Shown in pieces: positions 1-64,000 of a DNA stretch of 64,000 nucleotides. How positions within the stretch are numbered: the first letter of the stretch is position 1; every line of letters starts with the position of its first letter. Both the position numbers and the translations under genes were made by a program. The notes under the pieces were generated by a model. That model was given only the letters and a program-made list of their open reading frames with translations, was not told the DNA's origin and did not search any database. The stretch spans positions 1,860,001 to 1,924,000 of the forward strand of contig NZ_CP101823.1 in the NCBI RefSeq assembly GCF_024498175.1. The letters are read 5' to 3'. This DNA is from Haloplanus salinarum. GTDB taxonomy: Archaea > Halobacteriota > Halobacteria > Halobacteriales > Haloferacaceae.

Positions 1-447
1 GGGCCGCGGAAGGTCGTAGGTCTCGCCGGCGGCAGTCACCTGCTTTTCCTGCATGGCCTCCAGCAGCGCGGCCTGGGTCTTCGGCGTCGCGCGGTTGATC
101 TCGTCGGCGAGGACGACGTTCGCGAAGATGGGCCCCTTCTCGAAGACGAACTCGCGTTCGCCGCCCGACTCGCGGATGATCTCCGTGCCCGTGATGTCGG
201 AGGGCATCAGGTCGGGGGTGTTCTGCACCCGCGAGAAGTCGAGGTCGGTCACGTCGGCGACGGTGCGGACCATCGTGGTCTTCCCGAGGCCGGGGTTGCT
301 CTCGAGGAGGGCGTTGCCGTCGGCGAGGATGCAGACGAGCAGCCGTTCCAGGACCTCCCGCTGGCCGACGATGCGCTTGCCGACCTCCTGGCGGACGCGT
401 CCGAGCCGTTCCTGTAGCGTGTCGATGTCCGTCGTTGGTTCGCTCAT
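1..447 (-). CDS. MoxR-family AAA+ ATPase (3' end outside window)
   Basis: N-terminal 149 residues of a MoxR-type AAA+ ATPase; the gene continues past the left edge. A P-loop (NPGLGKTT, residues 51-58) follows the helical lead-in, and the Walker B stretch VVLADEINRA lies at 111-120, with the TPKTQ sequence typical of MoxR proteins after it. MoxR ATPases work with von Willebrand A (VWA) proteins as chaperone-like assembly or metal-insertion machines. Here the gene is the last visible member of a minus-strand operon carrying two VWA proteins, and its ATG overlaps the stop of the preceding gene by four bases. Sensor and lid regions are not visible, so activity cannot be judged. Confidence 0.93.
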   Translation of the reverse strand, partial: MSEPTTDIDTLQERLGRVRQEVGKRIVGQREVLERLLVCILADGNALLESNPGLGKTTMVRTVADVTDLDFSRVQNTPDLMPSDITGTEIIRESGGEREFVFEKGPIFANVVLADEINRATPKTQAALLEAMQEKQVTAAGETYDLPRP

Positions 448-1373
448 GAATCTGACTCCGAGTCCTCTCGAATCCGCAGGTTGTACTCGCGGATCAGCTC
501 CGCGTCTTCGAGGCGCTCGCGCTCGTCGAAGCCCGCCCGCTGGCTCTCGACGGGGCTCGACGAGTCGAGGCCGCTGTTCCGGTAGGCCGCCGAGTCCACC
601 TCCGTGCCGTTCCCGCTCCCCGAGCCGCTCGTGTCGATGTTCGCCTCCAGGTCCTCACTCCCCTCCGGCACGTCCTCGGCCTCCCCGAGGATCGAAGACC
701 CGTCTTGGAGGCCCTCGTACTCCGTCTCGGTGCCGCCGTCCGGTCCCTCGGGCTCGGCGGGACCGCCGAGGCCGGAAAGCGAGATGTCGACGACGGCGAG
801 TTGGATGGTCGCGATGCTGATGACCGAGACCAGCAGCATCACCAGCGCCACCCGACGGGTCGAGAGCAGGCCGATGCTCGATGCGTCCCGCAGTTGATCG
901 AGGACGTCCTCGTAGAGCCGGAGGACGATCCGGGACTGCCGGTCGCGCTCGACGGCGTCGCGGGCGGTCCGCAGCGACTCGGAGAGCGAGGGGTTCGCGG
1001 CCGCGAACTGCTCGACGAGCGGCTGGCGGGTCCGCCAGCCCACCTCGGCGAGGAAGACGAGGAGGCCGGCGGCGGCGCCGACGACGGCCGCGCTCGACAC
1101 CGTCGGCTCCGCGGGCGTCGCGCCGACGCCGGCGAGGGCGTCGAGGACTGCCCCGGGGATGGGGAGCCGCGTCGGCAACCCGGGAGCGCCGGCGACGGTC
1201 ACGACGAGGTTCGCGAGCAGGGTCGCGAGGGCCGCGTCGACGACGGCGTAGATGAGGGCGACCTTCAGCCCCTCCCGGCGGATCTGTGTCAGGGCGCGCC
1301 GGAGTTTGCGCTCGACGGGTGGGGGGTCGGGATCGTCTTCGGCGTCGGCGTCGGCGGGCGTCGAGTTGGACAT
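444..1373 (-). CDS. haloarchaeal membrane protein of the MoxR/VWA operon
   Basis: 309 residues, function not known. An acidic N-terminus (about 1-25) is followed by two hydrophobic segments around residues 38-62 and 95-112, a charged helical middle, a third hydrophobic segment near 175-195, and an acidic Gly/Ser/Glu-rich tail of about 110 residues that looks disordered. It sits between the coiled-coil protein and moxR, with a four-base overlap into moxR, so it is probably co-translated and may anchor or regulate the MoxR-VWA complex at the membrane. That role is inferred from position only. Confidence 0.8.
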   Translation of the reverse strand: MSNSTPADADAEDDPDPPPVERKLRRALTQIRREGLKVALIYAVVDAALATLLANLVVTVAGAPGLPTRLPIPGAVLDALAGVGATPAEPTVSSAAVVGAAAGLLVFLAEVGWRTRQPLVEQFAAANPSLSESLRTARDAVERDRQSRIVLRLYEDVLDQLRDASSIGLLSTRRVALVMLLVSVISIATIQLAVVDISLSGLGGPAEPEGPDGGTETEYEGLQDGSSILGEAEDVPEGSEDLEANIDTSGSGSGNGTEVDSAAYRNSGLDSSSPVESQRAGFDERERLEDAELIREYNLRIREDSESDS

Positions 1374-1377
1374 GGTA

Positions 1378-2031
1378 TCAGTTGCACTCCGGCGGGGGAT
1401 CCTCGACCTCCGAGCAGACGGCCGCGAGGTCGCTACGGAGCCGGTCGTTCTCCCGTTCGAGCTGTTGGATCCGGTCGTTTCGCCGTTGGAGCTGGTCTTC
1501 GAGGGTCGTCACTTCGCTCTCCAACTGGCTCACCTCGTCGTTCAGGTCCTCGACGTCGGCCTGCAGTTCGTCCCGCTCCTGGCGGAGGTCCTCGTTCGTG
1601 GTTTCGAGGTCGGCGACCTCCGACCGGAGTTGGGAGTTCCGGGATTCGAGCGTCTGGACCTCACCCTCCAGTTCGTCGACCCGCTCCTGAGCGTCCCGGA
1701 GGCTCTGGCGGGTCGAGGAGAGCTCATCCTGAGTCGACTCCAGTTGCCCCTCGGTCTCTTGGAGGTTCTCGGAGACCTGGCTCACGTCGCTCCGGGTGGT
1801 GCTGAGGCTCTCGTTGAGGTCCTGCAGTCGCTGGCGGGTCCGCTGGAGGTCGCGCTCGGTGGACTGGAGGTCCTCCCGAAGCTGTTCGTTCTCCTGGCGG
1901 AGCTGGCTGTTCTCGGCGTCGAGTTCCTCGACCGACTCCTGGTAGTACAGCGTCGCGCCGGCGGTGCCGGCGACGGACAGACAGATGAGGAGGGCGAGGG
2001 CGAGGTTAATCGACCGGCCGATGAGGCTCAT
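1378..2031 (-). CDS. membrane-anchored coiled-coil protein
   Basis: 217 residues. The start was taken at the ATG overlapping the stop of the upstream VWA gene (ATGA); a much longer in-frame reading runs antisense through that gene and is not credible. Residues 7-27 are hydrophobic (signal anchor), and about residues 30-205 form one long heptad coiled coil rich in Glu, Gln, Arg, Leu and Ser. The last residues hold two Cys (AVCSEVEDPPPECN) that could form a disulfide. No enzymatic motif is seen. In the operon with two VWA proteins and MoxR it may be a stalk or scaffold at the cell surface (inference). Confidence 0.85.
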   Translation of the reverse strand: MSLIGRSINLALALLICLSVAGTAGATLYYQESVEELDAENSQLRQENEQLREDLQSTERDLQRTRQRLQDLNESLSTTRSDVSQVSENLQETEGQLESTQDELSSTRQSLRDAQERVDELEGEVQTLESRNSQLRSEVADLETTNEDLRQERDELQADVEDLNDEVSQLESEVTTLEDQLQRRNDRIQQLERENDRLRSDLAAVCSEVEDPPPECN

Positions 2032-4403
2032 GGGAGACCACTCTCGGTTCGAGTACGACCGTTGTACACTTGAAGCCGCCGGACGATCACCTCGGTCAGG
2101 AACAGGAGGAGGGCGGCGGTCAACAGCGCCCAGTCCCAGTTCCGGCGCACGTCGCGCACCCGGGTGGACTGCTCGCGGGCGAACCGGGCGATTTCGGCGG
2201 CCTGATCCGACGAGAACTCCCGGCCGCCGGTCGCCTCCACGGCGTCGGACAGCGCCGACGAGGTGCCGAAGCCCGCGTACTCCGCGGGGTAGTTCGCGGC
2301 GTAGGTTGCTCCCGCGGCCGTCCGGTATCCGACCTCGGTCGGAGTCTCCTCGGCCCGGTAGACCCCCTCGCCGACGGCGCTGAACGCGAGGTCGGAACCG
2401 CTCGGCGGGTCGTCGCCGCGGTAGACCACGGTCGTCGGTTCGCCGACCCGGGTGTCGGAGACGTCGGTGACGCCCGAGGCTTTCCGCTCCGGGTCGCCGA
2501 TGGCGTAGTTGACCGACTTGGTGACCACGAGGGAGTCCGGCCGGCTGAGCAGGCCGCCGAGGCCGCCGCCCTCGTCGTAGGTCGTGATGGTGGCGACCCG
2601 GCCGAGGCCGTAGCGCCACGACGCGACCGCGGGCGTGCCGTCCGGGCCGGCGACGAGGAAGTCCGCGCCCGGGCGCATCGACACGTCGTTGACCGACCCG
2701 GGCGAGGCCTCCAGGGAGACGCCGCTCGTGATGAAGTGTCCCGAGTCGACGACCGTGAGCCCCTCGCCCTGGAACTGGCGGCTGCCGCCGCCGAAGAGCA
2801 GGCGCAGGCGTTCGGTCTCGCTCGCGCGGAAGTAGTTGCCGCCGGACTCCTCGGCGATCCGTCGGAGGACGCCCTCGTTGACGTTGCGCCCGGCCCCGAC
2901 GGTGATGACACGGATGCCCTGCCGGCCGAGCGCGTTGGCGACCACGGCCGACCGGCTCTCCGTGTCGCCGCCGTCGCTGACGAGGATGACCGTCCCGCGC
3001 TGGCCGCCGAGCATCTCCTCGGCGCCCCGGAGGCCGTTGGCGATGTTCGTCGCCCCGCCGGCCTGGAGGCGGCTGATCCGGTCCCGAACCACGCCGCGGT
3101 TGTCGCTCAGGGGCGCGGGCTCGGAGACGCCGTAGGCCTGGTAGTTGAATCCCACGACGCCGACGACGTTGTCGTCGTCGAGTTGCGAGAGTGCATCGAG
3201 CGCGATGGCCTTCTGGATCCGCATGCCGCTGCCCGCGCTCCCCGAGACGTCGATCAGCATGACGATCCGCGCGCTACCGGGCGCCGACGGCCCGAAGGTG
3301 ACCGGGAGCATCGACCCCACCGAGGAGTTGGCGTAGCCGCCGTTCTCGAAGCTGTTGGGGCCGCCGGTCATCAACAGTCCGCCGCCGTCGATGACGAACC
3401 GCTGGAGTTCGTCGACGTTCCCCAGGTCGTCGGCCGCGACGTTCTGGACCACCACCGCGTAGTACGGATCGAGGTTCTCGGGCACCGACTCGGCCCGGTC
3501 GACCCGGTACAGCTGATCGAGGTAGGTCCCGAGCGAGTAGTTCCCGCGGGAGACGTAGAGCACGCGCGGCTGGTCGACGACCCGGACGGTCTTGCGCGCC
3601 ACGTCGTTGACCGCGAAGACGTCCTCGCCGTCGATTTCGGCGGTGATCCGGTGGCTCCCCGTCGATTCGAAGGTATGCGAGACGGGGACGGCCCCGGTCC
3701 CCTCGTCGATCCGCTCGGTGGCGACCTCCTCGCCGTCGATGGAGACGCTCACGTCGACGGGGGAGCCGGCCTCGACGCCCTCGACCCGCACCAGAAAGCG
3801 ACTCTCGACGCCGACGCTCGCCTTGTCGGGCCCGGTGAGGGTGACGTACCGCTCGGTACGGGTCGGCTCCGGCGAGACGGTGCTGATCGTGGCGTTGACG
3901 GAGCGGGCGAACTCCGCCGTCTCGGCGAGGCTCTGCCCGCCGGTCACCTGCCCGTCCGAGACGACGACCACCGACCCGTTCTCGCGGAGGTTGGCGGCGA
4001 CGCCGTCGCCGATCCGGGAGTTCGTCCCCTGGCCGACCGTCGAGACGGTGACCGGGACGCCCTCCTCCTCGACGTCGGCGGCGAGGTCCTCGGCCACGTC
4101 CGGCGAGACGTCGGTGCTGTTCGAGCGGTCCACGAGCATCGACACCGAGGGGTCGCCCTGCGTCTCCGTCGTGACGACGGTGAAGGGGCCGGCGGCCGCG
4201 ACGACGATCAGCGTCGCGACGACGACACGGGAGGCCAGCAGGAGCCGTCGGCTGCGGGTCGCGGCCGTCCCCGAGGCGCGGTAGTGGATCAGCAAGGCGA
4301 GCGCACCGACGACGACGGGGAGCGCGACGAGGACCAGCGGTCGCTCCAGGCCAACGACGGTGCCGTCCGACAGCGCCGTCCGCACGGCGAGGGCCCCCCA
4401 CAT
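2028..4403 (-). CDS. VWA-domain membrane protein with class-I glutamine amidotransferase-like segment
   Basis: 791 residues. Hydrophobic segments lie at about 22-40 and 55-75, followed by a large extracytoplasmic part. A glutamine-amidotransferase-like segment (GGGLLMTGGPNSF, about 340-352) is directly followed by a VWA domain whose MIDAS motif DVSGS is at 385-389; SDGGD further on is a second metal-site element. A C-terminal membrane helix lies near 757-778. This layout is common in VWA proteins paired with MoxR. It overlaps the preceding VWA gene by one base and the coiled-coil gene by four, so these genes are one translationally coupled unit. The substrate is unknown. Confidence 0.9.
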   Translation of the reverse strand: MWGALAVRTALSDGTVVGLERPLVLVALPVVVGALALLIHYRASGTAATRSRRLLLASRVVVATLIVVAAAGPFTVVTTETQGDPSVSMLVDRSNSTDVSPDVAEDLAADVEEEGVPVTVSTVGQGTNSRIGDGVAANLRENGSVVVVSDGQVTGGQSLAETAEFARSVNATISTVSPEPTRTERYVTLTGPDKASVGVESRFLVRVEGVEAGSPVDVSVSIDGEEVATERIDEGTGAVPVSHTFESTGSHRITAEIDGEDVFAVNDVARKTVRVVDQPRVLYVSRGNYSLGTYLDQLYRVDRAESVPENLDPYYAVVVQNVAADDLGNVDELQRFVIDGGGLLMTGGPNSFENGGYANSSVGSMLPVTFGPSAPGSARIVMLIDVSGSAGSGMRIQKAIALDALSQLDDDNVVGVVGFNYQAYGVSEPAPLSDNRGVVRDRISRLQAGGATNIANGLRGAEEMLGGQRGTVILVSDGGDTESRSAVVANALGRQGIRVITVGAGRNVNEGVLRRIAEESGGNYFRASETERLRLLFGGGSRQFQGEGLTVVDSGHFITSGVSLEASPGSVNDVSMRPGADFLVAGPDGTPAVASWRYGLGRVATITTYDEGGGLGGLLSRPDSLVVTKSVNYAIGDPERKASGVTDVSDTRVGEPTTVVYRGDDPPSGSDLAFSAVGEGVYRAEETPTEVGYRTAAGATYAANYPAEYAGFGTSSALSDAVEATGGREFSSDQAAEIARFAREQSTRVRDVRRNWDWALLTAALLLFLTEVIVRRLQVYNGRTRTESGLP

Positions 4404-6196
4404 CAGAGATCACCCCGGCGTCGGAGGAAGGCGACTTCGCCGACGACGACGAGGAGGGCTGACAGCGCGACCAGCCAGGTCAGCGGCCGCGGCACCTGCC
4501 GTTCCTCCTCGCGGGTGACCGCCCCGGGGTCGTCCGTGCGGTCGGCGAGGGGGACGGCGTCGACGTCGGACTCGGCCTCGCTGTACAGCGAGACGCCGAC
4601 GCGCCGGTCGCCGACGGCGTAGAATCCGGCGGTGTCGAGCGGGACCGTCCGCGCCGAGACGGCGCCGGCGGGCGTCTCGACACGCGTCTCGTTGGCGAAG
4701 CGGAGGCGGTCACCCGTCCCGCGGTTGAGCGAGGAGAGCGACTCCCGGCCGGCGAGGTGGAACGCCGCCCGCTTCCAGAAGACGGGGTACTGGTAGTTGA
4801 ACCGGAACGGGTCGTCGCCCACGTAGCCGTAGTAGAGCACCCGTCCCTGCCCGCGCTGGTGGGTGGCCACGAGCGGCGTTCCGTCGGCCGTCTGCACCAG
4901 CGCCGTCCCCGCCCGCAGCGACCCCTGGAGGTACGTCCCCGGCGGCGGGAAGTCGATACCGCGAGTGAGCTCCGTCGTCGTCACGCGGCCGACCGACGGG
5001 TTCCGGTCGGTCCCGTTCGGCGAGAGCAGGAGGAGATCGCCGTACGTCTCCGGCGGACTGGGCTGGGCGAGGACGCCGACGCCGCCGCCGGATTCGATCA
5101 CGTCGCGTCCCGCCTCGACGTTCCCGCGGAGGAGGCTCTCGGGCTCCAGATCGCTGTAGAGGATCACGTCGTACCCCTCCTCGACGGTGGTCGGCGGCTC
5201 GTCGACGGTCAGATCGACCTCCTCGACCACCGAGAGGGCGGTCGTGAGATACCGGTCGCGGTCGTTCGTCAGGAGGAGAACGTCCACCGTCGGATCGTCG
5301 GGGGCGGCGACGTAGGCGACGTCGTCGGTGGGGAAGGCGTCGCCGGGGGTCAGTTGCGCCCGGCCGCCGCCGCCCGGGATGGTGAGGCTCACCCGCTCGA
5401 CGTCACCGGGACCGAGTTCGATCGATCGGCTGCGGCCGCCGAGTTCGACCGAACGGGTGACCGTCGAGTCGCCGAAGTTCTTGATCGAGAGGGTGACGTT
5501 GCGCCCCGAGAAGGAGCGGTCGACGATGCCGACGTTGTCCGCGCCGCCGCCCGCGAACTGGCGGAGGTCGACCTGCAGGTCGCGGGCCCGTGCGGACCGG
5601 ACGGCGTCGGTCCATCCGTCGTCGGCGAAGTCGCTGAACACGACGACGCGTGCGTTCTCGCCGGCGATGGAGGCGGCCTGGGAGATGGCGGCGCCGAGGT
5701 CGGCCGACACGTCGGTGACCGCGAGTGAATCGAGGGTGCCCTGGACCTCCGTGTCGCCGCCGGAGCGGAGGGCGACGCGGCTCTCGGCGCCCGCGAAGAC
5801 GACGGAGTTGGTGCCGGTGGTTACCTCGCGGGCGGCCGCCCGAGCGGCGTCGAAGCGCGTTCCGCCGTCGGTTTCGACGGCCATGCTCGCGCTCCCGTCG
5901 AGGACGATGACCGTCTCCTCGACGGTCTGGCTCTCCGAGACGGAGACGTAGGGACCGGCGAGCGCCACCGCGAGCGCGACGAGGACGAGCAACTGGAGGA
6001 ACAGGAGGAGGTTGCGCTTGAGCCGTTCGAGCAGGGGGTTGCTCGCGTCGCGTTGGTCGTCGTCGAGCAGGAGTTCGATCGTCGGCAGTTCGATCCGGCG
6101 GGGGTCGGGCTGGACGAGATAGAGGAGGATGACGGGGACCACCGTCAGCAGGGCGACCAGCCCAAGCGGCGTGAGGAACACGTCGGAGAGGGCCAT
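4403..6196 (-). CDS. BatA-like VWA membrane protein, first gene of the MoxR operon
   Basis: 597 residues. It begins with the BatA-type N-terminus: a membrane helix at about 10-28, an amphipathic linker with the LERLKRNLL stretch near 56-64, and a second helix at about 62-82. A VWA domain follows, with the MIDAS motif DGSAS at 100-104, then a beta-rich and amidotransferase-like region and a final helix near 573-590. It is the first gene of the minus-strand operon and faces the Lrp gene across a 116-bp divergent intergenic region, where the promoter must lie. VWA/MoxR pairs are known as complex-assembly systems; the client here is unknown. Confidence 0.9.
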   Translation of the reverse strand: MALSDVFLTPLGLVALLTVVPVILLYLVQPDPRRIELPTIELLLDDDQRDASNPLLERLKRNLLLFLQLLVLVALAVALAGPYVSVSESQTVEETVIVLDGSASMAVETDGGTRFDAARAAAREVTTGTNSVVFAGAESRVALRSGGDTEVQGTLDSLAVTDVSADLGAAISQAASIAGENARVVVFSDFADDGWTDAVRSARARDLQVDLRQFAGGGADNVGIVDRSFSGRNVTLSIKNFGDSTVTRSVELGGRSRSIELGPGDVERVSLTIPGGGGRAQLTPGDAFPTDDVAYVAAPDDPTVDVLLLTNDRDRYLTTALSVVEEVDLTVDEPPTTVEEGYDVILYSDLEPESLLRGNVEAGRDVIESGGGVGVLAQPSPPETYGDLLLLSPNGTDRNPSVGRVTTTELTRGIDFPPPGTYLQGSLRAGTALVQTADGTPLVATHQRGQGRVLYYGYVGDDPFRFNYQYPVFWKRAAFHLAGRESLSSLNRGTGDRLRFANETRVETPAGAVSARTVPLDTAGFYAVGDRRVGVSLYSEAESDVDAVPLADRTDDPGAVTREEERQVPRPLTWLVALSALLVVVGEVAFLRRRGDL

Positions 6197-6312
6197 AGCT
6201 CCACTGTGTCGCCGCCGCCTATCGGTCTTTCGACGCCGGATCAGTCACCATCGATCGGGACGGATACTGACGCGTAAGCAAACCCTTTCACCGAGGGCGC
6301 CGACGGGAGGGT

Positions 6313-6801
6313 ATGGCCGACAAGTTGGAGCTACTCGACCTCCTCCTCGAGGACGCCCGCGAGAGCACGGACACCATCGCGCGGCAGCTCGGATGCGACG
6401 AGAGCGAGGTGGAGTCGATGATCGCGGAGCTCGAAGACGAGGGTGCGGTCCTCGGCTATCAGCCGGTCGTCGACTGGAGCCGCGTCGAGACGGACCACGT
6501 GACGGCCGAGGTGGAGCTCAACCTCGAACTCGACCGGGAGACGAAGTACGGCGACGTGGCGAGCCGGATCACGAAGTTCGACGAGGTGACCGCGCTCCGC
6601 CTCGTCTCCGGCGACTACGACTTCGACGTAACCGTCGAGGGGGACTCCATGCGCGACGTGTCCATGTTCGTCTCCGAACAGATCGCGCCGATCCCGGAGG
6701 TGACCCAGACGGTGACCCACTTCGTCATGAACACGTACAAGAACCGGGGACTGGAGTTCACCGACAGCGACGACGACGACCGCCTCTCGATCTCGCCATG
6801 A
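6313..6801 (+). CDS. Lrp/AsnC-family transcriptional regulator
   Basis: 162 residues, the usual length. An N-terminal helix-turn-helix (about 1-50, TIARQLGCDESEVESMIAEL) is followed by a RAM/ACT-type ligand domain (about 65-145) containing the conserved LVSGDYDFDV stretch. The family senses amino acids or related small molecules and often controls neighbouring amino-acid genes. Its stop overlaps the ATG of the following aminotransferase (ATGA), so it probably regulates that enzyme and itself. The ligand cannot be told from sequence. Confidence 0.93.
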   Translation: MADKLELLDLLLEDARESTDTIARQLGCDESEVESMIAELEDEGAVLGYQPVVDWSRVETDHVTAEVELNLELDRETKYGDVASRITKFDEVTALRLVSGDYDFDVTVEGDSMRDVSMFVSEQIAPIPEVTQTVTHFVMNTYKNRGLEFTDSDDDDRLSISP

Positions 6802-7949
6802 AGCTCTCGGAGCGCGCCAGGAACACGCCCCCGTCGGGCATCCGACGCTTCTTCGAACTCGCCGAGGAGATGGACGACGTCATCTCGCTCGGGGTCGGCG
6901 AACCGGACTTCAGCGCGCCGTGGAAGGCACGGGCGGCCGCCATCCACTCCCTCGAACGGGGGCGGACCTCCTACACCACCAACCGGGGGATGCTGGAGCT
7001 CCGCGAGGCCATCGCCGGCCACGTGCCGCGGTACGACCTCGACTACGACCCCGAGACCGAGATCCTAGTGACGACCGGAGCGAGCGAGGCGGTGGATCTG
7101 GCGCTCCGTGCCCTCGTCGACCCCGGCGACGCCGTCGCGGTCCAGTCCCCGGCGTACATCTCCTATGGGCCGGGCGTGCGGTTCTCCGGCGGGGAGCCAC
7201 TGCCCGTCTCGACCCGCCCGGAGAACGACTTCGTGATGACCTACGACGACCTGGAGCGGGCGGGCGCCGCCGACGCCGAGGTGCTGATGATCTGCTATCC
7301 GAACAACCCCACGGGGGCGACGGCGAGCGCCGGCGACCTCGCCGAAATCGCCGAGTTCGCCCGGGAGCACGACCTGACGGTGCTGGCCGACGAGATCTAC
7401 GCGGGCCTGACCTACGAGGGCGACCACACCTCGATCGCGACACTGCCGGGGATGCGCGAGCGGACGATCGTCTTCAACGGCTTCTCGAAGGCCTACGCGA
7501 TGACGGGGCTCCGCCTCGGATACGCCCTCGGGCCGAGCGAGGCCATCGACGCGATGAACCGCATCCACCAGTACACGATGCTCTCGGCGCCGACGACGGC
7601 CCAGTACGCCGCCCTCGAAGCCCTGGAGGCGTGCGACGACGACGTCGCGGAGATGCGAACACAGTACGACCGTCGTCGGCGGTTCGTCATCTCTCGGTTC
7701 CACGACATGGGCCTCGACTGTTTCGAGGCGACTGGCGCCTTCTATGCCTTCCCCGAGGCGCCGTACGACGACGAGCAGTTCGCGGAGGACCTGCTCCACT
7801 CGGAGGGCGTCGCCGTCGTCCCCGGCCGCGTGTTCGGCGAGGAGGGGTACGGACACCTGCGCGTCTCGTACGCCACGGGGATGGCGGACCTGAAGGAGGC
7901 GATGACCCGCATGGAGCGGTTCCTCGACGAACGCAGGGACGAGACATAA
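6798..7949 (+). CDS. PLP-dependent class I/II aminotransferase
   Basis: 383 residues, full length for a fold-type I aspartate-aminotransferase-like enzyme. Visible landmarks are GVGEPDF (32-38), YPNNPTG (167-173), LADEIYAGL (197-205) and the PLP lysine in FSKAYAMTGLRLGY (K231). An internal ATG overlapping the Lrp stop was chosen as start because homologues begin near it and the longer reading runs through the Lrp gene. The pairing with an Lrp-type sensor points to amino-acid metabolism; the exact substrate (aromatic, aspartate or other) is not resolvable. Confidence 0.92.
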   Translation: MKLSERARNTPPSGIRRFFELAEEMDDVISLGVGEPDFSAPWKARAAAIHSLERGRTSYTTNRGMLELREAIAGHVPRYDLDYDPETEILVTTGASEAVDLALRALVDPGDAVAVQSPAYISYGPGVRFSGGEPLPVSTRPENDFVMTYDDLERAGAADAEVLMICYPNNPTGATASAGDLAEIAEFAREHDLTVLADEIYAGLTYEGDHTSIATLPGMRERTIVFNGFSKAYAMTGLRLGYALGPSEAIDAMNRIHQYTMLSAPTTAQYAALEALEACDDDVAEMRTQYDRRRRFVISRFHDMGLDCFEATGAFYAFPEAPYDDEQFAEDLLHSEGVAVVPGRVFGEEGYGHLRVSYATGMADLKEAMTRMERFLDERRDET

Positions 7950-7952
7950 GAA

Positions 7953-7961
7953 GAATTATTT
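7953..7961 (+). promoter_or_regulatory. TATA-like box of the 7986 gene
   Basis: The A/T-rich stretch GAATTATTT lies 25-33 bases before the ATG at 7986, in otherwise GC-rich DNA. This is the spacing expected for a haloarchaeal leaderless promoter. No experimental support. Confidence 0.5.
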
Positions 7962-7985
7962 GTCGGCCTTCCGTGTCACAATCCG

Positions 7986-8699
7986 ATGGTCGCGGGTGGT
8001 GAGATGGGACCCGACGACGAGGGAATCAGCTTCGCACACGCCCTGGCGACGTTGAAAGAACAGGGCAGCGCACTGCTCGTCGTCGGCTCGGTTCCCGAGG
8101 AGATGTTCGCGCAGGCGTCGGCCACGATGCTCGGCGCGCCGGACGCCGAGCCCCCGCGGCGCCGACTCGTCGTGACGCCGAAATCGAACCGCGAGCGGGG
8201 GGTCCGTCGACTTCGCGAGACCGGGCCGCTCTCCGCCGAGTACGCACGCCTGATCACGGGTGGCGAGCGCGCGCGCAGCGCGGCCGCGGGACGGTCCCTG
8301 GACGAGGTGTCGCCCCGAACCCACGTCGTCGACGGGTCCGTCGGCGACCTCGGGACGACGATCACCGACGTCATCGAGGAGTTCGAACTGTTCGCCGGGG
8401 AGCTCGCCCCCGCGGAGTTCCGGATGGCCTTCGACTGCCTGCCGACCCTGCTCGCCACGTACGGCCGCGAGACGGCGTTTCGGTTCGTCCACGCCGTCGT
8501 TTCACAGTCCCGGGCGGCGGCGGGGCTGGTCCACGTCGGACTCCCCCGCGACGTGACCGCGGAGGTCGTCCGGCTGTTCCAGCCGCTGTTCGACGCCACC
8601 GTCGAACTCCGAATCGACGGCGGAAGCCTGGATCAGCGGTGGCACTTCCGTGACCGCGACCTCACGTCCGACTGGCTACCAGTCGACGAACTTTCGTGA
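7986..8699 (+). CDS. RecA-fold-like haloarchaeal protein (DUF7504-type)
   Basis: 237 residues, no enzymatic motif recognised. The pattern of short hydrophobic strands (ALLVVGSVP, RRLVVTPKS, THVVDGSVGD) alternating with helices, ending in a VHVGLPRD strand, suggests a degenerate RecA/RAD55-like core without an intact P-loop. It resembles in plan the protein at 21212-21847, although the two are clearly diverged. It lies 51 bases upstream of the CHAT peptidase gene on the same strand and may be co-expressed with it. The family name is from memory of haloarchaeal DUFs and is uncertain. Confidence 0.7.
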   Translation: MVAGGEMGPDDEGISFAHALATLKEQGSALLVVGSVPEEMFAQASATMLGAPDAEPPRRRLVVTPKSNRERGVRRLRETGPLSAEYARLITGGERARSAAAGRSLDEVSPRTHVVDGSVGDLGTTITDVIEEFELFAGELAPAEFRMAFDCLPTLLATYGRETAFRFVHAVVSQSRAAAGLVHVGLPRDVTAEVVRLFQPLFDATVELRIDGGSLDQRWHFRDRDLTSDWLPVDELS

Positions 8700-8750
8700 C
8701 AATCAACCAACAATACCCTTTTGTGCGCGACGGCCGACTCGACGGATAGG

Positions 8751-10871
8751 ATGAGTCGAACCGAACGGCCGGAGGGTTTCGGCGTCGAGACGGAGGGGGA
8801 CGCCCTCGAAGTGTCGTTTCGGACACTCGATGGCGAACCCGGACTGGTCGTCGCCGACCTCATCGAGCGCAACCAGTTCCGGCTGTTCACCGACCGCCCG
8901 GTGTCGCCGACGCCCGTCGACCCCGCCGGCCATCGGTTCCCCGTCGACGCCGCCGTCGCCGTCGAGACGGACGAAATCGAGCTCCCGACGGTCGTCTCGG
9001 TCTGTGTCCGCGACGAGCACGGCGAGATGCTCGCCGAGACGGAGCATTCCGCCTACGAGGAGTTCCCACCCGGGAGCTACAGCCTCGAACTCTGTGGCCC
9101 GATCAAGATCTACCTCCGGGTCGAGGGACGCGTCACGGTCGCCTCGGATGTGACGCGGACGTGCATCGGGTTCGACGGCGAGACCGAGGTTCGGATCGGC
9201 GCCCGCTCCCACCACGAGGGTCCCGCGGCGACGCTGACGACGACCGACGACCCCGCGGACGTGATGGCGGCCGTCTCGGAGTTCTCCTCGGCGCTCAAGA
9301 CCACGTCACCGGAGCGGTCCTACCCGACGCTCCGGGGACACCCGCCGCTGGTCGAACTCGGGGACCGGGTCGAGATCCCCGAGGGCGTCGTCTCGCCGGA
9401 GACGGGCATCAGGCTCGAACTCCCGCCCGAGTATCGATCGATCTACGTGGCGACGCCGCTGGCGTACTACCTCGCCGCCGACGTGGTTCCGAGCGACCGT
9501 CCGCGCCTCGTGACCGACGACGGGTTCGAACACGACCTCGATACGATGCGCGGGTTCGAGACGGAGGTCGAACGCGTCCTCAAACAGACGTTCTTCCTCG
9601 ACTGCGTGACACGCACCGAGGGGTACTACTCGGTCGACCTCCACGAGCGTGAGGCCGTCGAGACGGACCTCGACCTCGATTTCGAGTGGCTGTACGACCA
9701 GTCGCTCGCGACACAGTTGGAGGAGTACCTCTCGATCCCGTTCGGCGCCGTCGAGGACGAACTCCCCGAGTGGCGGCTCACCTCCCACGTCGCCCCCACT
9801 CCGGAGAACGTCGAACTGCTGCCCTTCGTGACCAACGACCTCGCGGTCGTCCGGACGCCGCGGGACCAGCCGGAGTCGAGTTCTGCGGTCCAGACCGCCG
9901 CTGCCGACGAGTTCTTCCGCGATTCGGCGTTCACCCGAAGCACGGCGGCCGACGACGGCACGCGGTCGTACGTCCAGCCGGAGACGGCCGACTCGCTGGA
10001 GCAGTCCTGGATCGGTGAGGGGGCGCCCATCGGCGCCAGCAAGGCCACCACGGACGCCTTCTACAACCGCCTGGATCGGACCCCCGCCGACGGCGACATC
10101 GGCATCACGGTCGTCTGTAACGACCCCCGGATGGCCGACGAACGCGACGTCGTCGACCAGGTGTACGGCTCCCGCGAGGAACTCCCGTTCGACGTCCGGG
10201 TCCACCACGACCTGGGACGGGCGGAACTCCGGGAGGTCCTCTCCGCGGAGGCGGACCTCCTGCATTACATCGGCCACATCGACGCCGAGGGGTTCGAATG
10301 TGCCGACGGCAAACTCGACGCGACGACGCTCACGAGCGCCGGTCCCGACGCCTTCCTGCTGAACGCCTGCCAGTCCTACGAGCAGGGGTCGGCGCTCATC
10401 GAAGCCGGGGCCATCGCGGGCATCGTGACGCTCTCGGACGTGATCAACAGCGGCGCCGTCCGGATGGGCCGGATGCTGGCGCGGCTTCTCAACCGCGGCT
10501 TCACCGTCGGGAGCGCGCTCGAAGTCGCCCGCGACGACTCGATCATCGGCGAGCAGTACACCGTCATCGGGGACAGCAGCCTCTCGCTGGCACAGACCGA
10601 CGGCGGTCCCCCGAACGTCTGTTCGATCGAACGGCAGGACGACGGCTACGAACTGGAGTGGCAGACCCATCCCTCCACGTCGTTCGGCATGGGGAGCCTC
10701 GTGATCCCGTGGATCGACGACGTCGACGAGTATCACCTCTGGTCGGGGAACTCACGGAGCTTCGAACTCTCGGGCGAGGAGCTACGTCAGTTCCTCTCGC
10801 TGGAGACGGTACCGGTGAAAATCGACGGTTCGCTCGTCTGGAGCGACGAACTCGACTTCTCGAACCTCTAA
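8751..10871 (+). CDS. CHAT-domain (caspase-like) peptidase
   Basis: 706 residues from the ATG; an in-frame TTG 30 bases upstream is less likely. The first 440 residues or so form a haloarchaeal region with beta-rich stretches and no recognised motif. The C-terminal part, about 450-615, has the CHAT signature: a strand leading to the catalytic His in LLHYIGHID (H509), then the catalytic Cys in LLNACQSYEQG (C540). CHAT proteins are clan CD peptidases related to caspases and separases, and known members are activated to cut specific partner proteins. Upstream is a RecA-like protein; downstream, convergent and overlapping by four bases, is a repeat-peptide gene that is a natural candidate substrate (inference). 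About 90 residues after the core have no assigned role. Confidence 0.88.
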   Translation: MSRTERPEGFGVETEGDALEVSFRTLDGEPGLVVADLIERNQFRLFTDRPVSPTPVDPAGHRFPVDAAVAVETDEIELPTVVSVCVRDEHGEMLAETEHSAYEEFPPGSYSLELCGPIKIYLRVEGRVTVASDVTRTCIGFDGETEVRIGARSHHEGPAATLTTTDDPADVMAAVSEFSSALKTTSPERSYPTLRGHPPLVELGDRVEIPEGVVSPETGIRLELPPEYRSIYVATPLAYYLAADVVPSDRPRLVTDDGFEHDLDTMRGFETEVERVLKQTFFLDCVTRTEGYYSVDLHEREAVETDLDLDFEWLYDQSLATQLEEYLSIPFGAVEDELPEWRLTSHVAPTPENVELLPFVTNDLAVVRTPRDQPESSSAVQTAAADEFFRDSAFTRSTAADDGTRSYVQPETADSLEQSWIGEGAPIGASKATTDAFYNRLDRTPADGDIGITVVCNDPRMADERDVVDQVYGSREELPFDVRVHHDLGRAELREVLSAEADLLHYIGHIDAEGFECADGKLDATTLTSAGPDAFLLNACQSYEQGSALIEAGAIAGIVTLSDVINSGAVRMGRMLARLLNRGFTVGSALEVARDDSIIGEQYTVIGDSSLSLAQTDGGPPNVCSIERQDDGYELEWQTHPSTSFGMGSLVIPWIDDVDEYHLWSGNSRSFELSGEELRQFLSLETVPVKIDGSLVWSDELDFSNL

Positions 10872-11197
10872 GGCCCGGAGATGCCACCGCCGTTGCCGTC
10901 GGCAGTGTAGGGACCGGAGATGCCACCGCCGTTGCCGTCGGCAGTGTAGGGACCGGAGATGCCACCGCCGTTGCCGTCGGCAGTGTAGGGGCCTGAAATG
11001 CCACCGCCGTTGCCGTCGGCAGTGTAGGGGCCTGAAATGCCACCGCCGTTGCCGTCGGCAGTGTAGGGACCGGAGATGCCACCGCCGTTGCCGTCGGCAG
11101 TGTAGGGACCGGAGATGCCACCGCCGTTGCCGTCGGCGGTAGTGGATTGTCGGGTCTCGTCGGCCGCAGTCACCGTGCCGCTGTCACGTTCGGACAT
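10868..11197 (-). CDS. small tandem-repeat protein, seven 13-residue Gly-rich units
   Basis: 109 residues: a 20-residue leader (MSERDSGTVTAADETRQSTT), then the unit ADGNGGGISGPYT repeated six times without any change, and a final copy ending at GP. No family recognised. Repeat copies differ only at synonymous third positions (ATC/ATT, TCC/TCA, GGT/GGC), which argues that this minus-strand frame is translated and selected. An A/T-rich promoter lies at the right distance from the ATG. The layout, a polar leader plus identical cores, is like multi-core precursor peptides, but no modifying enzyme is adjacent; the convergent neighbour is a CHAT peptidase. It could also be a structural or adhesive repeat protein. 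There is no signal peptide or Cys. Confidence 0.8.
   Translation of the reverse strand: MSERDSGTVTAADETRQSTTADGNGGGISGPYTADGNGGGISGPYTADGNGGGISGPYTADGNGGGISGPYTADGNGGGISGPYTADGNGGGISGPYTADGNGGGISGP
10871..11137 (-). repeat. 39-bp tandem repeat array (seven copies)
   Basis: Six complete 39-bp units and a final 33-bp unit, end to end without spacers, in frame with the minus-strand gene. Reading along the plus strand the subtypes run A-A-A-B-B-A-A: the fourth and fifth units carry CCTGAAAT where the others have CCGGAGAT, and all the changes are silent. The B pair points to duplication of blocks within the array. Confidence 0.92.
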
Positions 11198-11217
11198 CGC
11201 AACTGGACTGTCAGCCG

Positions 11218-11236
11218 GAAAATAATTATAATTTTT
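11218..11236 (-). promoter_or_regulatory. promoter of the repeat-peptide gene
   Basis: The A/T run read on the minus strand as AAAATTATAATTATTTT is centred about 29 bases upstream of the ATG at 11197, the canonical position for a leaderless haloarchaeal TATA box. The region 11218-11275 is unusually A/T-rich for this genome and may hold more regulatory sites. Confidence 0.6.
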
Positions 11237-11361
11237 CGAGAATATCTGATAGTAAATATAATCAATTAACCCAGTTGACTACTGACATAAAATGTGGCGA
11301 GCAGAAGACGGCTGTCGACGGTGGATTCGTCGCGAAAAGATCGCGTTTCGTGTCCGTTTTC

Positions 11362-11949
11362 CTACTCTTCCGCGTCCGAGTCGCGGTCGATATCCTGATA
11401 GACGCGTGCCATATCGTCCATCTCGGCGAACCGTTCGAGTTTGTCGTCGAGTTCGGTCCGCAGTTCCTCGATGTCGTCGAGGAGTTGCTGGTACTTCTCG
11501 GAGTCGTCGAGCGTCGACGCGGGCGACTCGGATTCGAGCAGTGCTTTCTTGGAGGCGAGCGAGAAGAGTCGACGGACCCCTTCGTCGTACGCGTCGCGGG
11601 CGAGCAGGTTCGCCACCGTCCCCGTGAGATCCTCCCGGGAGACGGGTTTGACGAGGTAGTCGTCGAATCCCATGTCGATCACGTCGACGTCGGGTTCGAC
11701 GGCCGTCACCATGGCGACTCGGCAATCGAGGTCCCGGTCACGGATGGCGTCGAGCACTTCGTCGCCCGAGAAGTCGGGCATCCGTCGGTCCAAGAGGACG
11801 ACGCGCACCTCGTCGTCGAGTTCGTCGAGTGCCGTGCGACCGTCGTTGACCGAACGCACGCAGTAGGACTCGCCGAGCCACGTGGCGTAGAGTTCGGCCA
11901 AGTCGCGTTCGTCCTCGACGACGAGAACGAGGGGGGAATCGTCGGTCAT
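11362..11949 (-). CDS. HalX-domain response regulator
   Basis: 195 residues from the chosen ATG. The receiver domain (about 5-115) has the acidic pair ED at 12-13, phospho-acceptor D54 in VLLDRRMPD, and K101 in YLVKPV. The C-terminal part (about 118-185) is the helical HalX domain found in haloarchaeal regulators; no DNA-binding domain is seen. The start follows a purine-rich GGGAG eight bases upstream; an upstream ATG at 11991 would add 14 residues and fits a TATA-like run near 12015, so the start is not certain. It is divergent from nothing nearby and runs toward the repeat-peptide gene; its kinase partner is unknown. Confidence 0.9.
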   Translation of the reverse strand: MTDDSPLVLVVEDERDLAELYATWLGESYCVRSVNDGRTALDELDDEVRVVLLDRRMPDFSGDEVLDAIRDRDLDCRVAMVTAVEPDVDVIDMGFDDYLVKPVSREDLTGTVANLLARDAYDEGVRRLFSLASKKALLESESPASTLDDSEKYQQLLDDIEELRTELDDKLERFAEMDDMARVYQDIDRDSDAEE

Positions 11950-12069
11950 ATCTGCTCCCGGAGGGGAGTGCGGCCACTCACGGATGTCCATGTATCGCCG
12001 GAGCATATCAAAATACCCCTTGCGGAACCGACTGTCGTCGAAGATCGACGGACCCCGCCGGCGGGTCGA

Positions 12070-13566
12070 CTACTCCTGGGGGCTGTAGTTCGGTGCCTCG
12101 TCGGTGATCATGACGTCGTGAGGGTGTCCCTCCGTCTGGCCGGCCGAGGAGACGCGGACGAACCGCGAACGTTCCTTGAACTCGGGGATGGATGCCGCGC
12201 CGACGTATCCCATCCCGGATTTCATGCCGCCGACGAGCTGGTGGAGCTCCGAGGCGAGCGTCCCCTTGTAGGGGGTGGCTGCCTCGACGCCCTCGGGGAC
12301 GAACCCCTCGTCGTCGTCCTCCTCTTTCAGGTAGCGGTCGCCGCCACCCGAACGCATCGCGCCGACCGACCCCATGCCGCGGTACTGCTTGTACTTCTTG
12401 CCGTTCATGGTGATGACCCGACCGGGTGCCTCCTTGGTGCCGGCGAAGTAGGAGCCGAGCATGACCGCGTCGGCGCCGGCGGCGACGGCCTTGATCGCAT
12501 CGCCCGAGTAGCGGATGCCCCCGTCGGCGATGACCGGCACGTCGTGGCGGCTGGCCACGTCGGCGACTTCGGCGACGGCGGTGATCTGGGGCATCCCCGC
12601 GCCCGTCACGACCCGCGTCGTACAGATGGAGCCGGGGCCGATGCCGACCTTCACGCCGTCCGCGAAGTCGACGACGGCCTCGGCCGCCTCCCGGGTGCCG
12701 ACGTTGCCGACCACTACGTCGGCGTCGACCGTCTCGCTGATCTCGTGGGCGCTCTCGATCACGTTCCGGTTGTGGGCGTGCGCACAGTCGATGAAGAGCA
12801 CGTCCGCGCCGGCGTCGTCGGCTGCGGTCGCCCGGTCGTCCTCGAAGGGACCGACGGCGACGCCGATCCGGAGGGCCCCGTCGTCGGCGCGGGCGGCGTT
12901 CTCGTGTTCGCGACGCTGGAGGATGCCCTGCATCGTGACGAGACCGGCGAGGCGGTCGTCGCCGTCGACGATTGGGACCCGCTCGATCTTGTGGTCGTAC
13001 ATGAGTTCGAGCGCCTCCCGGGCGGTCACGTCCTCGCCGGCGGTGATGACCTCGTCGGTCATCGCCTTGCGCACCTCGTCGGACTCGCCGACCTCCAGAT
13101 AGGGGCGGATGTCCGTCCCGGAGATGATACCGAGCACCTCGTCGTCGTCGTCGACGACAGGCGCGCCGCTGACGCCCTCGTGTTCCATCATCTCGTCGAC
13201 CTCGCGGACGGTCTGCTCGGGGCGGGCCGTGACCACGTTGTCGCGGCGAATCACCAGTTCGTCGGCGCGTTTGACCCGCTCGACCTCCACGACCATCTCC
13301 TCGACGGTCATGTTTCGGTGGAGGACGCCCAGGCCACCGTTGCGGGCCATCGCGATCGCGAGGTCGCTCTCGGTCACCGTGTCCATCGCCGCCGAGAGGA
13401 CCGGGATGTTGAGATCCACGTTCGTCGACACGCGGGTCGAGACGTCGGCCTCGTCGGGTTCGACGTGGCTCTCCATCGGTCGCAGGAGGACATCGTCGAA
13501 CGTCAGCGCCTCCGGTACCTGCAGTTTCGTCGAGAAGGGGTCCGAATCGGGAACGTCGTTCGCCAT
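12070..13566 (-). CDS. guaB: inosine-5'-monophosphate dehydrogenase
   Basis: 498 residues, normal length. It converts IMP to XMP with NAD+, the first committed step to GMP. The catalytic Cys is C315 in GPGSICTTRVVTG, and two CBS domains (about 105-220) interrupt the barrel as usual. The N-terminal LTFDDVLLRP and the flap element YKQYRGMGS are present. It stands alone, with HalX on one side and the ABC permease on the other. No oddity seen. Confidence 0.97.
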   Translation of the reverse strand: MANDVPDSDPFSTKLQVPEALTFDDVLLRPMESHVEPDEADVSTRVSTNVDLNIPVLSAAMDTVTESDLAIAMARNGGLGVLHRNMTVEEMVVEVERVKRADELVIRRDNVVTARPEQTVREVDEMMEHEGVSGAPVVDDDDEVLGIISGTDIRPYLEVGESDEVRKAMTDEVITAGEDVTAREALELMYDHKIERVPIVDGDDRLAGLVTMQGILQRREHENAARADDGALRIGVAVGPFEDDRATAADDAGADVLFIDCAHAHNRNVIESAHEISETVDADVVVGNVGTREAAEAVVDFADGVKVGIGPGSICTTRVVTGAGMPQITAVAEVADVASRHDVPVIADGGIRYSGDAIKAVAAGADAVMLGSYFAGTKEAPGRVITMNGKKYKQYRGMGSVGAMRSGGGDRYLKEEDDDEGFVPEGVEAATPYKGTLASELHQLVGGMKSGMGYVGAASIPEFKERSRFVRVSSAGQTEGHPHDVMITDEAPNYSPQE

Positions 13567-13636
13567 GTAATCCGTCGTCTCGCCGCCGGGAAAAACGTTG
13601 CGAGACGGCGTGTGCGCCTGTGTCGCCGTCGCACGC

Positions 13637-14878
13637 TCACTCGTACCGGAGCGCGTCGATAGGGTCGACGCGGGCCGCCCGCCAGGCCGGATACAGCCCC
13701 GCGAGGACGCCGACGGCGACGCCGACGCCCACCGCGGCGGCCATCCACCCCGGCGCGAGCGTGAAGCCGACCTCGGCGTACCGGGTCGCGGCGTAGCCGA
13801 CGGCGACGCCGACCGGTAGCGCGAGAATCGCCCCGACGACGCCGAGCAGTCCCGACTCGACGAGAAAGAGGACGAGCACGTCCCGGTTCCGCGCGCCCAC
13901 CGCCTTCATCACGCCGATCTCCCGGGTCCGCTCCGTGACGCTCACCAGCATGATGTTGGCGATGCCGATGGCGCCGACGACCAGGCCGATCACCGCGACG
14001 CCGGTCACGAACCGCGTGATCCGGTCGATGACCGACGAGATGCGGGCCGCGAAGTCGCCGCTCGTCCGTGCCGTCGGCTCCGTTCCCGCCGGCACCAGTC
14101 GCCGTGCGTCCGACTCCTCGCGAAGATACGTCGACACCGCCGCCTGCGTCGCCTCGGTTCGCGTCGGATCGGTCACAACCGTCACCTGCGGGTAGGCCCG
14201 CTGGCGGACCCCGACGCTCGGGCTCTCCACGACCGTGCGGTAGAACGGATCGACCGGGACGTACACCCGCGAGCCCTCCGCGAAGTCGCTCACCGGCAGT
14301 CCGCCCTCGGTCCCGTTGACGATCCCTACGACCCGCAGTTCGTGGGTCCGGTTCCCCGCAAGCGACAGCGTGAGGCGATCACCCACGCTGACGTTTCCCG
14401 CGAAGGTCCGCGCCGCCCGCTCGTTCAGGACCACCTCCTCGGTTCCCGAGCGGAACCCCCGACCGGCGACGATCCGCCCCTCGTCGAAGGTCTCCGGCGT
14501 CGTCGCCGTCACCCGCTGGCGGGCCACGGTGTCGCCGTCGTGGGTGAGCGAGTTGGCGTCGACGGTGCCCCGCGGGATGGCGGCGGTCACCCCCTCCATC
14601 GACGCCAGCGCCCCCACGTCGCGTTCGGTGAACGCCGGCTGGACCACACGATCGAAGCCGCCGTCCTCGTCGTCGGTCGGCGTCGCGAAGACGTAGACGT
14701 TACTCGCGCTCGACCCCTCGATTTCGCCGACGATCTCCGCCTCGACGCTCGCGCCGAACGTGGCGAAGACGACGACCGACGCGATGCCGATGACGAGCCC
14801 GAGGACCGTGAGCGCCGACCGGAGTCGGTGGCTCCGAATCGATCGGGAGGCGATCCTGACGGCCTCCGTCGACTTCAT
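13637..14878 (-). CDS. ABC transporter permease, MacB/FtsX type
   Basis: 413 residues. One N-terminal membrane helix (about 20-42) is followed by an extracytoplasmic MacB-PCD-like domain (about 45-270), then three helices forming the FtsX core (near 285-310, 335-362 and 375-398), with the ERTREIGVMKAVGARNRDV stretch between them. It overlaps the ATPase gene by four bases. Such two-gene units are mechanotransmission exporters that act on substrates outside the membrane (peptides, lipoproteins or drugs); the substrate here is unknown. Confidence 0.93.
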   Translation of the reverse strand: MKSTEAVRIASRSIRSHRLRSALTVLGLVIGIASVVVFATFGASVEAEIVGEIEGSSASNVYVFATPTDDEDGGFDRVVQPAFTERDVGALASMEGVTAAIPRGTVDANSLTHDGDTVARQRVTATTPETFDEGRIVAGRGFRSGTEEVVLNERAARTFAGNVSVGDRLTLSLAGNRTHELRVVGIVNGTEGGLPVSDFAEGSRVYVPVDPFYRTVVESPSVGVRQRAYPQVTVVTDPTRTEATQAAVSTYLREESDARRLVPAGTEPTARTSGDFAARISSVIDRITRFVTGVAVIGLVVGAIGIANIMLVSVTERTREIGVMKAVGARNRDVLVLFLVESGLLGVVGAILALPVGVAVGYAATRYAEVGFTLAPGWMAAAVGVGVAVGVLAGLYPAWRAARVDPIDALRYE

Positions 14879-15600
14879 CGGCCACCCTCGTCGAGGTCCT
14901 CGATCCGTTCGAGTTCGCCGTCCCTGACGTGGACGATCCGCTCGGCTCGCTCCGCGACGTGTCGCTCGTGGGTCACCAGGAGGACGGTGTTCCCGGCGGC
15001 GTGGAGCCGATCGAAGACGTCGAGCACGCGGCTTCCGGTCTCGGTGTCGACGTTGCCGGTCGGCTCGTCGGCCAGGACGAGCGCCGGGTTCGCGACGAGC
15101 GCGCGGGCGATGGCGACGCGCTGGCGCTGGCCCCCGGACAGTTCGGTCGGGTGGTGGTCGGTCCGGTCCCCGAGCCCCACCTCGGCGAGCAGTTCGCGGG
15201 CGCGCTCCCGCCGCTCCGCCCGCGGGACGCCCGCGAAGACGAGCGGCAGGCCGACGTTCTCGACGGCCGTCAGCCGGGCCAAGAGGTTGAACGTCTGGAA
15301 GACGAATCCGATCTCCGTCCCGCGGAGTTCGGCACGCGCCCGCTCGCTCGCCGCGGACACCTCCTCGCCGGCGACGACGACCCGGCCCGCGGTCGGCGTA
15401 TCGAGCGCCCCGATCAGGTTCAACAGCGTCGACTTCCCGGAGCCGCTCGGCCCCATCACGGCCGTGTACGACCCCGCCGGGAGCGACAGCGAGACGCCGG
15501 CCAGCGCCTCGACGGTCCCGCCCAGGTCGTAGGTCTTGTCGACGTCGGTGAGCGTCACCACGTCGGCAGCGGTCGCCGTGGCGTCCGAAGCGGCGGTCAT
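14875..15600 (-). CDS. ABC transporter ATP-binding protein, MacB/LolD type
   Basis: 241 residues. Walker A GPSGSGKST (50-58), the signature ELSGGQRQRVAIA (about 154-166), Walker B LVLADEPTGN and the H-loop VTHE are all present. The long VFQTFNLL Q-loop is typical of the MacB/LolD branch. It is the first gene of the two-gene unit with the permease downstream (ATGA overlap). Confidence 0.95.
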   Translation of the reverse strand: MTAASDATATAADVVTLTDVDKTYDLGGTVEALAGVSLSLPAGSYTAVMGPSGSGKSTLLNLIGALDTPTAGRVVVAGEEVSAASERARAELRGTEIGFVFQTFNLLARLTAVENVGLPLVFAGVPRAERRERARELLAEVGLGDRTDHHPTELSGGQRQRVAIARALVANPALVLADEPTGNVDTETGSRVLDVFDRLHAAGNTVLLVTHERHVAERAERIVHVRDGELERIEDLDEGGR

Positions 15601-15729
15601 CGCCCCCGTTTCGGACGGGACGCTAATGAGTCGTGTGCCCCGCCACCCCCGATTCGCGACGTGTACCCGTCACCGCCGATTCGGCGGCCGACCGGATCCT
15701 CTTTGCACCGCGGCCCGTAGCGGCGACAC

Positions 15730-16233
15730 ATGACGTTCGTTGTGCCGTTCGACGGGTCGGAGCTGGCGGCGGCGGCGCTGGTTCGGGCCGTGGAGTTCGG
15801 CGACGTCCTGGACGAGCGGGTGGTGAGCGTGAGCGTGATCCCCGACGGAAACGCCGCCTACGCGCGGGAGCGGGGGTGGCTCGAAGCCGACGAGCCGTTC
15901 GACCGCGAGGCCGTGGTCGCGACGCTCCACGAGGACGTGGCGGCCCTCGCTCCGAACGCGGAGTTCCGGTACGAGACGGTGGGGCGGCGAGCGACCCCGG
16001 GGACCATCTCGAAGCGACTCCGGGAGATCGCCCGGAAGGAGGACGCCTCGATGGTGTTCGTCGGCAGCGAGAACGCCGGCCACCTGGTGTCGTCGCTGAG
16101 CAGCGTCGGCGGGACCGTCGCGGCCGACGACGCCTACGACGTCGTCATCGTCCGCCACCGGGCCCCGTCGAGGATAAAACGGGTTGCCGAGACGTCGCCA
16201 CACCGGGCGGAGAAGTCCGACTTCTACCGGTGA
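15730..16233 (+). CDS. universal stress protein (UspA) family protein
   Basis: 167 residues. The N-terminus VVPFDGSELAAAAL is typical of UspA, and VFVGSENAGH around 110-120 sits where the ATP-binding G-x2-G-x9-G-S motif should be but is only partly conserved, so nucleotide binding is doubtful. A C-terminal extension of about 20 residues is positively charged. No operon partner is evident. Confidence 0.85.
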   Translation: MTFVVPFDGSELAAAALVRAVEFGDVLDERVVSVSVIPDGNAAYARERGWLEADEPFDREAVVATLHEDVAALAPNAEFRYETVGRRATPGTISKRLREIARKEDASMVFVGSENAGHLVSSLSSVGGTVAADDAYDVVIVRHRAPSRIKRVAETSPHRAEKSDFYR

Positions 16234-16318
16234 GATCCGTCGCCGTCGCGGAGTCACACGCGCGCCGGACGGTCGTCTGACGGAACTATTTGTAACCCTC
16301 TCCCGTGGCGACTAACGC

Positions 16319-16498
16319 ATGAACGAGGGAGACGGACTCGCGGAGATGGAGACGGTCACCGTCGAACTGGAGGAGGAGACGGTCGACGCCGTCGACGACA
16401 TCGCCTTCGAGGACCACCGCGACAATCGGGCGGCGGCGATTCGAACCCTCCTCGACGAGTGGCTGAAAGACCGCGACGGGGACGAGCAGCGCGAGTGA
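16319..16498 (+). CDS. ribbon-helix-helix (CopG-like) small protein
   Basis: 59 residues: a short acidic start, a beta strand METVTVELEEE (10-20), then two helices (DAVDDIAFEDH and NRAAAIRTLLDEWLKD). This is the ribbon-helix-helix plan used by CopG/Arc/NikR-type DNA-binding dimers, and many haloarchaea carry similar small proteins. It lies 85 bases after the Usp gene; a short A/T run (AACTATTTGTAA) about 20-30 bases before the ATG suggests its own promoter. The target is unknown. Confidence 0.75.
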   Translation: MNEGDGLAEMETVTVELEEETVDAVDDIAFEDHRDNRAAAIRTLLDEWLKDRDGDEQRE

Positions 16499-16535
16499 GA
16501 ACGGGGAGCGGGGACGGCCGCCGACCGCGACGCCG

Positions 16536-16892
16536 TCACTCCTCCTCGGGTTCGGTTTCGACGACTTCGATCACCGACAGCGGCACGTCACGGAGCGCGC
16601 CCCCGACCTCGCTTTTCGCGATGCGGGTGGCGTGGTTCTCGCCGTCGGCGTTGAACACCTCGATTTCGAGCAGGAGGCCGACCAGCGCGGTGTCGGCGGC
16701 GATGAAGGCGGAGTCGAACGGCTCGCCGCAGGCCGGGCAGGGCGTGACCCCCACCTCGACTTCGACGTACTCCTTGTCCTGTTCGTTCAGCCGCTTTCCC
16801 GCCTCGCTGACGGCGACGCCGATGGCGTCGTCTACGTTGTCGACGTCCCGGACCAGCCACGCCGCTTCCATGGCGACGAGATAGTTGCTCAT
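16536..16892 (-). CDS. UPF0212 (DUF555) family protein
   Basis: 118 residues, matching the archaeal UPF0212/DUF555 family in length and in its start MSNYLVAMEAAWLV. One CxxC pair (CPACGEPF, about residues 52-59) could bind metal. The family is widespread in euryarchaea and uncharacterised. A longer in-frame reading upstream runs antisense through the next gene and was rejected. It faces the membrane wHTH gene across about 150 bp of divergent DNA. Confidence 0.88.
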   Translation of the reverse strand: MSNYLVAMEAAWLVRDVDNVDDAIGVAVSEAGKRLNEQDKEYVEVEVGVTPCPACGEPFDSAFIAADTALVGLLLEIEVFNADGENHATRIAKSEVGGALRDVPLSVIEVVETEPEEE

Positions 16893-17039
16893 ACGTCCGA
16901 CACGCCGTGGAGTCCCTCGTGTCTTGTGGTTCGTGCCCGGCGGCTCGCCTCCCCGACACACGCGTCCGAACCCCGACGGTAGAACCCGGAGTACGAAGTT
17001 TAATACCCCGTTAGCTACCATCCTCGTACCGGACGATCG

Positions 17040-17633
17040 ATGAGTGAATCGAGGGGGACGGCGCCGCCGAAGCGGGACGACAGCGAAGTACAGGGATCGA
17101 CGGAGCCGACCGAACAGGAGGTGTTCGACATTCTGTCGAACCGCCGGCGGCGATACGCGCTGTACGCACTCCTGCGCGACGAGACGACGACCATCGGCTC
17201 CCTGGCGGATCAGATCGCCGCCTGGGAGAACGACTGTGCAGTCGCCGACGTGACCCCCGCGGAGCGAAAGCGCGTCTACACCGCCCTCCAGCAGTCCCAC
17301 CTCCCGAAGCTGGAGCGGACGGGGCTGATCAGTTTCGATCCCGACAGCGGCCGCGTCAACCCCACCGACGCCGCCGCGGAACTGGACTTCTACCTCGAAG
17401 TCGTCGGCGAGGAACAGCTCTCCTGGGACCAGTACTACCTCGGGCTCGCCGCCGTCTCGGCGGCCGTCGTCGCCGCCGTCTGGCTCGATCTCCCGCCGTT
17501 CGGCGCCGTCTCGCCGCTGGTCTGGCTGACGGCTGTCGTCGGCCTGTTCGGCGCCTCCGCCGCCGTCCACAACTACCGTTCGACCGGCCTGAGCGACGCC
17601 GCCGAACCCCCCGAAGTGCGGCGTCAGGACTGA
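17040..17633 (+). CDS. winged-helix protein with two membrane helices (DUF7344 type)
   Basis: 197 residues. An N-terminal winged-helix region (about 20-105) starts with EQEVFDILSNRRRRYAL, the usual opening of haloarchaeal DUF7344 proteins. Two hydrophobic segments, about 142-160 and 163-180, follow and would tether it to the membrane. This suggests a membrane-bound regulator that senses something at the cell surface (inference). An A/T stretch (GTTTAATACCCC) near 17000 is positioned as a promoter. Confidence 0.82.
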   Translation: MSESRGTAPPKRDDSEVQGSTEPTEQEVFDILSNRRRRYALYALLRDETTTIGSLADQIAAWENDCAVADVTPAERKRVYTALQQSHLPKLERTGLISFDPDSGRVNPTDAAAELDFYLEVVGEEQLSWDQYYLGLAAVSAAVVAAVWLDLPPFGAVSPLVWLTAVVGLFGASAAVHNYRSTGLSDAAEPPEVRRQD

Positions 17634-17740
17634 CGCCCGGCGACGAGGCTCCCGGCGAGCAGAAGTGCCGCCGGCGTCGCGTACCACGGCACGGCGACCA
17701 GCGGGCCCGCCGTCCCGATGCCGACGTCGAGCGGCGACAC
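17624..17740 (-). CDS. possible 38-residue hydrophobic peptide
   Basis: From a GTG, a 38-residue reading with two hydrophobic runs (about 12-20 and 24-34) separated by PWYATP, ending with stop inside the 3' end of the convergent wHTH gene. A CTTTT run lies about 27 bases before the GTG. Small membrane peptides beside membrane wHTH genes are plausible in haloarchaea, but there is no motif or conservation evidence here. Confidence 0.3.
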   Translation of the reverse strand: MSPLDVGIGTAGPLVAVPWYATPAALLLAGSLVAGRQS

Positions 17741-17801
17741 CAGAGCGCTACGGGGTCGACGCGGAAAAGCGTACCACGGGCGCGTGGGACACACACAACG
17801 G

Positions 17802-18407
17802 CTACGAGCGGCGCGCGTCGCGGAGGTCGTCGGCCGCGAGGCGGACGGTGTAGCCGGCGACTGCCAGGGCCTCCTCCCAGTCCTCCCCGGTCGCGCGCGT
17901 GTCGAGGGTGTCGAGGCCGTCCTCGAGGCACTCGGCCGTTTCGGCGCGCAGCTCCCGGAACAGGCGTTCTGCCTCGGCGTCGCGTCCCTCGAAGAAGTCG
18001 ATCAGGCGGCCGTGCGTCCGGAGGCTGACGAGCGTCCGGCCGACCATTCCGCCGGCGACGCGGTGGATCGGCTCCTCGCGGCCGCGGAGGTAGGCGTGCA
18101 TCGGGCCCGCGCCGTCGGCCCCGTCCCCGTCGTCGAGGTCGGCGACCGCACGGACCCGACGGAGGTGGTCGGCCTCCTGGGCGACGACGGCGGCGTAGGT
18201 CTCGCGGAGCGTCTCGTCGGCGGCTTTCTCGACCCACTCCCGGAACGTCTCGCGGGCGGCGTCCTCGCTGTCGGCGGCGGCACACAACAGCGCCGCAGGG
18301 TCGGGCTCGCCGTCCGAGAGCGCGACGAGCAGGTCGCGGGAGCCGAGCAGATCGAGCGCCGCGGCGTACTCGGCCTCGATTTCGGCACGGAGGTCGGCGG
18401 CGTTCAT
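17802..18407 (-). CDS. all-helical protein, ferritin/rubrerythrin-like (tentative)
   Basis: 201 residues, predicted helical throughout. Two E-x-x-H motifs (EADH near 99-102, EPIH near 131-134) plus spaced Glu residues (for example ETAECLEDGL) recall ferritin-like diiron proteins; the spacing has not been tested against a profile. It follows the 2Fe-2S ferredoxin gene by three bases, so the two are co-transcribed and a redox role would make sense. Other possibilities are a plain helical bundle without metal. Confidence 0.55.
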   Translation of the reverse strand: MNAADLRAEIEAEYAAALDLLGSRDLLVALSDGEPDPAALLCAAADSEDAARETFREWVEKAADETLRETYAAVVAQEADHLRRVRAVADLDDGDGADGAGPMHAYLRGREEPIHRVAGGMVGRTLVSLRTHGRLIDFFEGRDAEAERLFRELRAETAECLEDGLDTLDTRATGEDWEEALAVAGYTVRLAADDLRDARRS

Positions 18408-18410
18408 CGA

Positions 18411-18731
18411 TCAGTCGTCGGCGGCGGCCGCGCCGGTCGCCGTGTCCTCGATGCTCGGGGGATACTTTCCCCGGTCGAGCACCAGGTCGCTCTGCGGGCG
18501 GGCCATACAGGTCAGCGCGTACGACTCCGCCTCCGCCTCGGTGAGCGCGCGGGCGGCCGGCTGGGTCACCTCACCCTCGACGATTTCGGCGGAGCAGGCC
18601 ATACACATGCCGACGCGACAGGAGTACTCCTGGGCGATGCCGGCGTCGAGGCACGCCTGCAGGATGGTCCGCTTATCGGACATCTGAATCGTCTCGCCGG
18701 TGCCGACGAACTCGACGGTGTATTCGGCCAT
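18411..18731 (-). CDS. 2Fe-2S ferredoxin
   Basis: 106 residues from the chosen ATG. The plant-type cluster motif is present: three Cys in YSCRVGMCMACSAEI (C-x4-C-x2-C) and the fourth in ALTCMARP. It carries electrons between soluble redox enzymes. It is the first gene of a two-gene unit with the helical protein. On the minus strand CTATAAAG at about 18761-18770 is the likely TATA box; the TnpB element begins only a few bases upstream of it, so the insertion just spares this promoter. Confidence 0.95.
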   Translation of the reverse strand: MAEYTVEFVGTGETIQMSDKRTILQACLDAGIAQEYSCRVGMCMACSAEIVEGEVTQPAARALTEAEAESYALTCMARPQSDLVLDRGKYPPSIEDTATGAAAADD

Positions 18732-18786
18732 GCGTCGGTCTACACCGGACCCATGCAAAACTCTTTATAGAAATTCGAGGAGAATA

Positions 18787-18806
18787 CCCGCGCCTTTAGG
18801 CGCGGG
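18787..18806. repeat. left-end hairpin of the TnpB element
   Basis: Perfect 8-bp inverted repeat CCCGCGCC / GGCGCGGG with loop TTTA. Subterminal hairpins are recognised by the IS200/IS605 transposase; the same TTTA/TTCA loop style is seen at the right end. Confidence 0.7.
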
Positions 18807-18922
18807 GTGAATCCGACAACTCTTCCACAACCCACCGTCGATGACAGGGCCGGATATTCAACCATTCTCAAACCGAACCTTTACAAGAGAATCGAGTATA
18901 AGTGGTTATACAGACGTTCAGA

Positions 18923-20242
18923 ATGCTAGAAGTCCACCGCACCTACCGAGCGAAAATCCTCAACCACGGTCAGGTAGAGGAACCGCTCGACCGGCACGGG
19001 TGGTCGGCCAGCAAACTCTGGAACGTTGCAAACTACCACTCCCGCAAAGTGTGGGAGAAAACGGGCGAAATTCCCGACCACGGCGACCTCAAAAGCGAGT
19101 TGAAAGGTCACTCAAAATACAAGGGATTGCACTCGCAATCCAGTCAGCGCGTTCTGGAGGAACTCGCTGAAGCCTTCAACTCGTGGTATGGCAAGAGGAA
19201 GTCCGACAGTCGAGCGAATCCGCCCGACTACCGGAAGAAAACCTACTACGACTCAGAAGGCCATCGCGTCCACGAAGAACACCCTCGGTCAACGGTGACG
19301 TGGAAGCAAAACGGCATCAAACACGACTCGAAAAACAATCGTGTTCGTCTGTCCAAAGGCGCGAATCACAAGGAACACCCCAAGGCGTGGGAATACATCC
19401 TTGTCGAATACGAGACACGCCCCGGTGTCACCGTCGAAAACCTACAACAAGTCCGTGCCGTCTACGACAAGGCGAAAGGACGCTGGGAACTGCACTTCGT
19501 CTGCAAAGACGAAATCGAGACGCCCAACGCACCCGGCAACGAAACAGCGGGTGTTGACCTCGGCATCTGTAACTTCGCGGCGGTCGCGTACAGTACGGAG
19601 GAAGCCGACCTGTACCCCGGCAATCGCCTGAAACAGGACGGGTACTACTTCCCAAAGGAAATCGCCAAGTGCGACGATTCGGGGGGCGAACGGGCCACTC
19701 GTCTCCACGCGAAGTGGGCGGAGCGCCGAAGCCACTTCTTCCACTCCTTAGCGAAGCACATCGTAGAACGGTGTGTCGAGCAGGAAGTTGGCCGCATCAA
19801 CGTTGGGAAACTCGCTGGTGTTCGTGAGGATGAGAACGGCGAGTCGAAGAACTGGGGTCGGCACGGCAACCTCGACCTACACGGGTGGGCGTTCGACCGG
19901 TTCTCGAACATCCTCGAATACAAGACGAAAGTCGAGGGAATCGAAGTCGTAGAGGTCTCAGAGCGCGACACGAGCAAGACGTGTTGCGTCTGCGGGAGAG
20001 AAGACGATAGCCAGCGTATCGAACGCGGCCTGTACGTGTGTGAAGAGTGTGATGCGGCGTTCAACGCCGACGTGAACGGGGCGGAGAACATCCGTCTCGA
20101 CATCAATCAAAGTAACTCCGAGTCCGCACCCGTTTTGTGTGGGGATAGGAGTACCGGCTGGTTGGCACAGCCCGGAGTCTACCTTCATGACTTGTCCAGC
20201 GGATTTCAACCGCAGGAACAAGTGGTAGACTGCAAACCGTAA
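18923..20242 (+). CDS. tnpB: TnpB, RNA-guided nuclease family, with altered RuvC-II motif
   Basis: 439 residues from the ATG; a GTG 21 bases upstream is possible. The N-terminal RNA-binding region is followed by a split RuvC domain: RuvC-I Asp in AGVDLGICN (D212), a zinc finger with CCVC and CEEC, and RuvC-III Asp in NADVNGAEN (D383). At the RuvC-II position, where TnpB has VEDL and haloarchaeal relatives as I recall them VGDL, this protein reads INVGKLAGV (294-297), with neither acidic residue. The rest is intact and full length, including a tail of about 45 residues beyond the usual end. It may be nuclease-dead or use a nearby acidic residue (RED follows). Confidence 0.93.
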   Translation: MLEVHRTYRAKILNHGQVEEPLDRHGWSASKLWNVANYHSRKVWEKTGEIPDHGDLKSELKGHSKYKGLHSQSSQRVLEELAEAFNSWYGKRKSDSRANPPDYRKKTYYDSEGHRVHEEHPRSTVTWKQNGIKHDSKNNRVRLSKGANHKEHPKAWEYILVEYETRPGVTVENLQQVRAVYDKAKGRWELHFVCKDEIETPNAPGNETAGVDLGICNFAAVAYSTEEADLYPGNRLKQDGYYFPKEIAKCDDSGGERATRLHAKWAERRSHFFHSLAKHIVERCVEQEVGRINVGKLAGVREDENGESKNWGRHGNLDLHGWAFDRFSNILEYKTKVEGIEVVEVSERDTSKTCCVCGREDDSQRIERGLYVCEECDAAFNADVNGAENIRLDINQSNSESAPVLCGDRSTGWLAQPGVYLHDLSSGFQPQEQVVDCKP

Positions 20243-20302
20243 TATCCCAATCCAGCGGCACGGTGCCGTGGGATTCCTCCGCCTTCAGGCGGAGGAGGAT
20301 GT
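20150..20302 (+). ncRNA. candidate omega-RNA (reRNA) of tnpB
   Basis: In TnpB elements the guide RNA scaffold is encoded at the 3' end of tnpB and ends at the element boundary, with the guide read from flanking DNA. Here the tnpB tail is followed by a GC-rich palindrome (CGGCACGGTGCCG near 20256-20268) and a 9-bp stem TCCTCCGCC / GGCGGAGGA with loop TTCA (20275-20296). Start is a guess; the guide would be read from about 20303 onward. Confidence 0.4.
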
Positions 20303-20617
20303 CAACCAGTCGGACGGCGCGGGGGACGGCGGCGCCGGGCCCACGAGTTCGACACGCGCCGTTCGTCCGTGAGTGGCACTCACAAAGCCGGTAGCCGCCG
20401 TGTACGACTCACGTCTGACACAAGATATATGTCTGTTCGGTGCGCTCGTCTCTAACGAGACGCAGGGGTTCGGGGGCAGTTGGTAGGGGTACTTTCGGTC
20501 CCCGGAAGCCTGCGGGTGGTCTTTTATTGGATCGACCGACCAGTCAACCGACCATTATGTCGACACGGACGGATAGCCGGGCGACTTCCGCCGAGAAGTA
20601 GTCGGCCGACGGGTCCG
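20303..20617. other. intergenic stretch right of the TnpB element
   Basis: About 315 bases with no supported gene. It holds a small A/T patch (AAGATATATGTCTGTTC near 20424-20440), a palindromic GTCTCTAACGAGAC (20450-20463), and a CTTTTATT box at 20521 that precedes a 14-codon reading. No tRNA or riboswitch fold was recognised. Confidence 0.6.
20557..20601 (+). CDS. possible 14-residue leaderless ORF
   Basis: MSTRTDSRATSAEK, preceded at 29-36 bases by CTTTTATT. The promoter-like spacing is the only support; it ends just before the stop of the convergent lysW gene. It may be noise or part of a transcript with another purpose. Confidence 0.2.
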   Translation: MSTRTDSRATSAEK

Positions 20618-20782
20618 TTACTCGCCCCAGTCCTCTTCGAGTTCCGGGGCGGCGTCCAGTTCGACGGGGTCGAGACCGACGACTTCGAGTTCGGCGCCGC
20701 AGGTCCCACAGTCGACGATCTCTCCGACTTCCAGATCCTCGTGCAGGGTCACGTCGGCCCCGCATTCGACGCACTCGGGCAT
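20618..20782 (-). CDS. lysW: LysW-type amino-group carrier protein
   Basis: 54 residues, too short for many gene finders. Zinc ribbon with Cys 4, 7, 25 and 28 (CVEC, CGTC), acidic body, and the diagnostic C-terminus EDWGE, whose terminal Glu carries the substrate on its side chain in LysW/ArgW pathways. LysW binds alpha-aminoadipate or glutamate for lysine or arginine synthesis. No lysX, argC, argB or argE homologue is adjacent, so it is an orphan here. It lies 53 bases downstream of the DUF4242 gene on the same strand and is probably co-transcribed with it. Confidence 0.9.
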   Translation of the reverse strand: MPECVECGADVTLHEDLEVGEIVDCGTCGAELEVVGLDPVELDAAPELEEDWGE

Positions 20783-20835
20783 AGTTCGGCCGAGGATTGG
20801 TCGTGGGGGGACTTGAAGGATGCCTTTCGCGGCCG

Positions 20836-21123
20836 CTACTCCTCGCCAGCGAGGGGTTCGCCCTGTCGGTCGATCCGGGTCGCCGGCAGTCCCGCCCGGT
20901 CGGCGTGTTCCCGGACCGCGTCCTCGCTTTCGGCCTGGTAGTGACAGAACGTTCCCGTCACCGCGCCGTCGTCGTTCGTCAGCACCTCGGAGTCGACCCA
21001 CTTGATGTCCACGCCCTCGGAACGAAGTTCCTCCAGCACCTCGCCCGACTTCTCGGCGGCGCCGTGGAGGTCGTCGCGGCTGATCGGTTCGTCCAGTTCG
21101 CGGAGGATCAGATAGTCGTTCAC
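20836..21123 (-). CDS. DUF4242-like small protein
   Basis: 95 residues from a GTG, chosen because a TATA-like box lies about 25-33 bases before it and because no earlier start makes sense. It is a small alpha-beta protein of the ferredoxin-like fold type (YLILRELDEPIS, then GVDIKWVDSEVL, then GTFCHYQAES and EDAVREHADRAGLP), matching the DUF4242 pattern of length and motifs. Members are uncharacterised; one has been linked to metal binding. Probably co-transcribed with lysW. Confidence 0.75.
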   Translation of the reverse strand: MNDYLILRELDEPISRDDLHGAAEKSGEVLEELRSEGVDIKWVDSEVLTNDDGAVTGTFCHYQAESEDAVREHADRAGLPATRIDRQGEPLAGEE

Positions 21124-21145
21124 GTTCGATGGGGGATGTCCGGGA

Positions 21146-21157
21146 CAATATAAAACT
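21146..21157 (-). promoter_or_regulatory. TATA box of the DUF4242-lysW unit
   Basis: Read on the minus strand as TTTTATATTG, centred about 28 bases before the GTG at 21123, in GC-rich surroundings. It supports the GTG start and a leaderless transcript. Confidence 0.6.
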
Positions 21158-21211
21158 ACCCCCGGACGAAGGCCACAGCTTGAAGCGGTGGCACCCGTTT
21201 GTCGTACAACG

Positions 21212-21847
21212 ATGTCGTATTCCACTGCCGGCGTGTTGCCGGTCGAGGAGCTGGCCCCGGGGACGTCCCTGCTGGTCTCGGGGCCGCCGCTGACGCGCAA
21301 GCGGGAACTCATGATCCGCCTGCTCGGCGGCGAGCCGGACGAGGACGTGGCGATGGTGACGACGAAGATGGGCGCCGGCAACCTCCTCGAACTGTTCCAC
21401 GAGTGGAACGGCCGGCGGCCGTCCGGCCGGCTCCACGTCGTCGACTGCGTGACCAGGGAGCGGGGCCTCGGCACCGTTCGCGAGACGGACACCACGTCCT
21501 ACGTCTCGTCGCCGCGCGACATGACCGGGCTGAGCATCGAACTCTCCGGACTGTTCAAGCGGATCCACGCCACCGACCGACCGATACGGTTCGGTCTCCA
21601 CTCGCTGTCGACGTTCCTGATGTACCACGACCTCCAGCGCGTCTACCGGATGCTCCACGTCCTGTCCGGACAGATCGAGAGCATCGGCGGGATCGGCGTG
21701 TTCGTCGTCGACTCCCCGACCGAGCGGGAGCGCGACATCCTCAGTCAACTGATCGACGGCATCGTCGAGACGCGGGAGAGCGAGGGCGGCTGTGAACTCC
21801 GCTTGCGGGGACTGGGCGGCCGCGGGGCCGGCTGGCGGACCTACTGA
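21212..21847 (+). CDS. RecA/RAD55-superfamily-like protein with modified P-loop
   Basis: 211 residues from the ATG (a GTG 24 bases upstream is possible). The start GVLPVEELAPGTSLLVSGPPLTRKRELMI reads like the beginning of KaiC/RAD55-type ATPases, but the P-loop is GPPLTRKR instead of G-x4-GK-[ST], so ATP binding is doubtful. Later strands (GRLHVVDCV, RFGLHSLSTFL, GIGVFVVDSPT) match the RecA core order. Such proteins are common in haloarchaea as regulators of unknown function. Its end overlaps the convergent next gene by seven bases. Confidence 0.75.
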   Translation: MSYSTAGVLPVEELAPGTSLLVSGPPLTRKRELMIRLLGGEPDEDVAMVTTKMGAGNLLELFHEWNGRRPSGRLHVVDCVTRERGLGTVRETDTTSYVSSPRDMTGLSIELSGLFKRIHATDRPIRFGLHSLSTFLMYHDLQRVYRMLHVLSGQIESIGGIGVFVVDSPTERERDILSQLIDGIVETRESEGGCELRLRGLGGRGAGWRTY

Positions 21848-22230
21848 TCGGTCTCGCCCGCCGACAGCGCGTCGATGCCCACGTCGGCGAGGGTGTCGAG
21901 CGAGGGCGCCGCATCGCGGTCGAACGTCACGGCGACGCCGGCGAACTCCTCGCGCGGAAAATGCACCATGATCGCGTTGTCGAACCGGCGGATGACCACG
22001 TTCATCTCGCCGTAGAGGCGGAACTGATCCTGGTTGGGCTGGTCGCCGAGCCCCTCGATGACCAACTGTTTGACCTTCGCGTCGAACTCCTCGGGGGAGT
22101 ACGTCTCCACCACGTCGTCGCGGGCGAAGACGACCTCGTGTTCGTCGCCTTCGTACCAGAGGGCGACCCGGAGACAGTCCGGAGCGATCCCCTGATAGCG
22201 CTCGACGAGCGCGTCGACGGCGTCTTCCAT
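21841..22230 (-). CDS. conserved haloarchaeal protein of unknown function
   Basis: 129 residues. A short N-terminal helix (DAVDALVERYQ) is followed by a beta-rich part (CLRVALWYEGDEHEVVFARDD) and strands NVVIRRFDN and AIMVHFPREEFAGVAVTFD. No catalytic motif is visible. It converges on the RecA-like gene with a seven-base overlap and diverges from the tfb gene. Confidence 0.75.
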   Translation of the reverse strand: MEDAVDALVERYQGIAPDCLRVALWYEGDEHEVVFARDDVVETYSPEEFDAKVKQLVIEGLGDQPNQDQFRLYGEMNVVIRRFDNAIMVHFPREEFAGVAVTFDRDAAPSLDTLADVGIDALSAGETDQ

Positions 22231-22383
22231 GCCCGAGGCGACGGTGGGTCGGAACTAATACCTTTGTACCGGGCCAGGATCGGCCGCCGGCACCGTCCCG
22301 TCCACGGTTCGACGCCGATATCCGGCGGGAGCGACACACCGGATCCCGCTGCCGTCACCGGATTCCGGGGACCCTGCCAAAGT

Positions 22384-22391
22384 TTTAAATA
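22384..22391 (+). promoter_or_regulatory. TATA box of tfb
   Basis: TTTTAAAT/TTTAAATA centred 27 bases before the ATG at 22415, typical of a strong haloarchaeal leaderless promoter, with a purine-rich BRE position (AAAG) just upstream. Confidence 0.65.
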
Positions 22392-22414
22392 ACAGGTTCG
22401 CCACGACACTTATA

Positions 22415-23368
22415 ATGGAACGTCCGAGCCGCCAACGTCAGCGGAGCCAGGAGACGGAACAGGAAGCGGACGAGTCCGTCGACTGTCCCGAGTGTGGGTC
22501 CGACAACATCGTCACGGACGCCGATCAGGGCGAACTCGTCTGTGAGGACTGTGGGCTCGTCATCGACGACCGGCAGATCGACCGTGGCCCGGAGTGGCGG
22601 GCGTTCAACCACTCGGAGCGACAGAGCAAGTCCCGGGTCGGGGCGCCGATCACCGAGACGATGCACGACCGGGGTCTGACGACGACCATCGACTGGAAGG
22701 ACAAGGACGCCTACGGACGTTCCCTCTCCTCGGAGAAACGATCCCAGATGCACCGGCTGCGGAAGTGGCAGGAGCGCATCCGGACGAAGGACGCGGGCGA
22801 GCGCAATCTGCAGTTCGCGCTGAGCGAGATCGACCGGATGGCCTCGGCGCTGGGCGTTCCCCGCTCGGTACGCGAGGTGGCCTCGGTGATCTATCGACGC
22901 GCGCTCAACGAGGACCTCATCCGCGGGCGTTCGATCGAGGGCGTCGCCACCGCCGCCCTCTATGCCGCCTGTCGACAGGAAGGCATCCCCCGATCGCTCG
23001 ACGAGGTGGCCGAGGTGTCCCGCGTTCCCCAGAAGGAGATCGGGCGGACCTACCGCTACATCTCCCAGGAACTCGGCCTGGAGCTCAAGCCGGTCGATCC
23101 CAAGCAGTTCGTCCCCCGCTTTGCCTCCGCGCTCGAACTCAGCGAGGAGGTCCAGGCCAAGGCGACCGAGATCATCGACGTCTCGGCCGAACAGGGCCTG
23201 CTGTCGGGCAAGTCGCCGACCGGCTTCGCCGCCGCGGCCATCTACGCCGCCTCCCTACTCTGTAACGAGAAGAAGACCCAGCGCGAAGTCGCCGACGTCG
23301 CCCAGGTCACCGAGGTCACCATCCGCAACCGCTACCAGGAACAGATCGAAGCGATGGGCTTCCGCTAG
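22415..23368 (+). CDS. tfb: transcription initiation factor IIB
   Basis: 317 residues, normal length. A zinc ribbon with Cys 24, 27, 43 and 46 (CPEC, CEDC) is followed by the B-finger/linker and two cyclin repeats (about 125-205 and 220-305). It recruits RNA polymerase to TBP-bound promoters. Haloarchaea carry several TFBs, so this may be one specialised copy; the sequence looks intact and general. It ends four bases into the convergent Agl23 gene. Confidence 0.97.
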
Positions 23369-25023
23369 CGGACGAACACCACGACTTCCCGGTTCCAGAG
23401 CGACAGCCGGTAGGTGCGCGCCTCGTATCCGTCGAGCCGCGGCGCGAGCGTCGACCGCTGGCTCGCGTCGGCGACGACCACCGGCGGCGTCTCCGTCGCC
23501 TCCAGACCCCGCAGGTCGCGGACGCCGTCCGTCTCGGCGCCCATCCGTTCGAGATACCACGGCAGGGGGAGGCGGTTGCCCCAGGTGTCGCTCACCGGCG
23601 GGCGCTCGGCCGCGGCGCCGTCGGGGCCGGCGGGGACGAACGTCGATCCGTAGAACAGCACGTCGGTCCCGCGGTTGCCCTCGATGGCGGCCGACACGTC
23701 GGCGACGAAGGGGTCGAGGTCGTCGGCCGGCTGGGCGTGGTGGACGAGGGGGTTCTCGGTCGTCGTCGGGCCGTACGCCGTGCCCGCGACGGCGACGCCG
23801 ACCTGGCCGACGAGCGCGAGGCCGAGGAGGCCGGCGACGGCGACGGCCGTCGCGTCCGACCGATCGAGGGCGCGCGTGCCGTACCGGACGAGCAGGCCGA
23901 CCGCCGCCGCCGCGGGCACCAGCGCCGGCGCGACGGTGTGGACGGTCAGCCACGCCGCGCTCTCCTCGGTGACGACCGGGAAGACGAGCAGCGACGCGCC
24001 CGCCCAGTAGGCGTGGAAGGCGACGATCGGACGCGACGGGCCGCGGCCGTAGCGGTCGGCGAGAAAGCCCACCACGGCGAGCGCGAGGACGACGCCCGAG
24101 GCCGCCAGCAGCGTCTCCGCGTGCGCGCTCAGGTAGGGGAGCAGTTCGTGTTCGCCGCCCTGCCGCCGGCCGACGATGCGCACCCCGTAGAACGTCCGGG
24201 CCGCGCCGAGGACGGCCGCCTCGACGGTCGCCGGCGACGGCCGGATCGACCCGCCCACCCGCGGCGCGTAGAAGAACACGTGGACGACGAGGAAGACGGC
24301 GAGGGCGCCGAGCGCCGAGCGGGTGGAGCCGCGGAGTCGCTCGGCCGCGCGTGTGACGTGGTCGCGGGCGGACGGCCCCTCACCGACGAGGCGCCGCTGG
24401 TCGACGGTGAGCGCCGCCGCGGCCAGCCAGCAGAGCACGTAGCCGACGACGAAGCCCGAGGACGCGACGGCGAGGGCGAGGGCCGCGGCGCCGAGATAGC
24501 GGTAGCGCGGCCCGGCCCCGTCGAGGACGCGGATCGCACACCCGACGACGACGAGCGAGAAGACCGCGAGCGGCACGTCGCCGCGGAGGAACCGCCCGTA
24601 GTAGAGCAGGACCGGACTGGCGGCCAGGAGGGCGGCCAGCGCCACCGTCTCGGCGTCGCCGAGGCGGTACCGTGGCACCGTCCCGTCGTCGGGGCCGCGA
24701 CGGACGAGGAGGGCGGCAAGCGGGGCGAGGCCGCCGACGACGGCGACGGCGGCGCGGGCGGTGGCGTCCGTGGCGCCGACCAGCGCGAAGACCGTCCGGT
24801 CGACGACATAGAGGAGGGGACCGCCCGCGATGGGGCGGTACTCGAACGCGCCGGAGTCGAGAAAGCGGAGGGACCAGTAGCCGACGCGGGCCTCGTCCCA
24901 GTGGAAGGGGCGGGCGCCGAGGCCGACGAAGCGGGCCGCCAGGGCGGCGACGGTGAGGACGACGACGGCGACGGCGACGCGGTCGATCCGGGGAGCGCCG
25001 TCGGACGGCTCGGCCGCTGACAT
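23365..25023 (-). CDS. Agl23-like membrane protein (flippase-activity-associated)
   Basis: 552 residues with about a dozen hydrophobic segments. The N-terminal [18 protein letters not shown] and the [12 protein letters not shown] stretch are characteristic of the TIGR03663/Agl23 group, which resembles GT-C glycosyltransferases of the PMT type; the acidic pair in WDEA sits where GT-C enzymes bind a lipid-phosphate sugar. In haloarchaea the family is associated with dolichol-linked sugar movement in N-glycosylation. It converges with tfb (four-base overlap). Catalytic or flippase role is not settled. Confidence 0.85.
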
Positions 25024-25103
25024 ACCGGTCCATCCGCCGGGGTGCCGGTGAACCTTTCGGAAGCCACCGACCGATACAAACCGGTGGCTCCCGGAGGGTC
25101 GGT

Positions 25104-26453
25104 ATGGACCTGTTCGGGACGGCGGGCATCCGCGGTAGCGTTGAGACGGACGTGACGCCGGAACTCGCGGTGGCGGTCGGGCGGGCGGTCGGCCGCGAGG
25201 CCGACGAGGTGGTGGTCGGCCGCGACGGTCGGACGACGGGCCCCGGCCTCGCGGCCGCCGTCGAGGCGGGCGCCCTCTCCGGCGGGGCCGCAGTCCGGCG
25301 GGTCGGCGTCGTCCCCACCCCCGCGCTCGCCTTCGCCTCGCGGGGGCGACGGGGCGTGATGCTCACCGCCTCGCACAACCCGCCGGGTGACAACGGCATC
25401 AAGCTCTTCGTCGACGGCGTCGAGTACGACCGCGCGGCCGAACGGGACGTCGAGCGACGGGTCGAGGCCGACGAGGGACCGGTCCCGTGGGACGGGTGGG
25501 GGGACCGTCGGACGTCGTCACCCCTCCCGGACTACTGCGCGGCGGTCGCGGAGTACGCCCGGGCGTTCGGCGCACCGCTCGACGGCCTGCGGGTCGTCGT
25601 CGACTGCGGGAACGGGATGGGTGCACGGGCCACGCCGGCGGTCCTCCGGAAACTCGGCGCGAGCGTCGTCTCCCTGCACGCGAACGTCGACGGCCACTTC
25701 CCGGGCCGGGGGAGCAAGCCGACGCCGGACTCGCTCGCGGACCTCCGGGGGTTCGTCGCCGACGACCCGGACGCCGCCCTCGGGATCGGACACGACGGCG
25801 ACGCCGACCGGATCGTGATCGTCGACGGCGACGGCGAGGTGGTCCACGAGGACACCGTCCTCGCCGTGATCGCCGAGCGATACGTCCGGGCGAGCGACGC
25901 CGCCGACCCGGTGGTCGTGACGACGCCCAACGCCTCCGGCCGGATCGACGAACGGATCGCGGCGGCCGGTGGCCGCGTCGAACGCGTCGCGCTCGGATCG
26001 CTCCACGAAGGCGTCGCCGACGTCCGGGCGTCCGGGGAGACGGTCGCGTTCGCGGCCGAACCCTGGAAACATCTCCATCCGCGGTTCGGCGGGTGGATCG
26101 ACGGCGTCGCCAGCGCGGCCGTGATCGCCCGGTTCGTCGCCGCCGAGGGGCTCCCGACCCTACGGGCGCCCGTGACCGAGCGCCCCTATCGGAAGGTGAG
26201 CGTTCCCTGCCCCGACGGAGCGAAGGCAGGGGCGATGGAGCGGCTGCGGACGGCGCTCCCCGAGGCGTTCCCAGAGGCGAGCGTCGATACCGACCACGGG
26301 GTGCGACTCGACCGTCCGGACGGGTCGTGGCTGCTGGTGCGCCCGAGCGGCACCGAGCCCTACGTCCGCCTGTACGCCGAGAGCGAGACGGTTGAGAACC
26401 TGGTGGCGGAGGCACGGGCGGTCGTCGAGTCGGCCGTCGAGCGGGCGTCGTAG
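25104..26453 (+). CDS. phosphohexomutase (phosphoglucomutase/phosphomannomutase/GlmM family)
   Basis: 449 residues, four-domain family length. It moves phosphate between C1 and C6 of hexoses or hexosamines. The phosphoserine loop is TASHNPPGDNG (Ser at about 90), the Mg site is DGDADR (about 231-236), and the phosphate-binding loop is RPSGTEPYVR near the C-terminus. Substrate class (Glc, Man or GlcN) cannot be told apart from these motifs. It would supply sugar-1-phosphates for the glycosylation genes in this window. Divergent from the Agl23 gene. Confidence 0.93.
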   Translation: MDLFGTAGIRGSVETDVTPELAVAVGRAVGREADEVVVGRDGRTTGPGLAAAVEAGALSGGAAVRRVGVVPTPALAFASRGRRGVMLTASHNPPGDNGIKLFVDGVEYDRAAERDVERRVEADEGPVPWDGWGDRRTSSPLPDYCAAVAEYARAFGAPLDGLRVVVDCGNGMGARATPAVLRKLGASVVSLHANVDGHFPGRGSKPTPDSLADLRGFVADDPDAALGIGHDGDADRIVIVDGDGEVVHEDTVLAVIAERYVRASDAADPVVVTTPNASGRIDERIAAAGGRVERVALGSLHEGVADVRASGETVAFAAEPWKHLHPRFGGWIDGVASAAVIARFVAAEGLPTLRAPVTERPYRKVSVPCPDGAKAGAMERLRTALPEAFPEASVDTDHGVRLDRPDGSWLLVRPSGTEPYVRLYAESETVENLVAEARAVVESAVERAS

Positions 26454-26517
26454 GGGCCGTGCCGGACCCCGGACCGGGAGCGAAGAGTTTTCACACAGCG
26501 GCCGCGACACCTCACCA

Positions 26518-27879
26518 ATGATCACCCACGAGTACGACGTCGTCGTCGTGGGGGCGGGCACCGCCGGCTGTTACGCCGCCGCCAGCCTCGCCCAGGACGG
26601 CCTCGACGTCGTCGTCGTCGAGCGGAAAGATGAGGCGGAAGCGGGTCACATCGCGTGCGGGGACGCCCTGAAGGGAGCCGACGCGTTCCCGGACGCCATC
26701 CCCAAATCGCGGATCGAGGCCTCCTTCACGAACACGGGGGTCGATCACGGCCGGTTCGAGATTCCGGACCACGATACGGTCCTCGACATCCCGGTCCCGG
26801 GCGAGTTGGCCGTCATCGACCGCCACGAGTTCGGGCGACGGATCATCGACGGCGCCGAATCCGCCGGCGCCGAGTTCCACTACGACACCGTCGTCCAGGA
26901 CGTCCGGCAGGCCGGCGACCGGGTGATCGGCGTCCGGGGGATCAGGAAGGGCGATCCGGTCACCTACGCGGCGGACGTCACCGTCGACGCCGCCGGCGCC
27001 CTCTCGATCCTCCAGGACAAGGCCGACCTCGGGGGGACGACCTTCGACACCAACGTCTCCTACTCGCAGTTCTGCTCGGCCTACCGCGAGATCGTCGAGG
27101 TGCCGGAGCCTGTCGAGTGGGACGACGCCCTCGTGTTCAAGCCGACCCAACGCGCGGCGGGATACCTCTGGTATTTCCCGCGCACCAGCACGACGATCAA
27201 CGCCGGGCTCGGCTTCCAGATGACAGAGGAGCCGATGAAGCTGGTCCGGGACCTCCGGGCGGATCTGGAGGCCCGCCCCGAGTTCGCGGGCGCCGAGGTG
27301 CGGGACAAACTCGGCGCGGCGCTGCCGACCCGACGGCCCTACGATTCGGCGGTCGCGCCGGGCTTCGTCGCCGTCGGGGACGCCGCCGGTCACGTCAACC
27401 CGACCACCGGCGGCGGCATCGCCGGCGCGGCCTACGCCGGCACCTACGCCGCCGAGGCCATCGTCGGCGCGCGCGACGACCCGACGGAGGCGGCGCTCTG
27501 GGAGTACAACGAGCGGGTCATGGACCACTTCGGCGGTCGCTACGCCGGCCTCGACGTCTACAACGTCCTCTCCACCGCTGTCGACGTCGACGACCTGATG
27601 GGACTCCTGGCTTCGCTCCCCGGCGAGAAGCTCGCCGAGGCGCTGTACTCGGGGTCGACGTCGATGGGGCTGGCGCTGAAGCTCAAGAGCGCGATCAGGA
27701 GCTTCGGCTACTGGGGGACGATCCTCGATTTCTACCGGACCAAACAGCTCGCCGAGGAGCTGATCGACCGCTACGACGCCTACCCGTCGGGTCCCGAGGG
27801 GCTGTCGGCCTGGCAGGCCGACCGCGACGCGGTCATGGACCGGGTCTACGAGACGACCGGCGCCGAGCCGAAGTACTAG
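26518..27879 (+). CDS. geranylgeranyl reductase family protein (archaeal lipid saturation)
   Basis: 453 residues. It starts with the FAD-binding motif VVGAGTAGCYAA (9-20) and has the second FAD motif VGDAAGHVNPTTGGGI near 295-310. The CGD in GHIACGDALKG (about 41-51) is the PxxYxWxFP-type family context's Cys region, and YLWYFPRTS near 218-226 matches the geranylgeranyl reductase substrate motif. The family hydrogenates the isoprenoid chains of archaeal lipids or polyprenols. An earlier in-frame reading was rejected because the ATG at 26518 gives the family start. Confidence 0.92.
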   Translation: MITHEYDVVVVGAGTAGCYAAASLAQDGLDVVVVERKDEAEAGHIACGDALKGADAFPDAIPKSRIEASFTNTGVDHGRFEIPDHDTVLDIPVPGELAVIDRHEFGRRIIDGAESAGAEFHYDTVVQDVRQAGDRVIGVRGIRKGDPVTYAADVTVDAAGALSILQDKADLGGTTFDTNVSYSQFCSAYREIVEVPEPVEWDDALVFKPTQRAAGYLWYFPRTSTTINAGLGFQMTEEPMKLVRDLRADLEARPEFAGAEVRDKLGAALPTRRPYDSAVAPGFVAVGDAAGHVNPTTGGGIAGAAYAGTYAAEAIVGARDDPTEAALWEYNERVMDHFGGRYAGLDVYNVLSTAVDVDDLMGLLASLPGEKLAEALYSGSTSMGLALKLKSAIRSFGYWGTILDFYRTKQLAEELIDRYDAYPSGPEGLSAWQADRDAVMDRVYETTGAEPKY

Positions 27880-27906
27880 CGGTCCGTCCGTCGGCGTTTC
27901 CTTCAG

Positions 27907-29190
27907 TCACGGTCGCTCCGCGCCGATCCGTTCGACCGCCCCCGACAGCACGTCGACCGCGATCCGGATCGTCTCCTCGTCCACGTCGAAGGCCGGGGTG
28001 TGGTGCCCGTCCGGGTGGTCGGTGCCGACACAGACATAAGAGGCGAGGCCGCCCCGCGCCTGGACTCGCTGCATCAGGTAGGTGGCGTCCTCGCTCCCGC
28101 CGAGCGTGTCGCGGTCGCGGATCGAGTCGACGCCCGCGGTGTCACCGGCCACGTCCGCGACCACCGCGGCGAGTTCGCCGTCGCTCTCGCCGCTCGGCGC
28201 CCGGCCCGCGTACTCGACCTCCACCTCGCAGTCGTGGGTCTCGGCGGCGGACCGGAGGACCCGCATCGCGTGGTCGTCCATGTACTCCATCAGGTCGGTC
28301 GTCTCGCCGCGCACCTCGCCCTCGATGAACGCCGCCTCGGGGACGATGTTCGAGGCGGTGCCGCCGCCGACGCGGCCGGCGTTGACGCGGGTAGCCCCGT
28401 CGTGGTGGCGGGGGATCGAGTAGAGGTTCTGGACCGCCGTCGCCATGGCCTGAACCGCGTTGCGGCCGCGCTCGGGGTGGCCGCCCGCGTGGGCCGAGGC
28501 GCCCGAGAACTCGGCGTCGAAGTGGCTCACCGCAAGGAAGCCGTCGATCCCCGCGACCACCTGGCCGGTGGGGTGATCGAGACCGACGTGGAGCGCGAGC
28601 AGGTAGTCCACGTCGTCGAGGTGGCCGCCCTGGGCCATCGGCTCGCCGCCGGAGACGGTCTCCTCGGCGGGCTGGAAGAATACCTTCAGCGTCCCCTCGA
28701 AGTCACCCGCCGCGATGGCGTCGACGACGCCGACGCCGACGGTCGCGTGGGCGTCGTGGCCGCAGGCGTGCATATATCCCTCGTTCTCGGAGCGAAAGCC
28801 CTCGCTCGCGGGGAGGTGATCGGCGTCCTCGGCCTCGGTGATCGGAAGGCCGTCGATGTCGACCCGGACCCCGACCGTCGGCCCCGGGCCGCGCCGGAGC
28901 ACCGCGACGAGGCCGGTGTGGCCGCCGGCCAGTCGGTCGACCACGTCCGCGCGGGCCCCGGCGTCGACCGCCCGTTCGGCCCACGTCGCGAGTTCGGCCT
29001 CGTCGGGCACGCCTCGGCGGTCCTCGGAGAGTACCTCGGGGCCGACGTACAGTTCGTCGAGCGGGCGCGTCTCGAGTTCGTCGACGAGGCGGGCAGTCGT
29101 GTAGAACTCCCGCCACGCGGGTTCGGGGTGGCGATGGAGGTCACGGCGCAGGTCCAGTAGCGCTTCGTGATCCGGGCCGTCGAGGCTCAT
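27907..29190 (-). CDS. M20-family metal-dependent amidohydrolase
   Basis: 427 residues. The zinc-ligand motif HACGHDAHAT (141-150) and the catalytic Glu pair in QPAEET (E176, E177) mark the M20D branch (AbgA/AbgB, N-acyl amino acid amidohydrolase, IAA-amidohydrolase). A dimerisation domain (about 205-325) separates the two catalytic halves, and GGSEDATYLMQRV near 360-372 supplies another ligand region. Likely cleaves an acylated amino acid or p-aminobenzoyl-glutamate-like amide; the exact substrate is unknown. It diverges from the antiporter gene. Confidence 0.92.
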   Translation of the reverse strand: MSLDGPDHEALLDLRRDLHRHPEPAWREFYTTARLVDELETRPLDELYVGPEVLSEDRRGVPDEAELATWAERAVDAGARADVVDRLAGGHTGLVAVLRRGPGPTVGVRVDIDGLPITEAEDADHLPASEGFRSENEGYMHACGHDAHATVGVGVVDAIAAGDFEGTLKVFFQPAEETVSGGEPMAQGGHLDDVDYLLALHVGLDHPTGQVVAGIDGFLAVSHFDAEFSGASAHAGGHPERGRNAVQAMATAVQNLYSIPRHHDGATRVNAGRVGGGTASNIVPEAAFIEGEVRGETTDLMEYMDDHAMRVLRSAAETHDCEVEVEYAGRAPSGESDGELAAVVADVAGDTAGVDSIRDRDTLGGSEDATYLMQRVQARGGLASYVCVGTDHPDGHHTPAFDVDEETIRIAVDVLSGAVERIGAERP

Positions 29191-29274
29191 GTCGTGGCGA
29201 TGGCCCGCAGGGGAGATAAGTTGTCGGCCGGAACCGGCGTGTTTAATCCGGGGGGTCGACGACCCTCGAACGGG

Positions 29275-30813
29275 ATGAGCGAAACCGACCTCCCCGACGG
29301 TCCACCCGAGGAGTCACGCGTCGAATTCTACGGTGGCCGGGCGATGAGCGCCCTCCCGCTCGCGATATTCATCGTCTGGGCTATCGTCCAGAGCGGCCTA
29401 CTTGGCATCGGCGACACCTCCGGTCTCGTCGTCGGCATGCTCGTCGGCCTCATCGTCGGCATGCTGTTCGTGAAGGGTAACTGGAAGAGTTACGCCGACG
29501 TCATCTTCGAGGGGATGACCCAGCGCGTGGCCGCGACGGCCGTCGTCGCCTGGCTCTGGGCCGGCATGTTCGCCGACACCATCCAGGCCGGCGGCTTCGT
29601 CGACGGCCTCGTGTGGGCGTCGAGCGCAGCCGACGTGGGCGCGGCGTTGTTCCCGGCGCTCACCTTCGTCTTCGCCGCCCTCCTGGCGACGGGTATCGGC
29701 ACCGGATACGGCACGGCGGTGGCCTTTACCAGCCTCGTCTTTCCGGCCGGCGTGCTGCTCGGCGCCGATCCCGTCCTCCTGTTCGGCGCCATCCTCTCGG
29801 GTGCGGTCTTCGGCGACAACCTCGCGCCCGTCTCCGACACTACTATCGTGAGCGCGGTGACCCAGAACGCCGACATCGGCGGCGTCGTCGCCTCGCGGTT
29901 CAAGTACGCCATCGTCGCGGCGGTGCTCGCCCTGGCGAGTTACGTCGTCGCCGGACGGGCGATGGCGGGCGAACCGCTCGACGTGGCCGCGACCGCCGGC
30001 GCGGGTGCCGGCCCGCTCGGCCTCGTTCACCTACTCTCGATCCTGGTCGTCATCGGCACCGCCGTCCTGGGTCGACACATCATCGAGGCGGTCTCGTGGG
30101 GGCTGATCGTCTCGGTCGTCCTCAACCTGGCGCTCGGCCTCGCGCCCGCCTCGGCGATGCTCGTCTTCCGGTCGACGAGCGAGTCGGGGATCGCGGCGAC
30201 GCTCGACACCCTGCCGGTCGTCGGGAGCGTGATCGAGATCGCACCCGACGCGTCGGCGACGGTCGGCGGCAGCCTCTACACCGGCGCGCTCGGCTTCTTC
30301 CCACTCATCGTCCTCGTCCTCCTCATCGTCGGCGCCGCGCAGGTGATGCGGGCCGGCGGCGGCTTCGCCGCCATCGAGGAGTGGCTGTTGGAGCACGTCG
30401 CGACGACGGTCCGGCGCGCCGAGACGACGATGGTCATCGGCACCGCCATCGTCAACGCCACCATCACGATCAACACGGCCGCGGAGATCGCCATCGCGCC
30501 GTTCATCCGCACGCTCGGTCAGCGGTTCAACATCAACGGGTACCGCCGGGCGAACATCCTCGACGCCAACACTTCGGCGCTCGGGTACATCTTCCCGTGG
30601 GGCGGCGGTGTGCTCGCCGGCTACGCCGCGATGATCCAGCTGCCCCAGCAGTTCGACTGGTTCACCGAGGCGATGCTCGCCAACCCCGCGGCGGTCTGGC
30701 CGTACGTCTTCCACGGCTGGTTCCTCGTCGCCGTCTTCCTCGTCGCGGCCTGGACCGGCTACGGACTCGAGTACGTCCCCGACCGACGGAGCGAGGAGGT
30801 GGCCCGCGTATGA
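29275..30813 (+). CDS. nhaC: NhaC-family Na+/H+ antiporter
   Basis: 512 residues from the ATG, with about 11-12 hydrophobic segments. Conserved NhaC stretches include the cluster FGDNLAPVSDTT (about 180-191) and the later TINTAAEIAIAPF and ANILDANTSALGYIFPWG. It exchanges Na+ for H+ (or malate/lactate in some relatives). Na+ extrusion fits a halophile. A TTTAATCC run about 30-35 bases before the ATG is a likely promoter. Its stop overlaps the next gene by four bases. Confidence 0.93.
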   Translation: MSETDLPDGPPEESRVEFYGGRAMSALPLAIFIVWAIVQSGLLGIGDTSGLVVGMLVGLIVGMLFVKGNWKSYADVIFEGMTQRVAATAVVAWLWAGMFADTIQAGGFVDGLVWASSAADVGAALFPALTFVFAALLATGIGTGYGTAVAFTSLVFPAGVLLGADPVLLFGAILSGAVFGDNLAPVSDTTIVSAVTQNADIGGVVASRFKYAIVAAVLALASYVVAGRAMAGEPLDVAATAGAGAGPLGLVHLLSILVVIGTAVLGRHIIEAVSWGLIVSVVLNLALGLAPASAMLVFRSTSESGIAATLDTLPVVGSVIEIAPDASATVGGSLYTGALGFFPLIVLVLLIVGAAQVMRAGGGFAAIEEWLLEHVATTVRRAETTMVIGTAIVNATITINTAAEIAIAPFIRTLGQRFNINGYRRANILDANTSALGYIFPWGGGVLAGYAAMIQLPQQFDWFTEAMLANPAAVWPYVFHGWFLVAVFLVAAWTGYGLEYVPDRRSEEVARV

Positions 30814-31070
30814 ACGTCGGCAAGTTCTTCGAGGGCTGGACGTTCCGGACGAACCGCCCGGCGTACGCGGCGGGCGACGAACTCACCGCCTACGTCACCG
30901 GCTACGCGAACGGGACGGCACGGGTTCGGATCGGCGATACGATCATCGCGCTCCCGGACGCGGAGCGCGGACTCGGCGACCGGCTGGTACGGCTCCGCAT
31001 CACCGAGTTCGACGACGCCGAGAGCCGGGGAACGGGTGAACTCCTCGACGTCGTCGAGGGGGACGCGTAG
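30810..31070 (+). CDS. TRAM/OB-fold-like small protein
   Basis: 86 residues. The pattern GDELTAYVTGYANGTARVRIGDTIIALPD followed by GDRLVRLRITEFD and GTGELLDV looks like a small TRAM-type OB fold, which binds RNA. Haloarchaeal proteins of this kind are listed only as DUFs. The ATG overlaps the stop of nhaC (ATGA), so it is co-translated with the antiporter; whether it has anything to do with transport is unclear. Confidence 0.72.
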   Translation: MNVGKFFEGWTFRTNRPAYAAGDELTAYVTGYANGTARVRIGDTIIALPDAERGLGDRLVRLRITEFDDAESRGTGELLDVVEGDA

Positions 31071-31073
31071 CCG

Positions 31074-31406
31074 CTACTCGTTCCGGTAGCCGAGCGGTTT
31101 CTTGCGGTCGACCTCGATTTCGACGTGGACGCTGTCGGGGAAGTCCATATGTCCGACCCGACCAGCGACGTCGTCGCTGCCGTGGATCTCCAGTCGTCGG
31201 GAGTAGCTGGTGTACTCCCAGGAATCGAACTGCTCGCCCGGTTGGAGGGTCCGGTACTGGGGGACGGTGAGCCGTTCCGGCGGCGAGGAGTGAGGTCCCT
31301 TGCATTCGGCGCCCTTGCGCTCGACCATCCGCTTCAGGTCGGTCACGAGCGACTCCAGCACCTCGCGGTCCCCGCTCTGGAAACTGAGTTTGGTGACGAA
31401 GGCCAT
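31074..31406 (-). CDS. uS10-family paralogue (ribosomal protein S10-like)
   Basis: 110 residues from the ATG chosen (MAFVTKLSFQ). The body matches the S10/NusE fold: a long first helix (REVLESLVTDLKRMVERKG), the GPHSSPPERLTVPQY loop where S10 has a proline-rich tip, then YTSYSRRLEIHG and a last strand VHVEIEVD. It is not the standard haloarchaeal S10 of the EF-Tu operon, since no translation genes are around it. Possible roles are an alternative S10 or an RNA-binding regulator (inference). Confidence 0.75.
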   Translation of the reverse strand: MAFVTKLSFQSGDREVLESLVTDLKRMVERKGAECKGPHSSPPERLTVPQYRTLQPGEQFDSWEYTSYSRRLEIHGSDDVAGRVGHMDFPDSVHVEIEVDRKKPLGYRNE

Positions 31407-31612
31407 CGTTACTCCATCCGTGTGCGCGGGGGACCAAAAGCACATCCGTCCGTCCCCGGCAGTCGCGTCGAGGGACGAACGACGTCCGGAACACCTCGGA
31501 CCGGGCGACTCGCCGGGTTCGGGGCACGGAATCGGTCGGGTCGTCCTACTCCCGGCGGGAGGGTCCTCGCCCGTCCGACATTCTATTAACCCACGGCCGT
31601 CTACTGCGGGTA

Positions 31613-32077
31613 ATGACGGTCGAAGCGACCAGTGCTGGAGCCATCCTCTTCCGCGACACCCGTGGCCACCGGGAGTACCTCCTCCTGAAGAGCCGACCGG
31701 GGGACTGGGAGTTCCCCAAAGGCGGGGTCGAGGGGGACGAGGAACTCCAGCAGACTGCGATCAGAGAGGTTACCGAGGAGGCCGGAATCGAGGATTTCCG
31801 GCTCATCGACGGCTTTCGAAAGGAGTACGACTACGTGTTCGAGGCCGGCGGCAACACCATCCACAAGACGGTCCACCTGTTCATCGCCCGCTCGTTCGAG
31901 GCCAGCGCCGAACTCTCGAACGAGCACCGCGACCTGCAGTGGCGGGACTACGAGCAGGCTATCAACACCATCACACAGGATGGTCCCCGCGAGATACTGG
32001 AGGAGGCCCACGAATACCTCGACGAACTCGTGGCCGAGGCCGAAGCCGAGGACGGCGACCGGACGTACGTCGGGTGA
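31613..32077 (+). CDS. Nudix hydrolase, Ap4A-type
   Basis: 154 residues with a complete Nudix box at 37-59 (G-x5-E-x7-REV-x-EE-x-GI). The following RKEYDYVF and TVHLFIARS strands and the ITQDGPREILEEAHEYL tail resemble the diadenosine tetraphosphate hydrolase branch, which removes signalling or toxic dinucleotides. It may instead act on another nucleoside diphosphate derivative. It is followed within 45 bases by the DUF5787 gene on the same strand. Confidence 0.92.
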   Translation: MTVEATSAGAILFRDTRGHREYLLLKSRPGDWEFPKGGVEGDEELQQTAIREVTEEAGIEDFRLIDGFRKEYDYVFEAGGNTIHKTVHLFIARSFEASAELSNEHRDLQWRDYEQAINTITQDGPREILEEAHEYLDELVAEAEAEDGDRTYVG

Positions 32078-32122
32078 CCGCATGACGCCGGCACGCCACA
32101 GCCCGACCACCCACCTGGGGCC

Positions 32123-33133
32123 GTGAGCGACGGCGTTCCCGGCGACGCGGAGTTCGGCTTCGAACTCGTCACCTGCCGGTGGGCCGAGCGCGCGTGGCCG
32201 CCGGAACCGGACCGCGAGACGGACGCCGTCCCGGTCGTCGCCCGCCAACTCGGCACCCGGAACCGCCGCTGGGACACCGTGGTCGTCGAGGCCGATCCGG
32301 CGGGGCTGGCGGCCCGCGCGGCCTTCGGGGAGCGGGCCCTCGACTCCGACCTGCTGCACGTCGTCCGACACGCGCCGGCCGAGTGGGCGTGGTATCGCGA
32401 CGCCCTCCCCGAACCGGGCTACCCGTGGCGGTACGTCCGCGCGGCCGTCCACCGGGCGGCCGACCGGGACGTCGTCGAGACCCGACGGGCGGGCAACCGG
32501 ATCGAGATCCGACGGATCGCCCCCTACCCCGACTGGATCCGCCGGATCGTCGCTATCGAGAACAAACCCGACCTCTCGGCGAGCGCGGCGCGACGCCTCG
32601 GCGACCAGATGGACCACGACGTGACGACGGCCCTCGCCGACGAGGTGTGGGTCGCGACGGCCGCCACCGGCGAGGCCGTCGAACCCGCGCTGCTCGAGGA
32701 CCTCCCCGTCGAGGCTGGCGTGCTGGTGCTGGATTTCGACGGCGACGACCCGGACGCGCGGGTGGCGTGGCATCCGGCCGCCCTCGACCCGAGCGCCGAC
32801 ACGTCGCTGTCGGCGGAGACGAAGGCGGGAAAGCGGCTCGAACTCGCCGAGCGCGCTTACGGCGACGGCTGGCGGTCCTACGTCGAGACGATGCGTCCGG
32901 ACTGTCGCTGGTTCGAACTGCGGTCGGAATCGGGGGCGTTGGTCCCCTGGTGTGCGGCCGCGGAGTGCCACCAGACGGCCGGGGAGTGTTCGGGCTCCTG
33001 TCCCGAGTTCCAGCCCGAACCGCCGTCCTGGCGCACCCGCGGGTGGCCCATCGAGGGCGGGCCCGGGAAGGGGATCCGGCGGTTGCTGGCGCGGCGCCGT
33101 CGTCGGGTCCGGGCGTTCGACCCCGAGGCCTGA
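32123..33133 (+). CDS. DUF5787 protein, possible PD-(D/E)xK-like nuclease with four Cys
   Basis: 336 residues from a GTG. The strand RWDTVVVEADP (49-59) and the later RIVAIENKPDL (141-151, E146-x-K148) could be the Asp and E-x-K elements of a restriction-endonuclease-like core. The C-terminal part has a Cys cluster (C in RPDC, PWC, AEC, GEC, GSC), spaced like an Fe-S or zinc site. It follows the Nudix gene. The nuclease reading is an inference from motif spacing; the family itself is uncharacterised. The convergent DUF5797 gene begins right after its stop. Confidence 0.8.
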   Translation: MSDGVPGDAEFGFELVTCRWAERAWPPEPDRETDAVPVVARQLGTRNRRWDTVVVEADPAGLAARAAFGERALDSDLLHVVRHAPAEWAWYRDALPEPGYPWRYVRAAVHRAADRDVVETRRAGNRIEIRRIAPYPDWIRRIVAIENKPDLSASAARRLGDQMDHDVTTALADEVWVATAATGEAVEPALLEDLPVEAGVLVLDFDGDDPDARVAWHPAALDPSADTSLSAETKAGKRLELAERAYGDGWRSYVETMRPDCRWFELRSESGALVPWCAAAECHQTAGECSGSCPEFQPEPPSWRTRGWPIEGGPGKGIRRLLARRRRRVRAFDPEA

Positions 33134-33631
33134 TCAGGAGTCGACGACTTCGACGTCGACGCGCTCCCGGTCGACGGCCAGTTTGAACGTCGGGACGGTG
33201 CGGTACACCACCTCGACGACCCCCTTGCGACGGAGGCTCTGGAGCGCCTCGCGGACGGCGTCGACCTCGGGGTCGGCGTCGAACGTCGCCCGCACCTTCT
33301 GGAGGACGCTCACGACGCTCTCGGAGCGCTCCGCCGGGCCGGCCACCACCTCGAACACCTGGGCTTCGAGTTCCGGCACGCGGATGACCTGTGGCCCGTC
33401 CTCGTCGCCCTCCATCCCCGGTTCGGCGTCCGTGAGTTCGGCCGCCTCCGGGGTCGCACAGATGTAGCTGTCGTCGTTTCGGTAGTAGTAATCGCTCAGA
33501 TGTGCCTCCAGATATCCGTGCACCTCGCTGCCGCTGTCGAACCCCCAGCGCTCCTGTAGCTCCTTGTTCTTCGTCGGCTGGAGGCGGACGATATCCGCCA
33601 GTCGGTCACGTTCCTCCGGGGACAGCGTCAT
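33134..33631 (-). CDS. DUF5797 winged-helix-type protein
   Basis: 165 residues. An N-terminal helix-turn-helix-like part (DRLADIVRLQPTKNKELQERWG) and a C-terminal second one (VVSVLQKVRATFDADPEVDAVREALQSLRRKGVVE) suggest a two-domain winged-helix protein. No ligand domain is seen. It is convergent with DUF5787 and ends directly against it. Confidence 0.8.
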   Translation of the reverse strand: MTLSPEERDRLADIVRLQPTKNKELQERWGFDSGSEVHGYLEAHLSDYYYRNDDSYICATPEAAELTDAEPGMEGDEDGPQVIRVPELEAQVFEVVAGPAERSESVVSVLQKVRATFDADPEVDAVREALQSLRRKGVVEVVYRTVPTFKLAVDRERVDVEVVDS

Positions 33632-33704
33632 CGAGGGGCGATTCGTCGGTCTCCCATATCCGTGTTCCGTTCGACCGCGGGCCGCGACGCCGGGCGGCGC
33701 CCGC

Positions 33705-36326
33705 TCAGCGGAACCGCCCGAGGACCCGGTAGTCGTCGTCCGGCGTGTACCGCCGGAAGAGGAGGCTGTTGGCCAGCACCGAGACGCTGGAGAGGGCCAT
33801 CGCCCCCGCGGCGAGGACCGGCTGGAGCAAGCCGAGCGAGGCGAGCGGGATCATCGCGGTGTTGTAGCCGAGCGCCCACACGAGGTTCTGCCGGATCTTC
33901 CGGAGGGTCGCGTCCGAGATCCGGATGGCCTTCACCACGTCGCGGGGGTCGTCGCGCATCAGCGTCACGTCCGCGGCCTCGATGGCCACGTCGGTCCCCG
34001 AGCCGATGGCACAGCCGACGGACGCGACGGCGAGGGCGGGGGCGTCGTTCACGCCGTCGCCGACCATCATCGCCTCCCGGCCCTCGTCCTGGATCGCCGC
34101 CACCGCGTCCGACTTGTCCTCGGGGAGCACCTCCGCTCGGACGTTCCCGGGATCGATTCCCACCCGGTCGGCCACCGCGCGCGCGGTGCGCTCGTTGTCG
34201 CCGGTGAGCATCATCACGTCGAGGTCGCGGGCCCGGAGCGCGCTCACGGCCTCGCTCGCGCTCGGTTTCACCGTGTCGGCGTCGGCGACGACCCCGAGGA
34301 GTTCACCGACGCCTGCGGCGGGAACCCGGCCGACCAGCATCGCCGTCTTCCCCTCGGATTCCAGCCGTTCCATCGTCTCGGCGGCGGGCGCGGGATCGAT
34401 CCCGGCGTCGCGCAGGAGTCTCCGGTTGCCGACGAGGACCGTCGCCCCGTCGACCGTCGCCCGGACGCCCCGTCCGGGGACGTTCTCGAAGTCCTCGGGG
34501 TCGCCCACGTCGATGCCGCGCGCCCGGGCGCCGTCGACGATAGCGCGGGCCAAGGGGTGTTCGCTCCCGCGTTCGGCCGTCGCGGCGAGGCGGAGGACCT
34601 CGTTCTCGGTCGGGCGCTCGCGGACGGCCACCCGGCCCCCGTCGGCGGCTGCCCCGTCGTCGGTCGTCGGCCGCCCGTCCGCGAAGGCGACCACGTCGGT
34701 CAACTGCATCTCCCCTTCGGTCAGCGTGCCGGTCTTGTCGAAGACGACCGTGTCCACGTCGCGGGCGCGTTCGAGGACGTCGCCGCCCTTGAACAGGACG
34801 CCGTTGCTCGCGCCGATGGTCGTCCCCACCATCGTCGCCGCGGGCGTCGCCAGCCCTAGCGCACAGGGGCAGGCGATGAGAACCGCCGAGGCGAAGACGA
34901 CGACCGCGAACTCGAAGGTCGAGACGGTGCCGCCGGCGACCGCGGGGCCGCCGGCGACGAGGCCCCACAGCGGCACCCACTCGACGACGGCGGCGAGTGT
35001 CTCGGGGAAGAGAAACCAGAGGACACCCCACAGGAGGGCATTCGCGATCACCGCGGGGACGAAGTACGCGGAGATGCGGTCGGCGAGGTTCTGGATGTCG
35101 GGCTGGCGCGACTGGGCCTCCTTGACCGTGCGGACGATCTCCTGGAGCGCCGTGTCGGCGCCGACCCGCGTCGCCTCGACGACGAGCACGCCGTTCTCGT
35201 TGATCGTGGCGCCGACGACCTCGTCGCCCGCGCCCTTCTCGACGGGGACGGACTCGCCGGTCACCATCGACTCGTCGACCGCGCTGGTCCCGTCGACCAC
35301 GACGCCGTCGGTGGGGATCCGCTCGCCCGGCCGGACCTTCATCCGGTCGCCGACCGCGACGTCCTCGACGGGAACCTCGCGTTCGGCGCCGTCGGCGTCG
35401 ACGAGCGTCGCCGTCTCGGCCTCCATCTCCAGCAGTTTCCGGAGCGCCTCGCCGGCCTGCCCCTTCGACCGGGCCTCCAGGTAGTTGCCGAGCGTGATGA
35501 ACACGAGGATGAGCGCCGCGGTGTCGAAGTAGACCCGTCCCGCGACCAGATCCAGCAGGACTGCGACGGAGTAGACGTACGCCGTCGTCGACCCGAGGGC
35601 GATGAGGACGTCCATGTTGGCGCGGCGGTTCCTCACGAGCGCCGTGTAGGCGTTCCGGTAGAACGGCCGCCCGAGGAGGACCTGCACGGGCGTGGCGAGC
35701 AGGAACCCCACCCAGTGGAACGGGACGCCGAGGAGTCGGTCGGGGAGGTAACTACCCCCGAGCAGGAGTTCCTCGACGAGGAGGAGGAGGAGCGGCGCCG
35801 CGAGCGCCGCCCCGAAGACCGTCAGCCGGCGCTGTCGGCGGATCTCCGCCCGGCGCGCGGTGTCGCGGGCGTCGGGTGCGTCGACGGTCCCCGTGTCGTC
35901 CTCCCCCTCGCGGACCGGCGTGTATCCCGCGTCCGCGACGGCCTCGTGGAGTTCGTCGGGGGACGTGGCCCCGGAGACGTAGGTGACCTGGGCCTCGTCG
36001 GTGGCGTAGTTGACCGTCGCCTCGACGACGCCGGGGACGCCGTCGAGCGCCGCCTCGGTCGTCTCCGCACAGTTCGCACACGACAGGTCGGCGATCCCGA
36101 AGGTCGCGGTCTCCGTGACCACGCCGTAGCCCGCGTCCTCGACGGCCGCGACGATCTCGCGGAGCGACACCGCCTCGGGGTCGTACTCGACGGTCCCCTC
36201 GTCGGTGGCGTAGTTGACCGTCGCGTCGGATACGCCGTCGAGGGTCGTCAGGGCGTCCCCGACCGTGGCCGAGCAGTTGGCACACGACATCCCCGTGATG
36301 TCGAGCCGGGTGGTGCGTGGATCCAT
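33705..36326 (-). CDS. copA: copper-exporting P1B-type ATPase
   Basis: 873 residues from the ATG giving the first HMA domain at the N-terminus. Two HMA domains with metal sites MSCANC (C15, C18) and LSCANC (C83, C86); then eight membrane segments, the CPC transport motif (C486-P487-C488), the phosphorylated Asp in DKTGT (D530), the SEHPLA His-Pro motif and [13 protein letters not shown] plus two HMA domains fits Cu+ export. It faces copZ, the matching chaperone, across a 189-bp divergent region, and the two are presumably induced together by copper. Confidence 0.96.
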
Positions 36327-36370
36327 CGTGACGTATCCTACGTCCTCCACACTTAGGGGGCTTGCTGCTT

Positions 36371-36413
36371 CGATCCACGGGATCGAGGGGCCGGTAACTT
36401 TCGATCCGAAAGT
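36371..36413. promoter_or_regulatory. two palindromes in the copA-copZ divergent region
   Basis: CGATCC-ACG-GGATCG (36371-36385) and ACTTTCG-ATC-CGAAAGT (36397-36413), both perfect inverted repeats with three-base spacers. Their place between the divergent copper genes makes operator sites for a shared regulator plausible; no regulator gene is adjacent. Confidence 0.4.
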
Positions 36414-36515
36414 CGTTCGGGAGGGGAGTCGGGCCGACACGGGCGGTGGGTTCTCGGGCGGTCCGGCGACGAAACGACAGGTCGAAGCGACCGAGCGCCC
36501 GTAGGCCCGACCGAC

Positions 36516-36734
36516 ATGTCACGAACGATCGGCGTGGAGGGACTGTCCTGCGAGCACTGCGAACGGACGGTCGAGGAGGCGCTGGCGGACGTCGACGGCG
36601 TCACGGCCGCGAGGGCCGACCACGAGACGGATACGGCGACCGTCGAGGGTGACGCGGAGACGGCGGCGCTCGTCGATGCGGTGGCGGCCGCGGGCTACGA
36701 CGGGTCGGCGCCGGCGGTCGAACGGACGGCCTGA
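36516..36734 (+). CDS. copZ: copper chaperone, HMA-domain protein
   Basis: 72 residues, a single heavy-metal-associated domain with the metal-binding loop [10 protein letters not shown] (C12, C15) and the usual beta-alpha-beta-beta-alpha-beta pattern. It would carry Cu+ to the ATPase encoded by the divergent copA gene. Length is normal for CopZ. Confidence 0.9.
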
Positions 36735-36813
36735 CCGGTCGTCGCTCCCCAGCGGCCGGCCCGGGGGACCGCTCTCCCGAACGGTTAACCCCCTGGCCGT
36801 CGTCCGGACGGGC

Positions 36814-37587
36814 GTGTCCTGGAACACCGTCACGCTCGATGTCGACGACGGAATCGCCCGTCTCACGGTCGACCGCCCCGACGCGCTGAACGCGATGAAC
36901 ACCGAGACGCTGGACGAGATCACGGCGGCCATCGCGGAGGCCGAAGCCGAGTCGGCGCGGGTGCTCGTCCTCACGGGCGCCGGCGACGACGCGTTCATCG
37001 CCGGGGCCGACATCGACTACATGAAGGAGTTCTCGACGCCGGAGGCGCTCGCCTACGCCGAGCGCGGCCAGTCGGTCGTCCGCGACCTGCGGTCGTTCCC
37101 CGGCGTGACCATCGCCGCGATCAACGGCTACGCCTTCGGCGGCGGCTGCGAGTTCGCCCTCGCCTGTGACCTGCGGGTGGCGAGCGAGCGAGCGGTCGTC
37201 GGGCAGACCGAGATCGACCTCGGGATCATCCCCGGGTGGGGCGGCACGCAGCTCCTCCAGCGGCTCGTGTCCGACGAGACGGCGCGCCGGCTGATCTTCT
37301 TCGGCGAACGCCTCGACGCGCAGGACGCCTACGAACGGGGACTCGTCGGCGAGGTGGTCGCCCACGACGACCTCTACGACCACGTCGACGAGATGGCGGC
37401 GGAGCTCGCGTCCAAGCCCCGCCATGCCCTCTATGCGGCCAAGGAGGCGCTCGACGCCTACCACGAGACCGCCGGCGAGGGCGGCTTCACCGTCGAACGC
37501 CGGGCCTGGAGCGGCCTGTTCGGCACCGCCGACCAGCGCGAGGGGATGGACGCCTTCGTCGAGAAGCGCGACCCCGAGTTCGAGTGA
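36814..37587 (+). CDS. enoyl-CoA hydratase/isomerase (crotonase) family protein
   Basis: 257 residues from a GTG, the usual size of the family. The CoA-binding oxyanion loop AGADIDYMKEF (residues 59-69 or so) and FGGGCEFALACD (about 108-119) are intact, and GIIPGWGGTQLL follows. The Glu residue in GGGCEF and the later Glu position correspond to the hydratase pair. Start was chosen because the GTG follows a TTAACC-type box by about 30 bases and family proteins begin here. Involved in acyl-CoA metabolism; whether hydratase or isomerase cannot be told. Confidence 0.9.
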   Translation: MSWNTVTLDVDDGIARLTVDRPDALNAMNTETLDEITAAIAEAEAESARVLVLTGAGDDAFIAGADIDYMKEFSTPEALAYAERGQSVVRDLRSFPGVTIAAINGYAFGGGCEFALACDLRVASERAVVGQTEIDLGIIPGWGGTQLLQRLVSDETARRLIFFGERLDAQDAYERGLVGEVVAHDDLYDHVDEMAAELASKPRHALYAAKEALDAYHETAGEGGFTVERRAWSGLFGTADQREGMDAFVEKRDPEFE

Positions 37588-37596
37588 GAGGCGTCG

Positions 37597-38865
37597 TCAG
37601 TCCCCGGGCGACCACGGCCAGTCGACGGTCCGCTGGGGGTCACCCGTCTCGCCGACCTGCGTGCTCACGAGCACGAGCGCGAGCGTCGCGAGCATCCCGG
37701 CCGCGAGGAAGGGAACGGCGAACCCGAACCGCTCCAGATAGCCCGAGGCGAGGGGGCCGATGGCGACGCCGAGGCCGAAGGCCATCGTCAGCACGGAGAG
37801 GGTGGTCCCCGATTCGCCCTCGCGGGCCAGGTCGCCGGCGACGGCGAGCGACGGGGCGAAGACGAGGGCCACGGCGACGCCGAGCAGGAAGCGGGTGACC
37901 GTCATCGGCGCCGGGGAGAGGACGTAACCCTGGGCGACGGTGGTGGGGACGAGCAGACAGAAGCCCGCGAGGAGGAACGGGCGGCGCCCGTAGCGGTCGG
38001 CGGCCCGACCGATCGGGATCTGGAAGGCGACGTTGGCGAGGGTGACGGCGCCGAACTGGAGGCCGAACCAGAGCGTCCCCTGCCCGAGTCGCTCGTTGAT
38101 CCGGCCTTCGAGGGTGGCGAACATGGCGATACAGATCCCCATGGCGACGGTGCCGAGACCGAGGGTGAACACCGGATCGAGGAGGCGGTCGTCGCCGCGG
38201 ACGGCCACGGAGAGGTCGTCGCTCGCGGCCGTCTCCGGGCGTTCCGGATCGGAGACGAACGCCCAGACGGTCAGGAAGCTGACCGCGGCGCCGGTGACGG
38301 CGACGGCGAAGGCCGCGTCGAAGCCCCGGGCCTCGACGACGAGACCGGCGACGATCGGACCGAACCCGAAGCCGATCAGCCGGAAGGTGTTGAACACGCC
38401 GAAGTTGCTCCCGCGGTCGTGGCCGGTCGCGAGTTCGTTCACCAGCGCCACGGTACAGGGGATGGTGAAGGCGGCGCCGACCCCCTGGAGAACCCGCAGG
38501 AGGACCACGAGCCAGTAGGACGAGACGAGGGCGTAGGCGCCGCTCGCGGCGCCGAGCAACAGGAGGCCAAAGAGGATGAAGGCGCGCCGCCGGCCCGTCC
38601 GGTCGGAGAGGCGGCCGGTGAACGGCTGGGCGAGGCTGTTCAGGAAGCCGAAAAGCGAGAGGACGATGCCGACGAGCAGGTACTCCGTGATCGTCAGCGA
38701 CGCGCCGAGCAGCGACACCCGGGCCCCGACGAGCGACTCGATAGGCACCTGGCCGCTCGCCAGATACAGCGGGAGGACGACGATCAGAAAGGAGTTGCCG
38801 ACGGCGTCGGCCATCCGCGCCAGGCCGAGCGCGAACACGCGGCGGTCCAGATCCAGCAGCCCCAT
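37597..38865 (-). CDS. MFS transporter
   Basis: 422 residues from the ATG giving MGLLDLDRRVFALGLARM; an upstream ATG would add 38 residues with no membrane segment. Twelve hydrophobic segments, the cytoplasmic loop GRLSDRTGRRRAFILFG after TM2 (MFS motif A), and its counterpart GRAADRYGRRPFLLAG in the second half. Substrate unknown; drug or metabolite efflux is likely. Ends close to the convergent crotonase gene. Confidence 0.92.
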   Translation of the reverse strand: MGLLDLDRRVFALGLARMADAVGNSFLIVVLPLYLASGQVPIESLVGARVSLLGASLTITEYLLVGIVLSLFGFLNSLAQPFTGRLSDRTGRRRAFILFGLLLLGAASGAYALVSSYWLVVLLRVLQGVGAAFTIPCTVALVNELATGHDRGSNFGVFNTFRLIGFGFGPIVAGLVVEARGFDAAFAVAVTGAAVSFLTVWAFVSDPERPETAASDDLSVAVRGDDRLLDPVFTLGLGTVAMGICIAMFATLEGRINERLGQGTLWFGLQFGAVTLANVAFQIPIGRAADRYGRRPFLLAGFCLLVPTTVAQGYVLSPAPMTVTRFLLGVAVALVFAPSLAVAGDLAREGESGTTLSVLTMAFGLGVAIGPLASGYLERFGFAVPFLAAGMLATLALVLVSTQVGETGDPQRTVDWPWSPGD

Positions 38866-39002
38866 CTCGTCTTCGGGTTTGCCACCCACGTACCTCACGG
38901 TTGCGCTCCCGATCCGGGGCGACCGTCGTGGACGCACGCCGGTGATCGTGCCCCGGATCGTGGGCCCGTAGCTATTCATACTCCGCGCACGAACGTCGGG
39001 GC

Positions 39003-39464
39003 ATGGAGCACACCGCCGAGGTGACCGGCATCGGGGTGGGCACGAGCGACGACGGGTCGAACGTCCCCGCCGTCCTCCTCGCCGCCAGATCGGAGTATCT
39101 CCCCATCGTCATCACGGCCGACCAGGCGCGCGCGATCCAACTCGGACTGTCGGGGGAACCGTTCGAGCGCCCGCTCACCCACGACCTGCTCGTCGAGATG
39201 CTCACGGAGTTCGGTGGCGCCGTCGACGGCATCCGGATCGACGACCTCGCGGACGGTACCTTCTACGCCAAGGTTGACGTCGAGCGGTACGACGAGGGCG
39301 AGGCGCGGAAGTTCGTCTTCGACGCCCGCCCCAGCGACGCCATCGCGCTCGCGGTCCGCGTCGACTGTCCGATCACCGTCAGCGACGCCGTCCTCGACCG
39401 GGCCGGCCGCCCGGAGGACGAGTTCGAACCCGAGCGCATCGACGACTTCGACGAGGAGCCCTGA
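39003..39464 (+). CDS. bifunctional nuclease family protein (DUF151)
   Basis: 153 residues. The core YLPIVITADQARAIQLGL, TFYAKV and DARPSDAIALAVRVDCPI is the DUF151/BFN signature, found in bacteria, archaea and plants. Plant members have DNase/RNase activity; the archaeal role is unknown. Length is normal. The gene is single, diverging from the MFS gene and 71 bases before the thioesterase gene. Confidence 0.93.
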   Translation: MEHTAEVTGIGVGTSDDGSNVPAVLLAARSEYLPIVITADQARAIQLGLSGEPFERPLTHDLLVEMLTEFGGAVDGIRIDDLADGTFYAKVDVERYDEGEARKFVFDARPSDAIALAVRVDCPITVSDAVLDRAGRPEDEFEPERIDDFDEEP

Positions 39465-39535
39465 TCCGGGCCCCGCGGCGCGGTCGCACCGACGAATCGA
39501 GGGGACTTTTCACGGCCCCGACGCACCCACACGCC

Positions 39536-40009
39536 ATGACCGCGACGCTGGCGGAGTCCCACACCGAGATGACGGAGATCGTCCTCCCCAACGACACGAA
39601 CACGCACGGGCGGGCGCTCGGGGGTGCCGTGCTGCACTGGATGGACGTCTGTGGCGCCATCGCGGCGATGCGATTCGCCAACGAGAAGGTCGTCACCGCG
39701 TCGATGGAACACGTCGACTTCAAGAGCCCCATCGACCTCGGCGAGGTGGTCGTCGTCGAGGCGTACGTCTACGGGACGGGAACCACGAGCATCGAGGTGA
39801 ACGTCGAGGTGCGCGCGGAGAACCCCCAGCAGGACACCGAGCGCGACACCACCTCCTCGTTTTTCACGTTCGTCGCGGTCGACGACGACGGGGATCCCAC
39901 GATGGTGCCCGACCTCGACTGCCCGACGGAGGCCGAACGACGGCTGCGCGACGCCGCCCTCGACGACCGGCAGACGCAGTTCGAACGGCTCGTCGAGCGG
40001 ATGGCGTGA
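39536..40009 (+). CDS. hotdog-fold acyl-CoA thioesterase
   Basis: 157 residues. NTHGRALGGAVLHWMDVCGAIAAMRFA (about 21-47) is the hotdog helix with the NxxGxxxGG-type motif of the YciA/BACH thioesterases, and ASMEHVDFKSPIDLGEVVVVEAYV follows. It cleaves acyl-CoA to free acid and CoA. Single domain, full length. Sits downstream of the DUF151 gene on the same strand. Confidence 0.92.
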   Translation: MTATLAESHTEMTEIVLPNDTNTHGRALGGAVLHWMDVCGAIAAMRFANEKVVTASMEHVDFKSPIDLGEVVVVEAYVYGTGTTSIEVNVEVRAENPQQDTERDTTSSFFTFVAVDDDGDPTMVPDLDCPTEAERRLRDAALDDRQTQFERLVERMA

Positions 40010-40180
40010 CCACTCGTCGAGGAGTTCCGGCGTCCCGCCCGGGATGCCGCGCATCCGGGTGAGGGGGTCGCCGACGCGGATGCCGTCGCCGGTGATGTCG
40101 AACTCCCGGAGCGTCCGCTCGAAGTCGCTCGTGCGCTGTTTCAGGACACCGATGGCCTTCCGGAGTTCGCCCTGAACTTC
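40010..40180 (-). pseudogene. 3' fragment of a KaiC-like RecA-superfamily ATPase
   Basis: On the minus strand one frame reads VLKQRTSDFERTLREFDIT then GIRVGDPLTRMRGIPGGTPELL, the C-terminal signature of archaeal KaiC-like ATPases. The preceding part of the gene is missing: upstream, another frame has an unrelated short reading, and no Walker motifs occur. The frame then runs on without a stop into the antisense of the thioesterase gene. This is a decayed remnant. The rest of the gap up to 40394 holds no recognisable gene apart from the unassigned minus-strand reading around 40185-40290. Confidence 0.55.
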
Positions 40181-40394
40181 GGGGTAATGTTGTCGGCGGG
40201 GTAGCTGCTGTTCCCCTGGGTGGCGACGAACCCGCCGTGCAGGACCCCGTCGACCGCCGACTGACCGACGCCATGGATGCCCCGATTCGGGCGGACGGGG
40301 GATAAGCGACAGCCGTCGTGACAACGAACGGTCAGAAGCCAACCCTTACGGGCAAGTGGCCCGGAGAGGGGACGCCACGGCCCTATCGGGATAC

Positions 40395-41888
40395 ATGTCA
40401 CGGGAACAGGCGGATGGAGCGATCGAAGGGGGCGACGACACCCGTCCGAGCGTCGACGAGCCACGGGTGTTGTTGCTCATGGCTCCGGGTCGCAACCGTG
40501 ACCTCCTGGTCGAGACGCTCGGTCGTCGCTACCGGGTCGAGACGACGACCGACCCGACGGCGCTGGAGACACCCTTCGACTGCTGTGTGTTCGACCGACA
40601 GGGGCTCGACCGAACCGAGTTTTCCCGGATCGCCGACCTCGTCGAGACCGGCCGCGAGACGGGGAGTGCCTTCCTACCGTTCGTGTTGCTGGTCCCGGCC
40701 GAGACCGCCGATTCGGTGGGGACGGCCGTCTGGGACTACGTCGACGACGTGATCGAACTCCCTGTCGGGCGGGCGGAACTCCTCTCCCGGATCGACAACC
40801 TGATCCAGCGACGACGGACCGCCGTCGAACTCGAATCCCGGTCCCGGAAGCTGGAGGAGACGGTCGCCGAACTCCGTCTGAAGGAGCGCGCGATGGACAG
40901 GGCACCGGTCGGGATCACCATCACCGACCCGTCGCGGGACGACAACCCGATGGTCTACGTCAACGATCGGTTCCAGGAGCTGACCGGCTACGACGCCGAG
41001 GAGGTACTCGGGCGGAACTGTCGGCTCCTGCAGGGCGCGGACACCGATCCGGAGACGCGTCGCCTGCTTCGGGAGCGGATCGACGCCGAGCAGCCGGTGT
41101 CGGTCGATATCGTGAACTACCGCAAGAACGACCAGCGGTTCTGGCAGAAACTCGACGTCGCTCCCGTCCGCGACGAGGACGGGCGCGTCGTGAACTTCGT
41201 CGGGTTCCAGACCGAGATCACCGACCGCAAGATCCGGGAGCGACGCCTCGAGGTGCTGAACCGCGTCCTCAGCCACAACCTGAAAAACAAGATGAACCTG
41301 ATCGAGGGTCACGTCGCGTTGCTCCGCGAGGAGCTGGACCGCGACGGCTCGCTCGACTCGCTCGGGGTGATCGAGCGAGCGGCGAACGACCTCATGGCGC
41401 TCGGGGAGTCGGTGCGCCGGATCGACCGGATCATCTCGACCGCCAAACCCGCGGACGAACCGGTCTCCCTACGCGAGCGGATCGAGCAACTGGTGAGCGT
41501 CCTGCGGGACCGCTATCCGACGGCGACGTTCGACGTGACGCTCCCCGACACCACCTGCGACGTCGCAGTCGGGGGGTTGACAGCGGCCCTGGAGGAGGCG
41601 ATGGAGAACGCCGTCCGGCACAACGCCGAGGACGCGCCCGCCGTCGAGGTCCGGGTCGACTCCCGGGACGAGGGGTGGATCGATATCGAAATCGAGGACG
41701 ACGGGCCGGGCATCCCGGAGCGTGAAGTCGAGGTGCTCGAAGGCGGCGAGAGCCCCCTGAACCACGCCGAACGGCTCGGCCTCTGGCAGATATACTGGAT
41801 CGTCACCAAGGCCGGCGGGGAGTTCTCCGTGCGTGACGCGGAGTCGGGGGGAACCGTCGTCACGCTCTCGGTTCCGTGTCGCGACTAG
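40395..41888 (+). CDS. LOV/PAS sensor histidine kinase
   Basis: 497 residues. The N-terminal part (about 20-140) has the length and strand pattern of a receiver-like domain, but no clear phosphorylatable Asp. A PAS domain follows (about 165-280) with GRNCRLLQGADTDPE, the LOV flavin-binding signature GxNCRFLQ with its photoactive Cys (C209 here), and the NYRKNDQRFWQKL strand. Then a HisKA-type helix with the phospho-His in LSHNLKNKMN (H294) and a HATPase with NAVRHNAED, DDGPGIP and LGLWQIYWIV. No cognate regulator is adjacent. The LOV reading is by motif; blue-light sensing is inferred. Confidence 0.88.
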   Translation: MSREQADGAIEGGDDTRPSVDEPRVLLLMAPGRNRDLLVETLGRRYRVETTTDPTALETPFDCCVFDRQGLDRTEFSRIADLVETGRETGSAFLPFVLLVPAETADSVGTAVWDYVDDVIELPVGRAELLSRIDNLIQRRRTAVELESRSRKLEETVAELRLKERAMDRAPVGITITDPSRDDNPMVYVNDRFQELTGYDAEEVLGRNCRLLQGADTDPETRRLLRERIDAEQPVSVDIVNYRKNDQRFWQKLDVAPVRDEDGRVVNFVGFQTEITDRKIRERRLEVLNRVLSHNLKNKMNLIEGHVALLREELDRDGSLDSLGVIERAANDLMALGESVRRIDRIISTAKPADEPVSLRERIEQLVSVLRDRYPTATFDVTLPDTTCDVAVGGLTAALEEAMENAVRHNAEDAPAVEVRVDSRDEGWIDIEIEDDGPGIPEREVEVLEGGESPLNHAERLGLWQIYWIVTKAGGEFSVRDAESGGTVVTLSVPCRD

Positions 41889-42343
41889 TCGAAATCGGGG
41901 AGGTCGTCCGGCGCCTCGTACTCCGTCTCCCACTCGATGTACTCGTCGAGTAACACGTCACACACGGTCTGTCCGAGTTCGGTCATCGCGGCGTTGATGC
42001 CCGAGACCGTCCCCCACGAGTCCAGATCGGGGTGGTACTCGCGTTCCTTCCAGTCCTCGGGAATGCCGGGGGCGTGGTAGCCGACCCGTTCCGCGAAGGA
42101 GTCCCAGAAGAAGTCGAACCGGCGGAGCATCCCCAGGTCCGTGACGATCCCGAACTCCCGTTCGTCGATGTCGGTCGTCTCGGCCCACGCGCCGAAGGCC
42201 TCGGCCCACGCTCCCTCCCGGAGCAGGGCCTCGATCTCCTCGCGCTTGTAATCCGTATCCCCGACCACGTCCGCGTCCTCGTACTCGTTCGGATCGGTCT
42301 CCTCGAGTTCGGGCGGGTCGGGTACGGCGACGTCGAGCGACAT
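41885..42343 (-). CDS. haloarchaeal protein of unknown function
   Basis: 152 residues, very acidic (many Glu and Asp) with clusters of Trp (GAWAEAFGAWAETTD, FDFFWDSFAERVGYHAPGI). No catalytic or metal motif and no membrane segment were seen; mostly helical by composition. It converges on the LOV kinase gene with a four-base overlap and diverges from the DUF7331-like gene. Confidence 0.75.
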   Translation of the reverse strand: MSLDVAVPDPPELEETDPNEYEDADVVGDTDYKREEIEALLREGAWAEAFGAWAETTDIDEREFGIVTDLGMLRRFDFFWDSFAERVGYHAPGIPEDWKEREYHPDLDSWGTVSGINAAMTELGQTVCDVLLDEYIEWETEYEAPDDLPDFD

Positions 42344-42438
42344 GGCCCCAGTTCGTCGCCCGCGGCGATAAAGCCTCGGCGCGTGCGCGACGGACGGTCG
42401 TCGCGCGGTGACCGCAACTGGAACCGCGACCTTTTTGT

Positions 42439-42454
42439 TTTAGGTTTGCCTAAA
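42439..42454 (+). promoter_or_regulatory. DtxR/IdeR-like palindrome (TTTAGG-N4-CCTAAA)
   Basis: A perfect six-base inverted repeat with four-base spacer, nine bases before the ATG at 42463 and directly after a CTTTTTG run that serves as the TATA region. TTAGG/CCTAA half sites are the pattern of metal-dependent DtxR-family repressors, which haloarchaea use for iron control. Placement over the expected transcription start would allow repression. Confidence 0.55.
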
Positions 42455-42462
42455 GGCTCTCG

Positions 42463-42627
42463 ATGGACGCACGCACCCAGTCACACGCCGAGCCATCGTC
42501 GGGTCCGGCGGCCGCCGCCCCCGAGATAGCCGTCTGTGAGAGCGGCCCGGGCACGGCCGTCTTCCTCGAATCGGGGAACACGGACGGATGGATCGCGAGC
42601 GACGTGACCGTCGACGTCCGTCGGTGA
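42463..42627 (+). CDS. 54-residue DUF7331-like protein
   Basis: A small protein with a disordered, Ser/Ala/Pro-rich N-terminus (1-22) and a short beta-type C-terminus (IAVCESGPGTAVFLESGNTDGWIASDVTVDVR). The VFLESGN..GWI pattern resembles the VFYDAENPLAW core I recall for the haloarchaeal DUF7331 group. It stands four bases before the amphi-Trp gene, in one unit controlled by the DtxR-like palindrome. Confidence 0.7.
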   Translation: MDARTQSHAEPSSGPAAAAPEIAVCESGPGTAVFLESGNTDGWIASDVTVDVRR

Positions 42628-42631
42628 ACCC

Positions 42632-42916
42632 ATGTCCGAATCGGATACCGAGAAGACGACGATCAGAACCGGTCGCGAGTTCGAACAGGAGTACCGCCTC
42701 GACGCCGACGAGGCGGGACGGTTCCTGATCGACCTCGGCGAACAGCTCAGGGACGGCGACGAACTGAAAATCGAGACCGACGAGTGGGAACTGCCCTTTG
42801 CCTTCGGCGAACCCGTGTGCCTCGACGTCGACTTCGACGGCGTCGGGGAGCCGGAACTCGAAATCGAACTGGAACTGCCGGGACGAACGGACGAGAGCGC
42901 CCCCGACGTCTCGTAG
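42632..42916 (+). CDS. amphi-Trp domain protein
   Basis: 94 residues. The amphi-Trp plan, a beta-rich fold around residues 10-85 with an amphipathic strand DELKIETDEWELPFAF, is complete, including FLIDLGEQLRDGD. These proteins are common in haloarchaea and often appear with transport or surface genes; function unknown. Directly follows the DUF7331-like gene. Confidence 0.85.
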   Translation: MSESDTEKTTIRTGREFEQEYRLDADEAGRFLIDLGEQLRDGDELKIETDEWELPFAFGEPVCLDVDFDGVGEPELEIELELPGRTDESAPDVS

Positions 42917-43049
42917 GTCGGCGACGGTCCCCGCTTTCCTCCGAAACCACACCCAAGACCGACGGGTCGTACGGACCACTGTAACCGTGTTCCGGTAGGT
43001 CGCCGGACTGTCCTGGCGACCCACCGGTACTGACGGACGATAGACGGTA

Positions 43050-44420
43050 TCAGCCGCCGGAGAGCCACGTGGCGACCGACTCCCCCCACCGCCAGTGCGC
43101 CTCCGCCGTCAGCCACGTCGCCCCGACACAGGCGGCGAGGACCGTGGTGAGAAAGCCCCACGGCGAGATCCAGACCGGGCGGAACCACGGGGCGCGGTGG
43201 GCCCACCAGGTCGCGAGCGCCGTGCCGACCCCCGCGGCGGGCGTGTCGTCGGTGACCCGATCGAGCCACGCCTGCGGGGTGGTCCGCCCGGCGCCCGGCG
43301 ACTCGCCGGCGCCGTCGTGGACGGCGTAGCGCCCCGTCGCGTTCAGTTCCTGGACGGTCGGCCCGTTCGACCCGTCGCCGGTACCGAGACGCTCGGCGTC
43401 GTAGGGCGCCCAGGTAGCGTAGAACTCCCAGACCACCTCCCCGGTCGGCGTCACCTCGATCACTCGATGGCCGAGGCTGTCGACGACGAGCGTGTTGCCG
43501 TTCGGGAGGCGGTCGGCGTCCCGCGGCCACGTGAGGTTGCCCGTCAGCGTCCACGTGCGGTTCCAGGAGCCGTCCTCCCGGGTGTACTCGACCACGCGGT
43601 CGTTCTCGCTGTCGGCGACGAGTATCGTCGGGCGGCCGCCCGGGCCGCGCAGGTAGTCGGGGTTGTGTTGGGCGTGTAGGACGTCCGTGTTCCCGTCGCG
43701 TCCCAGACGCATCTCGACGTCGCCGGTGGTGCGGTTGATGAGCAACACCTGATCGAAGTTGCGCGGTGAGACCAGCAGGCGGTCCTCGCCGACCGGGTCG
43801 ACGTCGTTGACGTGGGTCCAGTCGTCGTCGACGCCGCCGTCGGTGTCGGCGGGGAAGTGGTCGGCGAAGCGCCACTCCCAGGTCACCTCGCTTCGCGACC
43901 GGTTCCAGACGACGACCCGGTCGCCGCTGGTGCCGTTCTCGACGTCCGTGCGCATGTGGGCGACGACCAGCCGGCCGTCGTCGAGCCTGTCGACGTCGTG
44001 CGTGTCGGTGAAGGGGAGCCGTTCGGTCCAGACGCGCTCACGGGTCTCGCGGTCGAGTTCGTAGACGAGCGTCTCGCCGTTCCGCGGGCTCACCACCAGC
44101 AGGTTGCCGTTGGGGAGCGGGTCGACGTCGAAGAACCAGCCGCCGACGCCGTCGCCGTGGTCGCCCTCGTACTGCCACCGGAGGCCGCCGTCGGGGTCGA
44201 CCGAGACGAGCCGGGGCGGCCGCGACCGGTCGAACTGCCCGGCGAAGTGGACCCCTTGCGTGCTGATCACCGTCGCGTTCGACGGGTCGCGGTCGACGGT
44301 CCCGGGACCGATCGAGCCGTCGTCGACGGGGTCGTACGCGAGCGACGAGCCGACCGAGACGAGCACCAGGAGGAGGAAGACGAGCGCGAACGCCGGACGG
44401 GGACGGATTCGACTGTCCAC
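43050..44420 (-). CDS. arylsulfotransferase (ASST)-like membrane-anchored beta-propeller protein
   Basis: 456 residues from a GTG, chosen because the next residues form a signal anchor (about 9-28); the long upstream extension runs antisense through IleRS. Repeated motifs such as DPLPNGNLLVVSPRNGETLVYELD and DRLPNGNTLVVDSLGHRVIEV are the blades of a beta-propeller, as in PF05935 arylsulfate sulfotransferases and relatives. One C-terminal membrane helix lies near 420-440. Likely faces outside. The conserved His/Arg catalytic residues of ASST were not verified, so the activity is uncertain. Confidence 0.82.
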   Translation of the reverse strand: MDSRIRPRPAFALVFLLLVLVSVGSSLAYDPVDDGSIGPGTVDRDPSNATVISTQGVHFAGQFDRSRPPRLVSVDPDGGLRWQYEGDHGDGVGGWFFDVDPLPNGNLLVVSPRNGETLVYELDRETRERVWTERLPFTDTHDVDRLDDGRLVVAHMRTDVENGTSGDRVVVWNRSRSEVTWEWRFADHFPADTDGGVDDDWTHVNDVDPVGEDRLLVSPRNFDQVLLINRTTGDVEMRLGRDGNTDVLHAQHNPDYLRGPGGRPTILVADSENDRVVEYTREDGSWNRTWTLTGNLTWPRDADRLPNGNTLVVDSLGHRVIEVTPTGEVVWEFYATWAPYDAERLGTGDGSNGPTVQELNATGRYAVHDGAGESPGAGRTTPQAWLDRVTDDTPAAGVGTALATWWAHRAPWFRPVWISPWGFLTTVLAACVGATWLTAEAHWRWGESVATWLSGG

Positions 44421-44503
44421 GCGGGCCGTGCGAGCGGCCGGCACCTGAATCCTGTGTTTCGTCGGCGCGACCGGGATCCGACGGACGTGACGCCCGACCA
44501 CCG

Positions 44504-44513
44504 TTTTGATATA
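44504..44513 (+). promoter_or_regulatory. TATA box of ileS
   Basis: TTTTGATATA, centred about 26 bases upstream of the ileS ATG, in the short divergent region shared with the arylsulfotransferase-like gene. Confidence 0.6.
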
Positions 44514-44534
44514 CGCGCGGGAACTGGGACGGGT

Positions 44535-47500
44535 ATGGACGACGTCAGCGACCAGTACGCCCCCGAGGACGTGGAGGCCTCGGTCAACGCCTACTGGGAC
44601 GAACACGACGCCTACGAGGCGGCGAAGGAGGCCCACGCGGACGACCCGCCCTTCTTCTTCGTCGACGGCCCGCCGTACACGAGCGGACAGATGCACCTCG
44701 GCACGGCGTGGAACAAGACGCTGAAAGACGCCATCATCCGGTACAAGCGGATGGCAGGCCACGACGTGACCGACCGGCCCGGCTACGACATGCACGGCCT
44801 CCCCATCGAGGTGAAAGTCGAGGAGGAACTCGGCTTCGACTCCAAGAAGGACATCGAGGAGTACGGGATGGAGGCGTTCATCGAGGAGTGCAAGTCCTTC
44901 GCCGAGCGCAACCGCGAGAAGATGGACGAGGACTTCCAGTCCATCGGCGCGTGGATGGACTGGGACGATCCCTATCGGACCGTCTCGCCCGAGTACATGG
45001 AGGCGACGTGGTGGGCGTTCAAGCGCGTCCACGAGAACGGCCTCGTCGAGCGCGGCAAGCGGGCGATCAACCAGTGTCCCCGGTGTGAGACCGCCATCGC
45101 CGACAACGAGGTCGAGTACCACGAGATCGAATCCCCCTCCATCTACGTCCGGTTCCCCCTCAGCGACCGCGAGGGATCGCTCGTCGTCTGGACGACGACG
45201 CCGTGGACCATCCCGGCAAACGAGTTCGTCGCCGTCGACGCCGAGATGACATACCGGGCGGTCGACGCGACGCGGGACGGCGAGACCGACCGCCTCTACG
45301 TCGCCGCTCCCTGCGTCGAGGACGTCCTCCGCGAGGGGCGCTACGACGACTACGAGGTGATCGAGGAGCTACCCGGCGAGGAACTCGTCGGCTGGACGTA
45401 CGACCACCCACTCGCCGAGGAAGTGCCCGACAACCCCGACGTCGAGGGAACGGGACAGGTGTACGCCGCCGACTACGTCGAGGCCGACCGCACGGGGCTG
45501 GTCCACTCCGCGCCCGGACACGGCGAGGTCGACTTCGAACGCGGACGGGAACTCGGGGTGCCCGTGTTTTCGCCCGTCGCCGGCGACGGCACCTTCACCG
45601 AGGAAGCCGGGAAGTACGCCGGACGGTTCGTCCGCGACGCCAACGACGACATCATCGCCGACCTGGACGCGAACGGGTACCTGCTGGCGTCGGGCACCAC
45701 CACCCACCGCTACGGGCAGTGCTGGCGGTGTGACACCGACATCGTCTATCTCGCCACCGACCAGTGGTTCATCACGGTCACCGATATCAAAGACGAACTC
45801 CTGGAGAACATCGAGGACAGCGAGTGGCACCCCGAGTGGGCCCGGGACAACCGGTTCCGGAACTTCGTCGCGGACGCCCCGGACTGGAACGTCTCCCGAC
45901 AGCGCTACTGGGGCATCCCCCTCCCCATCTGGGTGCCCGAGGACGACCCCGATCCGGACGCCGAGGACATCCTCGTGATCGGGACGCGGGAGGAACTCGC
46001 CGAACGCGCCGATGGGGACCTCGACCCCGAGACGATCGACCTCCACCGGCCGAGCGTCGACCCCGTCACGATCACCGAGGACGGCGTCACCTACGAGCGC
46101 GTCCCCGACGTGTTCGACGTGTGGATCGACTCCTCGGTGGCGACGTGGGGCACCCTCGGCTACCCGGGTAACGAGGACGACTTCGAGGAGCTCTGGCCCG
46201 CCGACCTCATCGTCGAGGCCCACGACCAGACGCGTGGCTGGTTCTGGTCGCAGCTGGGGATGGGGACCGCCGCCCTCGGAGAGATTCCCTACGACGAAGT
46301 CGTCATGCACGGCTTCGCCAACGACAGCGAGGGTCGGAAGATGTCGAAGTCCCTCGGCAACATCGTCACGCCCCAGGAGGCCATCGACCGCTACGGGCGC
46401 GACCCGCTCCGGGCTTACCTCATGAGCCACGACCAGCACGGGGCCGACCTCTCCTTCGAGTGGGAGGGACTCGCGGAGACCCAGTCGACGCTCAACATCT
46501 TCTGGAACGTCTTCCGGTTCCCGCTCCAGTACATGGCGCTCGACGACTACGACCCCGCCGAGGCGGACCTCTCGGACGGGGAACTGACCGTCGTCGACGA
46601 GTGGGTGCTCTCGCGCCTCCAGTCGGTGAAAGCCGAGGTGGAGGCGGCGTGGGACGAGTACGCCGTCCACGACGCCTGCAACGCCGTCCTCGACTTCGTC
46701 ACCGAGGACGTCTCCCGCTTCTACGTCAAGGCGATCCGCGAGCGGATGTGGGAGGAGGCGGACTCGGCGTCGAAACGCGGCGCCTACGCGACGCTCGCGA
46801 CCGTCCTCGACGAGACGATCCGCCTGCTCGCGCCCATCACGCCCTACATCGCCGAGGAGATGTACCGGACGCTCGACGGGCGCGCGACGACGGTCCACCA
46901 GCTTTCCTACCCGACGGTCGACGGGACTCACCACGATCCGGAGCTGGAGCGGAACGTGGCGGTCCTCCGGGCGGTCGAGGAGGCGGCGGCCAACGCCCGA
47001 CAGCAGGGCGGGCGCAAGCTCCGCTGGCCCGTCCCGCGGGTGCTCGTCGAGAGCGACGACGGGTCGGTCCGCGAGGCCGTCGACTCGCTGTCGACCCTGC
47101 TCGGCGAGCGGGTGAACGCCCGATCCATCGAGGTGACCGACTCGTTCGACGAACTGATCGAGCGCGCCGAACCGGAGATGGGCGTGATCGGCCCCGCATT
47201 CGGCGGCGACGCACAGGAGGTGATGGCCGCCGTCGAGGGGCGCCGCCGCGAGGAACTGGAAGCCGACGCCGACGGCCAGACCCCCTACACCGTCACGCTC
47301 GACGGCGAGCGCTACGACCTGACGGGGGAGATGGTCTCGTTCCGCGCCGAACCCCCGGAGAACGTCGCCGGCGCCGACTTCGAGGTGACCGACGACGGCG
47401 ACCGGACCGGCGGCACCGTCTACGTCGACACCTCGCTGACCGAGGATATCGAGGCGGAGGGGTACGCCCGCGACGTGGTGCGCCGGATCCAGGAGATGCG

Positions 47501-47726
47501 CAAGCGACTCGACCTGGACGTCGACGAGCGCATCCGCACCCGGATCGACGTCGACGACGACCGCGTGGCCGCGTTCGTCGACGAGCGGCGCGACCTCATC
47601 GCCGAGGAGACTCGGACCGCGGAGTTCGACGCCGACGCCGACGACCTGACCGAGGAGTGGGAGGTCGAGGGCGTCGCCGTCACCATCGGCATCGCGCGGG
47701 TCGAAGCCGAACAGCGGGCCGCATAA
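44535..47726 (+). CDS. ileS: isoleucyl-tRNA synthetase
   Basis: 1063 residues, full length for the archaeal type. The class I HIGH motif is HLGT in PYTSGQMHLGTAW (about 48-59), and KMSKS is intact in RKMSKSLGN (about 600-608); the CP1 editing domain lies between, and the C-terminal anticodon-binding half is complete. It charges tRNA-Ile. The earlier in-frame reading back to 43812 is the antisense of the neighbour gene and was rejected. Confidence 0.98.
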   Translation: MDDVSDQYAPEDVEASVNAYWDEHDAYEAAKEAHADDPPFFFVDGPPYTSGQMHLGTAWNKTLKDAIIRYKRMAGHDVTDRPGYDMHGLPIEVKVEEELGFDSKKDIEEYGMEAFIEECKSFAERNREKMDEDFQSIGAWMDWDDPYRTVSPEYMEATWWAFKRVHENGLVERGKRAINQCPRCETAIADNEVEYHEIESPSIYVRFPLSDREGSLVVWTTTPWTIPANEFVAVDAEMTYRAVDATRDGETDRLYVAAPCVEDVLREGRYDDYEVIEELPGEELVGWTYDHPLAEEVPDNPDVEGTGQVYAADYVEADRTGLVHSAPGHGEVDFERGRELGVPVFSPVAGDGTFTEEAGKYAGRFVRDANDDIIADLDANGYLLASGTTTHRYGQCWRCDTDIVYLATDQWFITVTDIKDELLENIEDSEWHPEWARDNRFRNFVADAPDWNVSRQRYWGIPLPIWVPEDDPDPDAEDILVIGTREELAERADGDLDPETIDLHRPSVDPVTITEDGVTYERVPDVFDVWIDSSVATWGTLGYPGNEDDFEELWPADLIVEAHDQTRGWFWSQLGMGTAALGEIPYDEVVMHGFANDSEGRKMSKSLGNIVTPQEAIDRYGRDPLRAYLMSHDQHGADLSFEWEGLAETQSTLNIFWNVFRFPLQYMALDDYDPAEADLSDGELTVVDEWVLSRLQSVKAEVEAAWDEYAVHDACNAVLDFVTEDVSRFYVKAIRERMWEEADSASKRGAYATLATVLDETIRLLAPITPYIAEEMYRTLDGRATTVHQLSYPTVDGTHHDPELERNVAVLRAVEEAAANARQQGGRKLRWPVPRVLVESDDGSVREAVDSLSTLLGERVNARSIEVTDSFDELIERAEPEMGVIGPAFGGDAQEVMAAVEGRRREELEADADGQTPYTVTLDGERYDLTGEMVSFRAEPPENVAGADFEVTDDGDRTGGTVYVDTSLTEDIEAEGYARDVVRRIQEMRKRLDLDVDERIRTRIDVDDDRVAAFVDERRDLIAEETRTAEFDADADDLTEEWEVEGVAVTIGIARVEAEQRAA

Positions 47727-47749
47727 GGGCCGCCTTTCCTCCCTCGCCG

Positions 47750-48004
47750 CTACGCCCAGTAGAGCAGATAGAGGAGGTACAGGCTCGACGCGACCACGAC
47801 GAGGCCGACCAGCGCGAACCCGACCGCGGCCACGGTCGAGACGGCGAACGCCGCGAGTTGGATCGACTGGAGGCCGACGAGGGCGGCGAACGCCGCCAGG
47901 AGCGTCCAGCAGACGGTGCCGAGGAGGGACCGCCCCGCAGTCCGGAGTTCGTCGCGAACGATGGCGCGGATCCGGTTCTCGCGGGGTTCGTCGGAGGGGA
48001 CCAT
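47750..48004 (-). CDS. small two-helix membrane protein
   Basis: 84 residues from the ATG giving MVPSDEPREN. A charged N-terminus (about 1-26) precedes two hydrophobic segments at about 30-52 and 57-80. No known motif; similar small membrane proteins are scattered in haloarchaeal genomes. It converges on ileS and lies downstream of the UDP-sugar dehydrogenase gene on the same strand. Confidence 0.65.
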   Translation of the reverse strand: MVPSDEPRENRIRAIVRDELRTAGRSLLGTVCWTLLAAFAALVGLQSIQLAAFAVSTVAAVGFALVGLVVVASSLYLLYLLYWA

Positions 48005-48096
48005 GGGAAGCAGTCGTCCCCGATCCTCCCTCAACGTGTCGGTGAGCCGTCCCGAGGCCGGACCGTACGGACCCCCCGAACGGCAGCGGGAGCCGC

Positions 48097-50799
48097 CTAC
48101 CAGGTCAACCCCTCGTACGTGAGCCCGTCGCGGCGCTCGACGACCCGCCGGCCGTCGATCACGACGTCGCCGCTCATCAGGTCGAACTCCCGGTCGAGGT
48201 CGGCGAACTCGGGCCAGTCGGTGACGACGAGCGCCGCCGCCGCGCCCGAGAGCGTCGGCGACGCCGAGGCGAGGTACTCCACGTCCGGGAACCGCTCCCG
48301 CATCGCATCGGCCGCCCCCTGGTTCGGATCGTAGGCGATCACCTCCGCGCCACGGTCCTTGAGTCCCTCGATGATCGGGACGGCCCGGGAGTTGCGGATG
48401 TCGTCGGTGCCGGGCTTGAAGGCGAGGCCGAGGACGGCCACCCGCTCGCCCGCGACGTCGACGTGGGTATCGAGCAGGTCGAGCATCCGTTCGGGCTGGC
48501 GGTCGTTCACGTCGATGGCCGCCTGGAGGAGTTCGGGTTCGTACCCCCGGTCGCGGGCGGCGGCGACGATGGCCGCCACGTCCTTCGGGAAGCAGTTGTG
48601 AACGACGAGGCCGTCGGTCGTCACGAACGTGTGGTTGTCCGCGACTTCCAGCGAGTAGACGTCGACCGCGGCCTCCCGAGTCGAGACTCCGCTCACACTC
48701 ACGGTCGTGTGCCGTCCGCCGTCTGTGTAGCCGGTCGGAGCGATCTGTCGGTCGTAACTCGCGAGTCGCTCCTCGATCCGCTTCCGCTCGGACGGGAGAA
48801 ACATCCCAGCCAACTCGGCTATCTGTCGTTCCGAGCTCACCCTGAGGAAATGAGCCGGTGTCGTCGATTTCTTGGACTGTGATGTCTTGTAGCTCGGAAC
48901 GATGCCGAGACTGTGCAGGAGGAACTGCATTCCCTGGATCAACTCCTCGCTAACCGAACCGTAGTCGTAGACGACGGCGTTCGAGTGGTTCGTGTATTCG
49001 ACGTAACCGTCACCACGAAACAGTCCCGACAGGAGTGCTCGCCGGTTCGCCTCACGCTCCCGATACGCCGGATCCGGGATCCGTGCGGAGTACGAACCCG
49101 TCCCACAGCCGAGTCGTTCGAGGAAGTGGGCGAACACGCGACTCGAAACCTCGACGTGGGTTGCCGTCTCCTGTGTGTCCGTCCGGTACCGGATACCGAG
49201 TGCATCGAGGTAAGACGCCACATCCGAGACGTACTCCTGCTCGTCGGTCGGATGAAAGCTCAGAAAGACACGTTTCCGAGGGGTCGATCCGTTACCCGAC
49301 TCGTCGGTGTGGATGTGTCCCTCACTGAGGTAGTAGCCGATGAACCGCCAGAACCGCTCGTCCGCGGGGATGACGGCGGGAACGTACGTCTGCCCGCCGC
49401 CGACGGTCGTATACAGGGCGACATCGTTCCGGTCGAAAGGGAGTCGAGCCTCGAATTCGAGGAACACGTCGAGTGGGATGTAGTCGTTCCGGATGAACTC
49501 GTGGACCCTGTCGTAGTCGAACCGTCCGTTGTACTCGTCGAGACACTCCCGGACCCGTTCTGCAACCGACTCCGCCTCGAACGACACTTTGAGATACACC
49601 GAGTCGTCGTCGAATTCGGTCGCCTCCGCAACGAAGTCGATGAGGTCGAACGATCCGACCGGATCGGCCGGCAAACCCGACTGGACGGGGAGCGCATCAC
49701 CCTCGTCGATCCTGTGTGCTTGTCGAACGACCGACGAATCGTCGTCGACGACGACCATGGGGTGGTCGTGGGTGACGGTTACCTCCTTGTTCATCCTCGT
49801 CTCAATTGTGTGTAGCGTTCCATCGTACCGACGGCGAGTCGCGGCCACGACGGACTTGAACTCCACGTCGCCGTCAGCGTAACTGAGCACGGACACGTCG
49901 TCCACCGATCCGTCGGCCACGTACTGGTCGAAGAAGTCGGCCAGCGTGAGGAGCGTCGTTCCATCGTCATCCTTCGCCAGAACACGCTGATCACCCGTAA
50001 GACAGCTCCCACCCCAGCCGACGCCGCTCCGCAGGAACCGCTCGCCGATGCGGTCGTCGAGGCCGATGGCGTCGGCCACCTCGTAGGCGTCGACGCCGTA
50101 CTCCTTGCAGATGTTGCCGAGTTCGTTGATGAGGCTGATCTTGGCCGCGAGGAAGGCGTTGTTGGCGTACTTGATCATCTCGGCCTCGTCGAGCCCGGTG
50201 CGAACGACCGGGACCTCGTCGAGCAACGGCGCGTAGACCGCCTCCAGCGTGTCGAGCGCGCGGTCGTCGGTCGTCCCGAAGACGAGCTTGTCCGGGTGTT
50301 TGAAGTCGTCGACGGCGCTCCCCTCGCGCAGGAACTCGGGGTTCATCGCGAGGCCGAAGTCGGCCCCGACCCGCAGCCCGGACTCGCGTTCGAGGATCGG
50401 CCCGACCACGTCGGCGGTCGTCCCGGGGACGACGGTGCTCTTGACGACGACGGTCGGATACCCCTCGACGTCGGCCAGCACCCCGCCGAGCGCCTCGGCG
50501 CCCGCCTCGACGTACGCGGTGTCGATGCTCCCGTCGTCGTTCGTGGGCGTCGGGAGCGCGAGGAAGACGACCTCGACGTCCGCCAGGTCCGCGTAGTCGG
50601 TCGTCGCGAACAGCGACGAGCCGGCGTAGCGGTCGAGCAGGTCGTCGAGACCGGGTTCGGAGATGGGCGACTCCCCCTCGTTCAGCCGTCTGACCACCGA
50701 TTCGTCGACGTCGACGTTGATCACTTCGTGCCCGAAGTCGGCGAGACAGGCCGCGACGGTCGTGCCGACGTACCCGCTCCCGACGATACCGATCTTCAT
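48097..50799 (-). CDS. UDP-glucose/UDP-ManNAc 6-dehydrogenase with an in-frame intein
   Basis: 900 residues; the host enzyme alone would be 430. Rossmann motif GSGYVGTTVAA (about 8-18), a middle domain with LDEAEMIKYANNAFLAAKI (203-221), and the catalytic Cys motif GGS|CFPKD, which is split by the intein at 266-735; GLAFKPGTDDIRNSR follows near 791-805. It oxidises the sugar 6-hydroxyl to the carboxylate (for example UDP-GlcA, the donor for AglG). The intein sits exactly at the catalytic Cys, so unspliced enzyme cannot work. The upstream extension before the ATG is a GTG/ATG readthrough and was rejected. Confidence 0.93.
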   Translation of the reverse strand: MKIGIVGSGYVGTTVAACLADFGHEVINVDVDESVVRRLNEGESPISEPGLDDLLDRYAGSSLFATTDYADLADVEVVFLALPTPTNDDGSIDTAYVEAGAEALGGVLADVEGYPTVVVKSTVVPGTTADVVGPILERESGLRVGADFGLAMNPEFLREGSAVDDFKHPDKLVFGTTDDRALDTLEAVYAPLLDEVPVVRTGLDEAEMIKYANNAFLAAKISLINELGNICKEYGVDAYEVADAIGLDDRIGERFLRSGVGWGGSCLTGDQRVLAKDDDGTTLLTLADFFDQYVADGSVDDVSVLSYADGDVEFKSVVAATRRRYDGTLHTIETRMNKEVTVTHDHPMVVVDDDSSVVRQAHRIDEGDALPVQSGLPADPVGSFDLIDFVAEATEFDDDSVYLKVSFEAESVAERVRECLDEYNGRFDYDRVHEFIRNDYIPLDVFLEFEARLPFDRNDVALYTTVGGGQTYVPAVIPADERFWRFIGYYLSEGHIHTDESGNGSTPRKRVFLSFHPTDEQEYVSDVASYLDALGIRYRTDTQETATHVEVSSRVFAHFLERLGCGTGSYSARIPDPAYREREANRRALLSGLFRGDGYVEYTNHSNAVVYDYGSVSEELIQGMQFLLHSLGIVPSYKTSQSKKSTTPAHFLRVSSERQIAELAGMFLPSERKRIEERLASYDRQIAPTGYTDGGRHTTVSVSGVSTREAAVDVYSLEVADNHTFVTTDGLVVHNCFPKDVAAIVAAARDRGYEPELLQAAIDVNDRQPERMLDLLDTHVDVAGERVAVLGLAFKPGTDDIRNSRAVPIIEGLKDRGAEVIAYDPNQGAADAMRERFPDVEYLASASPTLSGAAAALVVTDWPEFADLDREFDLMSGDVVIDGRRVVERRDGLTYEGLTW
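48595..50004 (-). mobile_element. intein with LAGLIDADG-type homing endonuclease
   Basis: 470 residues, host residues 266-735. Splicing blocks: C1 in SCLTGDQRVLA, block B TVTHDHP (about 341-347), block F near VYSLEVADNHTFVTTDG and block G VVHN then C+1. The endonuclease has both dodecapeptide motifs, FIGYYLSEGHI (486-496) and LLSGLFRGDGYV (589-600), each with its acidic residue, so it may be active. The inserted DNA has more A/T than its host, which fits mobility. Confidence 0.92.
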
Positions 50800-50878
50800 A
50801 CCCCACCCTGTGCGACGACGGATCAAAGAGGGTTCGGATGCGGCCGATCCGGGCCGATCCCCCGGCGGTGACGAGCCG

Positions 50879-52075
50879 TCAGCCCGCCGGCGCGTCGACG
50901 TCGAACGCATCGAGGGCCGTATCGAGGCGCTCCGGGTCGTCGCTCCCCGGGAGCGGGCGTTCGGCGGTCCGACAGGGGGCGTCGACGGCGAGTCGGTCAC
51001 AGAGCAGGTCCGCCGTCGCCTCGGCCATCCGCCGGTAGGTCGTGAGCTTCCCGCCGACGACGGTGACGAGGCCCGCCGCGCCCTCGGCCTCGTGATCCAG
51101 CAGGGCGAACCCCCGGGAGATGGCGCGGCCGTCGCGCCCCGACTCGTCGGGGGCGTACAGCGGGCGGACGCCCCAGTAGGTACGGACGGTCGGCATCCCG
51201 GCCACCGCCGGACACATCGCCGCGCACTCGTCGACGATCCGGTCGACCGCCGCGTCCGACCGCTCGAAGTCGTCCGGGTCGTCGACGGCGACGCTCGTGG
51301 TGCCGAGGACGGCGGCCCCGGGCGTTGGCACCACGATGTCGCCGTCGGCAGGCGGTCGACACCGGTTCAACACGGCGTCGACGCCGGGGTTCTCGACGGC
51401 GACCATGGCGCCCCGGGTGGGACGCATGGGCACCGAAACACCCGCGAGGGCGGCACACCGCTCGGCCCACGGACCGGCCGCGTTCACGACGGCGTCGGCC
51501 TCGACGGTCGTCCCGACCGTTCCGCCGACCGCGACGGCCCGCACGCGGCCGTCGGCGACGCGCATCGACTCGACCGGCGCGTGGGTGTGGATCGTCGCCC
51601 CCGCCTCGCGGGCGTCGAGGGCGTTCGCGACGACCAGCCGCGACGGCGAGACGACGGCGTCGGGGACGGCGAGGGCGCGCTCGACGGCCGGGCTCGCCTC
51701 GGGAACCCGCGCCCGGAACGCGTCGCCGTCGAGGGTCGTCGTCTCCATGCCGAGGTCGGCACAGGCCGCGCGCTTGCGCTCGAAGTAGTCGGGGTCGTCG
51801 CCGTCGAGTTGGAGGAAGTAGCCGCCGGTCTCGCGGAGACAGCCGCTCGCCACCTCGCGGAGGACGCGGTTCTCGGCCAGACAGGCCGCGGCGTCGTCGG
51901 GATCGGCCTCGGCGTACCGGGCGCCGCTGTGGAGGACGCCGTGCGAGCGCCCCGTCGTCCCGCCGGCGAGGGCGCCGCGCTCGACGAGAGTCACGTCGAC
52001 GCCGCGAAGGGCCAGATCCCGCGCGACGCCGACGCCGGTCGCCCCGCCGCCGATCACGAGGACAGTCGTGCGCAT
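50879..52075 (-). CDS. GlpA-like FAD-dependent glycerol-3-phosphate dehydrogenase, short form
   Basis: 398 residues from the ATG. FAD motif VIGGGATGVGVARDLALRG (about 6-24), GRSHGVLHSGARYA with substrate-site Arg/His, NAAGPWAERCA, and a final VVGGKLTTYRRMAEATAD are all typical of GlpA/GlpD. It ends soon after that motif, so it lacks the C-terminal BFD-type [2Fe-2S] domain that GlpA subunits usually have. No glpB or glpC is adjacent. It could be a catabolic G3P dehydrogenase or a related oxidoreductase. Confidence 0.82.
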   Translation of the reverse strand: MRTTVLVIGGGATGVGVARDLALRGVDVTLVERGALAGGTTGRSHGVLHSGARYAEADPDDAAACLAENRVLREVASGCLRETGGYFLQLDGDDPDYFERKRAACADLGMETTTLDGDAFRARVPEASPAVERALAVPDAVVSPSRLVVANALDAREAGATIHTHAPVESMRVADGRVRAVAVGGTVGTTVEADAVVNAAGPWAERCAALAGVSVPMRPTRGAMVAVENPGVDAVLNRCRPPADGDIVVPTPGAAVLGTTSVAVDDPDDFERSDAAVDRIVDECAAMCPAVAGMPTVRTYWGVRPLYAPDESGRDGRAISRGFALLDHEAEGAAGLVTVVGGKLTTYRRMAEATADLLCDRLAVDAPCRTAERPLPGSDDPERLDTALDAFDVDAPAG

Positions 52076-52164
52076 ACCGTCCCGTGGTCGAGCCCCGCAC
52101 TTCACGGCGTCGGTGGGGCGCTCCGTGACGCGGTGCTTTTAACGCCCCCGGCCGGAGCGGAGGT

Positions 52165-52833
52165 ATGGTGCCACCGCTCGTACTGGACATCGACGGGACG
52201 CTGACCGCGCCGACGGGAGGGATCGATCCGCGGGCCATCGAGACGCTCCGGGAGTGGGACGCGCCCGTCGTCGTCGCGACGGGCAAGGCGTTCCCGTATC
52301 CCGTCGCACTCTGTCATTTCGCGAACGTCCCCGAGCGGGTGATCGCCGAGAACGGGGGCGTGGTCTACGCCGACGACGAGGTGACGGTGACCGTCGACGG
52401 CGCCGACCGCCCCCGGGCGGCGGCGCGGGCGTTCGTCGACCGGGGCGGCGACTTGGGGTGGGGGGCGGCCGACACCGTCAACCGCTGGCGCGAGACGGAG
52501 GTGGCGGTCCATCGCGACGCCGACGCGGCGTTGTTGGGCGCCGTCGCCGAGGAGTTCGACCTCGAAGTGGTCGATACGGGCTACGCCTACCACCTCAAGA
52601 CGCCGGACGTCGAGAAGGGGGACGGACTCCGGTCGGTCGCCGCGACGCTCGGCCGCGATCCCGCGGACTTCGTCGCGGTGGGCGACAGCGAGAACGACGT
52701 CTCCACCTTCGCGGCCGCCGGGCGGTCGTTCGCGGTGGCGAACGCCGACGACCGCGCGCGCGCCGCCGCCGACGAGGTGACCGAGGGATCGCATATGGAC
52801 GGCACGCTGGAAGCGCTCGCCACGTTCGCGTGA
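52165..52833 (+). CDS. phosphoglycolate phosphatase, archaeal HAD type
   Basis: 222 residues. HAD motif I LDIDGTLTA (Asp 8 and 10), motif II in VVVATGKAF, motif III Lys in VEKGDGLRSV and motif IV GDSENDVSTF. The order and length match the archaeal phosphoglycolate phosphatase (TIGR01487-like) group with a C2 cap. It removes phosphate from 2-phosphoglycolate or a sugar phosphate. Its stop overlaps the next gene's GTG by two bases. Confidence 0.9.
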   Translation: MVPPLVLDIDGTLTAPTGGIDPRAIETLREWDAPVVVATGKAFPYPVALCHFANVPERVIAENGGVVYADDEVTVTVDGADRPRAAARAFVDRGGDLGWGAADTVNRWRETEVAVHRDADAALLGAVAEEFDLEVVDTGYAYHLKTPDVEKGDGLRSVAATLGRDPADFVAVGDSENDVSTFAAAGRSFAVANADDRARAAADEVTEGSHMDGTLEALATFA

Positions 52834-53348
52834 CGCCGGGGCGCCGTCGCCTCGGGACGAGCCTCTATGCCGGCGTCCTCTTTACCGTCCTCGGCGCCGT
52901 CGCGTGGGCCAGCGGGCGGCCGTTCGTCTTCCCGAGTCTCGGCCCCTCGGCGTTCGTCCTCGCCTTCGAGCGCCGGGGGGACCGGACGGCCACCTACCGG
53001 GTCGTCGGGAGTCATCTGATCGGCGGCGTCGCCGGGTTGCTGGCGTACACCCTGTTCGGCGCGGGCGTCACGCTTACGTCGACGCCGCCGGCCCTCTCGA
53101 CGGCGGGACTCCGCCTCGTCGGCAGCGGCGTCTGCTCCATCGTCCTGACCTCGTGGGGCATGATCGCCACGGATACGAACCACGCCCCCGCGTGTGCGAC
53201 GACGCTCATCGTCTCGCTCGGTCTGCTGTCGACCCCGCGGCAGGTCGCCATCATCGTCACGAGCGTCGTCGTCCTGGTCGAGGTTCACGGCGTCGTCGTC
53301 GGAGGGTTCCGGCGACTGGTCGGGGCGTCCCCGGTCGGCGGGGTCTGA
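52830..53348 (+). CDS. HPP-family membrane protein
   Basis: 172 residues from a GTG overlapping the previous stop. Four or five hydrophobic segments, and the HPP-type segment FVFPSLGPSAFVLAFE (about 30-45), followed by SWGMIATDTNHAPACATTLIVSLGLL. HPP proteins are integral membrane proteins; some plastid members transport nitrite. The role here is unknown. Coupled to the phosphatase gene. Confidence 0.85.
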   Translation: MTPGRRRLGTSLYAGVLFTVLGAVAWASGRPFVFPSLGPSAFVLAFERRGDRTATYRVVGSHLIGGVAGLLAYTLFGAGVTLTSTPPALSTAGLRLVGSGVCSIVLTSWGMIATDTNHAPACATTLIVSLGLLSTPRQVAIIVTSVVVLVEVHGVVVGGFRRLVGASPVGGV

Positions 53349-53637
53349 TCACTCCCCGGCGTCGACGCTCTCGGCGACCCACGCCGCGAACGGATCGTGG
53401 CCGTCGGCGACGCCGATGCGCTCGATACGGGGGACGTCGTGGGGATGCCACTCGGCGACGCGCGCTTCGAGGTCGGCGTACCGGTCGTCGGTCGTCTTCG
53501 CCAGCAGTATCGTCTCGTCGTCCGCTTCCACCGACCCTTCCCACCGGTAGACCGAGGAACAGGGGACGAGGTTGACGCAGCCGTCGCGCCAGCGTCCGTG
53601 CCGCCTCGGGGGGAGCGGTGACGCACGCCGTGGGCAT
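53349..53637 (-). pseudogene. cutA: cutA with internal deletion and frameshift
   Basis: The N-terminal frame starts with MPTACVTAPPEAARTLARRL, as in CutA, and continues in a non-CutA frame. The CutA body resumes in another frame with CVNLVPCSSVYRWEG and WHPHDVPRIERI, running to the stop at 53349. About seven codons that link the two halves in normal CutA (the VEERLAA region) are missing, and the net loss shifts the frame, near 53577-53583. No start codon lies in the second frame before the body, so a full protein cannot be made. CutA is a small trimeric protein linked to metal tolerance. Confidence 0.75.
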
Positions 53638-53661
53638 CCTCGTACTGTTTATTGTACGTCG

Positions 53662-53699
53662 TTACCGGTGGTTCGCCAAGTCAGGCGAACCACCGGTAA
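53662..53699. repeat. perfect 16-bp inverted repeat with six-base loop
   Basis: TTACCGGTGGTTCGCC / GGCGAACCACCGGTAA with loop AAGTCA, between the HEWD gene and the broken cutA (both minus strand). It could be a terminator-like hairpin, an operator, or a tiny mobile palindrome. Perfect pairing over 16 bases is unlikely by chance. Confidence 0.85.
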
Positions 53700-53718
53700 A
53701 CGGTTACAACAATCCGTA

Positions 53719-53925
53719 TCAGGCGTCCGCGGGGTCCCGCTCCGTCTCGATGGGGACGAACGTGCCGTTGATGTCCCACTCGTGGATGCAGTACACCTCG
53801 CCGACGAGCCGCTTACCGTCGTCGTCGACGTCGATGCGCCACGTGCTCGTCGCGTCGTTCCAGACCTCCCGCCGGCCGCAGTCCTCGCACTGGCGGGCGG
53901 TCGGTTTCCTGATTGTCACGCCCAT
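53719..53925 (-). CDS. HEWD-family small zinc-binding-type protein
   Basis: 68 residues. It contains the HEWD motif (IHEWD, about 47-51) and CEDCGRREVW (C13, C16) plus CIH later, which could make a small metal site. This family is haloarchaeal and uncharacterised. The gene lies on the minus strand between the methyltransferase (divergent) and the palindrome. Confidence 0.85.
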   Translation of the reverse strand: MGVTIRKPTARQCEDCGRREVWNDATSTWRIDVDDDGKRLVGEVYCIHEWDINGTFVPIETERDPADA

Positions 53926-54002
53926 GGCGGGAGTAGCGGTCGACGGGGATTTAACGGTACCGTCGGCGCACGGAATTTACGTCGTGCCGACCAATGGTCC
54001 CC

Positions 54003-54560
54003 ATGGGCTTTCATACGTTCGACAGCGACCGGGCCGACGCCCTCGAAGACGCCGCGACTAGGTACCGATACTGCTCGCGCGAGGAACTCCACGCGCTCGT
54101 CGGCCCGCATTCCGACATGGTGCTCGCCGACATCGGCAGCGGGACCGGCTTCTACACCGACGACCTGGCGCCACACGTCGGGAGGGCTTACGCCGTCGAC
54201 GTCCAGTCGACCATGCACGACCGCTACCGCGAGAAAGGGGTCCCCGAGAGCGTCGAGTTACTCGAGGCTGACGCCACCGACCTGCCCCTCGCCGACGACG
54301 AACTCGACGCCGTCGTCTCGACGATGACCTTCCACGAGTTCGCCGCCCCCGAATCGATGGCGGAGGTGGCCCGCGTCCTCCGACCGGGCGGGCACCTCGT
54401 CACCGTCGACTGGGCCCGGAACGGCGCGGGCGAGGCGGGCCCGCCGCGGGACGAAACCTACGCCCTCGGCGACGCCGTCTCCCTCCAGACCGACGCCGGC
54501 TTCGCCGTCGAACGCGCGACGACGCGGCCCGAGACGTTCGTCTGTGTCGCCCGCCTCTAA
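54003..54560 (+). CDS. class I SAM-dependent methyltransferase
   Basis: 185 residues from the second of two close ATGs (the first, at 53994, adds three residues). The SAM motif VLADIGSGTGFYTDDL (about 39-54), AVDVQSTM as motif II and the loop VLRPGGHLVTVDW are typical of the Methyltransf_11 fold. Substrate unknown. Its end converges on the DUF368 gene with a four-base overlap. Confidence 0.9.
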   Translation: MGFHTFDSDRADALEDAATRYRYCSREELHALVGPHSDMVLADIGSGTGFYTDDLAPHVGRAYAVDVQSTMHDRYREKGVPESVELLEADATDLPLADDELDAVVSTMTFHEFAAPESMAEVARVLRPGGHLVTVDWARNGAGEAGPPRDETYALGDAVSLQTDAGFAVERATTRPETFVCVARL

Positions 54561-55501
54561 ACCACGATACCCTCGGTGTACCGTTCGAGGGCGACCACGA
54601 GGGCGGCGCCGACGACGCCGGCGAGCGCGAAGACGAGGAGCGCTCCGGTCGTCCAGCCGCCGGGCGCGAGCGCCTTGCCCGCCTGCACGACCGGGGCGCG
54701 CAGGCCGCCGACGACGAGGCTCACGAGGAAGGCGAGCGTCGCGTAGCGGTAGGTGGCGAGCGCCCAGCGGACGGCGTGGGCTACGGATAGCAGGCCGACG
54801 ACGGCGCCGATACCGAAGGCGACGACGGTCGTACCGGGGGCGATCACCGCCGCGACGCTCCCTCCGACGAGTAGGCCGAGGAGGCCGTCGACGAAGGCCG
54901 TCAACCGCCCGACGAGGAACTCGTACTGCCCCAGGATGACGAGGATGAGCGACCCCGAGATGCCGGGCAACACCATCGCGCTGATGGCGACGGCACCCAC
55001 GGTGACGGTCACCAGTGGCGTGGAGGGGAGCGCCGTACCGGCGCTCCCAGCCGAGATGAAGGCCACGAGGAACCCGGCGAGGGCGGCGGCGACCCGTCCA
55101 GGGGTGTCGAGGGCGACTTCGGTGCCGAGGACGACCGCCGAGGCGGCGATCAGTCCGAAGAAGAAGCCGAACGTGAGGACGGGTTCGGAGTCGAGCGCGA
55201 CGTGGAGCACGCGCGTCACCACGAGGATGGCGGTGGCGATGCCGCCGCCGAGCGCGGCGAGAAAGCGACCGTCGACGGCACGGAAGGCGGCGCGGGCGTC
55301 CGCGCGCCGCCCCGGCACCGGGGCGGCGAGGACGGACAGTACGCGCGCCGGCGTGACGGCGGTGATGGCGGCGATGAGGCGCTCGTAGATGCCCGTGATG
55401 AGCGCGATGGTGCCACCCGAGACGCCCGGCACGGCGTCGGCCGCGCCCATGCAGATCCCCTTGAGGTAGACGACGACCAGCGAGGGGAGGCGACGGTCCA
55501 T
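54557..55501 (-). CDS. DUF368 polyprenyl-phosphate transporter (PopT-like)
   Basis: 314 residues with about eight to ten hydrophobic segments. The family signature KGICMGAADAVPGVSGGTIAL (about 14-34) and a second glycine-rich repeat MVLPGISGSLILVILGQYE (about 175-195) are present. Bacterial DUF368 proteins are reported to move undecaprenyl phosphate back across the membrane. In archaea the carrier would be dolichol phosphate released by AglB. Its gene starts six bases after the aglB stop, so it is in the same transcript. Confidence 0.9.
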   Translation of the reverse strand: MDRRLPSLVVVYLKGICMGAADAVPGVSGGTIALITGIYERLIAAITAVTPARVLSVLAAPVPGRRADARAAFRAVDGRFLAALGGGIATAILVVTRVLHVALDSEPVLTFGFFFGLIAASAVVLGTEVALDTPGRVAAALAGFLVAFISAGSAGTALPSTPLVTVTVGAVAISAMVLPGISGSLILVILGQYEFLVGRLTAFVDGLLGLLVGGSVAAVIAPGTTVVAFGIGAVVGLLSVAHAVRWALATYRYATLAFLVSLVVGGLRAPVVQAGKALAPGGWTTGALLVFALAGVVGAALVVALERYTEGIVV

Positions 55502-55507
55502 CGCCCG

Positions 55508-58500
55508 TCAGGCCCGAACGTCGGCGGTGGGTGCGTGGAGCCGCGACTGGGCGGCGGGCGACGCGTCGTCGGTGCCCCCGCCGTCGTCCGGGCTCTCGGC
55601 CCCGTCGGTCGAGCCGTCGACCGAGCCGGCTGGGTCCAGGGATTCGGACTCGTTACCGCCGCCGAGCGAGAGGTTCTGGAACGGGTTGTTCTCCTCGAGG
55701 GTCACCTCGCGCTCGCCCTCGATATCGCCGTTGACGCGACCTTCCTCGATCTGAACCTGCGAGCGGAACTGGACGAACGATTCGTTGCGCGTGGCCAGCC
55801 CCGTCTCGATGGTGTACGGGCCGGTCGCTCGGACGCTCACGTTCGTGTAGCCGTTCGAGGGGCCGTACTCGTCGTAGCCCGTCGTGGCGTAGGGGAGCGT
55901 CATCCGGAGTTCGCCCTCGTCGTTCGTCCGGGTCTCCTGGGTGTAGGTGAACGTCTCGTTGGTCGTCGGCACCCGCATCGGCACCGTCGCGCGGACCGAC
56001 GTGTTCGGGGGCAGGCCGTCGCTGGTGACCGTCGCCCCGGGTACCTTCTCGAAGGACTTCACCCACGAGGGCTCGTAGACCGTCTGCGACGACGGCGGCA
56101 CGCCCGTCACGGCGAAGGTTCTCCGCGTTGCCCGTTGGTACTGCGAGGCGCTGGTGGCGTTCGACTCGCTCACCTTCACCAGCCGGTAATGTTCCAGCGC
56201 GGGCACCCGCTCGGTCGGGTAGTGGCCCACGCCGCCGATCTGTGACGTGCTGTCGTTGGCGACGTAGGACTCCGCGGCCGACATGTTGGGGAACTGGCGG
56301 AGCACGCGTTGCTCCTCCCCCTGTGGCCCGGCGCGGATGGAGATAGTCTCGCCGCTCTGGGTCTGGGCGCGGCGCTCTTCCCAGTCGACGACGATCGGTT
56401 GGGGCTCCATGGCGCTCCCGTGGTAGGCGTAGAGCCGAACCATCTGGCTCTCGTAATACCGCTGGTTGCGCAGGTAGAAGAGCCCGCGGAGGTTGCTCGC
56501 GTACACCGGGCCGTAGAAGTCGCTCTGGGAGACGTTCCCGGCGTCGTAGAAGACGATCGGGGCGCCGAACTTCGACTGCGGGTTGACCATCTGCCAGTCG
56601 ACCATCACGTACCGGGTGCCCGCGGCCTCCGTGTCACGCTCGCCCAGGGCGTCCTGGGCGGCCGTCTCGTTGGGGGCGAGCAGGAAGTTCGCGGCGTCGT
56701 TGGACCCCTGCTGGAACGGGTTGGCGTTCGGGATCCGTTCGCCACGGACGGTGATCCAGTGGCCGTAGTCCCACCACGACTGGACGCCGTAGGCCCCGGC
56801 CGGGTAGTCGTAGTCGCTCGTCAGCGAGTACGTCCCGTAGTAGTCCATCTCGTTGTCCGCACCGCCGAAGGTGCCGGGTGCCGGGGTGTTCGACTCCATC
56901 CAGTCGAGCGACCCCTCCCACTCGGTGATCGCACCGGGCCCCGTACTCTGGGCCGACTCCCATGCCGTGCTGCTCTGATCGACGTCGGGGTTCCCCGTGT
57001 TGCGGACGTTCATCGGCACGAGCAACACCGGGGTGACGATCAGCATCGCCGCCGCGAGCACCGCGAGCACCTGGTAGCCCTCCAAGTCACGGAGCGCGTC
57101 GAACGACGACACGTCAAGGTCGAGATACGCGAGGATCTGCCCGATCAGGTAGGCGTTGGCGATGGCGACGATGGGGGCGAGGTAGTAGTGGAACCGGACC
57201 TGCGTGAACGCCGCGCCCGTGATGAAGGCGGCCCACACGACGAAGAAGAGCTGCTCGGCGTCGTAGTTCGACTGGAGGACGGCCCCGAACAGCATCAGCG
57301 CCACCAGCGCGACGCCGATCAGTTCCGAGACGACGCCGAGCGCGTCGCCGAGCGCCCGGAACGGTCCGGGGACGAGGAAGATGAGGCCGATCAGCGCGAG
57401 CGATCCGGCGGCGTAGGCGACGCGTTCGGTCTCGCCGTCACGCACCAGCGGCTTGGCGACGAGCCAGATGACCGCCGCCACACCGGTGAAGAGGGCGAAG
57501 CCGTAGTCGGCCATGATCCGCCCCGTGGCGTCCATGGCGTTCTGCTGGAGGATGTCCGGCGAGAGGTAGGGTTGGGCCTCGGAGATGGTCCGGAGACCCG
57601 CGTTGGCGCTGAAGCCGACGAACCTGAGGAGGTTCGTGGTGAGGGTGTCGAACAGCGACGGGAGGGCGACGGAAACGACGCCGGCGGCGACGCCGATCAA
57701 CGCGACGACCGCGACCGGGTAGAGCGACCGGTCGAGGTCGTTTCGGTCGAACAGCCGCGCGAGGCCGGCCATGAACGCGGCGCCGGCGCCGACGCCGAGC
57801 GCGACGACCGGCTGGAGCAAGCCGAAGTTGGTCGGGCTGAACGACCCCTCCTCGAACTGGAGGAGCATCAGGAGGGCGGCGACGACCATCGAGACGACGC
57901 CGACGAACGCGACGGGTTCGGGCGAGCCGCCGGTGACGTAGTCGCTGGTGAGCTGGTAGGCCAGATAGACGCCGAAGACCCCGACGATCAGGACGCCCGG
58001 CGGCCACACCCACATGTAGAGTGCAACGGCGACGCCCGCGAGGGCGCTCCAAGCGAGTGGCTGACGGAGGGCCTCCAGGTCGCGGTCGAGGACCAGTTCC
58101 CAGACGGGCTTCTCGCGGGTGGCGACCGCCAGCGCGATCATCAGGGCCAGTACGGCGATCGTCTGGAAGAGCGGCTCAGCGATGTTGTGGTCGGCGAAGC
58201 CGACGAGGCCACGCTGGAGGAACTGTCCGGGGAGGAGCAGGAGGACGACGGCGCCGAAGAGGCCGGCCAGACGGCCGGCCATTCGCTTGCCGACGGCGTA
58301 GACGGGGAGGGCGACCAGCGCGCCGAAGACCGCCGGCGCGACGAGCAGCGTCTTCGCGATCAGGTCGCTCGACGGGCTGCCGAGCCCGACGACCAGCGCC
58401 GCCGTGGCGATAAGCTGGTCGTAGAGCGTCCCGAACTGCGCGGCGTTCGTCCCGTACGGGAAGTTGGTCCACGGGTCGTACGGCATCGTGAACGGCCAGT

Positions 58501-58705
58501 GGCGCACGATGTACTCGACCTGGCGGAGGTGATACCAGGCGTCGTTTCCTGAGAAGTACACCCGTCCGTCCCGGACGAAGGAGCTGTACGATTGGAGGCG
58601 GATGGCGAGCATCGTCGCCACGACGAGGACGAGCGCGGGGACGTGGTACCACTCGAAAAAGAGGTCTACGACCGACGAGGACCCCTGTCTCTGATCGTCG
58701 CTCAT
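55508..58705 (-). CDS. aglB: oligosaccharyltransferase AglB
   Basis: 1065 residues. The N-terminal half has about a dozen membrane segments with the metal-site motif GNDAWYHLRQ (about 53-62), and the catalytic signature is WWDYG (about 643-647). The C-terminal soluble domain ends with a disordered Ser/Gly/Asp tail. It transfers the lipid-linked glycan to Asn in N-x-S/T of surface proteins. The gene is the first of a two-gene unit with the DUF368 transporter and is divergent from aglG. Confidence 0.96.
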   Translation of the reverse strand: MSDDQRQGSSSVVDLFFEWYHVPALVLVVATMLAIRLQSYSSFVRDGRVYFSGNDAWYHLRQVEYIVRHWPFTMPYDPWTNFPYGTNAAQFGTLYDQLIATAALVVGLGSPSSDLIAKTLLVAPAVFGALVALPVYAVGKRMAGRLAGLFGAVVLLLLPGQFLQRGLVGFADHNIAEPLFQTIAVLALMIALAVATREKPVWELVLDRDLEALRQPLAWSALAGVAVALYMWVWPPGVLIVGVFGVYLAYQLTSDYVTGGSPEPVAFVGVVSMVVAALLMLLQFEEGSFSPTNFGLLQPVVALGVGAGAAFMAGLARLFDRNDLDRSLYPVAVVALIGVAAGVVSVALPSLFDTLTTNLLRFVGFSANAGLRTISEAQPYLSPDILQQNAMDATGRIMADYGFALFTGVAAVIWLVAKPLVRDGETERVAYAAGSLALIGLIFLVPGPFRALGDALGVVSELIGVALVALMLFGAVLQSNYDAEQLFFVVWAAFITGAAFTQVRFHYYLAPIVAIANAYLIGQILAYLDLDVSSFDALRDLEGYQVLAVLAAAMLIVTPVLLVPMNVRNTGNPDVDQSSTAWESAQSTGPGAITEWEGSLDWMESNTPAPGTFGGADNEMDYYGTYSLTSDYDYPAGAYGVQSWWDYGHWITVRGERIPNANPFQQGSNDAANFLLAPNETAAQDALGERDTEAAGTRYVMVDWQMVNPQSKFGAPIVFYDAGNVSQSDFYGPVYASNLRGLFYLRNQRYYESQMVRLYAYHGSAMEPQPIVVDWEERRAQTQSGETISIRAGPQGEEQRVLRQFPNMSAAESYVANDSTSQIGGVGHYPTERVPALEHYRLVKVSESNATSASQYQRATRRTFAVTGVPPSSQTVYEPSWVKSFEKVPGATVTSDGLPPNTSVRATVPMRVPTTNETFTYTQETRTNDEGELRMTLPYATTGYDEYGPSNGYTNVSVRATGPYTIETGLATRNESFVQFRSQVQIEEGRVNGDIEGEREVTLEENNPFQNLSLGGGNESESLDPAGSVDGSTDGAESPDDGGGTDDASPAAQSRLHAPTADVRA

Positions 58706-58850
58706 TGGCCGAACGGACTGGGATTACGGGCATAAACCTTGTTATCTATCGGTGGCCGGAACGGCTTTCGGCGCCGAATAGCCCTCCCGATCGAGCGTCA
58801 CGAAGCACCAACGAAAACGCTTATTCGCACTTCGGCGGAACGTCCGGGCG

Positions 58851-59798
58851 ATGCAGGTGTCGGTCGTCGTCTGTACGTACGCGATGGAGCGGTACGACGC
58901 GTTCAGCGAGGCCGTCGAGAGCGTCCTCGCTCAGACGCACGAGCCGCTCGAGGTCGTCCTCGTCGTCGACGGCAACGAGGCCGTCTTCGACCGCGTCCGC
59001 GAGGACTTCTGTGGGATCGAGAACGTCGTCTGTCACTGCAACGACGAGAACCGCGGCATCTCCTACTCCCGGACGAAAGGCGCGGAGCTCGCTTCGGGCG
59101 AGGTGGTGGCGATGATCGACGACGACGCCGTCGCCCGCGAGGACTGGGTCGAGAACCTCGTCGCCGTGTACGAGGACACCGACGCCGTCGCCGTCGGCGG
59201 CGACGTACGCCCCGACTGGCAGACCGAGAAACCCGACTTCTTCCCCGCCGAATTCTACTGGCTCGTCGGCTGCGTCGAACCCGGCTTCGCCGCGGACGGC
59301 GAGGAGATCCGCAACGGCTACGGCTCGAACATCTCCTTCCGCCGGGACGTCTTCCTGGAGGCCGGCGGCTACGACACCCACACCGGGCGCCGGGGCGACA
59401 AACACATCCAGGCCCACGAGGCGCCCGTCTGTATTCGGATCCGGGAGCTGACCGGACGGGGCGTGATCTACACCGAGGACGCCGTGGTGGATCACAAGCT
59501 GTTCGACTACCGCGGCGACTTCGGGTGGCTCGTCCGCCGGTCGTTCTGGCAGGGGTACTCGAAGCGCGTGATGGACCTGCTGTACCCCGACGAGGCCGGC
59601 GACGAGACCGACTACCTCCGCTTCCTGCTTCTGGATCGGGTGCCGCGGCGGGCGAAAGGCGTCGTGACGAAACCGTCGGTGGCAGCGGTGTTGCAGATCC
59701 TGGCGATCGTCGTGTTCACGGGCGCCGTGGGACTGGGCTACCTCTACGCGCTCCTGACGCCCGGGCTGTTGGAGAAAGTGGAGACGGTCGAGGAGTAG
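58851..59798 (+). CDS. aglG: AglG-type glycosyltransferase (GT2)
   Basis: 315 residues. GT-A start VSVVVCTYAMERYDAFSEAV, metal-site MIDDDAVA (about 92-99), a later SFRRDVFLEAGGYD, and C-terminal hydrophobic segments (about 282-304). It matches the haloarchaeal AglG family, which adds glucuronic acid to a dolichol-linked sugar. UDP-GlcA could come from the dehydrogenase at 48.1-50.8 kb. A CTTATTCG box about 30 bases before the ATG is a promoter candidate. Confidence 0.85.
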   Translation: MQVSVVVCTYAMERYDAFSEAVESVLAQTHEPLEVVLVVDGNEAVFDRVREDFCGIENVVCHCNDENRGISYSRTKGAELASGEVVAMIDDDAVAREDWVENLVAVYEDTDAVAVGGDVRPDWQTEKPDFFPAEFYWLVGCVEPGFAADGEEIRNGYGSNISFRRDVFLEAGGYDTHTGRRGDKHIQAHEAPVCIRIRELTGRGVIYTEDAVVDHKLFDYRGDFGWLVRRSFWQGYSKRVMDLLYPDEAGDETDYLRFLLLDRVPRRAKGVVTKPSVAAVLQILAIVVFTGAVGLGYLYALLTPGLLEKVETVEE

Positions 59799-59859
59799 GT
59801 CGTACCGTCGTCAGCCATATACTCGACGAGCAGGCCCGTGTTCGTATTTCGTCCCCGCT

Positions 59860-60018
59860 TCACGATGCGTCGTCTCGATCGACGTACATCCCGCAGTATC
59901 GATCGACGATTCGTTCGAGACGCCTGTCGTTCCGGTCACGGGCCACTTCGATGGCTTCGCGTGTCTTCGTCACCGTCTCCTCGCTCCACGCGCTCCGGAA
60001 GTTTGCGAGGTCGCTCAC
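59860..60018 (-). CDS. possible 52-residue protein (GT-linked fragment)
   Basis: From a GTG, a 52-residue helical reading (EETVTKTREAIEVARDRNDRRL, then RYCGMYVDRDDAS) that starts 42 bases after the stop of the next upstream glycosyltransferase gene. It may be a real small protein or the decayed C-terminus of a larger one. Codon use looks coding, but there is no motif. The stretch 59799-60059 has nothing else. Confidence 0.35.
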   Translation of the reverse strand: MSDLANFRSAWSEETVTKTREAIEVARDRNDRRLERIVDRYCGMYVDRDDAS

Positions 60019-60059
60019 GCGAGCAAATACACTCCGCCCCGACAAAGCCGTACCGTTTG

Positions 60060-60962
60060 CTACAGCGACGGCGGCCCGTCCACGTCCGCCCCGGTGTCGG
60101 ACGGCGACGCCAGTTCCCGGGCGTAGCCGCTCGCCCGCGCCGCCGTCATCGCCGTCGAGAGCGCGCCGAAGGCGAGGCGGTCGTCGAGCGGGAGGTCGAC
60201 GGGTTCGGTGTCGAGGGGCTCGTGTCGCGGCGGGATCGGCGGCTCGCCGTAGCGGTCGGGGTAGTAGCGCTGGAGCTGGCAGTGACCCCGCCCGACGCGG
60301 ACGTTCTTGCCGTAGAGCGACCGGAACGAGGACCGGACCGGGTGGTGGACGACGGCGTCGGCGCAGTACCCCATGTCGTAGCCCGCGGCGTCGACGCGGT
60401 TGCCGAACTCCATGTCGCCGCCGGATATCAGCCGTGGATCGAACAGGCCCACGTCCGCGAACACCGCGCGGCGGACGAACAGGGCACAGGTCGGCGCGTA
60501 GCGGTGGCGGGCGAGATACTGTTCGACCGGGAAGCCGGTGTGGGCGTTGTAGCGGGCGGTGCGGGTGCGTTCGCCGTCGGGGACGGTGAGGTCGACGCGA
60601 CAGCCCAGATAGTCGAGGTCGTTCTCGTGGAGGTGGGTGAGCGCGCGGTCGAAGTAGTCGTCCGAGACGGTCATGTCGGCGTCGAGGAAGGCGATCACGT
60701 CGGCGTCGGTGTTCCTGATTCCCGTGTTGCGGGCGGCGTAGGAGGACTGAATTTCGTTTTCCGAAATGTAACATGCTGTGTTGATTCCGGAAGTGTGGCA
60801 GCGGATCGTGGCAGCCGTCTCGTCGGTAGATCCATTATCGACGACGGTGAGGGCCCACTGATCGTTCAGTTGACACTGGGAGAGAGAGTCGATCGTTCTG
60901 GCGACACCGGCGGGGTCATTGTACACCGGGACGATGATTGTCGTATCGGTTGTCGATATCAC
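60060..60962 (-). CDS. family 2 glycosyltransferase
   Basis: 300 residues from a GTG eight bases after the upstream gene's stop; a longer start inside that gene is possible. It reads VISTTDTTIIVPVYNDPAGVARTIDSL at the GT-A start, AFLDADMTVSDDYFDRAL with the DxD metal site (about 91-95), and GDMEFGNRVDAAGY later. The long tail after about residue 230 has no motif. It lies downstream of the GT61 gene on the minus strand and belongs to the surface-glycan block. Confidence 0.85.
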   Translation of the reverse strand: MISTTDTTIIVPVYNDPAGVARTIDSLSQCQLNDQWALTVVDNGSTDETAATIRCHTSGINTACYISENEIQSSYAARNTGIRNTDADVIAFLDADMTVSDDYFDRALTHLHENDLDYLGCRVDLTVPDGERTRTARYNAHTGFPVEQYLARHRYAPTCALFVRRAVFADVGLFDPRLISGGDMEFGNRVDAAGYDMGYCADAVVHHPVRSSFRSLYGKNVRVGRGHCQLQRYYPDRYGEPPIPPRHEPLDTEPVDLPLDDRLAFGALSTAMTAARASGYARELASPSDTGADVDGPPSL

Positions 60963-60969
60963 GACTCTG

Positions 60970-62163
60970 CTAACAATTATTTTCGAGGGCGTCCTGAAGA
61001 ATCTCTTCAAGTTGATCCACATCAACTCGAATATCAAGTCCGTCCTGTTCGCATTGGAGGTACCGATAATCGTGGCCTAGGTTTTCTGCGAGTCGATCGA
61101 ACGTTGTCATCGTCTTGTCCCCAAACAGTTCGATTACTATCAGATCGGTTCCGTAGAGAATGTTCGTCAATCCAGCGCCGTGGGGGCCCAAGACGAGCTC
61201 GGCGTCGCTGAACAACTCAACCTGTTCTTTCACACTAAGCTCTCCTAAGACGTACGTATCGATGTCATGATAATCAAGGACTCGCTGTACGGCATCACGG
61301 TTCGCAATACGCCGGACAGTCGCATCCCCGCGAGAGACGAAAATGCGCTCGCCATGGTCGTCGTTAGATTCGACATTAGCCCTCATTCGGTCACGAATCC
61401 AGAAACACTCCCTCGGTATCGGATCGGGGAACGTCGGAACGACCAGTGTCTCGACTTCTATTATACCACTCCCGAGTCCTGCTATCTCTCCCGAGTAAGC
61501 TAGTAGTTGGAGGGATTCGTCCATCCATGAGGGGCGTTCCTTCGGAACGAGCAAGGTGGGGTACGTCCCGGTTTCGTCGCCGTATTTTTCGAGTAGTCGA
61601 GCCCGCAGAAGACACTCAACCGTCCAGTGGTAGTAATTATTCCACGGAGACACAGCAAGCGTTGCCGTTCCGATCCTTTGATCAGGAGTGACTTCGTCTC
61701 GGAGGGCGTTGAGTGTTGGTCGAATCCCATTAGCCGTCATCGACTGGGCTATCGAAACCCCGGTTCGTCTTGGAACAAGAGGAGGCGTTCCAACGGTATC
61801 CGCTATCACGGTCCCTTGGTCGGTGAGTCCTGGGCCAATCGGTCCAAGCAATGTTGCATTCGAAAACTCACAGACGAATCTATCGCCGGAGGTGTACTCC
61901 TTTGGATGGTCCACTCCTCGAAATCCGGCCGAACCCTTGAATCGTATCGCCTCACGGGATTCATCGAAGATGAAACAATGTTCTTGCTCGTAGATTTCGT
62001 CTCGAGTGAGTACGCCAACCTTCTGTTCGAGGAACTGTTTGTACACGATTCGGTAGAGGAATAGATCCTGAATCAGAACGTCACGGCCCTCACTGAGGAA
62101 TGCTCCCACACCGTCTTTTCGGAGTTTTCGGAGTGATCGAGCGGGGAGTTTGTTGAGATCCAT
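60970..62163 (-). CDS. GT61 (DUF563)-type glycosyltransferase
   Basis: 397 residues from the ATG giving MDLNKLPARSLRKL. The DUF563 motif region WNNYYHWTVECLLRARLLEKYG (about 178-199) and LVLGPHGAGLTNILYG (about 320-335) are both present. GT61 enzymes add pentoses or hexoses to glycans, often for surface polysaccharides. GC content is visibly lower than to the left of about 60.8 kb. Co-oriented with the GT2 gene that follows. Confidence 0.85.
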   Translation of the reverse strand: MDLNKLPARSLRKLRKDGVGAFLSEGRDVLIQDLFLYRIVYKQFLEQKVGVLTRDEIYEQEHCFIFDESREAIRFKGSAGFRGVDHPKEYTSGDRFVCEFSNATLLGPIGPGLTDQGTVIADTVGTPPLVPRRTGVSIAQSMTANGIRPTLNALRDEVTPDQRIGTATLAVSPWNNYYHWTVECLLRARLLEKYGDETGTYPTLLVPKERPSWMDESLQLLAYSGEIAGLGSGIIEVETLVVPTFPDPIPRECFWIRDRMRANVESNDDHGERIFVSRGDATVRRIANRDAVQRVLDYHDIDTYVLGELSVKEQVELFSDAELVLGPHGAGLTNILYGTDLIVIELFGDKTMTTFDRLAENLGHDYRYLQCEQDGLDIRVDVDQLEEILQDALENNC

Positions 62164-62268
62164 ATCGAGTAGACAAAATAATAGAGAGGTTTTAATTGCA
62201 CTGGATGTCAAGCAGATCTGTTTCAGGTCGTCCTAAATTTCAAAATATACTGTTTGGTGGTCCACGAT

Positions 62269-63186
62269 TCAGGATATATTTTCGGGATGCCAATCGCGTA
62301 TGTATGGATATATCGATAGAAGATGAAAGGGTCGTTCTCCGAGTAGAGAAATCACGAAGTGGTAGTAGTATAGAACATCATATGGATAATCTATTATACA
62401 TTTTCGAAATGCCACTGATGCCTCTTTCATCTCACCCATTTCTGCCAGCGCGATACCGCGATTGTACCTCCTTTTGGCTCTGTTCTCGGGTGTTAATTTG
62501 TCTCCATGCTTCGAGAGAATAGTTCTCTCGCCCTTTGCGACCAGTTCAGCGTTCATACTCACACTGTCTGTCTGTTTGAAGCGCCGGCAGAGCACCTCGT
62601 CAATTCCGAACAAGTCGTACTCTTCAAGAATCTGAAGATAGAAGTCCAGATCGGTAGAGTTAATCACGTCTTCGTCATGAATCCCCACTTCATCTAGGAT
62701 ATCTGCTCTGAACGTGAGGAGAGATAGACCGCCGATTCTGTCGTACATATCTCTTATCAGATCATCGTATGTTATTCTCCCGTCGTAGCCCGGCTGAGAA
62801 AGTTTCCTACTATCCACGACATCTTCGTATCCAGTCACGATTCCCGCGAACTTGTCAGAAAGTTCTCCCAGTTTGTTGATCGATTTTTCAAGATGCTGTG
62901 GTAGTAGTACGTCATCAGAATCGAGGTAGGAGATATACATTCCTTCGGTCGCCTTGAGTCCTGTATTTCGGGCAACATTTTGGCCCCTATTTTCTTCATG
63001 TTCGATATATCGAATTCTGTCGTCGTTGTATCCTTCAATTATTTTCTGAGTGTTATCTTTGGATCCGTCGTCAACAATAACGATCTCGAAGTCATCGATC
63101 GTCTGTTCTAATACACTATCAACCGCTCTTGATATCGTGTCTTCTCGATTGTATGTGGGGATTACTACACTTATTTTCGGATTCAT
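62269..63186 (-). CDS. family 2 glycosyltransferase, low-GC gene
   Basis: 305 residues. The GT-A start KISVVIPTYNREDTISRAVDSV, IVDDGSKDNT (D near 39-40) and the YLDSDDVLL metal-site region (about 91-99) are intact. The C-terminal part has a TPR-like helical stretch (ENRAKRRYNRGIALAEMGEMKEASVAFRKCI). Codon use is A/T-rich, unlike the core genes, which fits a transferred polysaccharide island. Oriented with the GT61 gene. Confidence 0.92.
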   Translation of the reverse strand: MNPKISVVIPTYNREDTISRAVDSVLEQTIDDFEIVIVDDGSKDNTQKIIEGYNDDRIRYIEHEENRGQNVARNTGLKATEGMYISYLDSDDVLLPQHLEKSINKLGELSDKFAGIVTGYEDVVDSRKLSQPGYDGRITYDDLIRDMYDRIGGLSLLTFRADILDEVGIHDEDVINSTDLDFYLQILEEYDLFGIDEVLCRRFKQTDSVSMNAELVAKGERTILSKHGDKLTPENRAKRRYNRGIALAEMGEMKEASVAFRKCIIDYPYDVLYYYHFVISLLGERPFHLLSIYPYIRDWHPENIS

Positions 63187-63287
63187 TTATAACTGCGTGT
63201 GCATGGGAGTTGTTGTCATACTCCACCTCATGATATAACCGATCCGAATCCGTTTCTGGATAGACGGTGTCGTGGTTAACATAATCG

Positions 63288-63998
63288 TCACGATGGATCA
63301 GATCCTGCATCAACGAATACCATCAGGTTTTCATACACCCAGGTGGATCGGTCAACTTCGATCATATCTCGCAGGTTCTCTACAGCATCCGGATCATATT
63401 CAAAACCTCTTGATTCGAATTTTTTGTACCAGTATTCACGGGGCTGCTCATTCACGTGATGAGTACCCCCTTGCCCCGGTGTAGCAGCAGTCATAACAAT
63501 AGTCTTGCCAGCATCAGCAAGAGTGTCAACAAGAGTGTCCGCATACCGCTCCGGAAGGTGCTCAGCTAACTCAAAACAAAGAACTAAATCATATTCTTTT
63601 TCCGTATCATATCGATCACGTAAGTCATGCTGTTCTAGGTATTCTTCCGGAACTACTGCATGATCGAATGCGTCTGAATTACCCTCGATCCCTTTTATGT
63701 TAATTCCGTTCTCATAGAATAGTTCAAGATGCGCGCCGATTGCACACCCAAAATCAATCACGCAGTCGGGGGCAAAATATTGTCTGATTGCTCTCGAAAT
63801 ATTCTCTGCGTCCGTTCTCCAAGGATCCTTTTTTCTTTTTGAGTAATAATTTTCACTATATATGAAATTAGGTCCGATAACTCGTAGTGAATCGAGACTT
63901 CCTAATAGAAAATTGATAGCCGTTCTATACATCTGATAAACTGGCCGTAAAAAAAAGAGAATGGGTTCGGGGAATTTCTCTGAAACCCACTTTTTCAC
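63288..63998 (-). CDS. class I SAM-dependent methyltransferase, possibly 5'-truncated by the window
   Basis: 236 residues from a GTG two bases from the window edge, so the true start may lie outside. SAM-binding CVIDFGCAIGAHLELFYENG (about 79-98), a motif II acid in GIEGNSDAF, and VLCFELAEHLPERYADTL as the post-motif fit a Methyltransf_23-type enzyme. The sequence is low-GC. In a glycan island it probably methylates a sugar or a lipid head group. Confidence 0.85.
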   Translation of the reverse strand: MKKWVSEKFPEPILFFLRPVYQMYRTAINFLLGSLDSLRVIGPNFIYSENYYSKRKKDPWRTDAENISRAIRQYFAPDCVIDFGCAIGAHLELFYENGINIKGIEGNSDAFDHAVVPEEYLEQHDLRDRYDTEKEYDLVLCFELAEHLPERYADTLVDTLADAGKTIVMTAATPGQGGTHHVNEQPREYWYKKFESRGFEYDPDAVENLRDMIEVDRSTWVYENLMVFVDAGSDPS

Positions 63999-64000
63999 GT

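Follow-up and report, generated by a model that had tools for sequence, protein, structure and literature searches.

Relatives of the CHAT peptidases, separase among them, are kept in check by inhibitory partners. For Rap-Phr/RRNPP systems, propeptides were reported that carry more than one copy of the pheromone (PMC11343458). Haloferax volcanii has a strong caspase-like activity, which is inhibited by zVAD-fmk, is linked to stress and death and has no gene assigned (PMC3615174). The window, that is, the whole stretch of 64,000 nucleotides of Haloplanus salinarum analysed here, carries a CHAT peptidase gene and, tail to tail with it, a gene for a small repeat protein. The favoured explanation, with a probability of roughly 0.55, is a class-wide module of a CHAT peptidase and a dedicated micropeptide, the tail of which is most likely the ligand and substrate of CHAT.

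The peptidase gene (8751..10871, forward strand) codes for a protein of 706 amino acids, as supported by the open reading frame, homologue alignment and predicted fold. CHAT is the sole domain detected by Pfam, and the score of 20.4 bits with PF12770 is below the gathering score of 24. The AF2 model (mean pLDDT 89.4) consists of an N-terminal beta-sandwich (residues ~20-155), a caspase/separase-like core (~230-610) and a small C-terminal beta domain. Foldseek matched the model to separase, gingipain R, SAVED-CHAT, Craspase TPR-CHAT and caspases. A PDB sequence search with the CHAT profile gave 0 matches, and a PDB fold match of the N-terminal beta-sandwich was not obtained at E-values up to 0.001. 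The caspase/separase-like fold and the His-Cys dyad of clan CD CHAT peptidases are both present. The dyad proposed in the preliminary description, His509 (codon 10275..10277, forward strand) and Cys540 (10368..10370, forward strand), is invariant in 103/103 homologues and in a 95-sequence CHAT alignment. The match of the model to proteases acting on dedicated partners counts in favour of an interaction of CHAT with the tail.

CHAT homologues with invariant histidine and cysteine are present in 179 of the 194 Halobacteria genomes. In other genera, the usual convergent neighbour of CHAT is a protein of 40-48 amino acids that belongs to the Pfam family DUF7503 (PF24335). The DUF7503 profile exceeds its cut-off in 163/194 Halobacteria genomes. 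By comparison of the two lists, these are 163 of the 179 CHAT-positive and 0 of the 15 CHAT-negative genomes. The 16 CHAT-positive genomes below the DUF7503 cut-off comprise four Haloplanus genomes with the repeat form and 12 genomes in which the CHAT genes found are all distant, partial or broken. At 127 of the 158 loci with enough flank, CHAT converges with a DUF7503-like ORF, and nine of the other 31 are repeat-form Haloplanus loci. The genes nearly touch: the stop-to-stop gap has a median of 1 nt, and the overlap is exactly 4 nt in 34 pairs. Paralogous CHAT genes within one genome mostly have their own DUF7503 copy (e.g., L007, L047 and L079 in G024). CHAT and micropeptide are a conserved, class-wide gene pair. 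Being adjacent and inherited together is no proof of a contact between CHAT and DUF7503. Repeat ORFs, which had been expected beside CHAT in other haloarchaea, are absent outside Haloplanus; the 40-48-amino-acid DUF7503 is found there instead. The preliminary statement that no such pair is known does not hold to the letter for a pair that is class-wide. A search on DUF7503, DUF7504 and CHAT with Haloferax or haloarchaea, within the papers open to it, did not find a published description of the pair. The database records examined mostly annotate CHAT and DUF7503 as hypothetical proteins.

Several loci have a particular arrangement. Genome G124 is one of the 12 with distant, partial or broken CHAT. 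As many as 12 divergent CHAT matches were found in it, and several of these CHATs (L150, L156, L159, L161, L162 and L163) still face small proteins that have a hydrophobic segment and a long acidic tail with GP or P at its end. In G048, which has no DUF7503, the CHAT gene is fragmented (C12:4275-5215) and an apparent pseudogene, which fits a joint loss. Locus L085 (G012:C1:483817-491865) has two identical 44-amino-acid DUF7503 genes in tandem behind one CHAT, possibly a first step toward copy-number growth.

The repeat protein of the window has 109 amino acids (10868..11197, reverse strand). Its ORF is convergent with the CHAT gene and the two stop codons share 4 nt. The preliminary description had recognised a 20-residue leader (11138..11197, reverse strand) followed by seven near-identical units. 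The units of 13 amino acids, TADGNGGGISGP[Y], are encoded at 10871..11137 on the reverse strand, and the tandem array has a period of 39 bp, 6.7 copies and a match of 97%. All differences between units of the window are synonymous inside the 11-codon core. The relative G080 has 13 homologous units, and pairwise comparison of the 11-codon core yielded 393 synonymous and 0 non-synonymous differences (pS 0.58, pN 0). The linker residue in G080 varies between Y, F and S while the core of the unit is fixed. These values, together with a conserved promoter-like block upstream, identify the repeat frame as a real coding sequence. The AT-rich block (11225..11269, reverse strand) is common to the Haloplanus genomes and a similar block is located upstream of canonical DUF7503 genes. 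It includes a TATA-like TTATAAT 28-34 nt before the ATG; such a box at ~30 nt would fit leaderless transcription. The contrast of pS and pN in G080 shows that each unit is individually maintained. Every unit of the array is under protein-level selection, as expected of functional products or docking sites. With this selection and the conservation of the pair across Halobacteria, the earlier view of CHAT as an active-looking peptidase with a dedicated peptide partner is supported.

Two other readings of the array were rejected. Replication-slippage junk is ruled out by the pS of 0.58 versus a pN of 0 across units. A ribosome-arrest leader of the SecM type ending in GP is ruled out by the recurrence of GP within the repeat forms. 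It is also excluded by the lack of a gene directly downstream on the same strand, where CHAT is antisense.

The repeat protein does not match the DUF7503 profile (PF24335), and a profile search did not detect another DUF7503 anywhere in the genome of the window. It shares with DUF7503 the convergent position behind CHAT, the acidic MS(E/D) start, the GP tail and the promoter block, which demonstrates descent from DUF7503 rather than profile membership. The leader is homologous to the canonical acidic N-terminus MSESDSGTVAA, and the unit core ADGNGGGISGP resembles the canonical C-terminal tail AASNGGGISGP. Each of the 12 Haloplanus genomes contains a single close CHAT gene. Nine of them have the repeat form; the other three (G194, G197 and G199) have at the same place a canonical 47-amino-acid DUF7503 with the same start and tail (e.g., MSESDSGTVAAYLNDNPRMMGVLFTMLLLLSQAGTVAASNGGGISGP). 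The hydrophobic segment is missing in all repeat forms. Their units read [YFMS]-[TN]-A-D-G-N-...-S-G-P and number 2 (G200), 4, 5, 7, 7, 10, 13 and 14; the ninth array, at L040 (G201), is interrupted by a run of N (masked bases). The repeat protein is a derived DUF7503 that has lost the hydrophobic part and amplified the tail. The commonest linker residue, tyrosine (TAC), occupies the place of the stop codon (TAA/TAG) of single-unit genes, suggesting that the array arose by duplication through the stop codon.

Single and repeat forms are interleaved on the CHAT tree. One origin of the repeat form was tested as a single clade on this tree, and the clade was rejected (p-AU 2.9e-52). The sister relation of G199 and G200 is no longer kept in the last 300 nt of CHAT. 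The identity patterns at the 3' end are compatible with a recombination that swaps the adjacent gene, and recombinational allele exchange and several origins of the repeat form are equally likely. The replacement of one form by the other at the same locus argues for an equivalent function of the shared part, the tail. Among the repeat-form genomes, CHAT has a dN/dS of ~0.16, so the selection on CHAT was not relaxed by the loss of the partner's membrane form.

In the favoured explanation, a cytosolic CHAT of the caspase/separase fold and the tail-to-tail micropeptide DUF7503 would form a two-gene module. The micropeptide in its common form combines an acidic N-terminus, a hydrophobic signal or anchor ending in [AV]-A-A and an uncharged, GP-ended tail of 8-10 residues. 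In most Haloplanus, including the genome of the window, a deletion removed the hydrophobic segment and the tail was amplified to 2-14 soluble tandem units. The tail, as a dedicated ligand and substrate, would dock in or near the active-site cleft of CHAT; in an array, every unit would offer its own docking and cutting site. Since CHAT and the tail persist whereas the membrane segment can be dispensed with, the tail is most likely the part recognised by CHAT. The sequences themselves establish the conserved pair, the derivation, the selection on each unit and the intact dyad. Cleavage of the tail is likely. Cuts after the aspartate or around GP would both yield uniform 13-residue pieces, and the data choose neither; a precursor of several identical peptides, as originally proposed, is plausible. 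Binding and cutting of the tail by CHAT would then have signalling as output.

Alternatively, the tail may be bound and not cut. It would act as a pseudosubstrate of CHAT, similar to securin, or it would cluster CHAT, with multivalency provided by the membrane anchor in the common form and by tandem units in Haloplanus. Such a docking or inhibitor scaffold agrees with a free copy number (2-14) of a fixed unit that is Gly/Ser-rich and looks disordered. The inhibition of separase-type CHAT relatives by their partners and the match in fold point in the same direction. The variation of the linker residue (Y/F/M/S) counts against a scaffold, and nothing specific sets the scaffold apart from a substrate. 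It is a possible but tentative explanation.

In the canonical micropeptide, an acidic N-terminus is followed by a hydrophobic segment, an [AV]-A-A site similar to signal-peptidase sites and a hypervariable, uncharged tail of 8-10 residues. Alignment from both ends revealed a conserved (H/N)P(R/K)MxGxLF...LLLSQAG, then [AV]-A-A, six hypervariable and almost uncharged residues and GP. Gly-Pro is located at the C-terminal end of 102/120 unique DUF7503-like proteins. In approximately 15% of the micropeptides the terminal GP is missing, with GNGGxI[SYT] or TID at the end of many of them, and such losses are spread over several CHAT clades. A correlation of terminal-GP loss with CHAT residues gave scattered columns and no clear site. 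Both the minority without GP and this correlation count against the favoured explanation. Micropeptides without GP include those at L065, L068, L070, L072, L081, L083, L086, L088, L090, L094, L107, L134 and L135.

These features suggest a peptide signal as a further explanation. DUF7503 would be a signal peptide with a GP-ended pheromone of 8-10 residues that is freed at [AV]-A-A, and CHAT an intracellular receptor-effector or a processing enzyme. The -3/-1 rule is followed with A or V in 98/114 and A in 103/114 sequences. The tail positions -8 to -3 are the most variable part (~2.9-3.4 bits), only 2.8% of the residues are charged and the tail sequence follows the CHAT tree. The adjacent propeptide and receptor resemble the layout of RRNPP systems, including multi-copy propeptides (PMC11343458). 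The likely topology of the canonical form, with the N-terminus inside and a signal-peptidase-like site, would expose the tail on the outside and so separate it from a cytosolic CHAT, which counts against the favoured explanation. An extracellular tail may fit a pheromone better than a cytosolic substrate. The repeat forms speak against it: they have no signal segment and TAD or NAD replaces A-x-A, so that Sec export and release by signal peptidase are lost. The conservation of the (H/N)P(R/K)MxGxLF motif in the n-region also goes far beyond the needs of a plain signal peptide. A near-universal signalling system with a released tail, which the cognate CHAT reads or processes, and a soluble Haloplanus polyprotein as precursor of up to 14 peptides, is rather unlikely.

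As a small hydrophobic protein encoded next to a protease of the caspase fold, DUF7503 could also be a membrane toxin with a gasdermin-like logic. The 44-amino-acid peptide would harm the cell's own membrane, and the removal of the tail by CHAT would be the switch. The caspase-like activity of H. volcanii tied to stress and death would fit (PMC3615174). In the Haloplanus repeat forms, however, the hydrophobic part is deleted beside an intact CHAT. A typical defence module does not show such near-universal conservation, nor single copies across many genera, and PADLOC had no match. A toxin has little probability. An antiphage defence module in general was rejected on the absence of PADLOC and phage matches and on the near-universal distribution.

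The other neighbours of CHAT are more variable. The gene directly upstream of CHAT (7986..8699, forward strand) encodes a DUF7504 protein (PF24336, E 1.9e-48). The preliminary assignment as RecA-like holds for the pattern, but the Walker A motif is absent in 35/35 relatives, and the protein probably does not act as a normal ATPase. On the other side, the HalX response regulator (11362..12006, reverse strand) was confirmed by its Pfam match (E 3.7e-21). A DUF7504 gene is present in the flanks of 92/163 CHAT loci and HalX in 43/163; the synteny of HalX and the pair extends over Haloplanus, Haloferax and relatives. Some other CHAT loci have unrelated genes upstream. On some haloarchaeal megaplasmids (L164 and L167), the place of DUF7504 directly upstream of the CHAT paralogue is taken by a HalOD1 output-domain protein. 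The link of DUF7504 and HalX to the pair is looser than the link of CHAT to DUF7503. The pair persists where the genes upstream of it differ, so that CHAT and micropeptide together form the constant unit. Mere neighbours with an independent DUF7503, held together by convergent overlapping ends that are hard to separate and could freeze gene order, are most improbable given the pairs retained at paralogous loci beside changing upstream genes, the 0/15 DUF7503 in CHAT-less genomes and a DUF7503 in G049 on the same strand as CHAT, ~1.4 kb downstream.

The proposed module of protease and micropeptide would connect haloarchaeal CHAT proteins and DUF7503, two families without known function, in most Halobacteria. 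It reaches the model species H. volcanii, the control genome, through the DUF7503 match. Deletion and amplification in the Haloplanus alleles amount to a natural experiment, the outcome of which suggests that the functional part is the tail.

In comparison with known systems, the DUF7503 family is the closest relative of the repeat protein. Locus, strand, overlap with CHAT, N-terminal residues, promoter block and ISGP tail are alike; unlike the Pfam model, the repeat protein has no hydrophobic segment and the tail is present in 2-14 copies. A bacterial gasdermin pore-former beside its protease differs from the CHAT partner, which has 40-48 amino acids or is a Gly-rich repeat without a hydrophobic segment. 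RRNPP systems and Rap-Phr of Bacillota share the adjacent small propeptide, the hydrophobic N-terminal part, the short C-terminal peptide and, in some, amplified copies. The receptor is a TPR protein there and an archaeal protease here, and the amplified form here has no export segment. A TPR peptide receptor was not detected in the protein, in which CHAT is the only domain found and the N-terminal part is a beta-sandwich. Craspase (TPR-CHAT/Csx29), SAVED-CHAT and separase have the same caspase-like fold with a His-Cys dyad (Foldseek probability 1.00). In contrast to Craspase and SAVED-CHAT, the CHAT described here has no TPR, SAVED, Cas7-11 or CRISPR, and its partner is a micropeptide or a tail array. 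Likewise, the type III-E CRISPR features Cas7-11, Csx30 and TPR were not found, PADLOC gave no match and the neighbours are DUF7504, HalX or others. The caspase-like activity of H. volcanii (PMC3615174) is haloarchaeal and of the caspase-type cysteine protease kind, like this CHAT, and the CHAT gene is a candidate for the source of that activity.
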